A stretch of DNA of 47,079 nucleotides, taken from Candidatus Fermentibacterota bacterium. Lineage in GTDB: Bacteria; JAFGKV01. This document shows, piece by piece, positions 1 through 47,079 of this stretch (the first letter of the stretch is position 1; each line of letters opens with the position of its first letter). Under the pieces are notes generated by a model that was not told the DNA's origin, ran no database searches, and saw only the letters and a list, made by a program, of their open reading frames with translations. Made by a program: the position numbers and the translations under genes. The stretch is from positions 1 through 47,079 of the forward strand of contig JAUXFG010000007.1 of assembly GCA_030620115.1 (NCBI GenBank), read 5' to 3'.

Positions 1-29
1 ATTTACGCACCCACCTAGACACTACCCCT

Positions 30-250
30 GTCATTCTGAGTGACTGCAGGGAGCGAAGAATCTCTCCTTGCTCCATCATCCCAACACTGAACGCTCTCTT
101 CCTCTGCGGTCCCTACTCCATCATCTGCGGTCCCTACTCCATCATCTGCGGTCCCTACTCCATCATCTGAACGCTGAACGCCGAACGCTCTCTTCTTCCC
201 TATTCCCCCATTCCCCCAGATTGCCAGATCATAGATTGCAGATTCCAGAT
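30..250. repeat. Palindromic dispersed repeat family A, copy 1 (right half)
   Basis: The stretch from 30 to 67 carries the core CATTCTGAG...GGGAGCGAAGAATCTC, which recurs at 25794 and 41319. Downstream are pieces such as AACGCTGAACGCTCTCTTCTTCCC that also follow the other copies. In the two complete copies the core is preceded by its inverted partner (GATTCTTC...CTCAGAATGAC); here that half would lie left of the window edge. It precedes no gene start and lies just beyond the stop of the leftmost gene, so it is intergenic filler. Similar short repeats are common in metagenomic genomes; function unknown. Confidence 0.8.
103..165. repeat. Three tandem copies of a 21-bp unit
   Basis: The unit TCTGCGGTCCCTACTCCATC plus A occurs three times head to tail without mismatch (103-123, 124-144, 145-165) inside the family A repeat. 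The third family A copy near 41400 has a single diverged unit, so this looks like a local expansion, probably by slippage. The apparent small peptides it encodes in several frames are repeat artefacts. Confidence 0.85.
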
Positions 251-252
251 TC

Positions 253-1689
253 CTACCCGAACACTCCCTTGAGACTCCACCCGAGCCCCACAGATACCAT
301 TCTATTGGGAACCGGAGAGAGTTCCCACCCATCTCCCAGGGAGCCTAACATCCACGCCTGCCACCCCCTGGAAAGGGGATATGCGACTTGCCAAGAAACG
401 GTAGTCGTTGAGGCGATATCATGGCCATCAACTGTTTCCATGCCACCCCGGCCATGGACACGACAATGTACGCGAGGCCGGCCGACCATCCTGGCCCCGA
501 CCCACCATCTGGTGCGTGGTCGCACGGGCCATGGCTTCCCCACGAGACCTTCCGTTTCAGTTACCTCAAGACGATCCACCATGATCCCCCCGGAGAGCTC
601 GAGGTCGTGCGACCATGCCCATTGTGCCTCCAGACTGCCGATGGGGCCTTGTCCTGAGAGAGGCATGGCTTCCCAGTGCAAAGAATCGGCGCATTGCCGC
701 CACGCGGGCGCCGACGCAAGCCTCCGGCCTCCGACCCGGCATGTGACCACCACATCGGATGCAAGGCGCGCTGAGCCTTCGACGTTCAGTTGCCAGGCCA
801 CGGCCCGGATTTCGGCGTCTTGCTCAGGTTCGAGTAGGGGAAAAAGCGCCCTCAGGTGGGAACGCGTGAGAAGCGAGAGGCTCCTCTGGCCCGAAAGGCG
901 TACGCCCAAGTGAGGTTGCGAGATCAGCTGCAAGGATCCCTTTCCCACAAACCACGTCCAATCCTTCCCTTGGGCCTTCATCCATGAAGAACCAACCTCT
1001 GTTTCGAGCCGTTCATTCGCGCTCTGCCACCGCACCGCGCCCCCCGCCTGCCGGTCACTCCCTAGAAAAAAAAGCTCACCTCCGGAGGGGATCTTGATGC
1101 CCCCATACTCCGCCTTTGCATGAATATCATCATTCTCGGCTGAGCTCGCATACGCGGAAAGGCGCATCCGGTGACCACCGAGCGGCAATGCCAACATGGC
1201 CATTCCCTGCGTCCACCCCGGGGCGAGATCCTGCCCGTCAAACCTGTCTTCCCGACGCTGTCCGCATACCGTGATCCGTCCCCAACTCCCCCCTGCAAAG
1301 GCAGTGGCTCGGGCGCCGGCCCGATCGACCTTTTCTCCGTGTGAGCTCCACCCCCAGACTGCGACACCACCACCCGGCTCACCAATGCCGGCAACAAGCC
1401 AGCCGCTCCGTCTCGGACCGTAGGCTACAGTGAACGAAAAACCCGCCGGAGGGAGGGAACGCGACGGGACATATCCCCCCCTTTTTTCCTCCTCTTGTTC
1501 TGACTGTGGCATCGGCATGCCGGATCCGGTGAGCCAGACACCCGAGGTGAGCTCTGGCGATGGCCAGTATGCCCGTGTAGGCGATTGGGCCTCGTATCTT
1601 CCCGTGACCACGAGTTGTGGAAGCTCGAGGCGCGCCTTGTCTGCAGCAAGCAAGAGCATGAGCATTAGCCCCGCGGCTCCTATCGTCAA
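253..1689 (-). CDS. Putative outer-membrane beta-barrel protein
   Basis: 478 residues. The N-terminus is hydrophobic (GAAGLMLMLLLAADK), like a signal peptide, followed by a short LPQLVVTGRYE segment that recalls the region after the signal in TonB-linked receptors. The rest is rich in alternating aromatic and polar residues, and the last strand ends close to a terminal Phe (SLKGVFG), as in outer-membrane barrels. It is too short for a full TonB-dependent receptor and no plug domain is evident. The start is probably the TTG at 1689, overlapping the TGA stop of the upstream TPR gene, so the two are translationally coupled; ATG at 1665 is an alternative. I see no specific family; outer-membrane location is inference. 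Confidence 0.55.
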   Translation of the reverse strand: MTIGAAGLMLMLLLAADKARLELPQLVVTGRYEAQSPTRAYWPSPELTSGVWLTGSGMPMPQSEQEEEKRGGYVPSRSLPPAGFSFTVAYGPRRSGWLVAGIGEPGGGVAVWGWSSHGEKVDRAGARATAFAGGSWGRITVCGQRREDRFDGQDLAPGWTQGMAMLALPLGGHRMRLSAYASSAENDDIHAKAEYGGIKIPSGGELFFLGSDRQAGGAVRWQSANERLETEVGSSWMKAQGKDWTWFVGKGSLQLISQPHLGVRLSGQRSLSLLTRSHLRALFPLLEPEQDAEIRAVAWQLNVEGSARLASDVVVTCRVGGRRLASAPAWRQCADSLHWEAMPLSGQGPIGSLEAQWAWSHDLELSGGIMVDRLEVTETEGLVGKPWPVRPRTRWWVGARMVGRPRVHCRVHGRGGMETVDGHDIASTTTVSWQVAYPLSRGWQAWMLGSLGDGWELSPVPNRMVSVGLGWSLKGVFG

Positions 1690-4523
1690 CGCGCAGCCTC
1701 TTCCTTTTCTTTCACAAGCGATAGAGCTCGGTCACGTGCCATGGACGCGAAGGATGATTCAGGAAAGAGGTAGGAAAGCCTTAAGAAAAGTCTCCTCGCT
1801 TCCGGGGTATTCCCCCGTTGGAGTTCGGCCTCGGCAGCAATCCAATGCGCCTGGGCGCCCTGCTCTCCCTCCGCATCGGTGAGCAGCGGCCGAATCCACG
1901 CCAAGGCGCTATCGACCAAGCCTGCTTCCATCTGTAGTTCGCCAAGCCGAAGCCTGGCTTTCCGCTCCCACTCCCCGCGAGATCTCCCCACAAGGTCAAC
2001 CCAGGAGGCTTGCGCCAAATCCTTTCGTCCTGCTTCATAGAGCGTTGAGCCGAGATCGTACCGTGCGGCGGAAGCCACATCACTGCCCGGGTAGTCGGAA
2101 AGAAGCCTCTCGAGGAGCGTCACGCTCTCCCTCAATCGTCCCAACTTTCGGGCCAGGGTTGAGGCTTGGTAGAGAGCCTCGGACGCCATGGCGGCATCCG
2201 GCCATTTCTTTGCCACATCCATGAATGCCCGTGCCGCCTGAGACGTCTTGCCCATTCGTTCTTGGCACCATGCAGCGCGCATGGCAGTCTCAGGTTCATC
2301 CGATAGCTTCGAGAACAGCTCCCACGCTTCTGCAAAGCGCTCCAACCCGAAAAGAAGCTCCGCCTTGGCGGTGGCAAGCACACGCCTGGCGGGATCACTG
2401 GAGGCACGACCGGAAAGGCTGTCAGCCAAAACAATCGCACGATCGGCATCATCGGCCTGGAGAGCCGCCCATAGCGCGCCCTGAACTGCCTGAGCCCACA
2501 GGTCTGACTCCGGATAGATGCGCACCACGCGGAGATACGTTGCCAGTGCATCACGGTATGCTCCCTGGTTGTACAGGCAGTCTCCGATTCGATACAGCGC
2601 ATCGTCCCTCAAGACTCTGTCTCGCTTGAGATCAAGAACTCGTTGATATGTGGCGTGGGCTTCCTGAAAGCGCCCTGCTCCAAAAAGCACCTCGGCCATG
2701 GCAAACAGCGCATCATCCGCGCGATCTCCGGATGGAGATGCCCGGTACAATTGCTCGAAATGCGTCAACGCTCCCCCGGTATCGCCTGCAAGGGCCATGG
2801 CACGGCCAAGCTTCAGGCCGGCTTCATCCCCCACGGACGGATCACCAATTGTCTTGGCGGCCTTGGCATATTCGGAGATTGCTTCGTCATACTTGCCTTG
2901 AATGAGGAATAAATCGCCCTTTCGGAGGAACGCTCTGGCCGAGAGAGCTGAACTGGGCGCCCCCACAGCCACTTGGTCGAAGGTTTCGGACGCTTCTTTT
3001 AACTCCCCGAGAGAGAGAAGCGCCCAGCCGAGACCGTATGCGGCGAGAGCGCGATCCTCTCCTTGGCTGAATCCCTCCATGGCGCGCCTGTACCACGCCG
3101 CAGCGACTTCGTATTCGCCCTGTTTGGAGGCCGCCTCGCCGGCCCAATAGGCCGCGCGGGAGCCAAGGCTCTCTTCTGACCAAGCTGCAACCGACTCGGC
3201 AAGCGCTTGGGCATTGCTCCACTCTTCCGCCTTGAATGCGGCAAGGGCAGCCCGATATGTCAGATCCAGCGACTTGGAGTCCGTTGCCAGTTTCCGGGCC
3301 TCGATATACAGATCTCTTGCAGCAAGCCACGCACCCTGGCTCACTTCGACGTCCGCCAACAGAGCCCATGCAGTGCATGAATCCTTCCGCCCTGGGAGCA
3401 ACTTGAGTCCTTTGCGAAGCCACGCCTGGGCATCTTCTGATCTGCCAAGATCGGCAAGCAACTCTCCGCGCCTCAGCACGGCCTGCGCGAGAAATCGGGG
3501 CTCGGTTATCCCCGCGGTTTCGATGGCCAGCAGAGACTCCGCCTGGGCAGGTCGCCCTGCATCTCGGAGCGCAGCCGCCAAGAGCACGGCCGCTTCTCCT
3601 CGTTCCTTCCCTTCCAGCATGGACATAGCAGGAAGAAGGACGTCAACTGCCTCTCCAGTGTGGCCGGCTTCCACCAGCATCCATCCCAAGAGCCGGGGAT
3701 GCTCCTGGGGCAGCCTCCTCAATAGATCGATCGCCTGCTCCGTGTCGCCACTGTCCCACAAGGCACGCGCTTCCACCTCCCGGGCGCGCGCAGAATCCAT
3801 CCACTCAGGCCAACGTGACTTAAGCCGGCCCAAAACCTCCGTGGCTTCGGACGGACGCCCCAGCGCAATGAGGAGTCGTGAAAGAGAAAGGAAGTCTTCA
3901 GGGGTTGTTTGCCTGCTTGAAATAAGCCTTCTCAGTACCGCTACTGCCGCAGAGTTGGAACCCGTACGCTCCAACGCATACGCCTGCCTCCGCAAAGCCC
4001 AGGCTCGCAGTTCGCCAGGAGCCAACTGCTCTGCCGCCTCTTCGAAAAGCGTGGCAGCTTTGTCCACGGCTCCTATTGAAAGAGTTGCCTCGCCGGCCCA
4101 ATACAGCGCCTCGCCTGCCTCCGGGCCGCGCTCCCGGGCTACCTGAAGATAGAGCTTGCGGGCCTCGGTCAGTTCACCCGACTCATAGCTTGCAGCGGCC
4201 AGTCGATACCGAGCGATTCGAGCCGACGTTGAGGCCGGGTATCTGATCAAGTACTTCTGCAGGGCTGTCTTGGCTCTCTTCCATTGCCTGAGCTGCACAT
4301 AGCAGTCAGCCATAAGAAAAGAAACTTCTTCAGACCAGGGGTTTGCGGGGTATGCCTCTTGGATCCGTTCGAACTCCTCCACCGCCAGCGCATACTCGCC
4401 CTGTGCATACAGATGTCGCGCAAAACCCAGCTCCTGAGGAACGGCATCCTCCGCTTGCTGGCTCCTTGCAAGCCCAACAAGAAGGAAAATCAAACAGATC
4501 AGGAAACAAGGCCGGGGCAACAT
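1686..4523 (-). CDS. Secreted tetratricopeptide-repeat protein
   Basis: 945 residues from the ATG at 4523, which begins a clear signal peptide (MLPRPCFLICLIFLLVGLAR, then SQQ). The frame stays open to a GTG at 4562, but the extra 13 residues would precede the signal peptide and are unlikely. The mature protein is a continuous array of TPR units such as AQGEYALAVEEFERIQ, with the conserved small and aromatic positions of periplasmic TPR proteins (BamD/CpoB/YfgC type). It presumably acts as a periplasmic scaffold. It lies between two small lipoproteins and a putative barrel, overlapping the barrel start by four bases. That suggests a joint role in envelope assembly or transport, but no substrate can be named. 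Confidence 0.85.
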   Translation of the reverse strand: MLPRPCFLICLIFLLVGLARSQQAEDAVPQELGFARHLYAQGEYALAVEEFERIQEAYPANPWSEEVSFLMADCYVQLRQWKRAKTALQKYLIRYPASTSARIARYRLAAASYESGELTEARKLYLQVARERGPEAGEALYWAGEATLSIGAVDKAATLFEEAAEQLAPGELRAWALRRQAYALERTGSNSAAVAVLRRLISSRQTTPEDFLSLSRLLIALGRPSEATEVLGRLKSRWPEWMDSARAREVEARALWDSGDTEQAIDLLRRLPQEHPRLLGWMLVEAGHTGEAVDVLLPAMSMLEGKERGEAAVLLAAALRDAGRPAQAESLLAIETAGITEPRFLAQAVLRRGELLADLGRSEDAQAWLRKGLKLLPGRKDSCTAWALLADVEVSQGAWLAARDLYIEARKLATDSKSLDLTYRAALAAFKAEEWSNAQALAESVAAWSEESLGSRAAYWAGEAASKQGEYEVAAAWYRRAMEGFSQGEDRALAAYGLGWALLSLGELKEASETFDQVAVGAPSSALSARAFLRKGDLFLIQGKYDEAISEYAKAAKTIGDPSVGDEAGLKLGRAMALAGDTGGALTHFEQLYRASPSGDRADDALFAMAEVLFGAGRFQEAHATYQRVLDLKRDRVLRDDALYRIGDCLYNQGAYRDALATYLRVVRIYPESDLWAQAVQGALWAALQADDADRAIVLADSLSGRASSDPARRVLATAKAELLFGLERFAEAWELFSKLSDEPETAMRAAWCQERMGKTSQAARAFMDVAKKWPDAAMASEALYQASTLARKLGRLRESVTLLERLLSDYPGSDVASAARYDLGSTLYEAGRKDLAQASWVDLVGRSRGEWERKARLRLGELQMEAGLVDSALAWIRPLLTDAEGEQGAQAHWIAAEAELQRGNTPEARRLFLRLSYLFPESSFASMARDRALSLVKEKEEAAR

Positions 4524-4564
4524 CCGGCCCGAGACGGAAGGATTTGTGGGAATCAAACCCACCC

Positions 4565-5197
4565 CTATTCGCTCGTGATGAAGAAGAGGGCCAGCAGTCC
4601 GGCGGCAGCACCGGCCACCGCCAGAGCGCCCACGATTCCCGATGAAGTGGGAACCGGGCGCCCCGTGGGCGCAATGGACGGATCAGCAAGCGCCGCAACC
4701 ATATGGCCGGGAGCCCAGGCAGCCGCCGCTCCATCCAATCTCCCGCTGTACAGAATGGAGCCTTCAGGAGCAATGCAACGAACCGCAAGCAAGCATCTTC
4801 CTTCCCTCTGTACCCAGGGGGCGCGGGAGAATCCTCGCCGATCTATCTCTTTGTATCGCATGCCGAGATCCAGCACACGTATCTGAAGGCGACAATGGAG
4901 CGAATCCATCTCCGATGCGTATTCATCGAGACTGAGTCCCCTGGCAAGCAGCGCTCGCTCCATGGATGCCTGCACTATCCAGCTCTTGTCATCAGGAACA
5001 CCATGGACTTCCATGGCCCACGGCGAAGGGCCGTCCAGATCGTGACACGCGGCGCCAACGCTATCGGCGCATTGAGCCACTGCGCTGAGTACAAGATCGA
5101 GATCAGTCGCGTATTGATGGACCGAAGCCTTGTGAGACGCGCACGCGCTCCCCAGAATAATGGTCATGAGGATTGCCTGCTTAGGCGCTCGCCTCAT
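4565..5197 (-). CDS. Small lipoprotein of unknown function
   Basis: 210 residues. The N-terminus MRRAPKQAILMTIILGSACAS has a lipobox (LGSAC), so Cys19 should be lipidated. The middle region (residues about 45-150) is an alpha/beta domain with several cysteines. The C-terminus ends in a hydrophobic stretch (GIVGALAVAGAAAGLLALFF), which could be a membrane segment or a glycine-zipper-like element. The ATG overlaps the stop of the upstream lipoprotein gene by four bases, and its own TAG is followed almost directly by the TPR gene. I recognise no family. Confidence 0.75.
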   Translation of the reverse strand: MRRAPKQAILMTIILGSACASHKASVHQYATDLDLVLSAVAQCADSVGAACHDLDGPSPWAMEVHGVPDDKSWIVQASMERALLARGLSLDEYASEMDSLHCRLQIRVLDLGMRYKEIDRRGFSRAPWVQREGRCLLAVRCIAPEGSILYSGRLDGAAAAWAPGHMVAALADPSIAPTGRPVPTSSGIVGALAVAGAAAGLLALFFITSE

Positions 5198-5715
5198 GGT
5201 GGGTTCTCCAGATCATACCAGTCCACTACCCTGAATCGCTCGTCTTCACCTTTCTGGACCACGAATTCCGTCCAACCATAGCCTGGCCCTGGCTCACATA
5301 TGGTTTCTTCTGTTAACCACACGATGAGGTCATACTCCCGGAAAAGCCTCCACGTTTCGGGATCATCCGCTTCCTTGTCCGCCACGTTACCCACCAGGGC
5401 TAGCTCGATATGATGGGCTCTGGTGAACATGTTGCGATGATAGAACTCCTCCTCCGTCTTTCCCCAGGTCGGTGCTGGGTAGGCCACATCCACATCAGAA
5501 GGTCGAAAATGCCATACAGCCGTATCGACCATGGCCTCGAGATACAGATCGATGTCCTTGCGCAGATACGCCCGCTGGATCTGCTCTACCACACCTTCAG
5601 GTGTTTTCAGAAGATCCTCCGGCTCGCCGCTGTCCCTGTCTGGATTGAAGATACACCCCTGAACACCGAGCAACACCGTGAGGAGCAGTGCGCTCACTAA
5701 TACCAATCGCTTCAT
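5194..5715 (-). CDS. Small lipoprotein, NTF2-like fold possible
   Basis: 173 residues. The signal peptide ends in a lipobox (LLGVQGC), giving a lipidated Cys21. The segment TPEGVVEQIQRAYLRKDIDL looks like the first helix of NTF2/SnoaL-like domains (an 'EAYRNKDLDGYL' type pattern), and the aromatic-rich second half would fit the cone-shaped sheet of that fold. No catalytic function can be assigned. The ATG overlaps the TGA of the ClpX-like gene (ATGA), so it belongs to the same transcript. Confidence 0.75.
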   Translation of the reverse strand: MKRLVLVSALLLTVLLGVQGCIFNPDRDSGEPEDLLKTPEGVVEQIQRAYLRKDIDLYLEAMVDTAVWHFRPSDVDVAYPAPTWGKTEEEFYHRNMFTRAHHIELALVGNVADKEADDPETWRLFREYDLIVWLTEETICEPGPGYGWTEFVVQKGEDERFRVVDWYDLENPP

Positions 5716-7319
5716 GAGTCCTCCTTGTGATCAGGGGAGATCGCGGGGCCTTCCCTCTCGTCTCGCAGGGTCTCTCCCTTTGACGCATAGGCCTTCTTGA
5801 TCAATGAATCAAGGAAGGATCGCGGATTCTTGCACGCGTTGAGGCCTATACGCAAGCTCTTCTTCTCGGCCAGTTTGAGCCCGTACTCGTATCCGGCGAA
5901 TTGCTGCTCGCAGTAGCGTTTCACCTCCATTTTCTGCTGAATCGCCTGCTCCACGATCCAATGCCGGGATTGGGGTGTAAAGGAAAGGCGTATGCCTGTC
6001 CGCTCCCGGAACTCAGTGACGAAACTGACCAGAGCGCCCTCAACCAAAATCTGCGCAAGAAAGACTTGGGGTTCCTTGACTGCGTTGATGGTGACCACCA
6101 CTTTATTGATGCCGCTTCCCGGAAGACTGTGCTCCAGGGGAAGGAGGCATTGCTCCAGGATAGACTTGAGCCCCCTGGCCCCCGTGCCCTCGGTAGAGGC
6201 TCGATGGGCGATTTCCTCCAATGCTTCTTCCTCGATCTCCAGCTCGATTCCATACGAGGCAAAATCCCGGACCTTCCCTTGGGTAAGAGGGCTCATGGGA
6301 TTCTTGAGAATCTCGAAAAGCTTCTCCTCGTCAAGAGGCCGAAACACGATCACAATGGGCAGGCGCCCCACGAACTCTGGCTCGAAGCCGTAGGCAAGAA
6401 GGTCTTCTGACCGAACCTGGGAAAGTAACCAGAAGGGATCTTCCTGGTCCGTCTCCGGCTCCGCCTCGAATCCGATGAGCTTCTTGCGAAGTCGCCGCTT
6501 GATGATGTCGTCCAGCCCCACAAAGGCGCCACTCATCATGAAAAGGATGTTCCTGGTATTCACTTTCTTGCGCTGTACTTTCCCCGTGCGCTGGGCCTCG
6601 ATCATCGCCTCCATTTGACTCGCAAGATCAAAAGGAGCACGGAGATCCACTTCGGACTCCTCCATGAGTTTTAGCAGGTTTCGTTGTACACCGGTGCGGG
6701 AGACATCAGGGCCGTGAGTGACCCCGCCCCCGGCGATCTTGTCTATCTCGTCGAGGTAGATGATACCGTTCTCAGCCAATTCGACACTGCCATCTGCCTG
6801 GCGCACGAGATCCCTGACCAGCTGCTCCACATCACCACCCACATAGCCGGTTTCGCTGAATTTGGTGGCATCCCCTTTCACGAAGGGGACGCCCAGCTTC
6901 TCGGCGATAAGACGCACCACATAGGTCTTGCCAACACCAGTCGGCCCGATAATGAGCATGTTGGCTTTGACTTCCCCCACAAGGTGATCAACTATCTCGT
7001 GCCGCATCTCCCATGCCACTCGATGGAAGTGGGTACAGACCTTGGTGGCAAGTGCAAGCGTGGCCTCAGGTTGCCCGACCACGTAGTCCTCGAGATATGC
7101 TTCCAATTGCGAAGGAAGCAGCTCGAATTCAATCTCTGGAGGACTCTCCTCTTCAGTCTCCTTTTTGGCTTTGGGGGGCGGGGTCTGCATTGCGGGCATC
7201 ATCACTTTTACTCCATATTGGTCCCCCAAAAGCCCTTGGAGCTTCTGCTGCAGTTTCTCCATGATCCCATCGATGCCCTCGGGATCCTTCTCTTTCTTCT
7301 GCGATTCCTCTTGACTCAT
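5712..7319 (-). CDS. ClpX-like AAA+ ATPase lacking the zinc-binding domain
   Basis: 535 residues. The N-terminal 60 residues are charged and show no Cys4 zinc domain. The AAA+ module has Walker A GPTGVGKT (125-132), a GYVGGD pore loop (158-163), Walker B IIYLDEID (186-193), an LIGF segment (281-284) where ClpX has its ClpP-docking IGF loop, an arginine-finger region EFVGRLP (around 316-321) and a GARGL sensor-2 motif. After the usual ClpX end there is an extra domain of about 100 residues. It should therefore be an unfoldase, possibly working with ClpP, with adaptor recognition changed by loss of the zinc domain. A GGGAGG ribosome site lies 7 bases before ATG 7319. It lies downstream of yggT and overlaps a lipoprotein gene. 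The canonical clpX is expected elsewhere. Confidence 0.85.
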   Translation of the reverse strand: MSQEESQKKEKDPEGIDGIMEKLQQKLQGLLGDQYGVKVMMPAMQTPPPKAKKETEEESPPEIEFELLPSQLEAYLEDYVVGQPEATLALATKVCTHFHRVAWEMRHEIVDHLVGEVKANMLIIGPTGVGKTYVVRLIAEKLGVPFVKGDATKFSETGYVGGDVEQLVRDLVRQADGSVELAENGIIYLDEIDKIAGGGVTHGPDVSRTGVQRNLLKLMEESEVDLRAPFDLASQMEAMIEAQRTGKVQRKKVNTRNILFMMSGAFVGLDDIIKRRLRKKLIGFEAEPETDQEDPFWLLSQVRSEDLLAYGFEPEFVGRLPIVIVFRPLDEEKLFEILKNPMSPLTQGKVRDFASYGIELEIEEEALEEIAHRASTEGTGARGLKSILEQCLLPLEHSLPGSGINKVVVTINAVKEPQVFLAQILVEGALVSFVTEFRERTGIRLSFTPQSRHWIVEQAIQQKMEVKRYCEQQFAGYEYGLKLAEKKSLRIGLNACKNPRSFLDSLIKKAYASKGETLRDEREGPAISPDHKEDS

Positions 7320-7486
7320 GCTTTTGCCTCCCAGACAACACTGTCCGGCACAAAGACTGTTCTATCAACGGACCATTGTCCTCGTTTCTTCTCGTACTCG
7401 CCCGCCTCCCGACCCATTATCACACCGGCCGAGGTATATGCATTCCCTAGCTGGCTACCCATCTCAGGCGAAGCGGTTCCGGATTT

Positions 7487-7506
7487 TAGCCCGCACTTCT
7501 CACTGG
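7487..7506. repeat. Solo end of the MITE-like element at the yggT stop
   Basis: TAGCCCGCACTTCTCACTGG matches the inverted end of the element found complete at 14533, 36741 and 44751. No partner end is visible nearby; a GCGAAGCGG fragment at 7469-7477 may be a relic of the interior. It abuts the TAG stop codon of yggT on the minus strand. Confidence 0.6.
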
Positions 7507-7806
7507 CTAGTTGAGGTGCTGCGCCAGTCCTGCCAGACTGCGGACCACCAACAACTGGGCGAAATAAATGGCAAGAATGGCAAGAAGGGGGCTTATGTCG
7601 AGCCCGCCCAGATTGGTTGGCAATCGGCGTCGAATCCAATAGAGTACCGGCTCCGTAGTACGAAAGATGAACTGCACAACGACATTTCGAGCATCAAGAC
7701 GGACCCACGAAAGCACAACTCGAGCAATGATCAACCACATGAAGATGGTGAGCGCAACATCAAGCACGCGGGCCACGGCGAAAAGCAAATTCTGGAGAAT
7801 AAACAT
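7507..7806 (-). CDS. yggT: YggT family membrane protein
   Basis: 99 residues, typical for the family. Two hydrophobic segments (about residues 3-30 and 66-95) flank the conserved RTTEPVLYWIRRRLP region, where the family has the 'T-P-x-L-x-P-I-R-R-x-I-P' signature. YggT proteins are inner-membrane proteins of poorly defined function, linked to osmotic or cation stress and often located in growth-related operons. A GGGAGGT ribosome site precedes the ATG. The gene lies between a radical SAM gene upstream and a ClpX-like ATPase downstream, all on the same strand. Confidence 0.9.
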   Translation of the reverse strand: MFILQNLLFAVARVLDVALTIFMWLIIARVVLSWVRLDARNVVVQFIFRTTEPVLYWIRRRLPTNLGGLDISPLLAILAIYFAQLLVVRSLAGLAQHLN

Positions 7807-7818
7807 GTACCTCCCTCC

Positions 7819-7866
7819 GGATCCCCAACCTCACGGGGATCCTCGTGTGTGCCTCTACAGAGAGGC
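7819..7866 (-). other. Two adjacent perfect hairpins between radical SAM gene and yggT
   Basis: Read on the minus strand, GCCTCT/AGAGGC (7851-7866) and GGATCCCC/GGGGATCC (7819-7842) form two perfect stems in the short gap. No T-run follows, so they are not classical terminators. They may slow RNA decay or attenuate read-through into yggT; that is inference. Confidence 0.5.
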
Positions 7867-8870
7867 TATGCTTCTTCCGAGACTTCGCTCGGAAGAAGAA
7901 ACTCTGACCCATGATGAAACGCGGCCAGGTTATGCGCAATACACCCCCCCGCACAGAAGCCCCGCTTCAGATGCCTGCATCGGCGGCATCCGTCCATGGC
8001 GCCAATGGACCGATAACGAAACAGTCTCCGGGCGTAGTACTGAACGATCTCATCTCGAGTCGTGAACTCGGAAAGCTTCCTATTCATGATTGTGGAGAGC
8101 GGAAAGCAATGCCATACGTCCAGATTGGTGCCGATATCGATGACACTAGGACACGTGAACATGAACGGAGTACCACTGAAGTAGAGGGAACCGAGTTGGG
8201 ACTCAGAGAACATGCAAAGCGTGAATCCGCAGTCGAAATCAAGTGCGATGTCGTGTGCATCACATTTCCGTGCCAGATCGACTATCTTCTGTGAGATATC
8301 ACCATATTCTGTGATAGGTATGTACGCATTCCCCGCGCCATAGATAGGCTGAGCGAGACCAAGCCTGATAATCTTGATGAGGCGGTGCTTCATGGTGAGA
8401 TCGATCAGGAAATCTGGCTCGAAATCCTTCCTGTAGATGTTGAAGCCCAGGGACGAGACATCCGAAATGGTCTCCAAAGTACGCAATGTGGCTTCCCATT
8501 GTGCTTTGGAGTATTCGCTCGGATGGTTCACATTAACGATCAGTCTAGTCCTTCTATGGTCTGCACGCGCGAGGTACTCCAGCTTATCTTGATCGATGAG
8601 GCCATTGGTGAATATCCTCACCTGCAGCCCTTGCGCGTACACATAATCCATGATCTCCTGGAAATCCGGATGCAGTGTTGGTTCTCCCCCAAGAGCCGTG
8701 AAAGTTCCGATGCGCGATCTTTTGAGGAAATCAACCACAATCTCCAAACGATCCATGGTGATCTGGCCGGCATGTCCATGACTTCCGTCACTGTCCATTT
8801 CGACCTTGCTTCTCGCAAAACAGTAGGCACAGCCCCTGTTGCAATAGTCGGTCAGCAGGACATTGGACAT
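7866..8870 (-). CDS. Radical SAM protein with SPASM-like C-terminus
   Basis: 334 residues. The radical SAM cluster motif CNRGCAYC (CxxxCxxC) lies at residues 10-17, followed by LGGEPTLHPDF, the GGE motif that binds SAM. The C-terminal part has FTCPS, WHCFP and then CRRCRHLKRGFCAGGC, a CxxC...CxGGC pattern like SPASM domains that bind auxiliary iron-sulfur clusters. SPASM enzymes often modify peptides or act as maturases. The start ATG has GGAG 8 bases upstream. No classical RiPP transporter or protease is nearby. A 35-residue Cys-containing ORF lies divergently about 320 bases away. The substrate is unknown. Confidence 0.85.
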   Translation of the reverse strand: MSNVLLTDYCNRGCAYCFARSKVEMDSDGSHGHAGQITMDRLEIVVDFLKRSRIGTFTALGGEPTLHPDFQEIMDYVYAQGLQVRIFTNGLIDQDKLEYLARADHRRTRLIVNVNHPSEYSKAQWEATLRTLETISDVSSLGFNIYRKDFEPDFLIDLTMKHRLIKIIRLGLAQPIYGAGNAYIPITEYGDISQKIVDLARKCDAHDIALDFDCGFTLCMFSESQLGSLYFSGTPFMFTCPSVIDIGTNLDVWHCFPLSTIMNRKLSEFTTRDEIVQYYARRLFRYRSIGAMDGCRRCRHLKRGFCAGGCIAHNLAAFHHGSEFLLPSEVSEEA

Positions 8871-8934
8871 CTACTATTCTCCATTCAGCACAACTCAGGC
8901 AAACAGTAGCCATTCACGGGTTTCAGGTCTGAGT

Positions 8935-9015
8935 GTTCAGGGGTTCAGAGTTCAGAGTTGAGGGGGGATCAGCGGCCAAGGGCCGGGCGGTTTCCTGAAC
9001 GCTGAACCCCTGAAC
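8935..9015. repeat. Palindromic repeat family B, copy 1
   Basis: GTTCAGGGGTTCAG at 8935-8948 is matched exactly by its reverse complement CTGAACCCCTGAAC at 9002-9015. The 50-base loop contains a GC-rich hairpin (GGCCAAGGGCC). Related copies lie at 29551 and 40234. The rest of the gap from 8870 to 9473 holds only the two weak small ORF candidates described at 9194. Confidence 0.8.
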
Positions 9016-9193
9016 TCCCGCAATACCCAATCGAACTTGTTTGACTTATTTACTCAAACAATCGAAATGTGGGCAGCCAAAACCTGTGAACGCTTGCGGC
9101 AAACAGAACACCCGCAGATCGAAAACATGAAGTCGGCTAGGCAATCAGTACCCCCTGCTGGGAAATCTCAAGCCCGAGCCAAGGAGGCCGCAG

Positions 9194-9301
9194 ATGACCT
9201 TCCTCGATTACGCTTTCCTCCGGTACTTCGGAATGACACGATGTGGTACTTGCATTCCCACTTCGTGTGGCTTAAGCTCTCCTTCTTTCTCATGTGGATA
9301 G
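9194..9301 (+). CDS. Possible 35-residue Cys-containing peptide
   Basis: An ATG at 9194 is preceded at 6 bases by AAGGAGG (9181-9187), one of the strongest ribosome sites in the window. It opens a 35-codon frame with a hydrophobic aromatic first half and four cysteines in the second (RCGTC, TSCG, FSCG), ending with TAG. It lies divergent from a radical SAM/SPASM gene. In a different frame the same DNA encodes a peptide ending in a single hydrophobic helix (stop at 9321). There is no homology I recognise, and the GGAATGACA piece inside resembles other dispersed repeats. This may be a peptide precursor, a membrane micropeptide, or chance. Confidence 0.25.
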   Translation: MTFLDYAFLRYFGMTRCGTCIPTSCGLSSPSFSCG

Positions 9302-9472
9302 CCCTTTCCTTGTGGCTTTGAGCGGTCCACAACCAAAAGGCCTATCCCTATCCCCGTAAATGTCACGCGCTGGAAGTCTCCCGGCAAGGCCGGGGGGGTT
9401 CTCTTGACTTATCCTCTAATGCGAGTCTCCGAAGACACTCAGGGGTCCAGGCTCGTTATGGAGGTCAGGCGG

Positions 9473-10708
9473 ATGAAAGGAAGACACCAACTTTGCAGTC
9501 TTTGTATCTTGAGCGCCTGTTTGCTGTCACAAGCACCGTCGGATGCGAATCAGCCGGAAGCAGTCCCTTCAAGAGTCAAATGCTCATCTTCACCGACGGA
9601 AGGCTTCGTTGTCCTCGAATTGGAGGAGCTTTGGTACGCGGATAGCGAAGACGAGGAGTACCTGTTCGGTCTTATTGTTGACGCGGCTGCAGACCAAGAC
9701 GGGAATGTCTACCTTCTCGACAGACAACTCGCCGATGCTAAGGTCTTCTCCGCGGATGGCCAATACCTCAAAACCCTAAGCCGGCGGGGCGAAGGCCCGG
9801 GAGAGACCCAACAACCACGGGGCCTCTCGATTTCTGACGATGGGGTCGTTGAGATTTTCCAGGATTTCCCACCCAAGTACGTGTGGATTGACCAAATCGG
9901 TCGACCTGTAGAGTCGGTCCAGCTCGACCTCCATGGCTCCGGGGGACCGGCGGTCGGGAATCTCCGATGGGCCGTTGTGAAGAACGGCAGGTTCTTCGCG
10001 TCCTGGTCGGTGCTGCGGCTTATGCACGACAAAATGCATGAGGTTTCCATTCTTGCGAGTTTCGATTCAAAGGGACAGCAACTGGTACAATACTACACAG
10101 ATACACGACCGATAGGATCGGCTCCCAACCCAGACTGCGACTACTTATCTTTCAGACCTGGTGGCTGGGACGTGGATTCCGCCGGGCGAGTCTATGCCCT
10201 TCGAGAATGTGGCCCGTACGCAGTCACGGTCTACGACTCAACGGGAAGTGAGTGTGCTGCATTTGAATGTGAGCATCAGCGCCGAAGAAGATCAGAAGAG
10301 GAGCTCAGACGAATTGAGATCATCTACCGCAAGACGGAGGGAATACCGCGAAACGCCGACGTCAGGATGAATCCCGACGCCCCGGCACTGGTTTCTGTCC
10401 GAGTCGCTGGGAATGGGGAGGTCTGGATTCTGCCAGACCAAGACCCTGCCGATCAAGCGAGAGGAGTTCTCGCTACGTATGACATTCTCACTCCCGCAGG
10501 CGATCTCGTTCGCAAGGTTCAAGTCGCCGGCGATCGTGACTACTCGCGGGATAGCTGGCACTGGATCTCCAGCGAACGTTTGATAGTCGTCCGAGGCTAC
10601 AGGACTATGTATGCTTCATACATTGCATCCACAGAACTGCAAACCATGGATGAGAGCGCCACTGACGATATGGAGATAGTCTGTTATTCAGTTCGCGAGA
10701 ATCCCTGA
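9473..10708 (+). CDS. 6-bladed beta-propeller lipoprotein
   Basis: 411 residues from the ATG at 9473, preceded by GGAGGT at 7 bases; upstream in-frame codons lack such a site. The N-terminus has a hydrophobic segment ending in LSAC, a plausible lipobox. The body shows NHL-like blade signatures: DAAADQDGNVYLLDRQLADA, then VFSADGQYLKTLSRRGEGPGE, and later VDSAGRVYALRECGPYAVTVYDSTG and GNGEVWILPDQDP. The GxGPGE turn is typical of the 6-bladed propeller family widespread in Bacteroidota and related phyla. These proteins are extracytoplasmic and probably bind ligands or proteins; the ligand is unknown. It stands alone, with no operon partner. Confidence 0.8.
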   Translation: MKGRHQLCSLCILSACLLSQAPSDANQPEAVPSRVKCSSSPTEGFVVLELEELWYADSEDEEYLFGLIVDAAADQDGNVYLLDRQLADAKVFSADGQYLKTLSRRGEGPGETQQPRGLSISDDGVVEIFQDFPPKYVWIDQIGRPVESVQLDLHGSGGPAVGNLRWAVVKNGRFFASWSVLRLMHDKMHEVSILASFDSKGQQLVQYYTDTRPIGSAPNPDCDYLSFRPGGWDVDSAGRVYALRECGPYAVTVYDSTGSECAAFECEHQRRRRSEEELRRIEIIYRKTEGIPRNADVRMNPDAPALVSVRVAGNGEVWILPDQDPADQARGVLATYDILTPAGDLVRKVQVAGDRDYSRDSWHWISSERLIVVRGYRTMYASYIASTELQTMDESATDDMEIVCYSVRENP

Positions 10709-10890
10709 CACGTTATATAATTTGGAAACTCTGTCGCGCGAACTGCTGGAGCTATGAGCTACTGAACATCAGCATGTTCAACCATGATCTTGCGGACCAC
10801 ATCCAACCTCTCATCTTAACCATCAAGACACTGGGGCATTCCCTCCTTTGTCATATAGTGATGTTGCCCGGGAACTCGCATCTCATCCCA

Positions 10891-11880
10891 TCAATCCGTT
10901 GGACTGGCAAGATCGAGGAAACACGTCAGCGTCTCAAGAAGATCCGCCCTCCATTTCGACTCGATCTCCGCAGATCGTTCCTCCCCGAGTGACTCCCTGG
11001 CACCCTTGATAATCGGGTCCACAGTCAGATTGGAGGCAAGCACTTCTGCACTCCTAACGAGAGCACTGCGCTCAGATTGAGGAATGCTCGTAATCGAGAG
11101 GCTGAGTAGCTCAAAGGCTCGGATTCTCCATCTGCACTCAAATGCCTCCAGCCCTTCCTCCTCGCTGAGCTCCTTGAGATCAAGAATTCCGCGGCGAATA
11201 TCCGTGTCCTCAATCCTCCATATGACATCTTCGCCCTTCGCGATCTTTGCCAGCTCACCATTGACTCGTTCGTCGCGTCTTGAATCATCATCAAACAGAA
11301 AGAGAGAGACCGCAGCTTCTATCCTCACCGAGGGGCTCGAATCCTCGCAAACCAACAAAAGAAGGCGAGATTCTATTTCATTTCGTGTTGACCCTCTCAA
11401 CTCCTCCAAAGCGAACTTGCCCAGATTCCTGGCTGCCTCCATTCGAAGGCCTGGATATAGCGGTTCATCGAGCAACCCAATGAGGCAGGATACGACCCTG
11501 TCCCTGCAATACGCTTCTTCTTCGCTGGAAGCAAATCCCTCAATTCCATGCAGCTCGGCCTGCTTGCGTTGGAAGTAGCCTCCTGCCAAAGAGGTTGGAG
11601 CAAGCTCTCTTGGAGTGTTCCACCAATCCGTCCATGGTGGAATGTTGGGATGGCCTGGCGGATCCTTCGACGTATCTGTGGCACGTCGAATCTCCTCTTC
11701 CAGCTCAAGCAGCAATGCCGAGGTGTCGGCATCCTGGGCGCCGATCGCCCCGGCACTCTCTCCTGGGATGGCGTTCTCGGCTTCACTATCATTCGCAATG
11801 TCGACTTCTGCCAATGGCCCAGCACCGAGGGGCCAGATCGAAAAGACAACCATCGCGATCAGCACTACTCCGAATCTCAT
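10891..11880 (-). CDS. Secreted protein with HEAT-like helical repeats
   Basis: 329 residues with a signal peptide (MRFGVVLIAMVVFSIWPLGA, then GPLAEV). A low-complexity acidic linker to about residue 65 is followed by helical repeats such as PGLRMEAARNLGKFALEEL and SPSVRIEAAVSLFLFDDDS, in the style of HEAT/PBS-lyase repeats. It is probably a periplasmic or exported scaffold. It converges with the propeller gene. No precise family or partner is visible. Confidence 0.7.
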   Translation of the reverse strand: MRFGVVLIAMVVFSIWPLGAGPLAEVDIANDSEAENAIPGESAGAIGAQDADTSALLLELEEEIRRATDTSKDPPGHPNIPPWTDWWNTPRELAPTSLAGGYFQRKQAELHGIEGFASSEEEAYCRDRVVSCLIGLLDEPLYPGLRMEAARNLGKFALEELRGSTRNEIESRLLLLVCEDSSPSVRIEAAVSLFLFDDDSRRDERVNGELAKIAKGEDVIWRIEDTDIRRGILDLKELSEEEGLEAFECRWRIRAFELLSLSITSIPQSERSALVRSAEVLASNLTVDPIIKGARESLGEERSAEIESKWRADLLETLTCFLDLASPTD

Positions 11881-12046
11881 CGGGGACCTCCTCTACCCAA
11901 AGGGCAATGTAGGACAATACGCCAAAGTCGTCGACTACCGGCCAAAGTGATCGATTTCTTGAACAGAACATCGGCTGGATCCGTTTGACGGCAGGATCGC
12001 AACGCGAAGCAAGGCTCCGTTTCCGACACAGCCCTACTTCTGTTTT

Positions 12047-12065
12047 GATAATGATACTGAATATC
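12047..12065. promoter_or_regulatory. Possible Fur-type operator
   Basis: GATAATGATACTGAATATC matches the 19-base Fur box consensus GATAATGATAATCATTATC at 16 of 19 positions by direct comparison. It lies in the otherwise gene-free gap 11880-12442, about 170 bases before the secreted protein gene on the minus strand and 380 before the toast-rack gene on the plus strand. Neither neighbour is an obvious iron gene, so this may be chance. Apart from this site I see only short unconvincing ORFs in the gap. Confidence 0.3.
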
Positions 12066-12441
12066 GATCATGGCCGCCACCTGGCACTCCAATTCCGGTA
12101 GCAATTGACCCACTTCTTTGAAGATGGCAACGATATAGACTTCAGATGGTGAGCGTCAACACTTTTCTGAAACGCCATGACTCACAACACCCAAGTGGCG
12201 AAACCATTCGCCCTCTACGAACCAGGCACCAGTTCTGCTATCGGCAAGCTCGATCGCAGAATTGGTTCGCCCACATTCCCGGAATCGGTTCGTGGAATCG
12301 GGATCGGACTAAGCTCTCTCATTGGGGTGCTTGGATGTTGCCATGATGCCCGCCAGGACATACTTCTGTGGCAATCGCGAGAGGAGATGTGAGATACTCC
12401 GGAAGTGACGGCAGGGAGCTACTCGAAGACGAGGAGATGCT

Positions 12442-13239
12442 ATGAGACAACCGACTGACATCAAGACTGTGGTACGCGATCTTCCGGTTCTGGTTCTGGC
12501 CGTCTTCTGTGGATGCATGGGCACGGTAGAAGTCGGGGAGCTGCAGACGGTTGCCCATCGTATTGAACTTCAGGGAGCGGAATCGGTTTCTGCCACCATC
12601 GAGCTGCATAGTGGGACATTGAGGATTGCCGGCGGCGACAGTCTCTTGCTGCAAGGCGGCTTTTCCTACAACGTGGCCTCCTGGAAACCGGAGATTGATT
12701 ATCAGCTTGAGGGCACTCGGGGCAAACTGAGAATCCACCAGCCTTCCCATCGCAATGCCCTCACCATGCGGAGGACCCGCAACGAATGGGACCTTCGCTT
12801 CAACCGTGATGTACCCCTCCACCTCGAGATTGATATGGGAGCAGGCGAGGGAGAACTCACGCTGGCTCATCTTTCAGTGATCACCCTTGATCTAAATCTG
12901 GGTGCAGGGGAGGTTCGGCTCGATCTCGCGGGAAATGAATCGCTGGAGCGCCTGAACGTCAGTCTCGGCGCAGGCAGTGCAGAAATCGATCTTACGGGCA
13001 CATGGGACCATGATTTGACCGCTGAGGTTGATGCCGGTGTCGGCGAACTCACGGTTCGGTTACCGGAGAGTATCGGCGTGCTGGTCAATGTCGACAAGGC
13101 CATCGGCGGCCTCAAGACAAAAGGGTTGAGGAAGGAGGGAGAGTCATATGTCAATGATGCCTACGGCGCTTCAGAAACAAGCATTCGTCTCCTCATCAAT
13201 ACCGGCGTGGGCCAGATCAATCTCGATGTAATCCCCTAA
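12442..13239 (+). CDS. Toast-rack family lipoprotein
   Basis: 265 residues. A short hydrophobic N-terminus (LPVLVLAVFCGCMG) contains two cysteines in a lipobox-like setting. Residues about 45-110 match the toast_rack N-terminal pattern (ATIELHSGTLRIAGGDSLLL, then YQLEGTRGKLRI). The second half is a series of beta-helix-like rungs, each with a Gly-Ala-Gly-Glu turn (DMGAGEGELTL, NLGAGEVRLDL, SLGAGSAEIDL, DAGVGELTVRL, NTGVGQINLDV), as in LiaF-like/DUF2154 proteins. Relatives are linked to envelope stress sensing, but its role here is unknown. GAGGAG precedes the ATG. Confidence 0.8.
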   Translation: MRQPTDIKTVVRDLPVLVLAVFCGCMGTVEVGELQTVAHRIELQGAESVSATIELHSGTLRIAGGDSLLLQGGFSYNVASWKPEIDYQLEGTRGKLRIHQPSHRNALTMRRTRNEWDLRFNRDVPLHLEIDMGAGEGELTLAHLSVITLDLNLGAGEVRLDLAGNESLERLNVSLGAGSAEIDLTGTWDHDLTAEVDAGVGELTVRLPESIGVLVNVDKAIGGLKTKGLRKEGESYVNDAYGASETSIRLLINTGVGQINLDVIP

Positions 13240-13296
13240 GGGTTCGCACAGGAATAAGCTACATCGAGGCCAGGCCAATAGAAAGGAGGTTGACCT

Positions 13297-14328
13297 TTGG
13301 AACTCGCTACTGCCCATGTCGTAGGAAAGCTGCTCGATCAAAACGAAACACTCGTCATTGTGTCAGTGCTCGGGCGACAAGGTTCTACCCCTGCTCCGCT
13401 CCATGCTAGCTTGGTGATGCACGAAGACGGTGTGTTCGGCACCGTAGGCGGCGGAACAGTTGAGGCCCAGGCCATTGAGGTCGCCCGCCGGGTGCTCGGC
13501 ACCACGCATCCGGAAATCCATACCATCAGCATGGACGCCCAGGAAGCATCCAATGAAGGGATGCTCTGCGGTGGAGCAATCACCTTCCTATTCGAGCCGC
13601 TGGAGGGTCGCCAGGCCGGATTGTGGCACGCGGCGATCGAAAGCTCGGCCGGAGGAGACACGGGGCTTTTTGTGGTGCGGGTGAATCAGTCAAGCCCTGA
13701 ACTGGAAGTATCGAGGAGCTGGGTGATTGGTCGCGCGGTGACTGATCTCGACGATCTTCGCCGGGATGCAAAAAGGGCTCTCGCCAGCCAAGTCCCCACC
13801 ACGGTAGAGAAGCCCGGTCTCCTTTTCCTGCTCGATCCGGTAATCGTGCCGGATGAATTGCTGGTTTTCGGTGCCGGTCATCTCGCACACGCCCTTGTGC
13901 CACTGGCATCTACGGTGGGATTCAGATGCTGGGTTATTGATGATAGGCCGGACTTCGCATCAAGGGAACGATTCCCAAAAGCCCACAAGATCATGGTGGC
14001 TGATCCGGTGGCCACGGTTCCCAGGCTCCCCACCGGTGATCATGTATGGGCGGTAATCGTCACCAGGGGACACAAGGATGACGCCCGGGTTCTCCGCTGC
14101 CTCCTGAGCAACTCCTACCGATACATTGGTTTGATCGGCTCAGCCCGCAAGAAAGAGATCATCTGGGAAAGCCTCATCAAAGAGGGTACAGACCCGCCCC
14201 TCCTTGATGCAGTTCACTGCCCCATCGGGCTCCCCTTGGGCGGTTCAACGCCGGGAGAGATCGCGCTCTCCATTGCAGCGGAACTCGTCGCCGTCAAACA
14301 CGGATGTCATGCTGTTCTGAAAGAATAG
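13297..14328 (+). CDS. xdhC: XdhC family molybdenum-cofactor insertion protein
   Basis: 343 residues, starting at TTG 13297 behind an excellent ribosome site (AAAGGAGGT, 7 bases away). The N-terminal XdhC_CoxI domain has VSVLGRQGSTPAPLHASLVM and GTVGGGTVEAQAIEVAR. The C-terminal Rossmann domain starts at LLVFGAGHLAHALVPLA and ends with GLIGSARKKEI and PIGLPLGGSTPGEIALSIAAE. XdhC proteins bind and sulfurate molybdenum cofactor for xanthine-dehydrogenase-type hydroxylases. No hydroxylase subunit or MobA is in the window, so the partner must be encoded elsewhere. The presence of a tRNA-Sec gene makes a selenium-dependent hydroxylase thinkable, but that is speculation. Confidence 0.9.
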   Translation: MELATAHVVGKLLDQNETLVIVSVLGRQGSTPAPLHASLVMHEDGVFGTVGGGTVEAQAIEVARRVLGTTHPEIHTISMDAQEASNEGMLCGGAITFLFEPLEGRQAGLWHAAIESSAGGDTGLFVVRVNQSSPELEVSRSWVIGRAVTDLDDLRRDAKRALASQVPTTVEKPGLLFLLDPVIVPDELLVFGAGHLAHALVPLASTVGFRCWVIDDRPDFASRERFPKAHKIMVADPVATVPRLPTGDHVWAVIVTRGHKDDARVLRCLLSNSYRYIGLIGSARKKEIIWESLIKEGTDPPLLDAVHCPIGLPLGGSTPGEIALSIAAELVAVKHGCHAVLKE

Positions 14329-14387
14329 CGAAGCTGCGCCTCAAACCGACGAGTGATAACGCCGTGCGCATTGATTGAGGCGCAGCG

Positions 14388-14470
14388 ATGCTGGTTGCTG
14401 GTCACTGGATACTGGATGGAACCCGGATCGTTCCGTTCTCCTTCCAGCATCAAGCATCAGCTCGCAGCTA
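14388..14470. repeat. Palindromic repeat (CTGGT/CCAGCA type)
   Basis: ATGCTGGTTGCTGGTCACTG at 14388 and CTTCCAGCATCAAGCATCAG around 14443-14462 form imperfect inverted arms around a GGAACCCGGATCGTTCC inner stem. It lies between xdhC and the MITE-like element in a gap with no genes. I see only this copy in the window. Confidence 0.55.
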
Positions 14471-14532
14471 ACCCACAAACATCGTTGCAAAACTTGACTC
14501 GTTTGTGAAGTTTCCAACCTATTGAAGACGGC

Positions 14533-14727
14533 TAGCCCTGACTTCTCATCGGCTTTCGAAGCGAAGCCGCCGAGATGGTTCTGAATGCGAGGCTTGCGAC
14601 TGAGGCTTCCGCAGGCGTATCCTCTGTGATACGTCGAGGAAGCCGACGGAGCGTAACAAAGTCCCGCGTCGGACGCGGGATGCCATATCGGCGGCTGCAG
14701 CCGAAAGTTGGTGAGAAGTCCGGGCTA
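14533..14727. mobile_element. MITE-like element, copy 1 (195 bp)
   Basis: It begins TAGCCCTGACTTCTCATC and ends GGTGAGAAGTCCGGGCTA, which are inverted repeats of each other. The interior contains GCGAAGCCGCCGAGATGG and a GCTGCAGCCGAAA stretch shared with copies at 36741 and 44751, and a GATGGTTCTGAATGCGAG stretch shared with the relic at 27802. No transposase is encoded, and the ORFs inside are artefacts. The right end, read on the minus strand, supplies the TAG stop of the M16 peptidase gene. The ends suggest TA target duplication, as in IS630/mariner-type elements (inference). Confidence 0.8.
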
Positions 14728-15999
14728 TTGAACCAACCCCTCCCGAAGCCCTGCGGGCTCTTTGTCCACTGGACCCACCAATGCAGCCACCGGATCCTGA
14801 TGCCAGAAAAGTCGACGCGCGGCTTCAAGAACCTGCTCGCCTGTGACTCGACCCACCGCGCTCAGGGACTCATCCAGACTCATGAATCTCCCATAGTAGA
14901 GCTCCTGAGTCGCAAGACGGGTCATCCGGGCTGAGGTGCTTTCCTGACTGAGGACCAGCGCTCCCTTGATCTGCTCCTTCGCTTCGGAAAGCTCTTGTGC
15001 GCTAATCCCTTTTCTGCAGACATCACCAATCTCTCCAGAGAGGAGCGAAGAGGCCTGCGCCACATTGGAACCATCCGTCGCGAGATACACCGCCATGTAC
15101 CCTGCGCTTCGCATCTGCGAGAGGTGAGAGTAGACGGAATAGGCAAGCCCGTATTCTTCCCGTATCACTTGAAAAAGGCGAGAGCCCATGCCCCCGCCCA
15201 GGGCTGCATTCAGAACCAGCAGAGGAAACCGGGTCTCGGACAGGGCGCCCTCGGTTCGTGATCCCAGGAGGATATGAACCTGCGCTACTTGTCGTTGCTC
15301 AATGATTGTCCGACGTACATCGGGAGAAAATCCGGGGATCTTTCGTGCGCTGGCGCCATTCTGCGGGAAGGCCAGGTACTGCTCGATCAGAGACCCGAGT
15401 CGGTCCGGATCCACTCTCCCGGCAGCCGCCACCGTCAGGGTCGCCGGCCCGTATAACGAGCGCTGGTACGCGCGTATCGTCTCCCCCGAGACATGAGAGA
15501 CCGATTCCCTCGTTCCCAGTAGACTGGAACCCATGGGATGCCCGGGCCATAACCCACGAGGCAGAAGCTCGTGCACAAGCTCTTCAGGGGAGTCCTCTAG
15601 ATCACTGAACTCCTCCAGTACGACCCGTTTCTCCTTGGAAAGCTGTTCCTCATCGAACCTGTTGTGCACGAGGATGTCGGACAAGACATCGATGGCCACT
15701 TCCAGGTGATCATCAAGCACCACCGCATAGTAGCAGCAGAACTCCTTTTCCGTGAAGGCGCCAAGATGCCCCCCGCGGCCTTCCACTGCGCGGGCGATTT
15801 CCCGCGCAGATCTCCTTTCGGTTCCTTTGAACATGAGATGTTCGAGCAGGTGTGCCACCCCTTCTTCACCGGCAGTCTCGAACACGCCACCAGCCTCGAC
15901 CCAGAAACCGATGGCCACACTTCTCACATGGTCCATGGGATGGCAGAGAAGCCGCGTACCTCCGGGCAATATGGTACGGCTAATCAGAGCTGGATTCAT
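14725..15999 (-). CDS. M16 family zinc peptidase
   Basis: 424 residues, the usual size of single-chain bacterial processing-peptidase-like proteins. The inverted zinc motif HLLEH (HxxEH) is in EGVAHLLEHLMFKGTERRSA near residue 50, with the downstream glutamates of ...VVLEEFSDLED completing the site. The second M16 domain has GGGMGSRLFQVIREEYGLAYSV, the conserved Arg/Tyr substrate-binding segment. Such proteases commonly follow pnp in bacteria, as here, where the start lies 8 bases past the pnp stop with an AGAGG site. The stop codon is contributed by a MITE-like element. It degrades or processes peptides; the exact substrate is unknown. Confidence 0.92.
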   Translation of the reverse strand: MNPALISRTILPGGTRLLCHPMDHVRSVAIGFWVEAGGVFETAGEEGVAHLLEHLMFKGTERRSAREIARAVEGRGGHLGAFTEKEFCCYYAVVLDDHLEVAIDVLSDILVHNRFDEEQLSKEKRVVLEEFSDLEDSPEELVHELLPRGLWPGHPMGSSLLGTRESVSHVSGETIRAYQRSLYGPATLTVAAAGRVDPDRLGSLIEQYLAFPQNGASARKIPGFSPDVRRTIIEQRQVAQVHILLGSRTEGALSETRFPLLVLNAALGGGMGSRLFQVIREEYGLAYSVYSHLSQMRSAGYMAVYLATDGSNVAQASSLLSGEIGDVCRKGISAQELSEAKEQIKGALVLSQESTSARMTRLATQELYYGRFMSLDESLSAVGRVTGEQVLEAARRLFWHQDPVAALVGPVDKEPAGLREGLVQ

Positions 16000-16007
16000 C
16001 GCATCCT

Positions 16008-18179
16008 CTATCTGCCGCGCCGTGGAGATCGGCTTCGTCCCTGGAACCCTCGATCCCTGCCTCGATTGTCACCGCGTTCCCGGGGAGGTTCTTCTTCTCC
16101 GGCTTCCCGAGGAAGCAAAACCTTCCGACTGAGGTCGATTCGGCCTTGCTCATCGATGCCGATACACTGTACTTCAACTTCATCGCCTTCGTGCAGCACG
16201 TCTTCCACTTTCTCCACACGACGATGCGCAAGCTGTGAGATATGCACCAGACCATCCTGCCCGGGCAGAATCTCAACAAACGCGCCAAAATTGGTGATCC
16301 GCTTCACCTTCCCTTGGTAGGTCTTGCCGATTTCGGCTTCCTGAACAAGACCCTCGATCCACTCACGCGCCTTCCTGCTGCACTCCTGATCCACCGCAGC
16401 TATGATCACTGTACCATCATCCGAGATATCGATCTTGGCCCCTGTCTCTTCCGTTATCTTCCGTATCATCTTGCCGCCGGGACCGATGATATCCCCAATC
16501 CGGCTCGTCTTCACCTTCAGGATAATGATCCGGGGAGCAAATGGGGAAAGATCCTCCCGGGGTTCTGCGATGGCTCCGGCCATGGCATCAAGGATCTTCA
16601 GTCTCGCGGTCCTGGCCTTCTTCAGCGCCTGCGTCATCTCATCGAGACCGATCCCGGAGATCTTGAGATCCATTTGAAAGGCCGTGATCCCTTCTCTGGT
16701 CCCTGCAACCTTGAGGTCCATGTCGCCAAGATGGTCCTCGTCACCCAATATGTCCGTCAAGATCACCGATCCGTCATCACCCTTGATGAGGCCCATGGCG
16801 ATGCCGGCGATACCTGCCCGTATCGGAACTCCCGCATCCATGAGGGCCAGAGATCCTGCACACACAGTCGCCATGGAAGATGATCCATTGGACTCCAGGA
16901 TCTCGGAGACGATCCTGACGGTGTAGGGGAATACCTCCTCATTGGGAATGGCGGGTTCTATCGCCCGTTCCGCCAAAATGCCGTGGCCGATCTCCCGCCT
17001 TCCCGGGCCCCGAATGGGCCGGACTTCCCCCACACTGTACGAGGGGAAATTGTAATGAAGCATATAGCTTTTCCAGCTCTCCCCCTCCAGATCCTCAATC
17101 TTCTGCTCATCCATCTTCGTCCCCAGAGTCACTGTAGTCAGGCTTTGGGTTTGTCCTCGAGTAAAGAGCGCCGACCCATGAGTCCTGGGCAGAACTCCCA
17201 CCTCGCAGGAGAGCTCTCTGATCTCATCGAATCCTCGTCCATCCAACCTCAGTCCCTGGTTCAGAATCCTGTCTCGTACGATCTCCTTCTCTCTGTCATG
17301 GAGCAAAGAGAGAATGTGCTCCTCTGACTCGGGGAACTCCTCTTCCAAGGCGGTGAGGGTCTTTCCCTTTACGTCTTCTAATGCGGCGAGTCGTTCTTCC
17401 TTAGCGGTCAACGTGAGCGCCTTCTGGAGATCCTCTTCGGCCAGACGATTGACCTGGGAGACAAGCTCAGCCGGAAGAGCCGGCGGTACGAATTCCATCT
17501 TCGGCTTTCCTGCCATGGCCACTAGTTCTTCCTGGAGGGCCACGATGGGGCGGATGTGTTCGGCCGCAAAGGCCAATGCTCCCACCATCTGATCTTCACT
17601 GATCTCTTGCGCCCCTCCTTCAACCATCACGATAGCGTCAGCAGATCCAGCCACCACGAGATTCAAGGAACTCCCATCAAGGTCCAAGAAGCGTGGATTC
17701 AGCACGTATTCTCCATCTATCATCCCAACCCTCACCGCGGCAATGGGCCCGTTGAAGGGAATATCGCTGAGGGAGAGCGCTGCCGAGGCTCCGATGAGCC
17801 CCAGCGTATCAGCACTGTTCTCTTGATCTGAGGAAAGCACGGTGCAAAAGACCTGTATCTCCCGTTTGAAGCCCTTCGGGAAAAGCGGTCGGATGGGTCG
17901 ATCCATCTGCCGAGCACTCAGCACTTCCACTTCCTTGGGTCTGCCCTCCCGCTTGAAAAACCCGCCCGGGATCTTGCCCACGGCATAGGCCTTTTCTCTG
18001 TATTCCATGGTGAGAGGAAAAAAGCTCAACCCCTCTCTGTCTTTTTTGGAAGCCACGGCAGTGACAAGTACTACGGTGTCACCGTAACGGACCTGCACCG
18101 CGCCGTTGGCCTGTTTGGCCAGCTTTCCGGTTTCAATGAAGAGCTCTCTACCTCCGAGCTCCATGCTACATCGATGCAT
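16008..18179 (-). CDS. pnp: Polyribonucleotide nucleotidyltransferase
   Basis: 723 residues from ATG 18179, with AGGAG 6 bases upstream overlapping the rpsO stop. There are two RNase PH domains (about 1-240 and 315-545; second core FTRGQTQSLTTVTLGT), then a KH domain with IGPGGKMIRKI (about 560-620) and an S1 domain with KVKRITNFGAFVEILPGQDG (about 625-695). A short Arg/Gly-rich tail (RGRDRGFQGRSRSPRRGR) may bind RNA or partners. It degrades RNA phosphorolytically and acts in the degradosome. Its place directly after rpsO is the classic rpsO-pnp arrangement. Confidence 0.98.
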   Translation of the reverse strand: MHRCSMELGGRELFIETGKLAKQANGAVQVRYGDTVVLVTAVASKKDREGLSFFPLTMEYREKAYAVGKIPGGFFKREGRPKEVEVLSARQMDRPIRPLFPKGFKREIQVFCTVLSSDQENSADTLGLIGASAALSLSDIPFNGPIAAVRVGMIDGEYVLNPRFLDLDGSSLNLVVAGSADAIVMVEGGAQEISEDQMVGALAFAAEHIRPIVALQEELVAMAGKPKMEFVPPALPAELVSQVNRLAEEDLQKALTLTAKEERLAALEDVKGKTLTALEEEFPESEEHILSLLHDREKEIVRDRILNQGLRLDGRGFDEIRELSCEVGVLPRTHGSALFTRGQTQSLTTVTLGTKMDEQKIEDLEGESWKSYMLHYNFPSYSVGEVRPIRGPGRREIGHGILAERAIEPAIPNEEVFPYTVRIVSEILESNGSSSMATVCAGSLALMDAGVPIRAGIAGIAMGLIKGDDGSVILTDILGDEDHLGDMDLKVAGTREGITAFQMDLKISGIGLDEMTQALKKARTARLKILDAMAGAIAEPREDLSPFAPRIIILKVKTSRIGDIIGPGGKMIRKITEETGAKIDISDDGTVIIAAVDQECSRKAREWIEGLVQEAEIGKTYQGKVKRITNFGAFVEILPGQDGLVHISQLAHRRVEKVEDVLHEGDEVEVQCIGIDEQGRIDLSRKVLLPREAGEEEPPRERGDNRGRDRGFQGRSRSPRRGR

Positions 18180-18188
18180 TCTCAACTC

Positions 18189-18458
18189 CTAACGTCTGAG
18201 ACCAAGCTCAGCAATGATTTGTCGATATCGGGTCACATCTTTCCATTTTAGGTAATCCAGGAGCCGACGCCGTCGACCCACCATCTTGATGAGGCCCCTC
18301 CGACTATGATGATCTTTCTTGTGTGTGAGAAGATGTTTCGTGAGATAGCTGATTCGCTCCGTGAGAAGCGCGATCTGTACTTCGGGAGATCCTGAATCAC
18401 TCTCGTGAAGCTGATGTTTTCCAATGATCTCCTGCTTCTTGCCTGCGTTCAGCGGCAT
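18189..18458 (-). CDS. rpsO: 30S ribosomal protein S15
   Basis: 89 residues, exactly the usual size. Conserved segments include [21 protein letters not shown] and the RNA-binding [21 protein letters not shown]. It binds 16S rRNA early in assembly of the small-subunit platform. GGAGG lies 7 bases before the ATG. It is placed between ribF and pnp, the standard order. Confidence 0.98.
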
Positions 18459-18473
18459 TGCACAACCTCCGTT

Positions 18474-19475
18474 TCACCGTACCGGGGAAGGGTCGCTTCT
18501 CCCCGGGGTGCTTCCGTTCTCCAGCTGTCCGGTATCCGCCTTCTCTACCAGATCCCGAACACGACCCGCATCTCTTTCGATCTGTCGACGTAGTTCGCCT
18601 ACGTCGCTGAACTTCATCTCGTCTCGAAGACGAGCCAAAAAATCGATTGATAACGTCTTTCCGTACAAATCTCCCGTCCAATCCACAACATGCGCCTCTA
18701 TCCGTAGATGAGCATCGTGCTGCGGCACTGAGACGGTCGGCGCAAAGCCGATGTTCAACGCCGCCGGGAATGTCTTCCCCTCGATGTGCGCCACCCCTCC
18801 ATACACGCCATTCGCGGGAATTAGCCTCCAAGGAGATGAAGGATCAACATTGGCCGTTGGATAACCGACCAAGTGTCCCCCCGCGCCCCTCCCGGGAACC
18901 ACCACTCCCGAAAGCCGGAACGGCCTTCCTAAGAGAGAAAAGGCCGTTTCAACATGCCCGTGCACAAGGAGATCCCGTATTCTGCGCGAGCTTACGGGTC
19001 TGCCATCCACGAGGACATGCTCTGCAACCTGCGCATGGATGCCCGCAACGTGGGCCAATTCCAGGAGAAGCTCGGGGCCACCACGCCCATCTCGACCGAA
19101 ATGATGCGTCGGGCCCACAACAAGCGCCTTGGCAACAAGCTCCCTCAGAAGGACTGTGTCGAAGAAAGACTCTGGCGACATATCTCGAATCGATTCAGAG
19201 AAATGGAGATAGACAACCCAATCTACCCCCATCTTCCTGAGATAGTACGCACGCTCCTCTTCCGAAAGAAGCAGCCCTCCCTCTCGGGCCACCGCCGCGG
19301 GCCTGGGATGAGGCCTGAAGGTAAGGACAACCGGCGCAAGATCCAATGTACGTGCTACTTCCAGAAGGATCGAGATGATCTTTTGATGCCCCAGATGTAC
19401 GCCATCAAATACGCCAACCGCCACCGCGGCGCCCCTCATTGTTCTTCTCCGGTCCAGGGGCGCAATACGATCCAT
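18474..19475 (-). CDS. ribF: Bifunctional riboflavin kinase / FAD synthetase
   Basis: 333 residues. The N-terminal adenylyltransferase domain has GVFDGVHLGHQKI and later VGPTHHFGRDGRGG and SSRRIRDLLVHG. The C-terminal flavokinase domain has GYPTANVDPS and NGVYGGVAHIEG, then the IEAHVVDWTGDLYGKTLSIDF-like end. It makes FMN and FAD from riboflavin. The start at 19475 overlaps truB by 40 bases and gives the usual spacing before the GxFDGxHxGH motif. An ATG at 19439 forms a neater ATGA overlap but would leave only a very short N-terminus. Confidence 0.95.
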   Translation of the reverse strand: MDRIAPLDRRRTMRGAAVAVGVFDGVHLGHQKIISILLEVARTLDLAPVVLTFRPHPRPAAVAREGGLLLSEEERAYYLRKMGVDWVVYLHFSESIRDMSPESFFDTVLLRELVAKALVVGPTHHFGRDGRGGPELLLELAHVAGIHAQVAEHVLVDGRPVSSRRIRDLLVHGHVETAFSLLGRPFRLSGVVVPGRGAGGHLVGYPTANVDPSSPWRLIPANGVYGGVAHIEGKTFPAALNIGFAPTVSVPQHDAHLRIEAHVVDWTGDLYGKTLSIDFLARLRDEMKFSDVGELRRQIERDAGRVRDLVEKADTGQLENGSTPGRSDPSPVR

Positions 19476-20365
19476 GGTTTTATAATACCCCCGCTCCGTT
19501 TGGCCAGGAGTGTGAGCCGTTCCTCGGAATCGAGCAACTTCACGATCTTTTCCTGTTCATCACTCTCAGAGTCATTCGTTCGGACCGGTACGCCTTTCCT
19601 CAAGAGCAGCAGATCATCCGCTCCTACATTGCTGGTCTCCACCCATGGAAGAGCCTTCTCTCCGGTGAGGATCGAACATCCCACCCTATCTCGATCAAGT
19701 GGATCGAGGTCCACCGCATCCTCCACTCGGAATGGACCAACTGCGGTTCTTTCCAGACGCGCGAGACAGGCGGGAATTCCCAACGCATGACCAAGATCGC
19801 GAGCCCAGCTTCTCACATAGAATCCAGAACTCACGAGAATCCTGAATTCAATCCGTCGATGGGAGACGCCGCGTTCCACATCGGCCTCAAAAAGCTCGAC
19901 CCGTTTCACGGAGACCGGCACATCCTTTCCTAGACGTGTCCATCTATGAAGGGCTTTTCCTTTCCACTTCCTGGCCGAGAATCGTGGCGCCTCCTGATCA
20001 ATGGCGCCTCTCACGGACTTCACCCACTGAGCTGCTGCACCAAGCAGGTCCTGCGGAACATGTGCCCGTGCAACGGTTCGGCCTTGGAGATCCAAGCTAT
20101 CAGTCTCTCTCCCCAGCAACACCGTGCCGCAGTACTCCTTGGGGAGATCAGAAAAGAGCCTCGCCGCCCTCGTCATCCGTCCCAAACAGAGAACGAGGAG
20201 CCCCTCTGCCGCCGGATCGAGTGTGCCCGTATGCCCAACCTTAATCCCATGGATCCGCCTTCTGACCGCGGCTACCACATCATGTGAGGTTGGACCCTTG
20301 GGCTTATTGACAAGCAGAATGCCGCCAAGTTCCAGCGTGTCCCCCCCCGTTCCATCGAGAATCAT
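19436..20365 (-). CDS. truB: tRNA pseudouridine(55) synthase
   Basis: 309 residues. ILLVNKPKGPTSHDVVAAVRR and GHTGTLDPAAEGLLVLCLG carry the conserved TruB motifs, including the catalytic Asp of GTLDP; later motifs are GFYVRSWARDLGHALG. It converts U55 in the T loop of tRNAs. The C-terminal extension (about 240-309) resembles the PUA-like tail of bacterial TruB. Its ATG overlaps the rbfA stop (ATGA). Confidence 0.96.
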   Translation of the reverse strand: MILDGTGGDTLELGGILLVNKPKGPTSHDVVAAVRRRIHGIKVGHTGTLDPAAEGLLVLCLGRMTRAARLFSDLPKEYCGTVLLGRETDSLDLQGRTVARAHVPQDLLGAAAQWVKSVRGAIDQEAPRFSARKWKGKALHRWTRLGKDVPVSVKRVELFEADVERGVSHRRIEFRILVSSGFYVRSWARDLGHALGIPACLARLERTAVGPFRVEDAVDLDPLDRDRVGCSILTGEKALPWVETSNVGADDLLLLRKGVPVRTNDSESDEQEKIVKLLDSEERLTLLAKRSGGIIKPWIVLRPWTGEEQ

Positions 20366-20733
20366 TCAGAACCCTTGGCTTGTTCCTCCTCATGCCATTG
20401 GCGGAGCAGGTTGTCTACCCTCTCTCCCTGCCTCAAGCCCTCATCTTCATAGAACCGAAGCATTGGTATCTGCCGGATTCGCCGGATCCGTTTCGCCAGT
20501 TCCCCGCGAATGAAGGAAGATGCCTGGCGAAGCGTGTTCAATGAGGTCTCCACCTCTTCCTCTGTTCCGAGTTTGGAGACATAAACCGTGGCCACGCTTA
20601 GATCGGCGGAAACCTTGACCGTGGTGATCGAGAGCAAACCCACTCTGGGATCAGACATGCGATGTTCGACGATGTCCGCGATCTCCTTTCGGAAAAGGAC
20701 CCCGAGCCGCGCCTGCCTCCGCTCACCAATCAT
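20362..20733 (-). CDS. rbfA: Ribosome-binding factor A
   Basis: 123 residues from the ATG at 20733, which has AGGAGG 7 bases upstream and overlaps the ylxP stop (ATGA). The frame is open further upstream but that part overlaps ylxP. GERRQARLGVLFRKEIADIV, then DPRVGLLSITTVKVSADLSV and the IPMLRFYEDEGL segment, match RbfA, a KH-type protein for late 30S maturation and cold adaptation. Confidence 0.95.
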   Translation of the reverse strand: MIGERRQARLGVLFRKEIADIVEHRMSDPRVGLLSITTVKVSADLSVATVYVSKLGTEEEVETSLNTLRQASSFIRGELAKRIRRIRQIPMLRFYEDEGLRQGERVDNLLRQWHEEEQAKGSE

Positions 20734-21011
20734 CGCCATTCCTCCTGGATATCGATCACCCACATGCGAGGATCCGAGTCCAGGTGATTCTTCAATTTCT
20801 GGAACAAGGATTCCCCTAGCTTGATGTCCGAGCTCACCAGAGCGATTCCCAAGACAGCCCTTTGCCATTTGTCATGATAGGCTATCTCAGCGACAGATAC
20901 ACCAAACCGATCACGTATCCTCTGTTTGATTCCCTTGATGAGGCCCCGTTTCTGCTTGAGGGAGCGGCATTCGGGGAGATGGAGTTCAACCTCAGCGCAC
21001 AAGACATCCAT
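20730..21011 (-). CDS. ylxP: DUF503 / YlxP family protein
   Basis: 93 residues. ELHLPECRSLKQKRGLIKGI and the FGVSVAEIAYHDKWQRAVLG stretch are the DUF503 signature. The family nearly always sits between infB and rbfA, as here, and is thought to act in ribosome assembly, although its exact role is unsettled. Confidence 0.93.
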   Translation of the reverse strand: MDVLCAEVELHLPECRSLKQKRGLIKGIKQRIRDRFGVSVAEIAYHDKWQRAVLGIALVSSDIKLGESLFQKLKNHLDSDPRMWVIDIQEEWR

Positions 21012-21022
21012 TGGTCAAAAAA

Positions 21023-23191
21023 TCAGTTAAGGGAACGAGCGAATTCCTCTTCCACATAGATCTCAAATACATCACCCTCGTGGATGTCTCCATAGTTGTC
21101 CACCACCACACCACATTCGTACCCACTCTGTACCTCTCTCACATCTTCTTTGAATCGCTTCAGAGATCCGATTCTGGAATCCGTGATAATCACATCGTCC
21201 CTCAACACGCGACATCGCGCACCACGTGTCACGGTTCCACTCAGAACAAAGCACCCGGCAACCGTTCCAGCCTTGGGGTGGTGATAGATCTGCCGAACTG
21301 ATACCCTTCCTACCGTTTTTTCCCGAAGCTCCGGTTCCAGAAGCCCCTCCATGGCCTTCTGCATATCCTCAACACACTCATAGATGACCTGGTAGTGGCG
21401 TATCTCGATCCCTTCTCGCTCAGCGAGCTCCTGGGCCCTCACACTGGGACGCACATGGAAGCTGACGATGATGGCTTGCGATGCGGAAGCCAACAGCACA
21501 TCGGACTCGGTCACTGCACCAACGCCTTGGTGAATGATGTTTACGTGTACCTCTTTGTTCGCGAGCCGGTCCAATGCGTCGCTGAGAGCCTCCACGGATC
21601 CTTGCACATCACCCTTCAGCAGAAGCCTGAGTTCCTTGGCTTCCCCCTCCCGTATGCGCTTGAGAAGATCCTCCAGCGTTGCCTTGGGGGCGGTCCCCAG
21701 ATCCTTGGCGCGCCGCAACTCCGATCGCCGAGCCGCAACATCACGCACCGCTCGCTCACTTGACATAACCTGAAAACTTTCTCCCGCCCGAGGTACCCCC
21801 GAGATGCCGGCCAGTTGGACGGCCTTGGAGGGTGGCGCTTGATCGATTCGCCTTCCAGATTCATCCATTAACGCTCTGGCGCGACCACTATAGCTCCCTG
21901 CGACAAACGCATCTCCAGAATGAAGTGTTCCACTCCGCACAAGCACAGTCGCAACCGGTCCAAAGCCGGGATCAAGCCTCGCCTCCAGCACAACCCCCGA
22001 GGCAGGCCCCGTCCTCACGGCAGTGAGCTCCATCATCTCGGCTTGAAGAAGAATAAGCTCCAACAGCTTGTCGATCCCCTCACCCGTCCGCGCACTTACC
22101 AACGCATCCATCACATCCCCCCCCCACTGCTCAACCATGACCCCATGGGACGAGAGCTGCTGGCGAACCATGTCAGGATTCGAGTCTGGGAGATCGATCT
22201 TGTTGATGGCTACTATGAGTGAAACTCCCGCGTCCTTGGCATGATTGATCGCCTCCACGGTCTGGGGTTTCACTCCTTCATCGGCTGCCACCACCAGCAC
22301 AACGATATCGGTGATTTGGGCGCCGCGGGTCCGCATGGCGGTGAAGGCCTCATGCCCCGGCGTATCTATGAAGGTGATCTTCCCTTCGGGGCTGATGATC
22401 TCATAGGCCCCCATATGCTGGGTGATGCCTCCAGCCTCCCCCGCCACCACATTGGCCTCGCGAATGAAGTCAAGGAGCGATGTCTTGCCATGATCCACGT
22501 GTCCCATGACCGTGACCACAGGAGATCGTGATTCTGGGGTGCCCTCGATGATCTCCTCAATCTCCTGGGTGACCATCTCCCGCTCGACGGTGAAGCCCAG
22601 CTCATCCGAGACAGCTTCCACGGTGTCCATATCCAACCTCTGATTGATGGTCACCATCATTCCGAAATCCATACACACACGGATGACATCGGCAGGGAGC
22701 TTATTCATGAGTTTCGACAGATCCGAGACGGTAATCGAATCATCGGTGAGACGGATCATCGAAGGTTTGGCTTGTATGTGGGAAGTGGATTCTTCGCCGA
22801 GCTTCTGCTTCTTGCGGCGCTTCTTGGATTTCCCCGCTCCATCCATCAGGGCCATGACCTTCTTCACGCTGGCCTGCACCGCACTCGCGTCCCTTGGCCG
22901 CCCTCTCCTCGGCATGCTCTTCTTCATGAACCGTTTTTTGGCCTCCGCTGGTCTTTCTCGGGGTTTCTCTTGTTCTCGTCGCTTGGCCAATTCGATTTCT
23001 TTCCTCGCATACTCTTCTCGAACAGTGGCCTTCTCAGCCTCGAATCGTTTGCGGATACTTGTCTCGGCGGTTTCCTCAATGGTACTCATGTGGCTCTTTG
23101 CCGAGATTCCCATCGCACGGAGCATCTCTATGAGCGCCTCTGATGAGACATTGAACTCCTTGGCAACCTGATGAACCCGCTTCTTAGTCAC
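21023..23191 (-). CDS. infB: Translation initiation factor IF-2
   Basis: 722 residues, starting at GTG. The N-terminal IF2_N segment ([20 protein letters not shown]) is followed by a charged helical linker rich in Lys/Arg (about 60-150), a second IF2_N-like region, then the G domain with [12 protein letters not shown] near residue 230, DTPGHEAF, and NKIDLP. The later parts are the EF-Tu-like domain 2, IF2 domain 3 ([17 protein letters not shown]) and C2 with [10 protein letters not shown]-like motifs. It places initiator tRNA on the 30S subunit. The linker is shorter than in E. coli IF2. Confidence 0.98.
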
Positions 23192-23246
23192 TTTCGCACC
23201 CCACTTTCACAGTTCCCGATTAGCTCAATCGCCCAGGTTGTTAAGA

Positions 23247-24689
23247 TCATGTTGAATCATTCGTATCCGATTCTTCTGTATGCATGGCTTCATCCGCGGA
23301 CTCGGCCTCTTCGGCAGGCTGGTCCACATTACGTGATGTAGCGGAAGGCTCCTCTTGAGGCTCCGCTTCGCCGGCAACGCGTGATGCTGCTTTCGTGGAT
23401 TCCTTCTCCGCCTGTTGTTGCATCCTGAGCCGCACTTCCTCCTCAACCTCTTTCATCATGACCTTCGCCACATCAACCAATTTCTGAGCGCGGAGCTTCC
23501 CTATCCCGGGAACGGCCGTGAGTTCCTTTGTGGCGCTTCGGGCCACATCACGAACCGTCTCGAATCCAGCCATCTCCAGTTCTCTCGCCAGCTTGGGACC
23601 CACACCCGGCAAGCTGACCACCTCGATCTGAATTGTCTGCTCCAAATCCATGTGCTCTTCATGCTGGGTCTTGCTCAGGAGCTCGATTGTCCAACCAGTC
23701 AGCTTGGACGCGAGCCTGACATTCTGGCCACCCTTTCCTATAGCAAGTGAGAGCTGATCTTCGGGCACCACGACACACGCTTTCCGCTCATCCTCCGAAA
23801 GGATGACGCGGTCGATCCTGGCCGGGCTCAACGCACGCGCTATGAACATAGTCGCATCGGAAGTGAATGGTATGATATCCATCCTCTCACCGCCCAGCTC
23901 CCTCACCACGGCCTGGACTCGGATACCCTTCACTCCCACACAGGCCCCAACCGCATCGACACGAGACTCCCGGGAGAAGACGGCGATTTTCGTTCTTATC
24001 CCAGGTTCCCTGGCAATCGCTTCGATCCGTACAATCCCCTCCCGAATCTCCGGGGTTTCCAACGCAAAGAGCGACCGGACAAAATCAGGATGGCCCCGCG
24101 ACAGGATAATCTGTGGGCCATGGGTATTGTTGAGTACTTCAAGAAGCAGGGTCCGGATATTCTCTCCCGGGACATAGCTCTCGCGCCTGATTTGATGTCT
24201 CCAAGGAAGAAGCGCTTCGGTGTTCCCGATCATGACGATGATGTTGCCGCGGTCTACTTGCTGCACATGCCCGCTGATGAGCTGGCCAACTTTGTCCTTG
24301 AACTCATTATAGATCTTCTCTCTTCTCGCCTCGCGAACCTTTTGGAAGATGACTTGTTTGGCAGCTTGCACAGCGTTGCGCCCGAAATCATCAAACGGGA
24401 TCGGAAGATCAACTTTCTCGCCGGCGGCAGTCGAAAAACCGGCCGTTCTTGCATCCTCCACCGAGATCTCCATATCTGGGTCAGTTACCTCTTCCACTAC
24501 CGTCTTGACAAGGGCGATGGAGATATCTCCGGTCTCGGGGTCAACGGTGACATTCACATCCAGGGCATCGGAGAACCGTTTCTTGGTGGCAGATACGAGC
24601 CCCGCCTCCAATGTCTCCAAAAGGACGGCTCGATCGATGTCCTTCTCCCGGGCGATCTGTCCGATGGCCTCGAGAACCTCATAGTTCAT
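23247..24689 (-). CDS. nusA: Transcription elongation factor NusA
   Basis: 480 residues from ATG 24689, behind GGGAGGGG; an in-frame GTG 18 bases upstream lies inside that ribosome site and is unlikely. Domains in order: NusA N-terminal RNA-polymerase-binding domain (MNYEVLEAIGQIAREKDIDR), S1 (about 130-200), KH1 and KH2 (VGACVGVKGIRVQAVVRELG, AIGKGGQNVRLASKLTGW). Then come helix-hairpin-helix repeats (LPGVGPKLARELEMAGFETV, VPGIGKLRAQKLVD) and an acidic Glu/Ser-rich tail. It controls pausing, termination and antitermination. Confidence 0.98.
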   Translation of the reverse strand: MNYEVLEAIGQIAREKDIDRAVLLETLEAGLVSATKKRFSDALDVNVTVDPETGDISIALVKTVVEEVTDPDMEISVEDARTAGFSTAAGEKVDLPIPFDDFGRNAVQAAKQVIFQKVREARREKIYNEFKDKVGQLISGHVQQVDRGNIIVMIGNTEALLPWRHQIRRESYVPGENIRTLLLEVLNNTHGPQIILSRGHPDFVRSLFALETPEIREGIVRIEAIAREPGIRTKIAVFSRESRVDAVGACVGVKGIRVQAVVRELGGERMDIIPFTSDATMFIARALSPARIDRVILSEDERKACVVVPEDQLSLAIGKGGQNVRLASKLTGWTIELLSKTQHEEHMDLEQTIQIEVVSLPGVGPKLARELEMAGFETVRDVARSATKELTAVPGIGKLRAQKLVDVAKVMMKEVEEEVRLRMQQQAEKESTKAASRVAGEAEPQEEPSATSRNVDQPAEEAESADEAMHTEESDTNDST

Positions 24690-24782
24690 AGTCCAAACCC
24701 CTCCCACTGGGACGGCTTGATCGGGGCCAGTCCCCGGATTGCCGTTCCTGTGTTGATGGATGCCTGAATGACTTAATTGGAT

Positions 24783-25247
24783 CTAGTAGGGAAGTCTGAT
24801 CCTCGCGTCAAGAATCCGGTGGTACGGAATGGCCAACGGGGTCTCTTGACCCGTCATGCCCAATATCAGCTCAGTCTCCTCCGCCGCCACAACATCACCT
24901 TCGATCTCTCTCTTCTCGACCGGCTCTTCGCTTTTCTGGTAGCTGACAATGACTCGTCTGCCCCTGATCAGCCGGAAGTCTTTGCGACTCTTGAGTGGCC
25001 TGTCTGTTCCTGGAGAAGATACGTTAAGCGAGAACTGCCTATCTGGTCCATAAAATTCCGCCAATCGACGTCGAAGCTCTTTTGTTGCCTCGACGCATTC
25101 ACCGACAGTGACTCCACCAACCCGGTCAACGAATATGGTGAGCCTTGGTTGCCTCGAAGCACCGCCAACCCGAAGTTGAACCAACTCCAAATCAATGTCG
25201 GAAAGTGCGGCGATAATAATATATTCTATCTCGTTCGTCACATCCAT
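24783..25247 (-). CDS. rimP: Ribosome maturation factor RimP
   Basis: 154 residues from the ATG at 25247 (MDVTNEIEYIIIAALSDI), the normal family start. The frame stays open upstream through the tRNA gene, but that part has no RimP similarity. Conserved features are ELVQLRVGG, LTIFVDRVGGVTVGECVEAT and the SLNVSSPGTDRPLKSRKDF motif. It is needed for 30S maturation. It precedes nusA, as in most bacteria. No strong ribosome site is visible. Confidence 0.93.
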   Translation of the reverse strand: MDVTNEIEYIIIAALSDIDLELVQLRVGGASRQPRLTIFVDRVGGVTVGECVEATKELRRRLAEFYGPDRQFSLNVSSPGTDRPLKSRKDFRLIRGRRVIVSYQKSEEPVEKREIEGDVVAAEETELILGMTGQETPLAIPYHRILDARIRLPY

Positions 25248-25488
25248 CGTATTCCATCCGGGCACAACCAAGCCCAGAGAATCCTCATGTTCTTGCGAAG
25301 CATGTTCGAGATTGATTCGATCCCACAGTATTGGCAAATCAATGTAGTGTCCTGCATTCCCCATGACAAGGGCAACAGCCGCCGTCCTCAATGCGCCATT
25401 CCCACAAAACTCCCGCACGGTATTTCGCCTGGTGGTGATCCATGTGGGCGCACTCTGCGACTTCCCGTCCATGGCTATGGAATCTCGC

Positions 25489-25586
25489 TGGCGGGAACAC
25501 GTGGGAATCGAACCCACCCAGGGCGTCTTTCACACCCCACACTGGGTTTGAAGCCCAGGAGAGCCACCAGGCACCTGTGTGCTCCC
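25489..25586 (-). tRNA. selC: tRNA-Sec (anticodon UCA)
   Basis: Read on the minus strand, the gene has an 8-bp acceptor stem (GGGAGCAC with GTGTTCCC, one G-U pair), a long D arm, an anticodon stem CTGGG/CCCAG with loop CTTCAAA (anticodon TCA at 25551-25549), a long variable arm, and a T arm GTGGG-TTCGATT-CCCAC. Discriminator G and an encoded CCA follow. The 8-bp acceptor, UCA anticodon and large extra arm are hallmarks of selenocysteine tRNA, so the organism should also encode SelA, SelB and SelD. It lies about 240 bases upstream of rimP on the same strand; the space between them holds no gene. Confidence 0.95.
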
Positions 25587-25726
25587 GTTAAAGATCTGAA
25601 GAAACTCGTCCGAACGCCTCTCACCGTCAAGAGCAACCTCGCAATTCGCATTGCCATTCCAATGGCAGCTATCAGCTGTCCTCCTCTCATTCGATGTTCG
25701 ATGTTCATTCCCCCTCCTCCCCACCC

Positions 25727-25888
25727 AGATTCTTCGGTCGCTCCGCTCCCTCAGAATGACACGCATTCACGCACCCACTTAGGCACTACCCCTGTCATTC
25801 TGAGCGACTCCTGGGAGCGAAGAATCTCTCCTTGCTCCATCATCTCAACGCTGACCGCTCTCTTCTTCCCATTCCCCCATTCTCATTC
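25727..25888. repeat. Palindromic repeat family A, copy 2
   Basis: Left arm GATTCTTCGGTCGCTCCGC...CTCAGAATGAC (25728-25761) and right arm GTCATTCTGAGCGACTCCTG followed by GGAGCGAAGAATC (25794-25827) are inverted partners around ACGCACCCACTTAGGCACTA, which is also seen at the window's left edge. The tail with CTCTCTTCTTCCC matches the other copies. It fills the gap between selC and the SGNH gene. Confidence 0.85.
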
Positions 25889-26995
25889 TCATCGATGTTC
25901 ACATAACACACCGATAAGCCACTCCTGCAATATCCTGGCTACGAGACGATGACCCCGTTCTGTGAAATGACACTGATCGATATACAAAGCCTCATATCCC
26001 TGCAATGCAGGCATTGGATCCAGAAAGGGGAGATTATTTGCGACACAGATCTCGCGAAGATTTTCCTGCGGGCTCGTCAATTCCACGGAAGTCTCGATCT
26101 GTACCTGCATCGGTAGATACATGACCAGAAGCGCGGCATCCAGCTCGGCACAGAGCTCCTTGATCCTGGCCAGCTCCTTGCCCACCACCGCCCATCCATC
26201 CTCGAACCAAACCGCACCCCAATCGTATTTCGCCATCTCAATAAGCTCTCTGAGCTCCTCGGCACTATTTTTCCACTTCCCCAACTTCCACGGCTCGACC
26301 CAAGCAAACCGTGCCGCGATCGGAGAATGGTACAGATGCAGCTTGGTGAGAAGCAATCGATACCTGAAGTGCAGAAATCGGGCCACATAGCACTTGGCTA
26401 CTGGACCAGGGTGGGTACGGAACCATCTATCCACATGATCCTCTCGAAGGAATTCGCCGTCGAATCCCACGGGGGGTCTGGAGTCATTTGCATAGAAGGC
26501 GATGAGCACTGCGTCGGGACAAACCAGGCTTCCTTTTTCCTCGAGTATCATCCTCTGTTCTTTGATTCCAATATCTTCCACACTTGCATTGACCACCTCC
26601 CAAGGCGGAGTTGTCTGCTTCAGTACTGAGTCTGTCAGCGCCGGGAAGATCTTGCCTTCTTCAACGCCGTAGCCGAATGCCACGGAATCGCCAAGAATAA
26701 GCAGGCGCCGAACTGCCCGGTGCGGTCCTGTTTGGATCTCCGGACCCCTGAATCCAAGGCTGTTCACCCGTACTCTCACGGGCTGAGTTGTGCTTTCGAA
26801 ACAATAGAGCACATCAGAACCAGGGATGAGCCGGCTTCCTCTCTCCGTGTTGATGCGATAGGGAGCGGGAGTCAGCTTCGTGGGATTCGAAGTTCCCCGG
26901 TGACGTATTCTGAGCACCACTTCCAGCGAGAGAAAACACAGGACCAGGCTGATGACCGCGAGCATCAGGTCTATTTTCCTTGATCCGGTTCTCAC
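25889..26995 (-). CDS. Membrane-anchored SGNH/GDSL hydrolase
   Basis: 368 residues from GTG 26995, which follows AAAGGA and avoids overlap with the divergent PHP gene; longer starts up to 27049 are possible. An N-terminal membrane helix (LMLAVISLVLCFLSLEVVL) is followed by the SGNH block I motif LLILGDSVAFGYGVE with the catalytic Ser. Block V is near the end as DQCHFTERGH, giving Asp and His. AFYANDS carries an Asn like block III. It is probably an extracytoplasmic esterase or acyl/acetyl hydrolase, perhaps acting on glycans; the substrate is unknown. Confidence 0.82.
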   Translation of the reverse strand: MRTGSRKIDLMLAVISLVLCFLSLEVVLRIRHRGTSNPTKLTPAPYRINTERGSRLIPGSDVLYCFESTTQPVRVRVNSLGFRGPEIQTGPHRAVRRLLILGDSVAFGYGVEEGKIFPALTDSVLKQTTPPWEVVNASVEDIGIKEQRMILEEKGSLVCPDAVLIAFYANDSRPPVGFDGEFLREDHVDRWFRTHPGPVAKCYVARFLHFRYRLLLTKLHLYHSPIAARFAWVEPWKLGKWKNSAEELRELIEMAKYDWGAVWFEDGWAVVGKELARIKELCAELDAALLVMYLPMQVQIETSVELTSPQENLREICVANNLPFLDPMPALQGYEALYIDQCHFTERGHRLVARILQEWLIGVLCEHR

Positions 26996-27022
26996 ACCAT
27001 ATCCTTTGCGTGGAGCCCATTC

Positions 27023-27883
27023 ATGCCTCTGGCTGACTGCCATCTTCACACCGAGCTATCGGGAGATTCCCGGCTTCATTTGGAATGGCTGCTTCCCAGA
27101 GCAGCAGGCATGGGCCTGGAAGCGGTCTGCCCCGCCGAGCATTACGATCCCGATCCTACTCATCCATGGATGGCGAAGTATTCATACACTGAAGCAGTGA
27201 TAAGGCATCAAAGGCTTCAGAAGCGATTCCCTCAAATCCAGCTAGGCTTGGGAGTCGAGATAAGCTACAGACTCGGGTATGAGGAGCAAATAGCTCGTTT
27301 CCTGGCTACTCGCAAATTCGATGTGGTGATAGGCTCAGTGCATGACATCGGGAGATTATTTCTGAAGGAATGGCTTGCACAGCCCAAGACGCAACAGCTC
27401 CCCATGGAAGAACGATTTCAGCAGTACTTCGACCTGTTGAATCTTGCCGCCAGGTCTGGTCTCTTTCCTATTCTCGGACATGTCGACTACATCAAGAAAT
27501 ATGCGCCAGACGCATCCTCCCTCAGTCTCCTTGGCCATTACGGTGATATCTTGGCGGAGATATTTGTTCATCAGCTCGAACACGGCGGGATCATAGAGAT
27601 CAATATCGGGGGTCTACGCTATGCATGTGAAGAAACATATCCATCACGTGAGATACTGGGGCTTTACAAGGATATGGGAGGGACCGTAGTAACGCTGGGC
27701 AGCGACGCTCATGCCCCGGAAGATCTACGGATCCCCCTCTCCCTGGGTGCCAAGCTTGCCGAAGAAGTCGGGCTTGTTCCTATTCATTGGGATGAACTCG
27801 CTAGCCGGGCTTCTCACCGGCTTTCGAAGCGAAACGGCCGAGATGGTTCTGAATGCGAGATGAGAGATGCAGGCCGGGCTTGA
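27023..27883 (+). CDS. PHP-domain histidinol-phosphatase-like hydrolase
   Basis: 286 residues. DCHLHTELSGD starts the PHP domain (metal motif HxH), followed by CPAEHYD, GVEISYR, IGSVHDIG, ILGHVDYIKK, IEINIGGLR and GSDAHAPEDLR, matching the metal ligands of HisK/HisJ-type phosphatases. It would hydrolyse a phosphomonoester, most simply histidinol phosphate; no other his genes are nearby. GGAG lies 7 bases before the ATG. The last 26 residues or so (from ASRASHRLSKRNGRDG) are encoded by a degraded MITE-like element, so the native end has been replaced. Confidence 0.87.
   Translation: MPLADCHLHTELSGDSRLHLEWLLPRAAGMGLEAVCPAEHYDPDPTHPWMAKYSYTEAVIRHQRLQKRFPQIQLGLGVEISYRLGYEEQIARFLATRKFDVVIGSVHDIGRLFLKEWLAQPKTQQLPMEERFQQYFDLLNLAARSGLFPILGHVDYIKKYAPDASSLSLLGHYGDILAEIFVHQLEHGGIIEINIGGLRYACEETYPSREILGLYKDMGGTVVTLGSDAHAPEDLRIPLSLGAKLAEEVGLVPIHWDELASRASHRLSKRNGRDGSECEMRDAGRA
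27802..27883. mobile_element. MITE-like element, degraded copy inside the PHP gene end
   Basis: TAGCCGGGCTTCTCACCGGC at 27802 and the following AAGCGAAACGGCCGAGATGG and TTCTGAATGCGAG match the left part of the copy at 14533. The right inverted end (GGTGAGAAG) is missing. The TAG is out of frame with the gene, so translation runs on through the element to TGA at 27881. Confidence 0.75.
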
Positions 27884-27969
27884 CAGCAGGAGATCCGCAG
27901 GACAAATAGGCAACGCATGATTTCCCGCTATGAGGGCAACCGGCCACCGGTATACCAGAGGAGGAGACG

Positions 27970-28695
27970 ATGGATCATTTCATGAATACGGATCTCCCTG
28001 GCATTGTATGGGCCTCATTTTTGGCCGTCGCTTTGGGATTGTTCCTGCTCAAAGGCAGAAAGAGAGCAGAGGGGGATCGGCCCTCGATGGTTGTCCAGCT
28101 GCTCGGGGGACTCATGGGGGCACTGCGGTTTCTTATTGCGATTGCTCTGATAGTACTGGGCATCGGGTCCTTCTTTTTCGGGAGAAAGCTGCAGGACTTC
28201 ATGGTTCTTGATGGCCGGAAGGTTGTTCTTCAGGCCAGTGTCATGTGGATGCGTGCCGATTCAGTGGGCGGCAAGACTATGCTCAGTGTCTCTCGGCATG
28301 ATGATCCACTTTCTTCGGGGAATCAGATGTTCGTCACACTGCCCTCCAAGGATTGGGCTGTGCGGATACATATCATTCGGTGGCCGAATTGGGCAGAGAC
28401 CTTCGGCTTTCAACCGATATACAGGATTATGGAGCTTCACTCCTGGAACGAAATCGAGACAGGTGAGCCGGATTGGGCGCATCCGTTCGCCTTTAGCAAG
28501 CAAGCTATGTGGGACAACATATTGAAGTACGGAGCATACTTCACGGGGTTCTCAATAGAAGAGATGGATAGCAGAAAAATCTCCTCATCTGAGGAATCGC
28601 ACTATCAGATCGCCATGAGCCCTAAGGGTATCGAAGTCGTCGAGGATGTCGTACGAAAAACCCGGTTTATCACATTGCCGGAGGATTCGAGCTGA
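27970..28695 (+). CDS. Membrane protein, efflux-pump-annotated family (function unknown)
   Basis: 241 residues with GGAGGAG close before the ATG. Two membrane segments (about 11-27 and 47-70) precede a soluble domain with TLPSKDWAVRIHIIRWPNW, GFQPIYRIMELHSWNEIE and a YGAYFTGFS stretch. From memory this resembles a family often labelled 'cation/multidrug efflux pump', but two helices cannot form a pump and the label is probably wrong. The TGA stop overlaps the apparent CTG start of the next gene. Confidence 0.65.
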   Translation: MDHFMNTDLPGIVWASFLAVALGLFLLKGRKRAEGDRPSMVVQLLGGLMGALRFLIAIALIVLGIGSFFFGRKLQDFMVLDGRKVVLQASVMWMRADSVGGKTMLSVSRHDDPLSSGNQMFVTLPSKDWAVRIHIIRWPNWAETFGFQPIYRIMELHSWNEIETGEPDWAHPFAFSKQAMWDNILKYGAYFTGFSIEEMDSRKISSSEESHYQIAMSPKGIEVVEDVVRKTRFITLPEDSS

Positions 28696-29525
28696 TCAGG
28701 ACTAGCTCACCGCGATCCCCGTCTTCTATCGTATTCAAGCTGGTAAGAAGCCTCAACAGAGCGCAACGCCTTTTTAGCCTCCTCTCGCCTGGTGACCGGG
28801 TCGTGGTGGGTATCTCGGGCGGCAAAGACAGCGTGGCGCTGCTCTATTTGCTCTGGTGGCAAAAGCGACTCCAGGATCTCGCATGTGAGCTTTTTCCGGT
28901 ACACGTCACAGGGCTCGGCACCCAAGAACATGACCTGCCTCCTCTGACGGATCTTGTTTCTTCCCTCGGTCTCGAACTACGGTATGAAGAGGCCAAGAAG
29001 GGTCGGGATTCCGGCACACGGAAACTCTCGCCATGCTTCCTCTGCGCATGGAGGCGGAAACACACCCTCTTCTCCACCGCTCAGAAGCTCCAATGCAACG
29101 TGGTTGCTCTTGGGCATCACTCAGACGATGTGGCAGTCACCGCGATCATGAATATCTTCTACCAAGGTCGATTCGGCAGCATACTTCCCACGCAAAGCTA
29201 TTTCAGAGGCACATTCCGATTGATCCGCCCTCTCTATTTCGTTTCCGAACAAACGATTACAAAACTCGTCCGCCAGGAACAGTTGCCCGTGGTGGCATCA
29301 TCCTGCTCTCAGGTAGACGTCTCTGTCCGCGCACAGGCCAAGGGCTGGCTTGATATGATCCTTACTGAGAGACCCGAAGCGAAACGATCCCTTCTCGGTG
29401 CCCTGCACAGACAGGCTCTGGATCTTTGCGGAGACCACGTACCCGACATAAGCACACGGGGTCACCCATCCAGAAAACCTCCCCTGGCGAATTCTTTGAT
29501 TCCTGGGATCGGAATGCCTCAATGA
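28692..29525 (+). CDS. TtcA-like tRNA 2-thiocytidine biosynthesis protein, CTG start
   Basis: 277 residues. The PP-loop SGGKDS is preceded by VFKLVRSLNRAQRLFSLLSP and GDRVVVGI, which matches the TtcA N-terminus, so the gene must begin well upstream of the first GTG (28803). No ATG, GTG or TTG exists in that open stretch. A CTG at 28692 has GGAGG 7 bases upstream and overlaps the preceding stop (CTGA), so it is the best start. PCFLC and a later SSC give the three Cys expected to bind the 4Fe-4S cluster, and GHHSDD is also conserved. It would thiolate C32 of some tRNAs, or be a related sulfur-transfer enzyme. Confidence 0.82.
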   Translation: MIRTSSPRSPSSIVFKLVRSLNRAQRLFSLLSPGDRVVVGISGGKDSVALLYLLWWQKRLQDLACELFPVHVTGLGTQEHDLPPLTDLVSSLGLELRYEEAKKGRDSGTRKLSPCFLCAWRRKHTLFSTAQKLQCNVVALGHHSDDVAVTAIMNIFYQGRFGSILPTQSYFRGTFRLIRPLYFVSEQTITKLVRQEQLPVVASSCSQVDVSVRAQAKGWLDMILTERPEAKRSLLGALHRQALDLCGDHVPDISTRGHPSRKPPLANSLIPGIGMPQ

Positions 29526-29550
29526 CCAATTCCGGATCCTCTTAGCAACC

Positions 29551-29593
29551 GTTCAGAGGTTCGGGGTTCACCTGAATTCCGAACCCGTGAACG
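29551..29593. repeat. Palindromic repeat family B, copy 2
   Basis: GTTCAGAGGTTCGGGGTTCA and CGAACCCGTGAACG form inverted arms around ACCTGAATTC. It resembles copies at 8935 and 40234. It lies between the convergent TtcA-like and zinc-ribbon genes, where it might also work as a bidirectional stem. Confidence 0.65.
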
Positions 29594-29622
29594 TCCACAT
29601 GACTTGCAGTGATTACGGAACA

Positions 29623-29883
29623 TCATTTACCGAGAGGATTCGCCAGGATTCGCTCTTGGCACCAGGGGCAGACGAAGTAGCTACGCCGGGCGTAGACCTC
29701 TGATGCAACAAGATCAGCGGGCAAGGGCCCCAGCCGTTCGGTCACTTGGCTGACCGCTTGGTCGAGATCTTCGTCGACACGTCCATCAAGTTCTTCGTTC
29801 ATGCTCGCCACAACCCATACCCACACATGGTAACTCGTCTCTCGAAGCCCAATCTCTCTTCCGCACCGGTCACATTGCCTCAT
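29623..29883 (-). CDS. Small zinc-ribbon-like protein
   Basis: 86 residues with two CxxC knuckles, CDRCG at the N-terminus and CPWCQ near the C-terminus, separated by an acidic middle part. It probably binds one zinc ion. No family recognised. The ATG overlaps the rhomboid gene stop by four bases, so they are co-transcribed. Confidence 0.7.
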   Translation of the reverse strand: MRQCDRCGREIGLRETSYHVWVWVVASMNEELDGRVDEDLDQAVSQVTERLGPLPADLVASEVYARRSYFVCPWCQERILANPLGK

Positions 29884-30542
29884 TGCTTTCTCCTCATGAA
29901 CAATTCGATGGCGGCGCAGCCGAATACAAATCCCCCGAGGTGGGCGAATACCGCGATCCCTGTGACCCCTGCCGACGATCCCAATCCCTCCAGCGCCTGG
30001 AGAAAGGCCCAGAGGCCAACAACCAATACCGCCGGCAAATCGATAATCTGGACAAAAACTATCAGGAATACGATCGTTTGAATCCTCGCCCGAGGGTAGA
30101 GCAGAATATAGGCACCCAAGAGCCCCGCGATGGCACCTGAAGCTCCGACTGCCGGAACCACAGAAAATGGATTCGTGAGAACATGCGCCACCATCCCCGC
30201 CACGCCAGCAATCAGATAGAAAACAAGAAACTTGAAGTGGCCCAAGGCATACTCGACATTGTTGCCAAAAATCCAGAGATAGAGCATGTTCCCAAGAAAA
30301 TGCAAGATACCGCCGTGTCTAAACATCGATGTCACGAGGCTCTGCAAGGGGCCTACACGGGAAGGGATATCTATTGACTCGAAGTGAGTCAATTCCCACG
30401 GGATAACGCCATTCTGCCAGATGCTGAGTTGGAGCCCGATACCAATTTGCTGCATGAAGAGGATGGCATTGGCAGCGATAATCCCGTAGCTCACCAGAGG
30501 GAATCGCAAGCGTGGATTCTTGTCACGAATCGGCAGGAGCAT
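29880..30542 (-). CDS. Rhomboid family intramembrane serine protease
   Basis: 220 residues from ATG 30542; the open frame to 30662 would overlap the divergent neighbour. Six membrane segments are visible. The catalytic Ser is in VGASGAIAGLLGA and the catalytic His in FAHLGGFVFG; HFLGNMLYLWIFGNNVE carries the conserved His/Asn of helix 2. It cleaves membrane proteins within the bilayer; the substrate is unknown. Confidence 0.93.
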   Translation of the reverse strand: MLLPIRDKNPRLRFPLVSYGIIAANAILFMQQIGIGLQLSIWQNGVIPWELTHFESIDIPSRVGPLQSLVTSMFRHGGILHFLGNMLYLWIFGNNVEYALGHFKFLVFYLIAGVAGMVAHVLTNPFSVVPAVGASGAIAGLLGAYILLYPRARIQTIVFLIVFVQIIDLPAVLVVGLWAFLQALEGLGSSAGVTGIAVFAHLGGFVFGCAAIELFMRRKQ

Positions 30543-30567
30543 TCGAGGACCTAACCTTGCTTGACGT

Positions 30568-31947
30568 GTGAAGTGCAGCCAGGTAACATTCGTTTTTCCC
30601 TTGGAGAATAGAGAGACTGCTTTGTCTACTATCGAGCCACTCACCAGAGAAGAACAGGTCATCCTCTTGGGAGCGCAACCAAGAGTACTTCCCGAAGATC
30701 AGGAGGCTCTTGAGAGCCTGCTTCGGAGGGGAGTCGTGTGGCGAGGCGTGTTGTCCCTCGCGAAACGCAATAGGGCCGGGCCTCTTCTGCATCGTTACAT
30801 CAAGAATATGCCGGCGGGAATTGTGCCGCAGCAAGTACAGAGACAGCTTCATCAAAGCTTCCTCGAGACGTATCAGCGCAATCTCGCCTTCCAGGAGCTC
30901 GCCAGCAGGATCCAGAGTCGGTTGGACGACGCAGGAATGAAGGGCGTTTTTCTCCGGGGGCTCTCTCTTGCGGAAATCGAGTACGGCAACCCCGCATTAC
31001 GTCGATTCTCCGACATCGATCTATTGGTGCCATGGGATGATGTTCCACGGGCTTTGGAAGTCCTCACTCATGCCGGCGGCACCCATCGACGAGAGGCTTT
31101 GTCAGATTCTTACTACTTCCGGCATCACTTTCATGTGGAGAGGATATTCGGCGAGGGGATCGGCGCAATGGTGGAACTTCATTGGAATCTCGACCATCAT
31201 TATACCATGTATACCATTGATATCGACGGGCTTGTTCATCGTGCGCGGAGAGTGCGTGTGGGGAGTATCGAACTCACGATACCGGATTCCGTCGACAGAT
31301 TCATCGGCCTCTGTCTCCACGCCAGCAAGCATTGTCCCGCCATCCGCTACTACCCACGGGCCCCCCTACTCCCCAGACGAGTGCTGCTGGATGGATGGCT
31401 GATTCAAGTTGTGGATCTTGCCATGAGCCTACACGCTTCCCCGTCCATTGATTGGGGATTGATCTCCGCAAAGGCCAGGGAATGGGGCGCCGAGAACACG
31501 GTTTTTTTCTCTTTGGTTGCGCTCAGAACCATCCTCGGAGTCTCCGCACCGCAGCAGGCATTGGAACATCTGAGCCCGAGAGCTCGACATAACAAGCTCG
31601 AGACTGCGCTCACTCGTCGCTTTCTCGATCCTGGGCATACCCTGCAGCTCGGCCGACGTATGGGCAAGATCGAGCAATGGATCCTCAAGAGGTGGAATAT
31701 GCAGGAGGATGCCGTATTCCACCCCGTACGCCTCCTCGATCTTGCCAACTACTTCTTCCCAGAGAAGCGAGATCTCGCAAGATGGTTTGCAAGGCCAAAT
31801 GTCCGCCCCTATCTCTTTTGGTGGCTACGCCATGCACTGGCAGGTGCATGGCGGCTCACCACGGGCGCGATTGCACTCCTTTCCTATCGATTCAAGAGAA
31901 AGCTCCAACGGCAACATGGTATCCCCATGAAGGACCCGGCCGAATGA
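30568..31947 (+). CDS. Nucleotidyltransferase-like protein (NTP_transf_5 type)
   Basis: 459 residues from GTG 30568; a TTG at 30622 (giving LSTIEPLTREEQ) fits the family start better. GVFLRGLSLAEIEYGNPALR and RRFSDIDLLVPWDDV carry the G-S/D-x-D-type nucleotidyltransferase motif of PF14907. The second half is helical with aromatic clusters. Proteins of this family are frequent in surface-polysaccharide clusters but their reaction is not established. The stop overlaps the start of the glycosyltransferase gene (ATGA), so it heads the glycan operon. Confidence 0.75.
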   Translation: MKCSQVTFVFPLENRETALSTIEPLTREEQVILLGAQPRVLPEDQEALESLLRRGVVWRGVLSLAKRNRAGPLLHRYIKNMPAGIVPQQVQRQLHQSFLETYQRNLAFQELASRIQSRLDDAGMKGVFLRGLSLAEIEYGNPALRRFSDIDLLVPWDDVPRALEVLTHAGGTHRREALSDSYYFRHHFHVERIFGEGIGAMVELHWNLDHHYTMYTIDIDGLVHRARRVRVGSIELTIPDSVDRFIGLCLHASKHCPAIRYYPRAPLLPRRVLLDGWLIQVVDLAMSLHASPSIDWGLISAKAREWGAENTVFFSLVALRTILGVSAPQQALEHLSPRARHNKLETALTRRFLDPGHTLQLGRRMGKIEQWILKRWNMQEDAVFHPVRLLDLANYFFPEKRDLARWFARPNVRPYLFWWLRHALAGAWRLTTGAIALLSYRFKRKLQRQHGIPMKDPAE

Positions 31948-33044
31948 AATTGGTCTGGTTCTCGGAAATCAAATGGGATTATTTGAAAACACGGAAACAA
32001 CATCTTCTCACCCATCTTCCCTCATCAGATAAGATCCTCTTCTTCCAACCATATGGGCTTCAGGGCTGCAACCATCTCTTCCCTCGCAAGATCAACAATA
32101 TCATAGTCGTGACATTGCCAACCTACAGGAGAAGCAAATCACTGTTTATAGAGAAAGCCTTTTCCTCAAAGATCTTGAGATCCCTATTCTATTGTCTGAC
32201 CCGCATGTGGGCATGGTTACTGATCTACATCATCTTTGGCAGGCGGCCTGATACCGTTCTAATTTCCAATATGTACTATATACCTATGATCAAGAACGCC
32301 AAATGGAGAGTGGTTTGGGACTATAACGATGACCCTGAACAATTCGGACCACAACCTTCTTGGGCAATGGATTGGTTGCACTCATTGCTCTCTGATCAAA
32401 GGACGGTCCTGATTGCCTGCTCGCGCAATCTACAACAGAAGCTTGCGAAACAATATGAAAGGCCAGTCCACTATGTGCCGAACGGTGTTGATATGAGCAG
32501 TTTCCGAGAAAAGAGTCCATGGAGGAAAGAAAGCCTGACGCTCGGATATGTTGGTGTCATCTCAAAGTGGTTTTTCGACTTTGCCCTCGTTGACAAAATC
32601 TCGAGAAGCTTCCCTGGATACGAGATCAGATTATATGGCCCCGTTGACCAGAATGTACGGGACGATTTTCGGGCTCTACAAATGCGCCCAAACGTGCGAT
32701 GCTACCCTTCGGTGCCCTATGACCAATTAGCGACGCTGCTGCCCACATTCAGAATCGGCCTGATCCCTCTCAAATCCGAGCCAGGAGTTTGGCAGGCATC
32801 CTCTGCGAAATTCCTTCAATACCTTGCTGCTGGCATTCCGGTTGTATCAGTTTGGATGGATGAGTACTCGGACTTCCGCGACCAGGTTGCGCTTGTTCGC
32901 ACACATGACGAGTTTATTCTCTCGATCCGTGAGCAATTGAAACGAGACATTGCCCCGAAACCCAGCGATCTGGCAAGGTATGACTGGGCGAATATTGCCA
33001 AGGAATTCTATCGACTCCTGACATGCGATGACGAAAAGAAATGA
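31944..33044 (+). CDS. Glycosyltransferase, GT4-like
   Basis: 366 residues from ATG 31944, overlapping the upstream stop. The C-terminal GT-B domain has YVPNGVDMSSF, TLGYVGVISKWFD-like, and IPLKSEPGVWQASSAKFLQYL followed by AAGIPVVS, the donor-site signature of GT4-like enzymes. It is probably a cytoplasmic enzyme extending a surface glycan from a nucleotide sugar. The sequence is AT-richer than the housekeeping block, as is the next gene. Confidence 0.85.
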   Translation: MKLVWFSEIKWDYLKTRKQHLLTHLPSSDKILFFQPYGLQGCNHLFPRKINNIIVVTLPTYRRSKSLFIEKAFSSKILRSLFYCLTRMWAWLLIYIIFGRRPDTVLISNMYYIPMIKNAKWRVVWDYNDDPEQFGPQPSWAMDWLHSLLSDQRTVLIACSRNLQQKLAKQYERPVHYVPNGVDMSSFREKSPWRKESLTLGYVGVISKWFFDFALVDKISRSFPGYEIRLYGPVDQNVRDDFRALQMRPNVRCYPSVPYDQLATLLPTFRIGLIPLKSEPGVWQASSAKFLQYLAAGIPVVSVWMDEYSDFRDQVALVRTHDEFILSIREQLKRDIAPKPSDLARYDWANIAKEFYRLLTCDDEKK

Positions 33045-33157
33045 GCCATCGTTGCTCACCTTCGAGGCATCGCTCATCCCCCATTGCCACATTCCGTTGC
33101 CGGACACTCCCGAGGCGTTCCGCGCCTCCTTCATCGGCCCTGGAGCCGTAAAATGCC

Positions 33158-33182
33158 CGCTCCCGTGCAAGACATGGGAGCG
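33158..33182. other. Hairpin between glycosyltransferase and sulfotransferase genes
   Basis: CGCTCCCGTG and CATGGGAGCG pair with one G-U, around CAAGA. It lies in a 250-base gap in an otherwise tightly packed cluster. There is no T-run, so a processing or pause signal is as likely as a terminator. Confidence 0.4.
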
Positions 33183-33299
33183 AGCGTAGAAGAGGACATG
33201 TCTGCTCGCCGTTGAGACAGGACGCTTCGGATCTCGAACTGGAGGAACTATCATGTGCCTAGTAGATTCCTGCCGTAGAAATTGGCGGGAGCGAAAACG

Positions 33300-34271
33300 A
33301 TGGGTACTCTCGGGAACCAATCGTACTGGATGCAACGCTTGCTCCTGACGCCAGAGGTTGAGGACGGACGCCTATCAGTGGAGTATACAGTGTATAAACC
33401 TGTGAATGACCTTGTCCAACGACTGGTTGATGGATTCGAATATGGATGGCGAAAGGGGGGATCGCATGACGTCTATTCCATGTGGGGAAGCCATGACTTC
33501 CTGTCGAAGAGTCCGATATTCTTCCTTTCCACAGGAAGGACCGGCACGATGCTCCTCACCCATCTGCTCTCTGCTGCAAAAGGGGTGAAGGTCTTCCATA
33601 GTCCTGTGCCGACATTCACCAACCAAGCCAACTATCTCAGACACACGGGGCTCCGGGGTAACACCGAATCCGTTACCATCCTGGAACAGATCTTCATGGC
33701 AGGCAGGGAGCATATGCTTTTCAAGACCTATCGATATGGTCTGCGATATGTCGAAACAAATCACCCGATTACATTCCTGAGCCCGGCCATTGCCAGACTC
33801 CTCCCTGAGGCAAAATTCGTGTTTCTGTTCCGTCACCCCGGCGAGTTCGTCCGGTCGGGAGTGAGAAGAGGTTGGTACTCGGGCGTGCACCCTCACGACA
33901 AAGGACGTCTAAGGCCCACGGAGGATGAGATCTCTGACCAGGAATGGAAAGACTTCTCCCAGATCAAGAAGATCGCCTGGCTTTGGGACGCCACAAATGC
34001 CTACATTGAGCGGACGCTCGAAAACATCGCCTCCTCAAGACATTTTCAAATGAACTTCAATGAATTATCGGTCGATCTCATCTATGAGCTATTATCATTC
34101 CTGGAACTATGCATCGATGAATTGCCAATAAGAAGGCACCTAAAAAGGAAGGTCAACGTCCAACGTACGGGAAACTTCCCGTCCTATGACAAATGGACGC
34201 TTGAACAACAAAATGAACTCATTGGAATCTGTGGAGACAGGGCAGCAAGATATGGTTACATATTGAAATGA
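33300..34271 (+). CDS. Sulfotransferase family protein
   Basis: 323 residues from ATG 33300. FFLSTGRTGTMLLTHLLSA is the 5'-phosphosulfate-binding loop, and FVFLFRHPGEFVRSGVRRGW is the 3'-phosphate-binding segment, both typical of PAPS-dependent sulfotransferases. It would transfer sulfate to a sugar hydroxyl, fitting the glycan cluster. A stronger ribosome site (GGAGG) lies at 33241 in front of a 31-codon frame (ATG 33253) that overlaps this start in another frame, possibly a leader. The stop overlaps the next gene (ATGA). Confidence 0.85.
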   Translation: MGTLGNQSYWMQRLLLTPEVEDGRLSVEYTVYKPVNDLVQRLVDGFEYGWRKGGSHDVYSMWGSHDFLSKSPIFFLSTGRTGTMLLTHLLSAAKGVKVFHSPVPTFTNQANYLRHTGLRGNTESVTILEQIFMAGREHMLFKTYRYGLRYVETNHPITFLSPAIARLLPEAKFVFLFRHPGEFVRSGVRRGWYSGVHPHDKGRLRPTEDEISDQEWKDFSQIKKIAWLWDATNAYIERTLENIASSRHFQMNFNELSVDLIYELLSFLELCIDELPIRRHLKRKVNVQRTGNFPSYDKWTLEQQNELIGICGDRAARYGYILK

Positions 34272-35410
34272 CATTGCCTGACCGACACGATATCCTTACA
34301 GGCGCGTCCGAAGCCCGAGTCTTGCCCAAAGCGCTCCATGCACAGCAGCCGGATTGCGAGATCAATGCTATTTGGAGATCTAACCAACACCGCACACCGA
34401 TCTTCGATCAAGATCGCGGAGGAAAACCCCTCTGGCCGGACGGGCACACATTCGTCGTCTGCTTGACCCACGATGCTGATGAAGTAGCCCATCATCATGC
34501 CATCCAAGCATCTCGCAAGGCGTGGCAGAGCCTATGGGCATTCTGGCAAAACCGGCAGAAGAGATTCATTGGTCAGGGATGGGATGCGGCGCGGTCAATC
34601 GTCACAGCCATCGGGCCGGATGAGATGCAGCATTTCGAGAGATGGCTCGAATTGGAGAAACGATTCGAGGCGCGGTCAACCTTCTTTTTCACCCCCGAGA
34701 AGGTGCGCAGGAAGCATTGGAGTGACTGCCACTACAGGTATGGTGACAAGATATGTTTTGACGGCCAGCAATGTTCCGTGGCCGAGATGATCCGTGAGAT
34801 CGATCGCCGCGGCTGGGAGATTGGCCTCCATCCGTCGTGGTGGAGTTATGATGACTATGATGAAATGGCTTCACAGAAGGAACAGATCGAGACCGCTCTG
34901 GGCAAAGAAGTCCTGTCCGTGAGACAACATTTCCTTCACTACGACATACGCGTGACCCCTCTCATTCAGGAGAGGGCTGGATTCATGTTTGATTCGACCT
35001 TGGGCTTCAACAATGATATCGGCTTCAGATTTGGCACCAGTTTTCCATGGATGGTGTGGAACCTGAGTGAAGACAAGTCCTCACATATCCTAGAAATCCC
35101 GCTTGCGATTCAGGACATGGCTATGCTCAACCCGAAGAAAGGCCTGCGGTGGAGCCCTGATCACGCATTCGAAGAGATGAGGAGAATGATCGAGGCAGTG
35201 ATGTCAGTTGGCGGTGTGCTCACCTTGCTCTGGCATCCCAATACGATGATCTGGCCAACGTTCTGGGAGCTGTATGTGGAAATACTGGAGCACCTGAGGG
35301 GCCTGAACCCTTGGTTTGCCTCTGTTCGAGAGGTCGGTCAGTGGTGGCGAACCCAAGAAATGGATCTTGGTCCGCTTGAGGAACGGAATGAAAAAGCAAC
35401 AGGTCCGTGA
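34268..35410 (+). CDS. Polysaccharide deacetylase-like protein
   Basis: 380 residues. FVVCLTHDADEV holds the NodB-type catalytic Asp and first metal site. GWEIGLHPSWWSYDD corresponds to motif 2 (HxxxxH/D), SVRQHFLHYD to the Arg motif, and TLLWHPN to the last His motif. It should deacetylate N-acetyl sugars in the glycan or its precursors. It overlaps the sulfotransferase stop upstream and the flippase start downstream by 23 bases. Confidence 0.82.
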   Translation: MTLPDRHDILTGASEARVLPKALHAQQPDCEINAIWRSNQHRTPIFDQDRGGKPLWPDGHTFVVCLTHDADEVAHHHAIQASRKAWQSLWAFWQNRQKRFIGQGWDAARSIVTAIGPDEMQHFERWLELEKRFEARSTFFFTPEKVRRKHWSDCHYRYGDKICFDGQQCSVAEMIREIDRRGWEIGLHPSWWSYDDYDEMASQKEQIETALGKEVLSVRQHFLHYDIRVTPLIQERAGFMFDSTLGFNNDIGFRFGTSFPWMVWNLSEDKSSHILEIPLAIQDMAMLNPKKGLRWSPDHAFEEMRRMIEAVMSVGGVLTLLWHPNTMIWPTFWELYVEILEHLRGLNPWFASVREVGQWWRTQEMDLGPLEERNEKATGP

Positions 35411-36743
35411 CGCCACCAAGACAACACGGGAGTTCATGTCTCGGCCGATTGCACGCGGGGCCGCAGGAACATTCGGTCTCAAGATTGCCAATACAGGCTT
35501 CCTTTTTCTCGCCAGCCTGATCCTCGCGCGTCTGCTCGGGCCGAAGGGCCTTGGAGCGTACGCCTATGCAATGTCATGGGTTGCGGTGCTTTCGATACTG
35601 GCAACCCTCGGCTTCGATCGGCTGTTGGCCCGGGAAGTGGCGATATATCGCACCACATCCAAATGGGCTCCGATGCGAGGACTCATTCGCCATGCCCTCC
35701 ATGCCTCGCTTGCGGCAGCCATCATGGTATGCATCCTCGCCGGTGGCCTGGCGCGGCTCTGGGGTTCTCACTTTGAACCGGAGATGCTCAGCGCCTTCCT
35801 GGTGGCCCTCCTTCTTGTTCCCTTGATGACGCTGAACCTGATCCGGGAGGGAGCCATGAGGGGGCTCCAACAAGTGGTATTGGGGCAGACGCCGAATCTC
35901 CTGCTCCGACCAGCCCTTTTTCTACTCTTTCTCGGGCTGTGCTTCCTCATCGGGGCGGAAGCATTGAGTGGAAGCGTAGCTGTGGGGCTGAACGTCATGG
36001 CAACTGCCTTTGCCTTCGTAGGAGCGACACGATTGCTCACCAGGGCACTTCCGGACGAGGCCAGAGCAGCCATGCCGAGCTGTCAGTCTCGCACATGGGC
36101 CCGGCAAGCCCTGCCCTTCCTCTTGCTCGCTGGGTTGCAGGTGGCATCCACCAACACGGACATGCTCATGCTAGGTACCATGCTGGGGGCAAAACCCACA
36201 GGTATCTATGCCGTCGCCAGCCGTCTCGCGCAGTTCATTGGACTGGCCCTCTTTGCGGTGAACAGGCCCCTCGGACCCGCCATTGCCAGCCTCTACTTCA
36301 CCGGGGACCGTAGCGAGCTCCAACGGCTTGTGACAAAGAGCGCTCGGGCCGGTCTTCTCAGTGCTATACCGGTAGCTATCATATTCATCCTCTTCGGGCG
36401 CACGATCCTCTCGCTGTTCGGCACGGAGTTCGTGGCCGGCAGAATGGCGCTGACGATCCTGAGTATAGGGCAATTCATCAACGTTGCCACAGGCTCAGTA
36501 GCGGTGATTCTCGTCATGACCGCCCATGAACGCGATGTTGTGATCGGTCTCGGTCTGAGCACCGTGGTCAACGTATTGCTGAACGCCCTTCTCATCCCCG
36601 TATGGGCCATCGAGGGCGCAGCCATGGCCACCTCTGCGGCCCTCATCCTCTGGAACGTGTTACTCATGATCCTTGTCTATCGCCGGCTGGGGATCAATCC
36701 TACGGCATTGGGCAGGAGTGGAATCCCACAACACGAGGGTTAG
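35388..36743 (+). CDS. Polysaccharide flippase (Wzx/MVF-type)
   Basis: 451 residues from ATG 35388, with GAGGAAC upstream. IARGAAGTFGLKIANTGFLF and LARLLGPKGLGAYAYAMSW start the polysaccharide_synt fold; about 12-14 membrane helices follow, with ASTNTDMLMLGTMLG and GTEFVAGRMALTILSIGQF typical for oligosaccharide flippases. It would move lipid-linked oligosaccharide across the inner membrane. The stop TAG is the first three bases of a MITE-like element. Confidence 0.9.
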   Translation: MKKQQVRDATKTTREFMSRPIARGAAGTFGLKIANTGFLFLASLILARLLGPKGLGAYAYAMSWVAVLSILATLGFDRLLAREVAIYRTTSKWAPMRGLIRHALHASLAAAIMVCILAGGLARLWGSHFEPEMLSAFLVALLLVPLMTLNLIREGAMRGLQQVVLGQTPNLLLRPALFLLFLGLCFLIGAEALSGSVAVGLNVMATAFAFVGATRLLTRALPDEARAAMPSCQSRTWARQALPFLLLAGLQVASTNTDMLMLGTMLGAKPTGIYAVASRLAQFIGLALFAVNRPLGPAIASLYFTGDRSELQRLVTKSARAGLLSAIPVAIIFILFGRTILSLFGTEFVAGRMALTILSIGQFINVATGSVAVILVMTAHERDVVIGLGLSTVVNVLLNALLIPVWAIEGAAMATSAALILWNVLLMILVYRRLGINPTALGRSGIPQHEG

Positions 36744-36947
36744 CCCGCACTTCTCACCGGCTTTCGTCGCGAAGCGGCGAAGATGGTTGTGGCTGCGAGG
36801 CTTGCGACCGAGGACAACGCAGTCGTATTCGCTGTCCTGCGACCGACGCGGGATCGAGGAGTCCGAAGGAGCATGACGCAACAGGCGCTTCCAGATGCGG
36901 CGTTGCAGTCCCGCGGCAGACGCGGGATTGGTGAGAAATGCGGGTTA
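36741..36947. mobile_element. MITE-like element, copy 2 (207 bp)
   Basis: Ends TAGCCCGCACTTCTCACCGG and GGTGAGAAATGCGGGTTA are inverted partners. Interior GCGAAGCGGCGAAGATGG and GCGAGGCTTGCGACCGAGG match copy 1. There is no transposase. The left end gives the TAG stop of the flippase gene. Confidence 0.8.
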
Positions 36948-36985
36948 ATGAGGGATCTGGGAATGAGAAGAGAAAGGAGATTCTG

Positions 36986-37756
36986 ATGAGAGCACTGTTC
37001 TCTTTCAAAAAACGGATCGCCCTGATAGTTCTTACGGTACTGAATCTGGGGCTGGCGACCTTGGCTCCTATGAGCCAGGCATATGCGGTACCCGTTGATT
37101 TCGAGACTATACCTGGTGGAACGCCAAGCGAGGGATTGAGTATCAATACACAATATCTTGCCACTGAAGGTATTGCATTTAGCCTCGAAGGCGGGGGCTT
37201 CCCCGTGCTTGCTGATGTCGGTGGAAATCAGACAGCGTTTGCAGGTCCGCCAAATCATACAGGATCTGACAATCCGGTGCCAGGTCAGGGCATTGGCGCA
37301 TTCTTTCTTACCGACGATGGAGTACTGTCCGGCCTTGTGTCCCCACCTCTTATTGTCAGTTACAACACACCTACATCGGCTGCAAGCGGTGTAATCCTGG
37401 ACATCGACTTCAACGAGGCATTCACCATTGAGGCACGGGATGCGACAGGCATAGTTCTCCAGACCATAACTCTGGCGGCAGGGGATCCGAACACAGGCGA
37501 TGGCATAGCAACGTCATGGTCATTCGACCGTGGCGTCAGTGATGTTTTCTCCATCCGGTTTGTAGGTACCAGAACTGCGCCTGGGGCATTCGGCTTGGGC
37601 TTTGACAATTTCTATGCACGTTCGGTTACAACAATCACCTGTAGAGGGAGGGGAAAGGGAGATCAGGATTCCGTATTGCTTTCAAACGGCACCCACTTGA
37701 CCATACAAGAAAGCGAAGTTATTCCTGCGCGAACCCTCAGATCTGGCGGGCTTTAG
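36986..37756 (+). CDS. Secreted protein, PEP-CTERM-like body without the anchor
   Basis: 256 residues from ATG 36986, with AAGGAG 7 bases upstream. A signal peptide (to about AYAVP) is followed by VDFETIPGGTPSEGLSIN and a beta-rich domain ending in GFGLGFDNFYARS-like residues, the style of exported PEP-CTERM proteins. In those a VPEPxx anchor and helix would follow; here the C-terminus is polar and ends SGGL. It is either freely secreted or has lost its sorting tail. It lies within the glycan region, as such exoproteins often do. Confidence 0.65.
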   Translation: MRALFSFKKRIALIVLTVLNLGLATLAPMSQAYAVPVDFETIPGGTPSEGLSINTQYLATEGIAFSLEGGGFPVLADVGGNQTAFAGPPNHTGSDNPVPGQGIGAFFLTDDGVLSGLVSPPLIVSYNTPTSAASGVILDIDFNEAFTIEARDATGIVLQTITLAAGDPNTGDGIATSWSFDRGVSDVFSIRFVGTRTAPGAFGLGFDNFYARSVTTITCRGRGKGDQDSVLLSNGTHLTIQESEVIPARTLRSGGL

Positions 37757-37794
37757 GGGTGATTGTTTACCATGAGATTCCCCAGATTCTTGCC

Positions 37795-40206
37795 TCACCG
37801 ATTCTCACGGGACATCCGGGTCATATGTATCCTGCCTCTTGTAACGATTCCCATGCCTACCAAAACGATTACCCCTGCCCAACCTAGGAGGGCTAATGTC
37901 GAACCAAGTCGCTCCGCTCTGGAGTCGTAGACCAGAGTCACCTCGTGAATGCCCTGCTCCACCGGCACTCCCATAAGCACATAATTCACCCGGAGCGAAG
38001 GCGACGGCGATCCATCGATGAGAATCTTCCAGCCCGGCTCGTAGAAGACTTCGGATATCACAAGCAAGGCATCCTGATCAACCTCCACCTTCATCTCCAT
38101 TTGTTCGGCATTTGGTCTCGTAATGGATACGATCCGGCCCGCACCGCCAGGAATAATCCCGGGATCCTGCTCTATGAGCGCCAGGCTATCGGGCCGAAAT
38201 GTCGGGTCGATGACAGATGGAAGCTGTTCCTCCGCAGGAAGGATCCTCCAATGGGAGACGAACCACGCACGAGGCAGCGCCCCCTCGAGACGATAGATAG
38301 ACTCGCTTCCAAATGTCTTGACCTCTTCCAGAAACGGCGCTTGGACCGGTTGGGTACTCAGAATGAATTTGGTGTTCAACATCCGCAACACCGGAAGAGA
38401 TCGGGCGCCACCCGCCTCCAGCAGGGTGGAGTAGTGTGAGATTTTGGCGGGAAAGTAGCCCATGACGCTGCTCACATCGAATGCCATGAACCTGTTCGAA
38501 CGAGCCCTCTCATCCACGGGAAACACACGGAAAAGCCCTTGCTGGCGAGAAAGCCAATTCTCCGCTGGCGTAGGCCTCAACTCACGTGCAACTTGCGCCT
38601 CGGAGTACTTCGGCTTCACGACTCGTGCCGACACACCCCACATATCTATCACCGATACTACCGCCAACAGGGTGATGGCCGCGGAAACCTTCCGCTCGCT
38701 ACCCCCTCCAAGAGCCACCACAAGGATGAGAACCCCGCCCAGCAGCACGAATCCACCTGATCTGCGCGTATCGCTTGCAGCAAGCGAGGCCCGTTGTGCA
38801 GTCAAAGCCGCCATGGTGGATGCTGGGTACCGCTCTTCTCCTGGACGATGGGCATCCCTGGCCATATCGCCCACTATGGTGGAGAGTATCAGGAGGAGCG
38901 CGCCAAGACCTATTCCACACCACCCCACTCGCTTCAGAAACCTCTGTCCACCCTTCAGCAGCGCATCCACACCCATCCCTGCAAGCACGCAAAGCCCGAC
39001 TTGCAAGAGTACCAAGATCAACACGGGTACCCGAAACTTGTTGAATTGAGGCAGGTACTTGAAAAAGGGATCATAGAGGAGCGGGAAGTACTTCCCCATG
39101 CTCACCAACAGCGAGAGCACAATCATGGCCAAAAGGAATCTGACACGGGAATCCGAGAATCGCACCACCGCCGCCAGGAGGGCCAGCGCCACCACCAATA
39201 TGCCGGCATAATTGGGCGCATCAGTGAATGGCATATGTCCCCAGTAGGATGCACCACCAAAGCCCAAGAAACCGGGAATGACGAGCGTAATGGCCTCTGC
39301 GGGATGGAACGACCACTGTGTCGCATAGTCATAGTCCAGCCCCTCCCGCGGGCCGGCTCCCCGTATGCTGTGGGGCGCATATTCCTGTGCGGGAAGAAGC
39401 AGTGAGGCGGCCAGGAAGTATCCCACCAAAAGCACGACCAGCACCTTTCCGATTGTCTTGGCCGTGCCTACATAGCGTTCCTCACGAAACACGTGAGGTA
39501 ATCTGAAGACTAGCAGCAACCCAAATGCCAGCAGTCCATAGTATGCGATCTGCGGGTGCTTGGCCCTCAGAAGAAACCCCACCACCAGACCCCCAAAACC
39601 TACGGCAAGAAAGCTCCCCTTTCTTGTCAGGGTGTTGGCGATCAAGAGCATGAGAGGAAGAAGGGACGTCGTATAGAGCTTGCCCCCATGATCTGCCGCA
39701 GTGAATGACACTATTCCTGTGCAGAGAGAGAACCCGAAAGCGCCCACGAGAGCTCCCATCACACCCACATCCCAGGCTCTCAGCAGAAGGAACATCCAAA
39801 GACTCCCAAGAATGTGATGCGCAACCTTGGAATCGTATATGCCCCCCAGGAGGGCCTTGAGAACCATGTTCGGCGGATAGTTGGGAGGGAGCATCATGCT
39901 CCCGCGTGCGGGCATTCCAGAAAAGACATGTGGGATCCATCTTGGTTCAGTTCCATGCCGCTCTTTATATAGTTGGGCATATTGGCGAGCCGGCGCCGCT
40001 GACTGGATAGTATCCGCACTGGCAAATGTCCGCCCTTGAAAAACCACTGCTCTGAAAAAGACCAAATGTGCGATCATCAGCAGAAGAACAGCCCATAGTG
40101 TGTTTCCACCTGGCAAGGCGAGGTGCCATGGACCTGTGCCGGGACCTGGTTCAGCTATGGCCCTCGGACGGGTCTTCGCCCCATGGCCTTTCTTCTTACC
40201 CTTCAC
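37795..40206 (-). CDS. YfhO-family membrane protein
   Basis: 803 residues, GTG start with AAGGAG 7 bases upstream. After a basic N-terminus, about 12-13 membrane helices occupy residues 35-590, with FASADTIQSAAPARQYAQLY and PNYPPNMVLK loops that recall GT-C-type glycosyltransferases. The C-terminal 180 residues are soluble (RVFPVDERARSNR, ALPRAWFVSHW, FYEPGWKILIDGSP), typical of YfhO proteins. Family members glycosylate lipoteichoic acid in Firmicutes; here it may transfer sugars to a periplasmic or surface acceptor. It is convergent with the secreted protein gene. Confidence 0.88.
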   Translation of the reverse strand: MKGKKKGHGAKTRPRAIAEPGPGTGPWHLALPGGNTLWAVLLLMIAHLVFFRAVVFQGRTFASADTIQSAAPARQYAQLYKERHGTEPRWIPHVFSGMPARGSMMLPPNYPPNMVLKALLGGIYDSKVAHHILGSLWMFLLLRAWDVGVMGALVGAFGFSLCTGIVSFTAADHGGKLYTTSLLPLMLLIANTLTRKGSFLAVGFGGLVVGFLLRAKHPQIAYYGLLAFGLLLVFRLPHVFREERYVGTAKTIGKVLVVLLVGYFLAASLLLPAQEYAPHSIRGAGPREGLDYDYATQWSFHPAEAITLVIPGFLGFGGASYWGHMPFTDAPNYAGILVVALALLAAVVRFSDSRVRFLLAMIVLSLLVSMGKYFPLLYDPFFKYLPQFNKFRVPVLILVLLQVGLCVLAGMGVDALLKGGQRFLKRVGWCGIGLGALLLILSTIVGDMARDAHRPGEERYPASTMAALTAQRASLAASDTRRSGGFVLLGGVLILVVALGGGSERKVSAAITLLAVVSVIDMWGVSARVVKPKYSEAQVARELRPTPAENWLSRQQGLFRVFPVDERARSNRFMAFDVSSVMGYFPAKISHYSTLLEAGGARSLPVLRMLNTKFILSTQPVQAPFLEEVKTFGSESIYRLEGALPRAWFVSHWRILPAEEQLPSVIDPTFRPDSLALIEQDPGIIPGGAGRIVSITRPNAEQMEMKVEVDQDALLVISEVFYEPGWKILIDGSPSPSLRVNYVLMGVPVEQGIHEVTLVYDSRAERLGSTLALLGWAGVIVLVGMGIVTRGRIHMTRMSRENR

Positions 40207-40233
40207 TGGTCATCTCCTTTCATGGCTCGTAGG

Positions 40234-40314
40234 CGTTCAGAGGTTCAGAGTTTAGGTTTGCCTCTTTCATAAACCTTACACAACCCTGAACCTCTGAATC
40301 TTGAACCTCTGAAC
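40234..40314. repeat. Palindromic repeat family B, copy 3
   Basis: GTTCAGAGGTTCAG at 40234 is matched by CTGAACCTCTGAA at 40286 and again by TGAACCTCTGAAC at 40302. It lies between the YfhO gene and the next minus-strand gene. Confidence 0.8.
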
Positions 40315-40320
40315 TGTTAC

Positions 40321-41187
40321 TCATGGCGTAATGCCAACAAGCTGCGGACATGAACCTGCCCCGTGATCAGCCATAACGTGCTGCAACTTCAAATCTGCCC
40401 TCCTTCGAAGATGCTTGCCTATGGTCTTGAACTCCCAGCTTATCGGGAAGAGGAATTCATCCGAGGTCAGATCCATTACGCCGGTCCGCCCCTTGCCGTT
40501 TTCATTGTGTCCCATGGCAGTTGCATACCGCGTGCCTCTGAACCTGAAAAGCGCAAGACTGGTCACCTTGGTGTCATCGATCTTGCCGCCGAGCAGCTTA
40601 TCCAACCAAGCATCGACATCCATGGTGACAGTTCCCTCGGTGATGGCCCAGAGGTAGCAATCATCCAGATCGAGGAGTTCCCTATGGCGTCGTTCACGGA
40701 TTCTCAAATCGCCCAGCTTCCACTCCATAAGAACAAGATGCGGTGACATCACCGCTGCCCCAGGGTGATAACCCAAGATGGAGTACGGAGAAGGTATCCG
40801 GCGTTGTCCGGAGAATCGTCCGCTCACGAACCGTTCCCCCATGCATGTCCCTTCCGCTCGCACCATGGAGTCCAGCAAGTGGATTGGAAGGACGGAAGCG
40901 TCATCCAGCCGATGAGCTCCACGCCTGATTTCAGCCCCGGTAAGCGAATCCAGTACATCTGCCTCAAGAAGGGCCACCAGATACGCCAATACGGGATCGG
41001 AGACGTCGTCAACCGGCACCACGGAAAGGGATACATCTTCGAGTATCTGCTCCAAGGAAGGATTCTTACCTCTGATCTGAGGCGCATCCTGTGACAAGCT
41101 CACCCCGCACCAAACAATGGCAAGGACATAAACTATGGATTTCACCTTCAAGATCCTTCCCATTTCCGCAATCAGTGATTCCCGCAT
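40321..41187 (-). CDS. Secreted protein of unknown function
   Basis: 288 residues from ATG 41187, which has GGAGAGAG upstream; the open frame continues to 41289 but that part is translated repeat. The hydrophobic segment ILKVKSIVYVLAIVWCGVSL, followed by SQDAPQ, is a signal peptide. The mature part is alpha/beta with no family I recognise; VVPVDDVSDPVLAYLVALLE and FVSGRFSGQRRI stand out. It is monocistronic between two repeats. Confidence 0.65.
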   Translation of the reverse strand: MRESLIAEMGRILKVKSIVYVLAIVWCGVSLSQDAPQIRGKNPSLEQILEDVSLSVVPVDDVSDPVLAYLVALLEADVLDSLTGAEIRRGAHRLDDASVLPIHLLDSMVRAEGTCMGERFVSGRFSGQRRIPSPYSILGYHPGAAVMSPHLVLMEWKLGDLRIRERRHRELLDLDDCYLWAITEGTVTMDVDAWLDKLLGGKIDDTKVTSLALFRFRGTRYATAMGHNENGKGRTGVMDLTSDEFLFPISWEFKTIGKHLRRRADLKLQHVMADHGAGSCPQLVGITP

Positions 41188-41251
41188 TTCGTCTCTCTCC
41201 GATTTCTCATTCCTTCGATTCCTCAGATTGCCAGATTCCCTCCCCTCCCCC

Positions 41252-41450
41252 AGATTCTTCAGTCGCGCCGCTCCCTCAGAATGACACATGAACTCACATC
41301 CTTCCGTACACTACCCCTGTCATTCTGAGTGACTGCAGGGAGCGAAGAATCTCTCTTCACTTCTTGCTCCGTCATCTGAACGCTGAACGCTCTTTTCTTC
41401 TGCGGCCCCCACTCCATCATCTGAACGCTGAACGCTCTTTCTTCCCATTC
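41252..41450. repeat. Palindromic repeat family A, copy 3
   Basis: Left arm AGATTCTTCAGTCGCGCCGC...CAGAATGAC (41252-41285) and right arm GTCATTCTGAGTGACTGCAG...GCGAAGAATC (41319-41351) are inverted partners. A TCTGCGGCCCCCACTCCATC unit matches the tandem unit at 103-165, and AACGCTGAACGCTC occurs twice. Confidence 0.85.
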
Positions 41451-41544
41451 CCCAATTTCTTCCTCATTCTATCACAAGAAACCAGCTGGATGGAAAAATG
41501 CTGCTTGCCGCTCCTATAACAAGTACATTCTCCGCTCGTTTTCT

Positions 41545-41735
41545 GGTGCCTCCCCCAGACCAACGCAAAAGAAACATGGAATCGGGGTGTGCACCTGCCT
41601 GGGGAGCGATTTTCCGACACCGATTCCTCCGCAGATTGACTTCGGAGGAATGAGAACGGGTGAAAGAAGACGCGGTCAGTTCTCCCGCTGAGAGGATGGC
41701 CATCTCCGTACGAGATCACAGAGGAGGTTTCAAAT
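41545..41735 (+). promoter_or_regulatory. Possible structured leader of the nitroreductase gene
   Basis: Upstream of the nitroreductase start are several stems: CTCCCCCAG with CTGGGGAG (41550-41610), GGTG/CACC inside it, and a perfect TTCCTCCG/CGGAGGAA hairpin (about 41626-41652). It matches no riboswitch class I know. GGAGG at 41723 is the ribosome site. Confidence 0.3.
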
Positions 41736-42566
41736 ATGGATTTTTCTGATGCGGTACGTATGAGAAAGAGTGTTCGAAAATACCTCGATCGCGACATTGA
41801 TGAGAAGAAACTCAGGAGCATCCTGGAAATAGGTCTTCGTGCTCCATCCGCCCGCAATGAGCAACCGTGGCGCTTTCTGGTAATCCGAGATCCGGAAAAA
41901 AGGAAGCAGCTGGCGCGGGCAGCCAAGAATCAGCAATTCGTGGCCGAGGCCCCTGTTGTTCTTGCCGCATGTGGCGTCAACGTAGACCATGTGATGACAT
42001 GCGGACAGCCCGCATACACCGTTGATGTCAGCGTGGCGGTGGATCATATAACCCTCGCCGCCCCGGCGGAGGGTCTTGGGACCTGTTGGATCGGCGCCTT
42101 TCATGAGGATGAGGCAAAAGCAATCCTCGGAGTGCCGGAAAATGTAAGGATCGTGGCGCTTCTCACCATTGGATATCCCGCAGAGAATCCTCCTCCAACA
42201 TCTCGGGCAACGTTCGAGAGCCGTGTGGCAACCGATATGTGGCCTGACGCATGGTCCGTTGAGCTCACCGGTAAATCCACAGAAGAGGTTGAGAACAAAA
42301 AGACTGAACCGGCCGAGAAACCCCTACCCAGCACGGCAGCGCAGGAAGCCGCGGCTTCTGCTGCGGACAGCGGCTCGTCCACAGCAGAAGCCAAAACTCC
42401 GTCGGAGAAGTCAACCACGACCAACACCAAAAAGAGCACCGCTGAGAAGAATTCGGACCCACGGCCCTATGCGGTGAAAAAGGCCACCGTAGCGAAAAAG
42501 GCCAGCGCGCCAAAAAAGACTACTCCGGTACGCAATAAGAAGACCACAAGAAAGGCAAAAGCATAG
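41736..42566 (+). CDS. Nitroreductase with Lys/Ala/Thr-rich C-terminal tail
   Basis: 276 residues. Residues 1-175 form a compact nitroreductase: MRKSVRKYLDRDIDEKKL with the FMN-binding Arg residues, LRAPSARNEQPWRFLVI, and GLGTCWIGAFHEDEAKAILG. Residues 178-276 are low-complexity, first Glu/Ala/Ser-rich and then strongly basic (KKATVAKKASAPKKTTPVRN), like histone-H1-type tails. The enzyme would reduce flavin-accepting substrates with NAD(P)H. The tail may bind DNA, RNA or polyanions. The frame is intact across the junction and both parts share the same start. Confidence 0.88.
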   Translation: MDFSDAVRMRKSVRKYLDRDIDEKKLRSILEIGLRAPSARNEQPWRFLVIRDPEKRKQLARAAKNQQFVAEAPVVLAACGVNVDHVMTCGQPAYTVDVSVAVDHITLAAPAEGLGTCWIGAFHEDEAKAILGVPENVRIVALLTIGYPAENPPPTSRATFESRVATDMWPDAWSVELTGKSTEEVENKKTEPAEKPLPSTAAQEAAASAADSGSSTAEAKTPSEKSTTTNTKKSTAEKNSDPRPYAVKKATVAKKASAPKKTTPVRNKKTTRKAKA

Positions 42567-42599
42567 GCCGAAACCCGAATATCTCGCGAGGCGAATTCA

Positions 42600-44753
42600 T
42601 TGCAGCTGTGCAGTCAGAAAAACCGGCCGTTCTCTTTTCCGCATCTGTATATCTTCGGCCTAGGGCAGCTCACCTTGGCCAGCCAAGTAGTGCTGGCCAG
42701 GGAGCTCCTGGCGGGCTTCGGAGGCACAGAGATCCTGCTTGCCTTCTTCTATGCCATTTGGCTTGTCTCGCTGGGCACGGGCGCGTTTCTCGCGCGACGC
42801 AGACTTGCAGCAACAACCGCCTTCCTGCCACTCTCATGTGTCCTGTTGACTCTGCCCCCGTGGCTTATCGCCCTTGCCCGCCTATCCCCCTCCATCTTGG
42901 GGCTGACCGCAGGAGAGATAAGCCCGTGGTGGGGTCCTCTTGCAGTGGTGGTCGCGACCATGATCCCGCTTGGCTTGGTTGCAGGAGCACTCTTTCCCTT
43001 GGCTGCCTCGTTCTTCAGAGAGGGGCCGCGCGCAACAGCAATGGTCGGCTACCTCTACATGGCCGAAGCCGGTGGCAGTCTGGTGGCGGGAATCTTGGCC
43101 TCATTCTGGTTGCTGGATCGGGCAAACTCCTTTGTGGTATTATTGCCATTCACTGGCATCTTCGCCGCAGGGCTCATCTCGGTGCTTCGGTCGGTCTCTG
43201 TTCGGAGGCCGCTTGTGTGGCGTATCGTCCTCCTTCTGGTGCTCTTTCACGCGCTCTCCTGGACAAGCTTCAATGAGCACGTCGAACAGAAGCGATGGGG
43301 CATAATCGGGGGCGGCGCTGAGCTTGCCTGGTCAGGCCCCTCACAGTATGGGCAGATTCACGTAGGGCTGCTCCAGGATCGGAACACCTTCTATTCGAAC
43401 GGGGAGCTCCTCTTCTCCTGTCCACCGGATCCTCTTGAACTCATCGAGGCCGAGACAATGCTTCTGCTCCCTGAGGATGTACAGACTGTCCTCGTCTCAG
43501 GGAACCCAGCCTCGCCAATACGAGCAGCCCAGGAATCGATTGAAGTCATCTTGCTCGAACAGGATCCTGTGCTGGCACACTTGGCCATGAGCCTCTGCCC
43601 GCCTGGCATGGCACGCCCAATCAAGGACGATCTCCATACCTGGTTGAGGGAATACCGGAGCCCCATCGACCTCTTGGTGGTCCACGCCCCTGAGCCGCTC
43701 ACCGCTGCCGCCAACCGTTACTATACCAGAGAATTCTTCAAGCTTGCCGCCCGGAACCTCTCGCCCGGAGGCATCTTCGCCCTCCCTGCCCACCTTCCCG
43801 CCGCCCTGCTCACTGGCCATCGGTTCTCGGCCGCCAAGGGCATCTATCATGATCTGACATCGATCTTTGGCTCGGTTGTGGTGAGCCCCGGACCGGGAGG
43901 CTGGTTCTTTTCTTCTCCTGACAGCTCCTTCTCGTTGGATGCCGTGGCAAAACGAATTGGGGATAGCCCGGGCACCGGCCCCATCGCTCGTGCCAACCTC
44001 GAAATTGTATTCCCGAGGTCACGTACCGATGAAGTCAGGAAAATGCTCGAAGAATCATCATCCCCGCGCCCCAATACAGATCGGCATCCCTCGGCTTACA
44101 TCGCTCAGCTTCGGGTCTGGCTTGAACGCACGGGGCTTCGAACCACGGTAAGCTCGAGTTCCTTCCGCATAGTGGTGGGGCTCACTGCCCTCATGCTCCT
44201 CGCGGTGGCAAGTTATTGGTCATTCTGGCGGGGCAAATCGACGCGGATCTACTGCGGAGGGGTAATCGCAAGCACGGGCTTTGTGGCCTTCTCGGTGAGC
44301 CTGCTACTCCTTTTGGGCTTCCAGCACGTTGCAGGATCGCTCTTCAACCGCCTTGCTGCACTCACGGGATTGTATATGGCCGGGTTATCACTGGGCGCCT
44401 ACATCGGAAGTAGAAAAGCGCTGCCCGTGCCTCTCCTCGACCTGCTCATTGCCGTGCTGGTCCTTGTTTGTGCCTTGACTGTCCCGATAGTGCACCAAAC
44501 TGCGTTCTTCTATGTGATGTCATTCTTGTTGGCTACGCTGGCCGGGGCACAGTTTCCCAGCGCCATCGCCCTCATGATCAACGCCCAGCACACGGCTCGG
44601 CTCAGCGCCGGCTTTCTTGATGCGGCCGATCATTTGGGCGCCTCCCTGGGCGCTGCCACCGTGGGCCTCATCCTCCTCCCAGGCCTCGGCTTCGGCGGGG
44701 CATTCGTCCTCCTCGCCGCACTCAAGCTGCTCTCAGCCCTATCCCGGCGCTAG
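42600..44753 (+). CDS. Membrane-fused spermidine-synthase-like protein, degenerate active site
   Basis: 717 residues, TTG start with GAGG upstream; no suitable ATG lies nearby. Six or seven membrane helices (to about residue 225) precede a Rossmann domain (about 240-500), and further helices follow (520-715). NRYYTREFFKLAARNLSPGG is the typical spermidine-synthase stretch. However, the SAM-binding GGGxG site reads VSGNPASPIRAA and the catalytic D-x-P-D/E-P reads VHAPEP, with His for Asp. It is probably not a normal aminopropyltransferase. The stop TAG belongs to a MITE-like element. Confidence 0.8.
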   Translation: MQLCSQKNRPFSFPHLYIFGLGQLTLASQVVLARELLAGFGGTEILLAFFYAIWLVSLGTGAFLARRRLAATTAFLPLSCVLLTLPPWLIALARLSPSILGLTAGEISPWWGPLAVVVATMIPLGLVAGALFPLAASFFREGPRATAMVGYLYMAEAGGSLVAGILASFWLLDRANSFVVLLPFTGIFAAGLISVLRSVSVRRPLVWRIVLLLVLFHALSWTSFNEHVEQKRWGIIGGGAELAWSGPSQYGQIHVGLLQDRNTFYSNGELLFSCPPDPLELIEAETMLLLPEDVQTVLVSGNPASPIRAAQESIEVILLEQDPVLAHLAMSLCPPGMARPIKDDLHTWLREYRSPIDLLVVHAPEPLTAAANRYYTREFFKLAARNLSPGGIFALPAHLPAALLTGHRFSAAKGIYHDLTSIFGSVVVSPGPGGWFFSSPDSSFSLDAVAKRIGDSPGTGPIARANLEIVFPRSRTDEVRKMLEESSSPRPNTDRHPSAYIAQLRVWLERTGLRTTVSSSSFRIVVGLTALMLLAVASYWSFWRGKSTRIYCGGVIASTGFVAFSVSLLLLLGFQHVAGSLFNRLAALTGLYMAGLSLGAYIGSRKALPVPLLDLLIAVLVLVCALTVPIVHQTAFFYVMSFLLATLAGAQFPSAIALMINAQHTARLSAGFLDAADHLGASLGAATVGLILLPGLGFGGAFVLLAALKLLSALSRR

Positions 44754-44900
44754 CCCGGACTTCTCACCGGCACTCGTCGCGAAGCGGTGTAGTTGGCTGT
44801 GCTGAGCGCCAGCGAAGTATCTTGAGGCCGACAAAGCGTAACGAAGCGGGCAGTTCCATATCGACTGCTGCAGCCGAAAACAGGTGAGAAGTTCGGGTTA
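44751..44900. mobile_element. MITE-like element, copy 3 (150 bp)
   Basis: Ends TAGCCCGGACTTCTCACCGG and GGTGAGAAGTTCGGGTTA are inverted partners. Interior GTCGCGAAGCGG, AAAGCGTAACGAAG and CTGCTGCAGCCGAAA match the other copies. Its left end gives the TAG stop of the preceding gene. From 44901 to 45106 I see nothing beyond AT-richer sequence leading into the next gene. Confidence 0.8.
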
Positions 44901-45106
44901 GAATAAATCCCTAGCAAATCCATAGGAATAGTGGAGATTTGCCACGCCGGAAACCCAAATGAAATGTCCGCTCACAAGCCCGCCATATCCGTTCCACACA
45001 AAGCAGTCAGGGCTTGATATGTGACACTTCCATTCCTTTCTTCGCAGCTATGCTACATGCGCAATTGGAACAGATGGCATTCCGATTTCAAGAACGGGAG
45101 ACAGAA

Positions 45107-46429
45107 ATGAAGAAAGTACTAATCCTCGGTGCAGGCATGATGACTAAGACCATGGCTGATTATTTCATGGAGAGGTGCAACTACGAAGTCACAATCGCAT
45201 CCAGAACCGTTTCAAAGGCCGAGAGAATAGTCGCTGGAAAACCCCTGGGGAAAGCAATCAGATGGACAGTAGATCAGCATGATATGCTTGAGGATCTTGT
45301 CAAAGATGCAGATCTGGTGGCTAGTATGATACCGCAAACCGCTCATGACCTCGTTGCAAAAGTATGTCTGAAATACAGAAAGCATATGCTCCATACTGAT
45401 TTCATTTCTCCATATCTGCTATCTATAGATGAAGAGGCAAAGAAGCAAGATATTATTATCATGAACGAAATTGGTGAAGATCCTGGATTGGACCATATGG
45501 GAGCCCAGGAAACGATCGATGAAATCAAGGCAGAAGGTGGCAGAATACTGAGCCTCTATTCATATGGTGCCGGCTTGCCTGCATTTGAATGTAACCGAAA
45601 TCCATTTGGATATAAATTCTCTTGGAGCCCAAAAGGCTTGATGATGTCAGCCAAGAAACCGGCTGCCTATCTGCTTGAAGGTAAGAGGGTTGATATTCCT
45701 CTTATCTTCGATCATCATAGAATAGTAGACGTTGAGGGCATTGGCACGTTTGAATCCTATCCAAATCGTGATTGCACAGGTTATGTGAAATACTTCGGAT
45801 TGGACGATAATGTTACATTGTTTAGAGGATTGCTACGTTTTATCGGATATTCAAATACAATGAGAGCATTGGTCAGCCTGGGTATCCTTAAGGATGAAAA
45901 GGAAGAGAAAAACTTCGAAGGACAAACCTATGCTCAGATGATGGCTTCACTCATTGGAGCTGATTCAATCGACAACATCAAAAGGGAAGTCAGTCGATAT
46001 CTGAATATCGCTGAAGATGATGATATAATGGAGAGATTTGACTGGCTCGGATTATTTGCAGCAAATCAGATAGCTATCGAGAAAGGTATCTATTCAGATG
46101 TGCTGGTCGATCTAATGCTGAAGAAGCTGTCATACGCCCCTGGCGAGAAAGATATGATAATTGTCTATGATGAGGTTATTGCGGAATTCCCCGACAGGAA
46201 AGAAAAGCGAGTTTCCAGCTTGTTGATGGAGGGAATTCCGTTTGGTGAATCTGCAATGACAAGAGCTGTGTCGCTCCCTGCCGCTATTTCGGCAAAACTC
46301 ATATTGGAGGGCAATGTCGCTTCAAGAGGCATTGTCATGCCTATGGCTCCCGAGATCTATAAACCAGTTCTCCAAGAAATGAAAACATTTGGATTTGAAT
46401 TCCAGAAGAAGACAATTGGATTGACTTAG
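45107..46429 (+). CDS. Saccharopine dehydrogenase-like oxidoreductase
   Basis: 440 residues from ATG 45107, with GGGAG 6 bases upstream. KKVLILGAGMMTKTMADYFM is the Rossmann nucleotide site. HTDFISPYLLSIDEEAKKQD, MNEIGEDPGLDHMGAQETID and YSYGAGLPAFECNRNPFGYK are family hallmarks of LYS9-type saccharopine dehydrogenases. It may interconvert saccharopine with glutamate and aminoadipate semialdehyde or serve in lysine catabolism; a related dehydrogenase activity is possible. The gene is visibly richer in A and T, and its codons (AAA, GAT, ATA) differ from its neighbours, suggesting transfer. Confidence 0.88.
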   Translation: MKKVLILGAGMMTKTMADYFMERCNYEVTIASRTVSKAERIVAGKPLGKAIRWTVDQHDMLEDLVKDADLVASMIPQTAHDLVAKVCLKYRKHMLHTDFISPYLLSIDEEAKKQDIIIMNEIGEDPGLDHMGAQETIDEIKAEGGRILSLYSYGAGLPAFECNRNPFGYKFSWSPKGLMMSAKKPAAYLLEGKRVDIPLIFDHHRIVDVEGIGTFESYPNRDCTGYVKYFGLDDNVTLFRGLLRFIGYSNTMRALVSLGILKDEKEEKNFEGQTYAQMMASLIGADSIDNIKREVSRYLNIAEDDDIMERFDWLGLFAANQIAIEKGIYSDVLVDLMLKKLSYAPGEKDMIIVYDEVIAEFPDRKEKRVSSLLMEGIPFGESAMTRAVSLPAAISAKLILEGNVASRGIVMPMAPEIYKPVLQEMKTFGFEFQKKTIGLT

Positions 46430-46614
46430 CATTCCATGACTCCATCTTGCTCATTGGGCTTTCATCCTACGATTTCAATGAATAATGGAATCGACATTCC
46501 TAACAGTTATTTAGCCGTCTAGTGGCGCGGAGAGCAACCTCCTAATAAGCCCGTGCCTCCAACCTTCTCCCCCTTTGCAAAGCTGTCACTCGGACACACA
46601 TAACACCGGGGGCA

Positions 46615-46780
46615 ATCCTTCATCCACAGCGATCATCGGGATCGCTATCGCCATCGAAATCAGTCACCCCGTCGCTCTCGCCTTCGTCAAACATCCAGAT
46701 TTTCGTGACTGAGGACCATGTGATCACACCTCAATTCGATGCCGATTCCGATAGCGATACTGATTCCGATGAAGGATGAA
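46615..46780. repeat. Long imperfect palindrome (ATCGCTATCG type)
   Basis: Left arm ATCCTTCATC...GGGATCGCTATCGCCATCG and right arm CCGATTCCGATAGCGATACT...CCGATGAAGGAT are inverted partners around about 70 bases. It lies in the terminal gap after the saccharopine dehydrogenase gene. Apart from this and the next repeat, the 650-base gap to the window end shows no convincing ORF. Confidence 0.7.
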
Positions 46781-46930
46781 GACATTGGCCGCTTTATGGC
46801 GCAACATCGACAATCTTATCGATATGGGATGTTTCATTCTCTCCTTTTACGGTCTCAGCCCAACGCTACGGCTCAAGATTAGGAATACAGAATTCCGTAG
46901 AGAGATTCCGGAACCGTGGCCCCACTCTCA

Positions 46931-47079
46931 GTCATTGCGAGGAGACTAGCGACGAAGCAATCTCATCCGCCCTCAACTGAGATCGCCGCGCTACTGCTCG
47001 CGATGACCAGCTCCACCACTTGTCATTGCGAGGAGGGTAACGACGAAGCAATCTCATCCACCCATTGAGATCGCCGCGC
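46931..47079. repeat. Two direct copies of a GTCATTGCGAGG repeat
   Basis: GTCATTGCGAGGAG...CGACGAAGCAATCTCATC followed by GAGATCGCCGCGC occurs at 46931-47007 and again from 47022 to the window edge. In the first copy the closing GCTCGCGATGAC is the inverted partner of the opening. The second copy runs out of the window. Similar repeats occur widely in metagenomic genomes. Confidence 0.8.

Follow-up and report, generated by a model that had tools for sequence, protein, structure and literature searches.

A selenocysteine tRNA gene upstream of rimP-nusA-infB: a probable metY-like operon head in three genomes of one bacterial family

The position of a selenocysteine tRNA gene (selC) just before the rimP-nusA-infB genes raises the question of whether this tRNA and the translation factors are made from one transcript, and of what such a layout would mean for the supply of tRNA-Sec. 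tRNA genes are found at the head of protein operons, where tRNA and mRNA lie on a presumed single transcript from which the tRNA is removed by processing. The present locus resembles such operons in its presumed shared transcript, and is marked by its pairing of a Sec tRNA with rimP-nusA-infB. Within the window analysed here, which is the whole 47,079-nucleotide stretch of a Candidatus Fermentibacterota genome, the gene order on one strand is selC-rimP-nusA-infB-rbfA-truB-ribF-rpsO-pnp (Table 1). The original prediction had selC about 240 bases before rimP on the same strand; its interval, 24783-25586, does cover rimP and selC, and the spacer to the rimP ATG is indeed 241 nt. Its comparison with E. 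coli, where the initiator tRNA gene metY was said to stand at the same place, is borne out by K-12 MG1655, in which metY lies 206 nt upstream of rimP. Taking the evidence below together, we consider it probable that selC encodes a working tRNA-Sec and that it is the first gene of a rimP-nusA-infB transcription unit with a metY-like layout.

Table 1. Features of the selC-rimP region in window coordinates.
Feature	Position	Strand	Basis
GDSL-like hydrolase gene	25889..27049	-	Pfam Lipase_GDSL_2 just under cut-off
Promoter-like region (provisional)	25602..25630	-	TTGACG (-35-like), 17 nt, GAGTTT (poor -10)
selC, tRNA-Sec(UCA)	25489..25586	-	ARAGORN; RF01852 75.2 bits; identity to relatives
selC-rimP spacer, 241 nt	25248..25488	-	no terminator-like site; one sigma70-like site
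rimP, 154 aa, ATG start	24783..25247	-	Pfam RimP_N 5e-08, DUF150_C; start aligned in relatives
nusA	23247..24707	-	Pfam NusA_N, KH_5, others; 64% identical to relative
infB (IF2)	21023..23191	-	Pfam IF-2, IF2_N, GTP_EFTU
rbfA	20362..20868	-	Pfam RBFA 1.4e-29
truB	19436..20365	-	Pfam TruB_N
ribF (FAD synthetase/riboflavin kinase)	18474..19475	-	Pfam FAD_syn, Flavokinase
rpsO (S15)	18189..18458	-	Pfam Ribosomal_S15 1.5e-37
pnp (PNPase)	16008..18185	-	Pfam RNase_PH, PNPase, KH, S1

The extent of the spacer depends on the start assigned to rimP, whose reading frame is open upstream into selC and gives a longest ORF of 24783-25517. This ORF is not the rimP gene because the start shared with the relatives is the ATG at 25247, and the idea that RimP might reach N-terminally into the spacer was accordingly rejected. 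Comparison with a relative also places the conserved start of nusA, apparently, at an ATG six codons inside the ORF listed in Table 1.

In the window, tRNA-SeC(tca) is the sole tRNA gene that ARAGORN calls, and Rfam families other than tRNA-Sec gave no match there. The gene is 98 nt long, with a UCA anticodon, an 8-bp acceptor stem and a genomically encoded CCA, and it agrees with the genes of two phylum relatives at 87-88 of 98 positions. Against Rfam RF01852 it scores well above the gathering score of 47 (E 9.5e-14), with the match running over model positions 1-91 of 91. One could suppose that the call is a decayed or mis-called serine or leucine tRNA, or that the genome makes no use of Sec, and long-variable-arm tRNAs elsewhere in the genome do match RF01852 weakly. 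These reach at most 45 bits, however, and selC alone exceeds the cut-off across the entire genome (4.1 Mb, 98% complete). The Sec machinery is likewise complete: the search of the genome for selA, selB and selD that the original prediction had proposed returns selA (C79, 556 bits), selB (C141, 331 bits) and two selD genes (C33 and C293, 403 and 362 bits), all over the NCBIfam cut-offs and with the expected Pfam domains. Because all of them are present, the objection that the genome might lack these genes falls away. The proposed search for selenoprotein genes with a hairpin was also fruitful, since the C293 selD gene (L079) carries an in-frame TGA (...TTAAG-U-AAKMGPEAL...) at what we take to be the active-site position, followed directly by 60 nt for which fold energy predicts a strong hairpin (-31.5 kcal/mol). 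This selD is the sole selenoprotein gene found in this genome, in which no Sec peroxiredoxin was found and no Sec formate dehydrogenase, only a 1303-aa molybdopterin-family frame without a TGA. Among the relatives, an in-frame TGA is present in the formate dehydrogenase (FdhA) gene of two and in the peroxiredoxin gene of one. The selC score, the UCA anticodon, the encoded CCA, the Sec machinery and the TGA-containing genes together refute the reading as a mis-called or decayed tRNA or a Sec-less genome, to which we assign a negligible probability. The other selD gene (C33; L078:7569-9788, minus) is of the Cys type and forms a fusion with a NifS-like cysteine desulfurase; such NifS-SelD fusions are rare but known (PMC4561486). 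A gene of the XdhC/CoxI family (molybdenum hydroxylase maturation) also lies in the window at 13297-14328, on the plus strand.

Whether relatives keep selC at this place was a further point raised by the original prediction, and both of the other phylum genomes examined do so. The phylum comparison comprises three genomes, namely this one (G000) together with G001 and G002, which share a single genus different from that of this genome and belong to the same family. The order GDSL gene-selC-rimP-nusA is kept in G001 and G002, with selC-rimP spacers of 167 and 173 nt. Identity to this genome is ~64% for NusA and ~46% for RimP, and the GDSL-like gene has an orthologue at the same place in both relatives, 46% identical to each. 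Beyond the phylum the picture differs. A profile for RimP, made from 16 loci, matches at all three in-group selC loci and, in the fetched flanks, at none of 117 tRNA-Sec loci of other phyla, a set that covers few phyla and draws 105 of its loci from one of them. At least 800 bases of downstream sequence were available for 113 of the 120 selC loci (the 117 plus the three in-group ones). The profile is sensitive enough, because an earlier version of it matched known rimP loci, the E. coli region and the Pelobacter MAG loci; both versions gave the same result on the selC loci. Since rimP is near none of the 117 outside selC loci, the gene order seems to be confined to this lineage. This selC is thus like other bacterial selC genes in belonging to RF01852 and in being encoded with the rest of a selA/selB/selD system, and unlike the 117 surveyed in other phyla in having rimP downstream. 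In the distant Pelobacter MAGs no tRNA was found beside nusA. A different tRNA gene, tRNA-Arg(CCT), precedes rimP at a distance of ~0.7-1.2 kb and in the same orientation in two genomes from other phyla (L057:250-327 and L066:2663-2738). A tRNA-headed rimP-nusA-infB operon is known as such; the open-access literature, to which our search was limited, gave no example with tRNA-Sec and no paper that described selC beside rimP.

The DNA upstream of selC is poorly conserved among the three genomes outside one short element, a TTGAC(C/G) box that is present in all three, with its first base at -44 here and at -37 in G001 and G002. By base composition, the chance that all three genomes carry TTGAC inside a 20-nt range is ~3e-6, a value to be read with the box having been picked after viewing the alignment and with G001 and G002 sharing a genus. 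Coding constraint does not explain the box, because it falls in differing reading phases in the upstream ORFs of G001 and G002 and is non-coding in this genome. A sigma-54-type reading was rejected by eye, the GG...GC spacing being unfit. The box fits a -35 element from which transcription would begin near the 5' end of the tRNA, although this is suggestive only: the -10 hexamers of the three genomes (GAGTTT, CTCTTT and CAGTTT) are poor, and the site in this genome is provisional because its -10 hexamer does not match the consensus.

From the arrangement of these elements we infer promoter activity, read-through and processing at the selC-rimP locus. Transcripts would arise from a promoter just upstream of selC and begin near the first base of the tRNA, the usual tRNA-processing nucleases would excise tRNA-Sec, and part of the transcription would continue across the spacer (170-240 nt) and reach rimP-nusA-infB. 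In the simplest view, a growth-linked housekeeping transcript would carry selC. The sequence is compatible with such co-transcription, which we judge to be fairly likely: the promoter-like box before selC is conserved, and a scan that detects terminators of the hairpin-plus-T-run type only finds no such site in the selC-rimP spacer of this genome, G001 or G002. The E. coli metY operon provides the closest parallel. There, as here, a single tRNA gene heads rimP-nusA-infB-rbfA on the same strand, across a spacer whose length in K-12 falls within the 167-241 nt seen in the three genomes of this phylum, and the promoters before the E. coli tRNA may have a counterpart in the promoter-like box. In E. 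coli the promoters P-1 and P0 before metY, P2 at the 3' side of metY and the terminators t1/t2 upstream of rimP are mapped, and the metY-rimP linkage is leaky (PMC6511841), whereas the present locus is described from sequence only, with no terminator-like site seen. The tRNA here is tRNA-Sec and not the initiator tRNA-fMet, and we therefore regard the locus as a variant layout and not as a metY operon proper.

The same parallel lends substance to the alternative that selC and the rimP operon are neighbouring but separate units, each with its own promoter, since in E. coli t1/t2 and P2 lie between metY and rimP (PMC6511841). The selC transcript would then end soon after the tRNA at a T-run-less, Rho-dependent or processed end, rimP would be served by a promoter in the spacer, and the synteny would persist through common ancestry in a small lineage. 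The poor -10 hexamers and the small sample of three genomes weigh against a joint unit, and several features speak for separate ones. The spacers leave room for a second promoter; in G002 selC is followed within ~50 nt by a strong hairpin, lacking a T-run and not evident in the other two genomes, which could be a processing, pausing or termination site; and the spacer of this genome holds a sigma70-like site (TTGTCA-17-TACATT, 25369-25341) that could, in this genome alone, drive rimP separately. Against this, terminator-like sites are absent from all three genomes, the sigma70-like site was not found in G001 or G002, no promoter-like site in the spacer is conserved, and sigma70-like sites occur in the region at close to the chance number (2 found against 0.8 expected). 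We consider two separate units a possible but rather unlikely arrangement. Co-transcription from a promoter before selC could also be the visible part of a selected regulatory coupling, in which the supply of tRNA-Sec is matched to translation capacity, either through autoregulation by NusA or through growth control of the operon. The arrangement is kept across genera whose proteins are 45-65% identical, and E. coli NusA controls the operon that encodes it (PMC6511841), both of which would suit such a coupling. No regulatory element was seen at the locus, however; shuffled sequences fold as stably as the spacer does (z 0.49), on which ground a special RNA structure in the spacer was rejected, and the case comprises three genomes of one family, with the arrangement shared by none of the 117 other selC loci. 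Selected coupling therefore appears improbable to us. The chances are equally slim for its fullest form, in which the phylum's tRNA-Sec supply would be set by the rimP-nusA-infB promoter and NusA feedback, and UGA recoding capacity would track the production of ribosomes and initiation factors as a selected circuit. The suggestion made at the outset, that co-transcription regulates Sec-tRNA supply together with the translation factors, is speculation. A shared transcript would not by itself mean strict coupling, because the metY-rimP linkage in E. coli is complex (PMC6511841).

As it stands, the observation is one of conserved gene order in a small lineage, and would be mildly surprising at most to a specialist. 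If selC and rimP-nusA-infB are co-transcribed, the locus would add an independent example of a tRNA-headed operon of this kind, with a rare, specialised tRNA replacing the initiator tRNA. It would then suggest that this operon head favours tRNA genes for reasons of transcription or processing and not of tRNA identity, and would allow the idea that Sec-tRNA supply can follow growth-linked expression to be tested in a natural setting.

Further upstream, the ~300-nt stretch between the GDSL-like gene and selC is absent from both relatives, and in this genome it contains one pair of a dispersed repeat. Imperfect copies of this repeat, GTCATTCTGAG...GAAGAATCT, occur in the window at 25727-25760, 25794-25827, 30-63, 41252-41285 and 41319-41352, and form opposing pairs at two sites. 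The regions read of the two relatives contain no copies of the GTCATTCTGAG core, and in this genome copies of the core are also present on other contigs.
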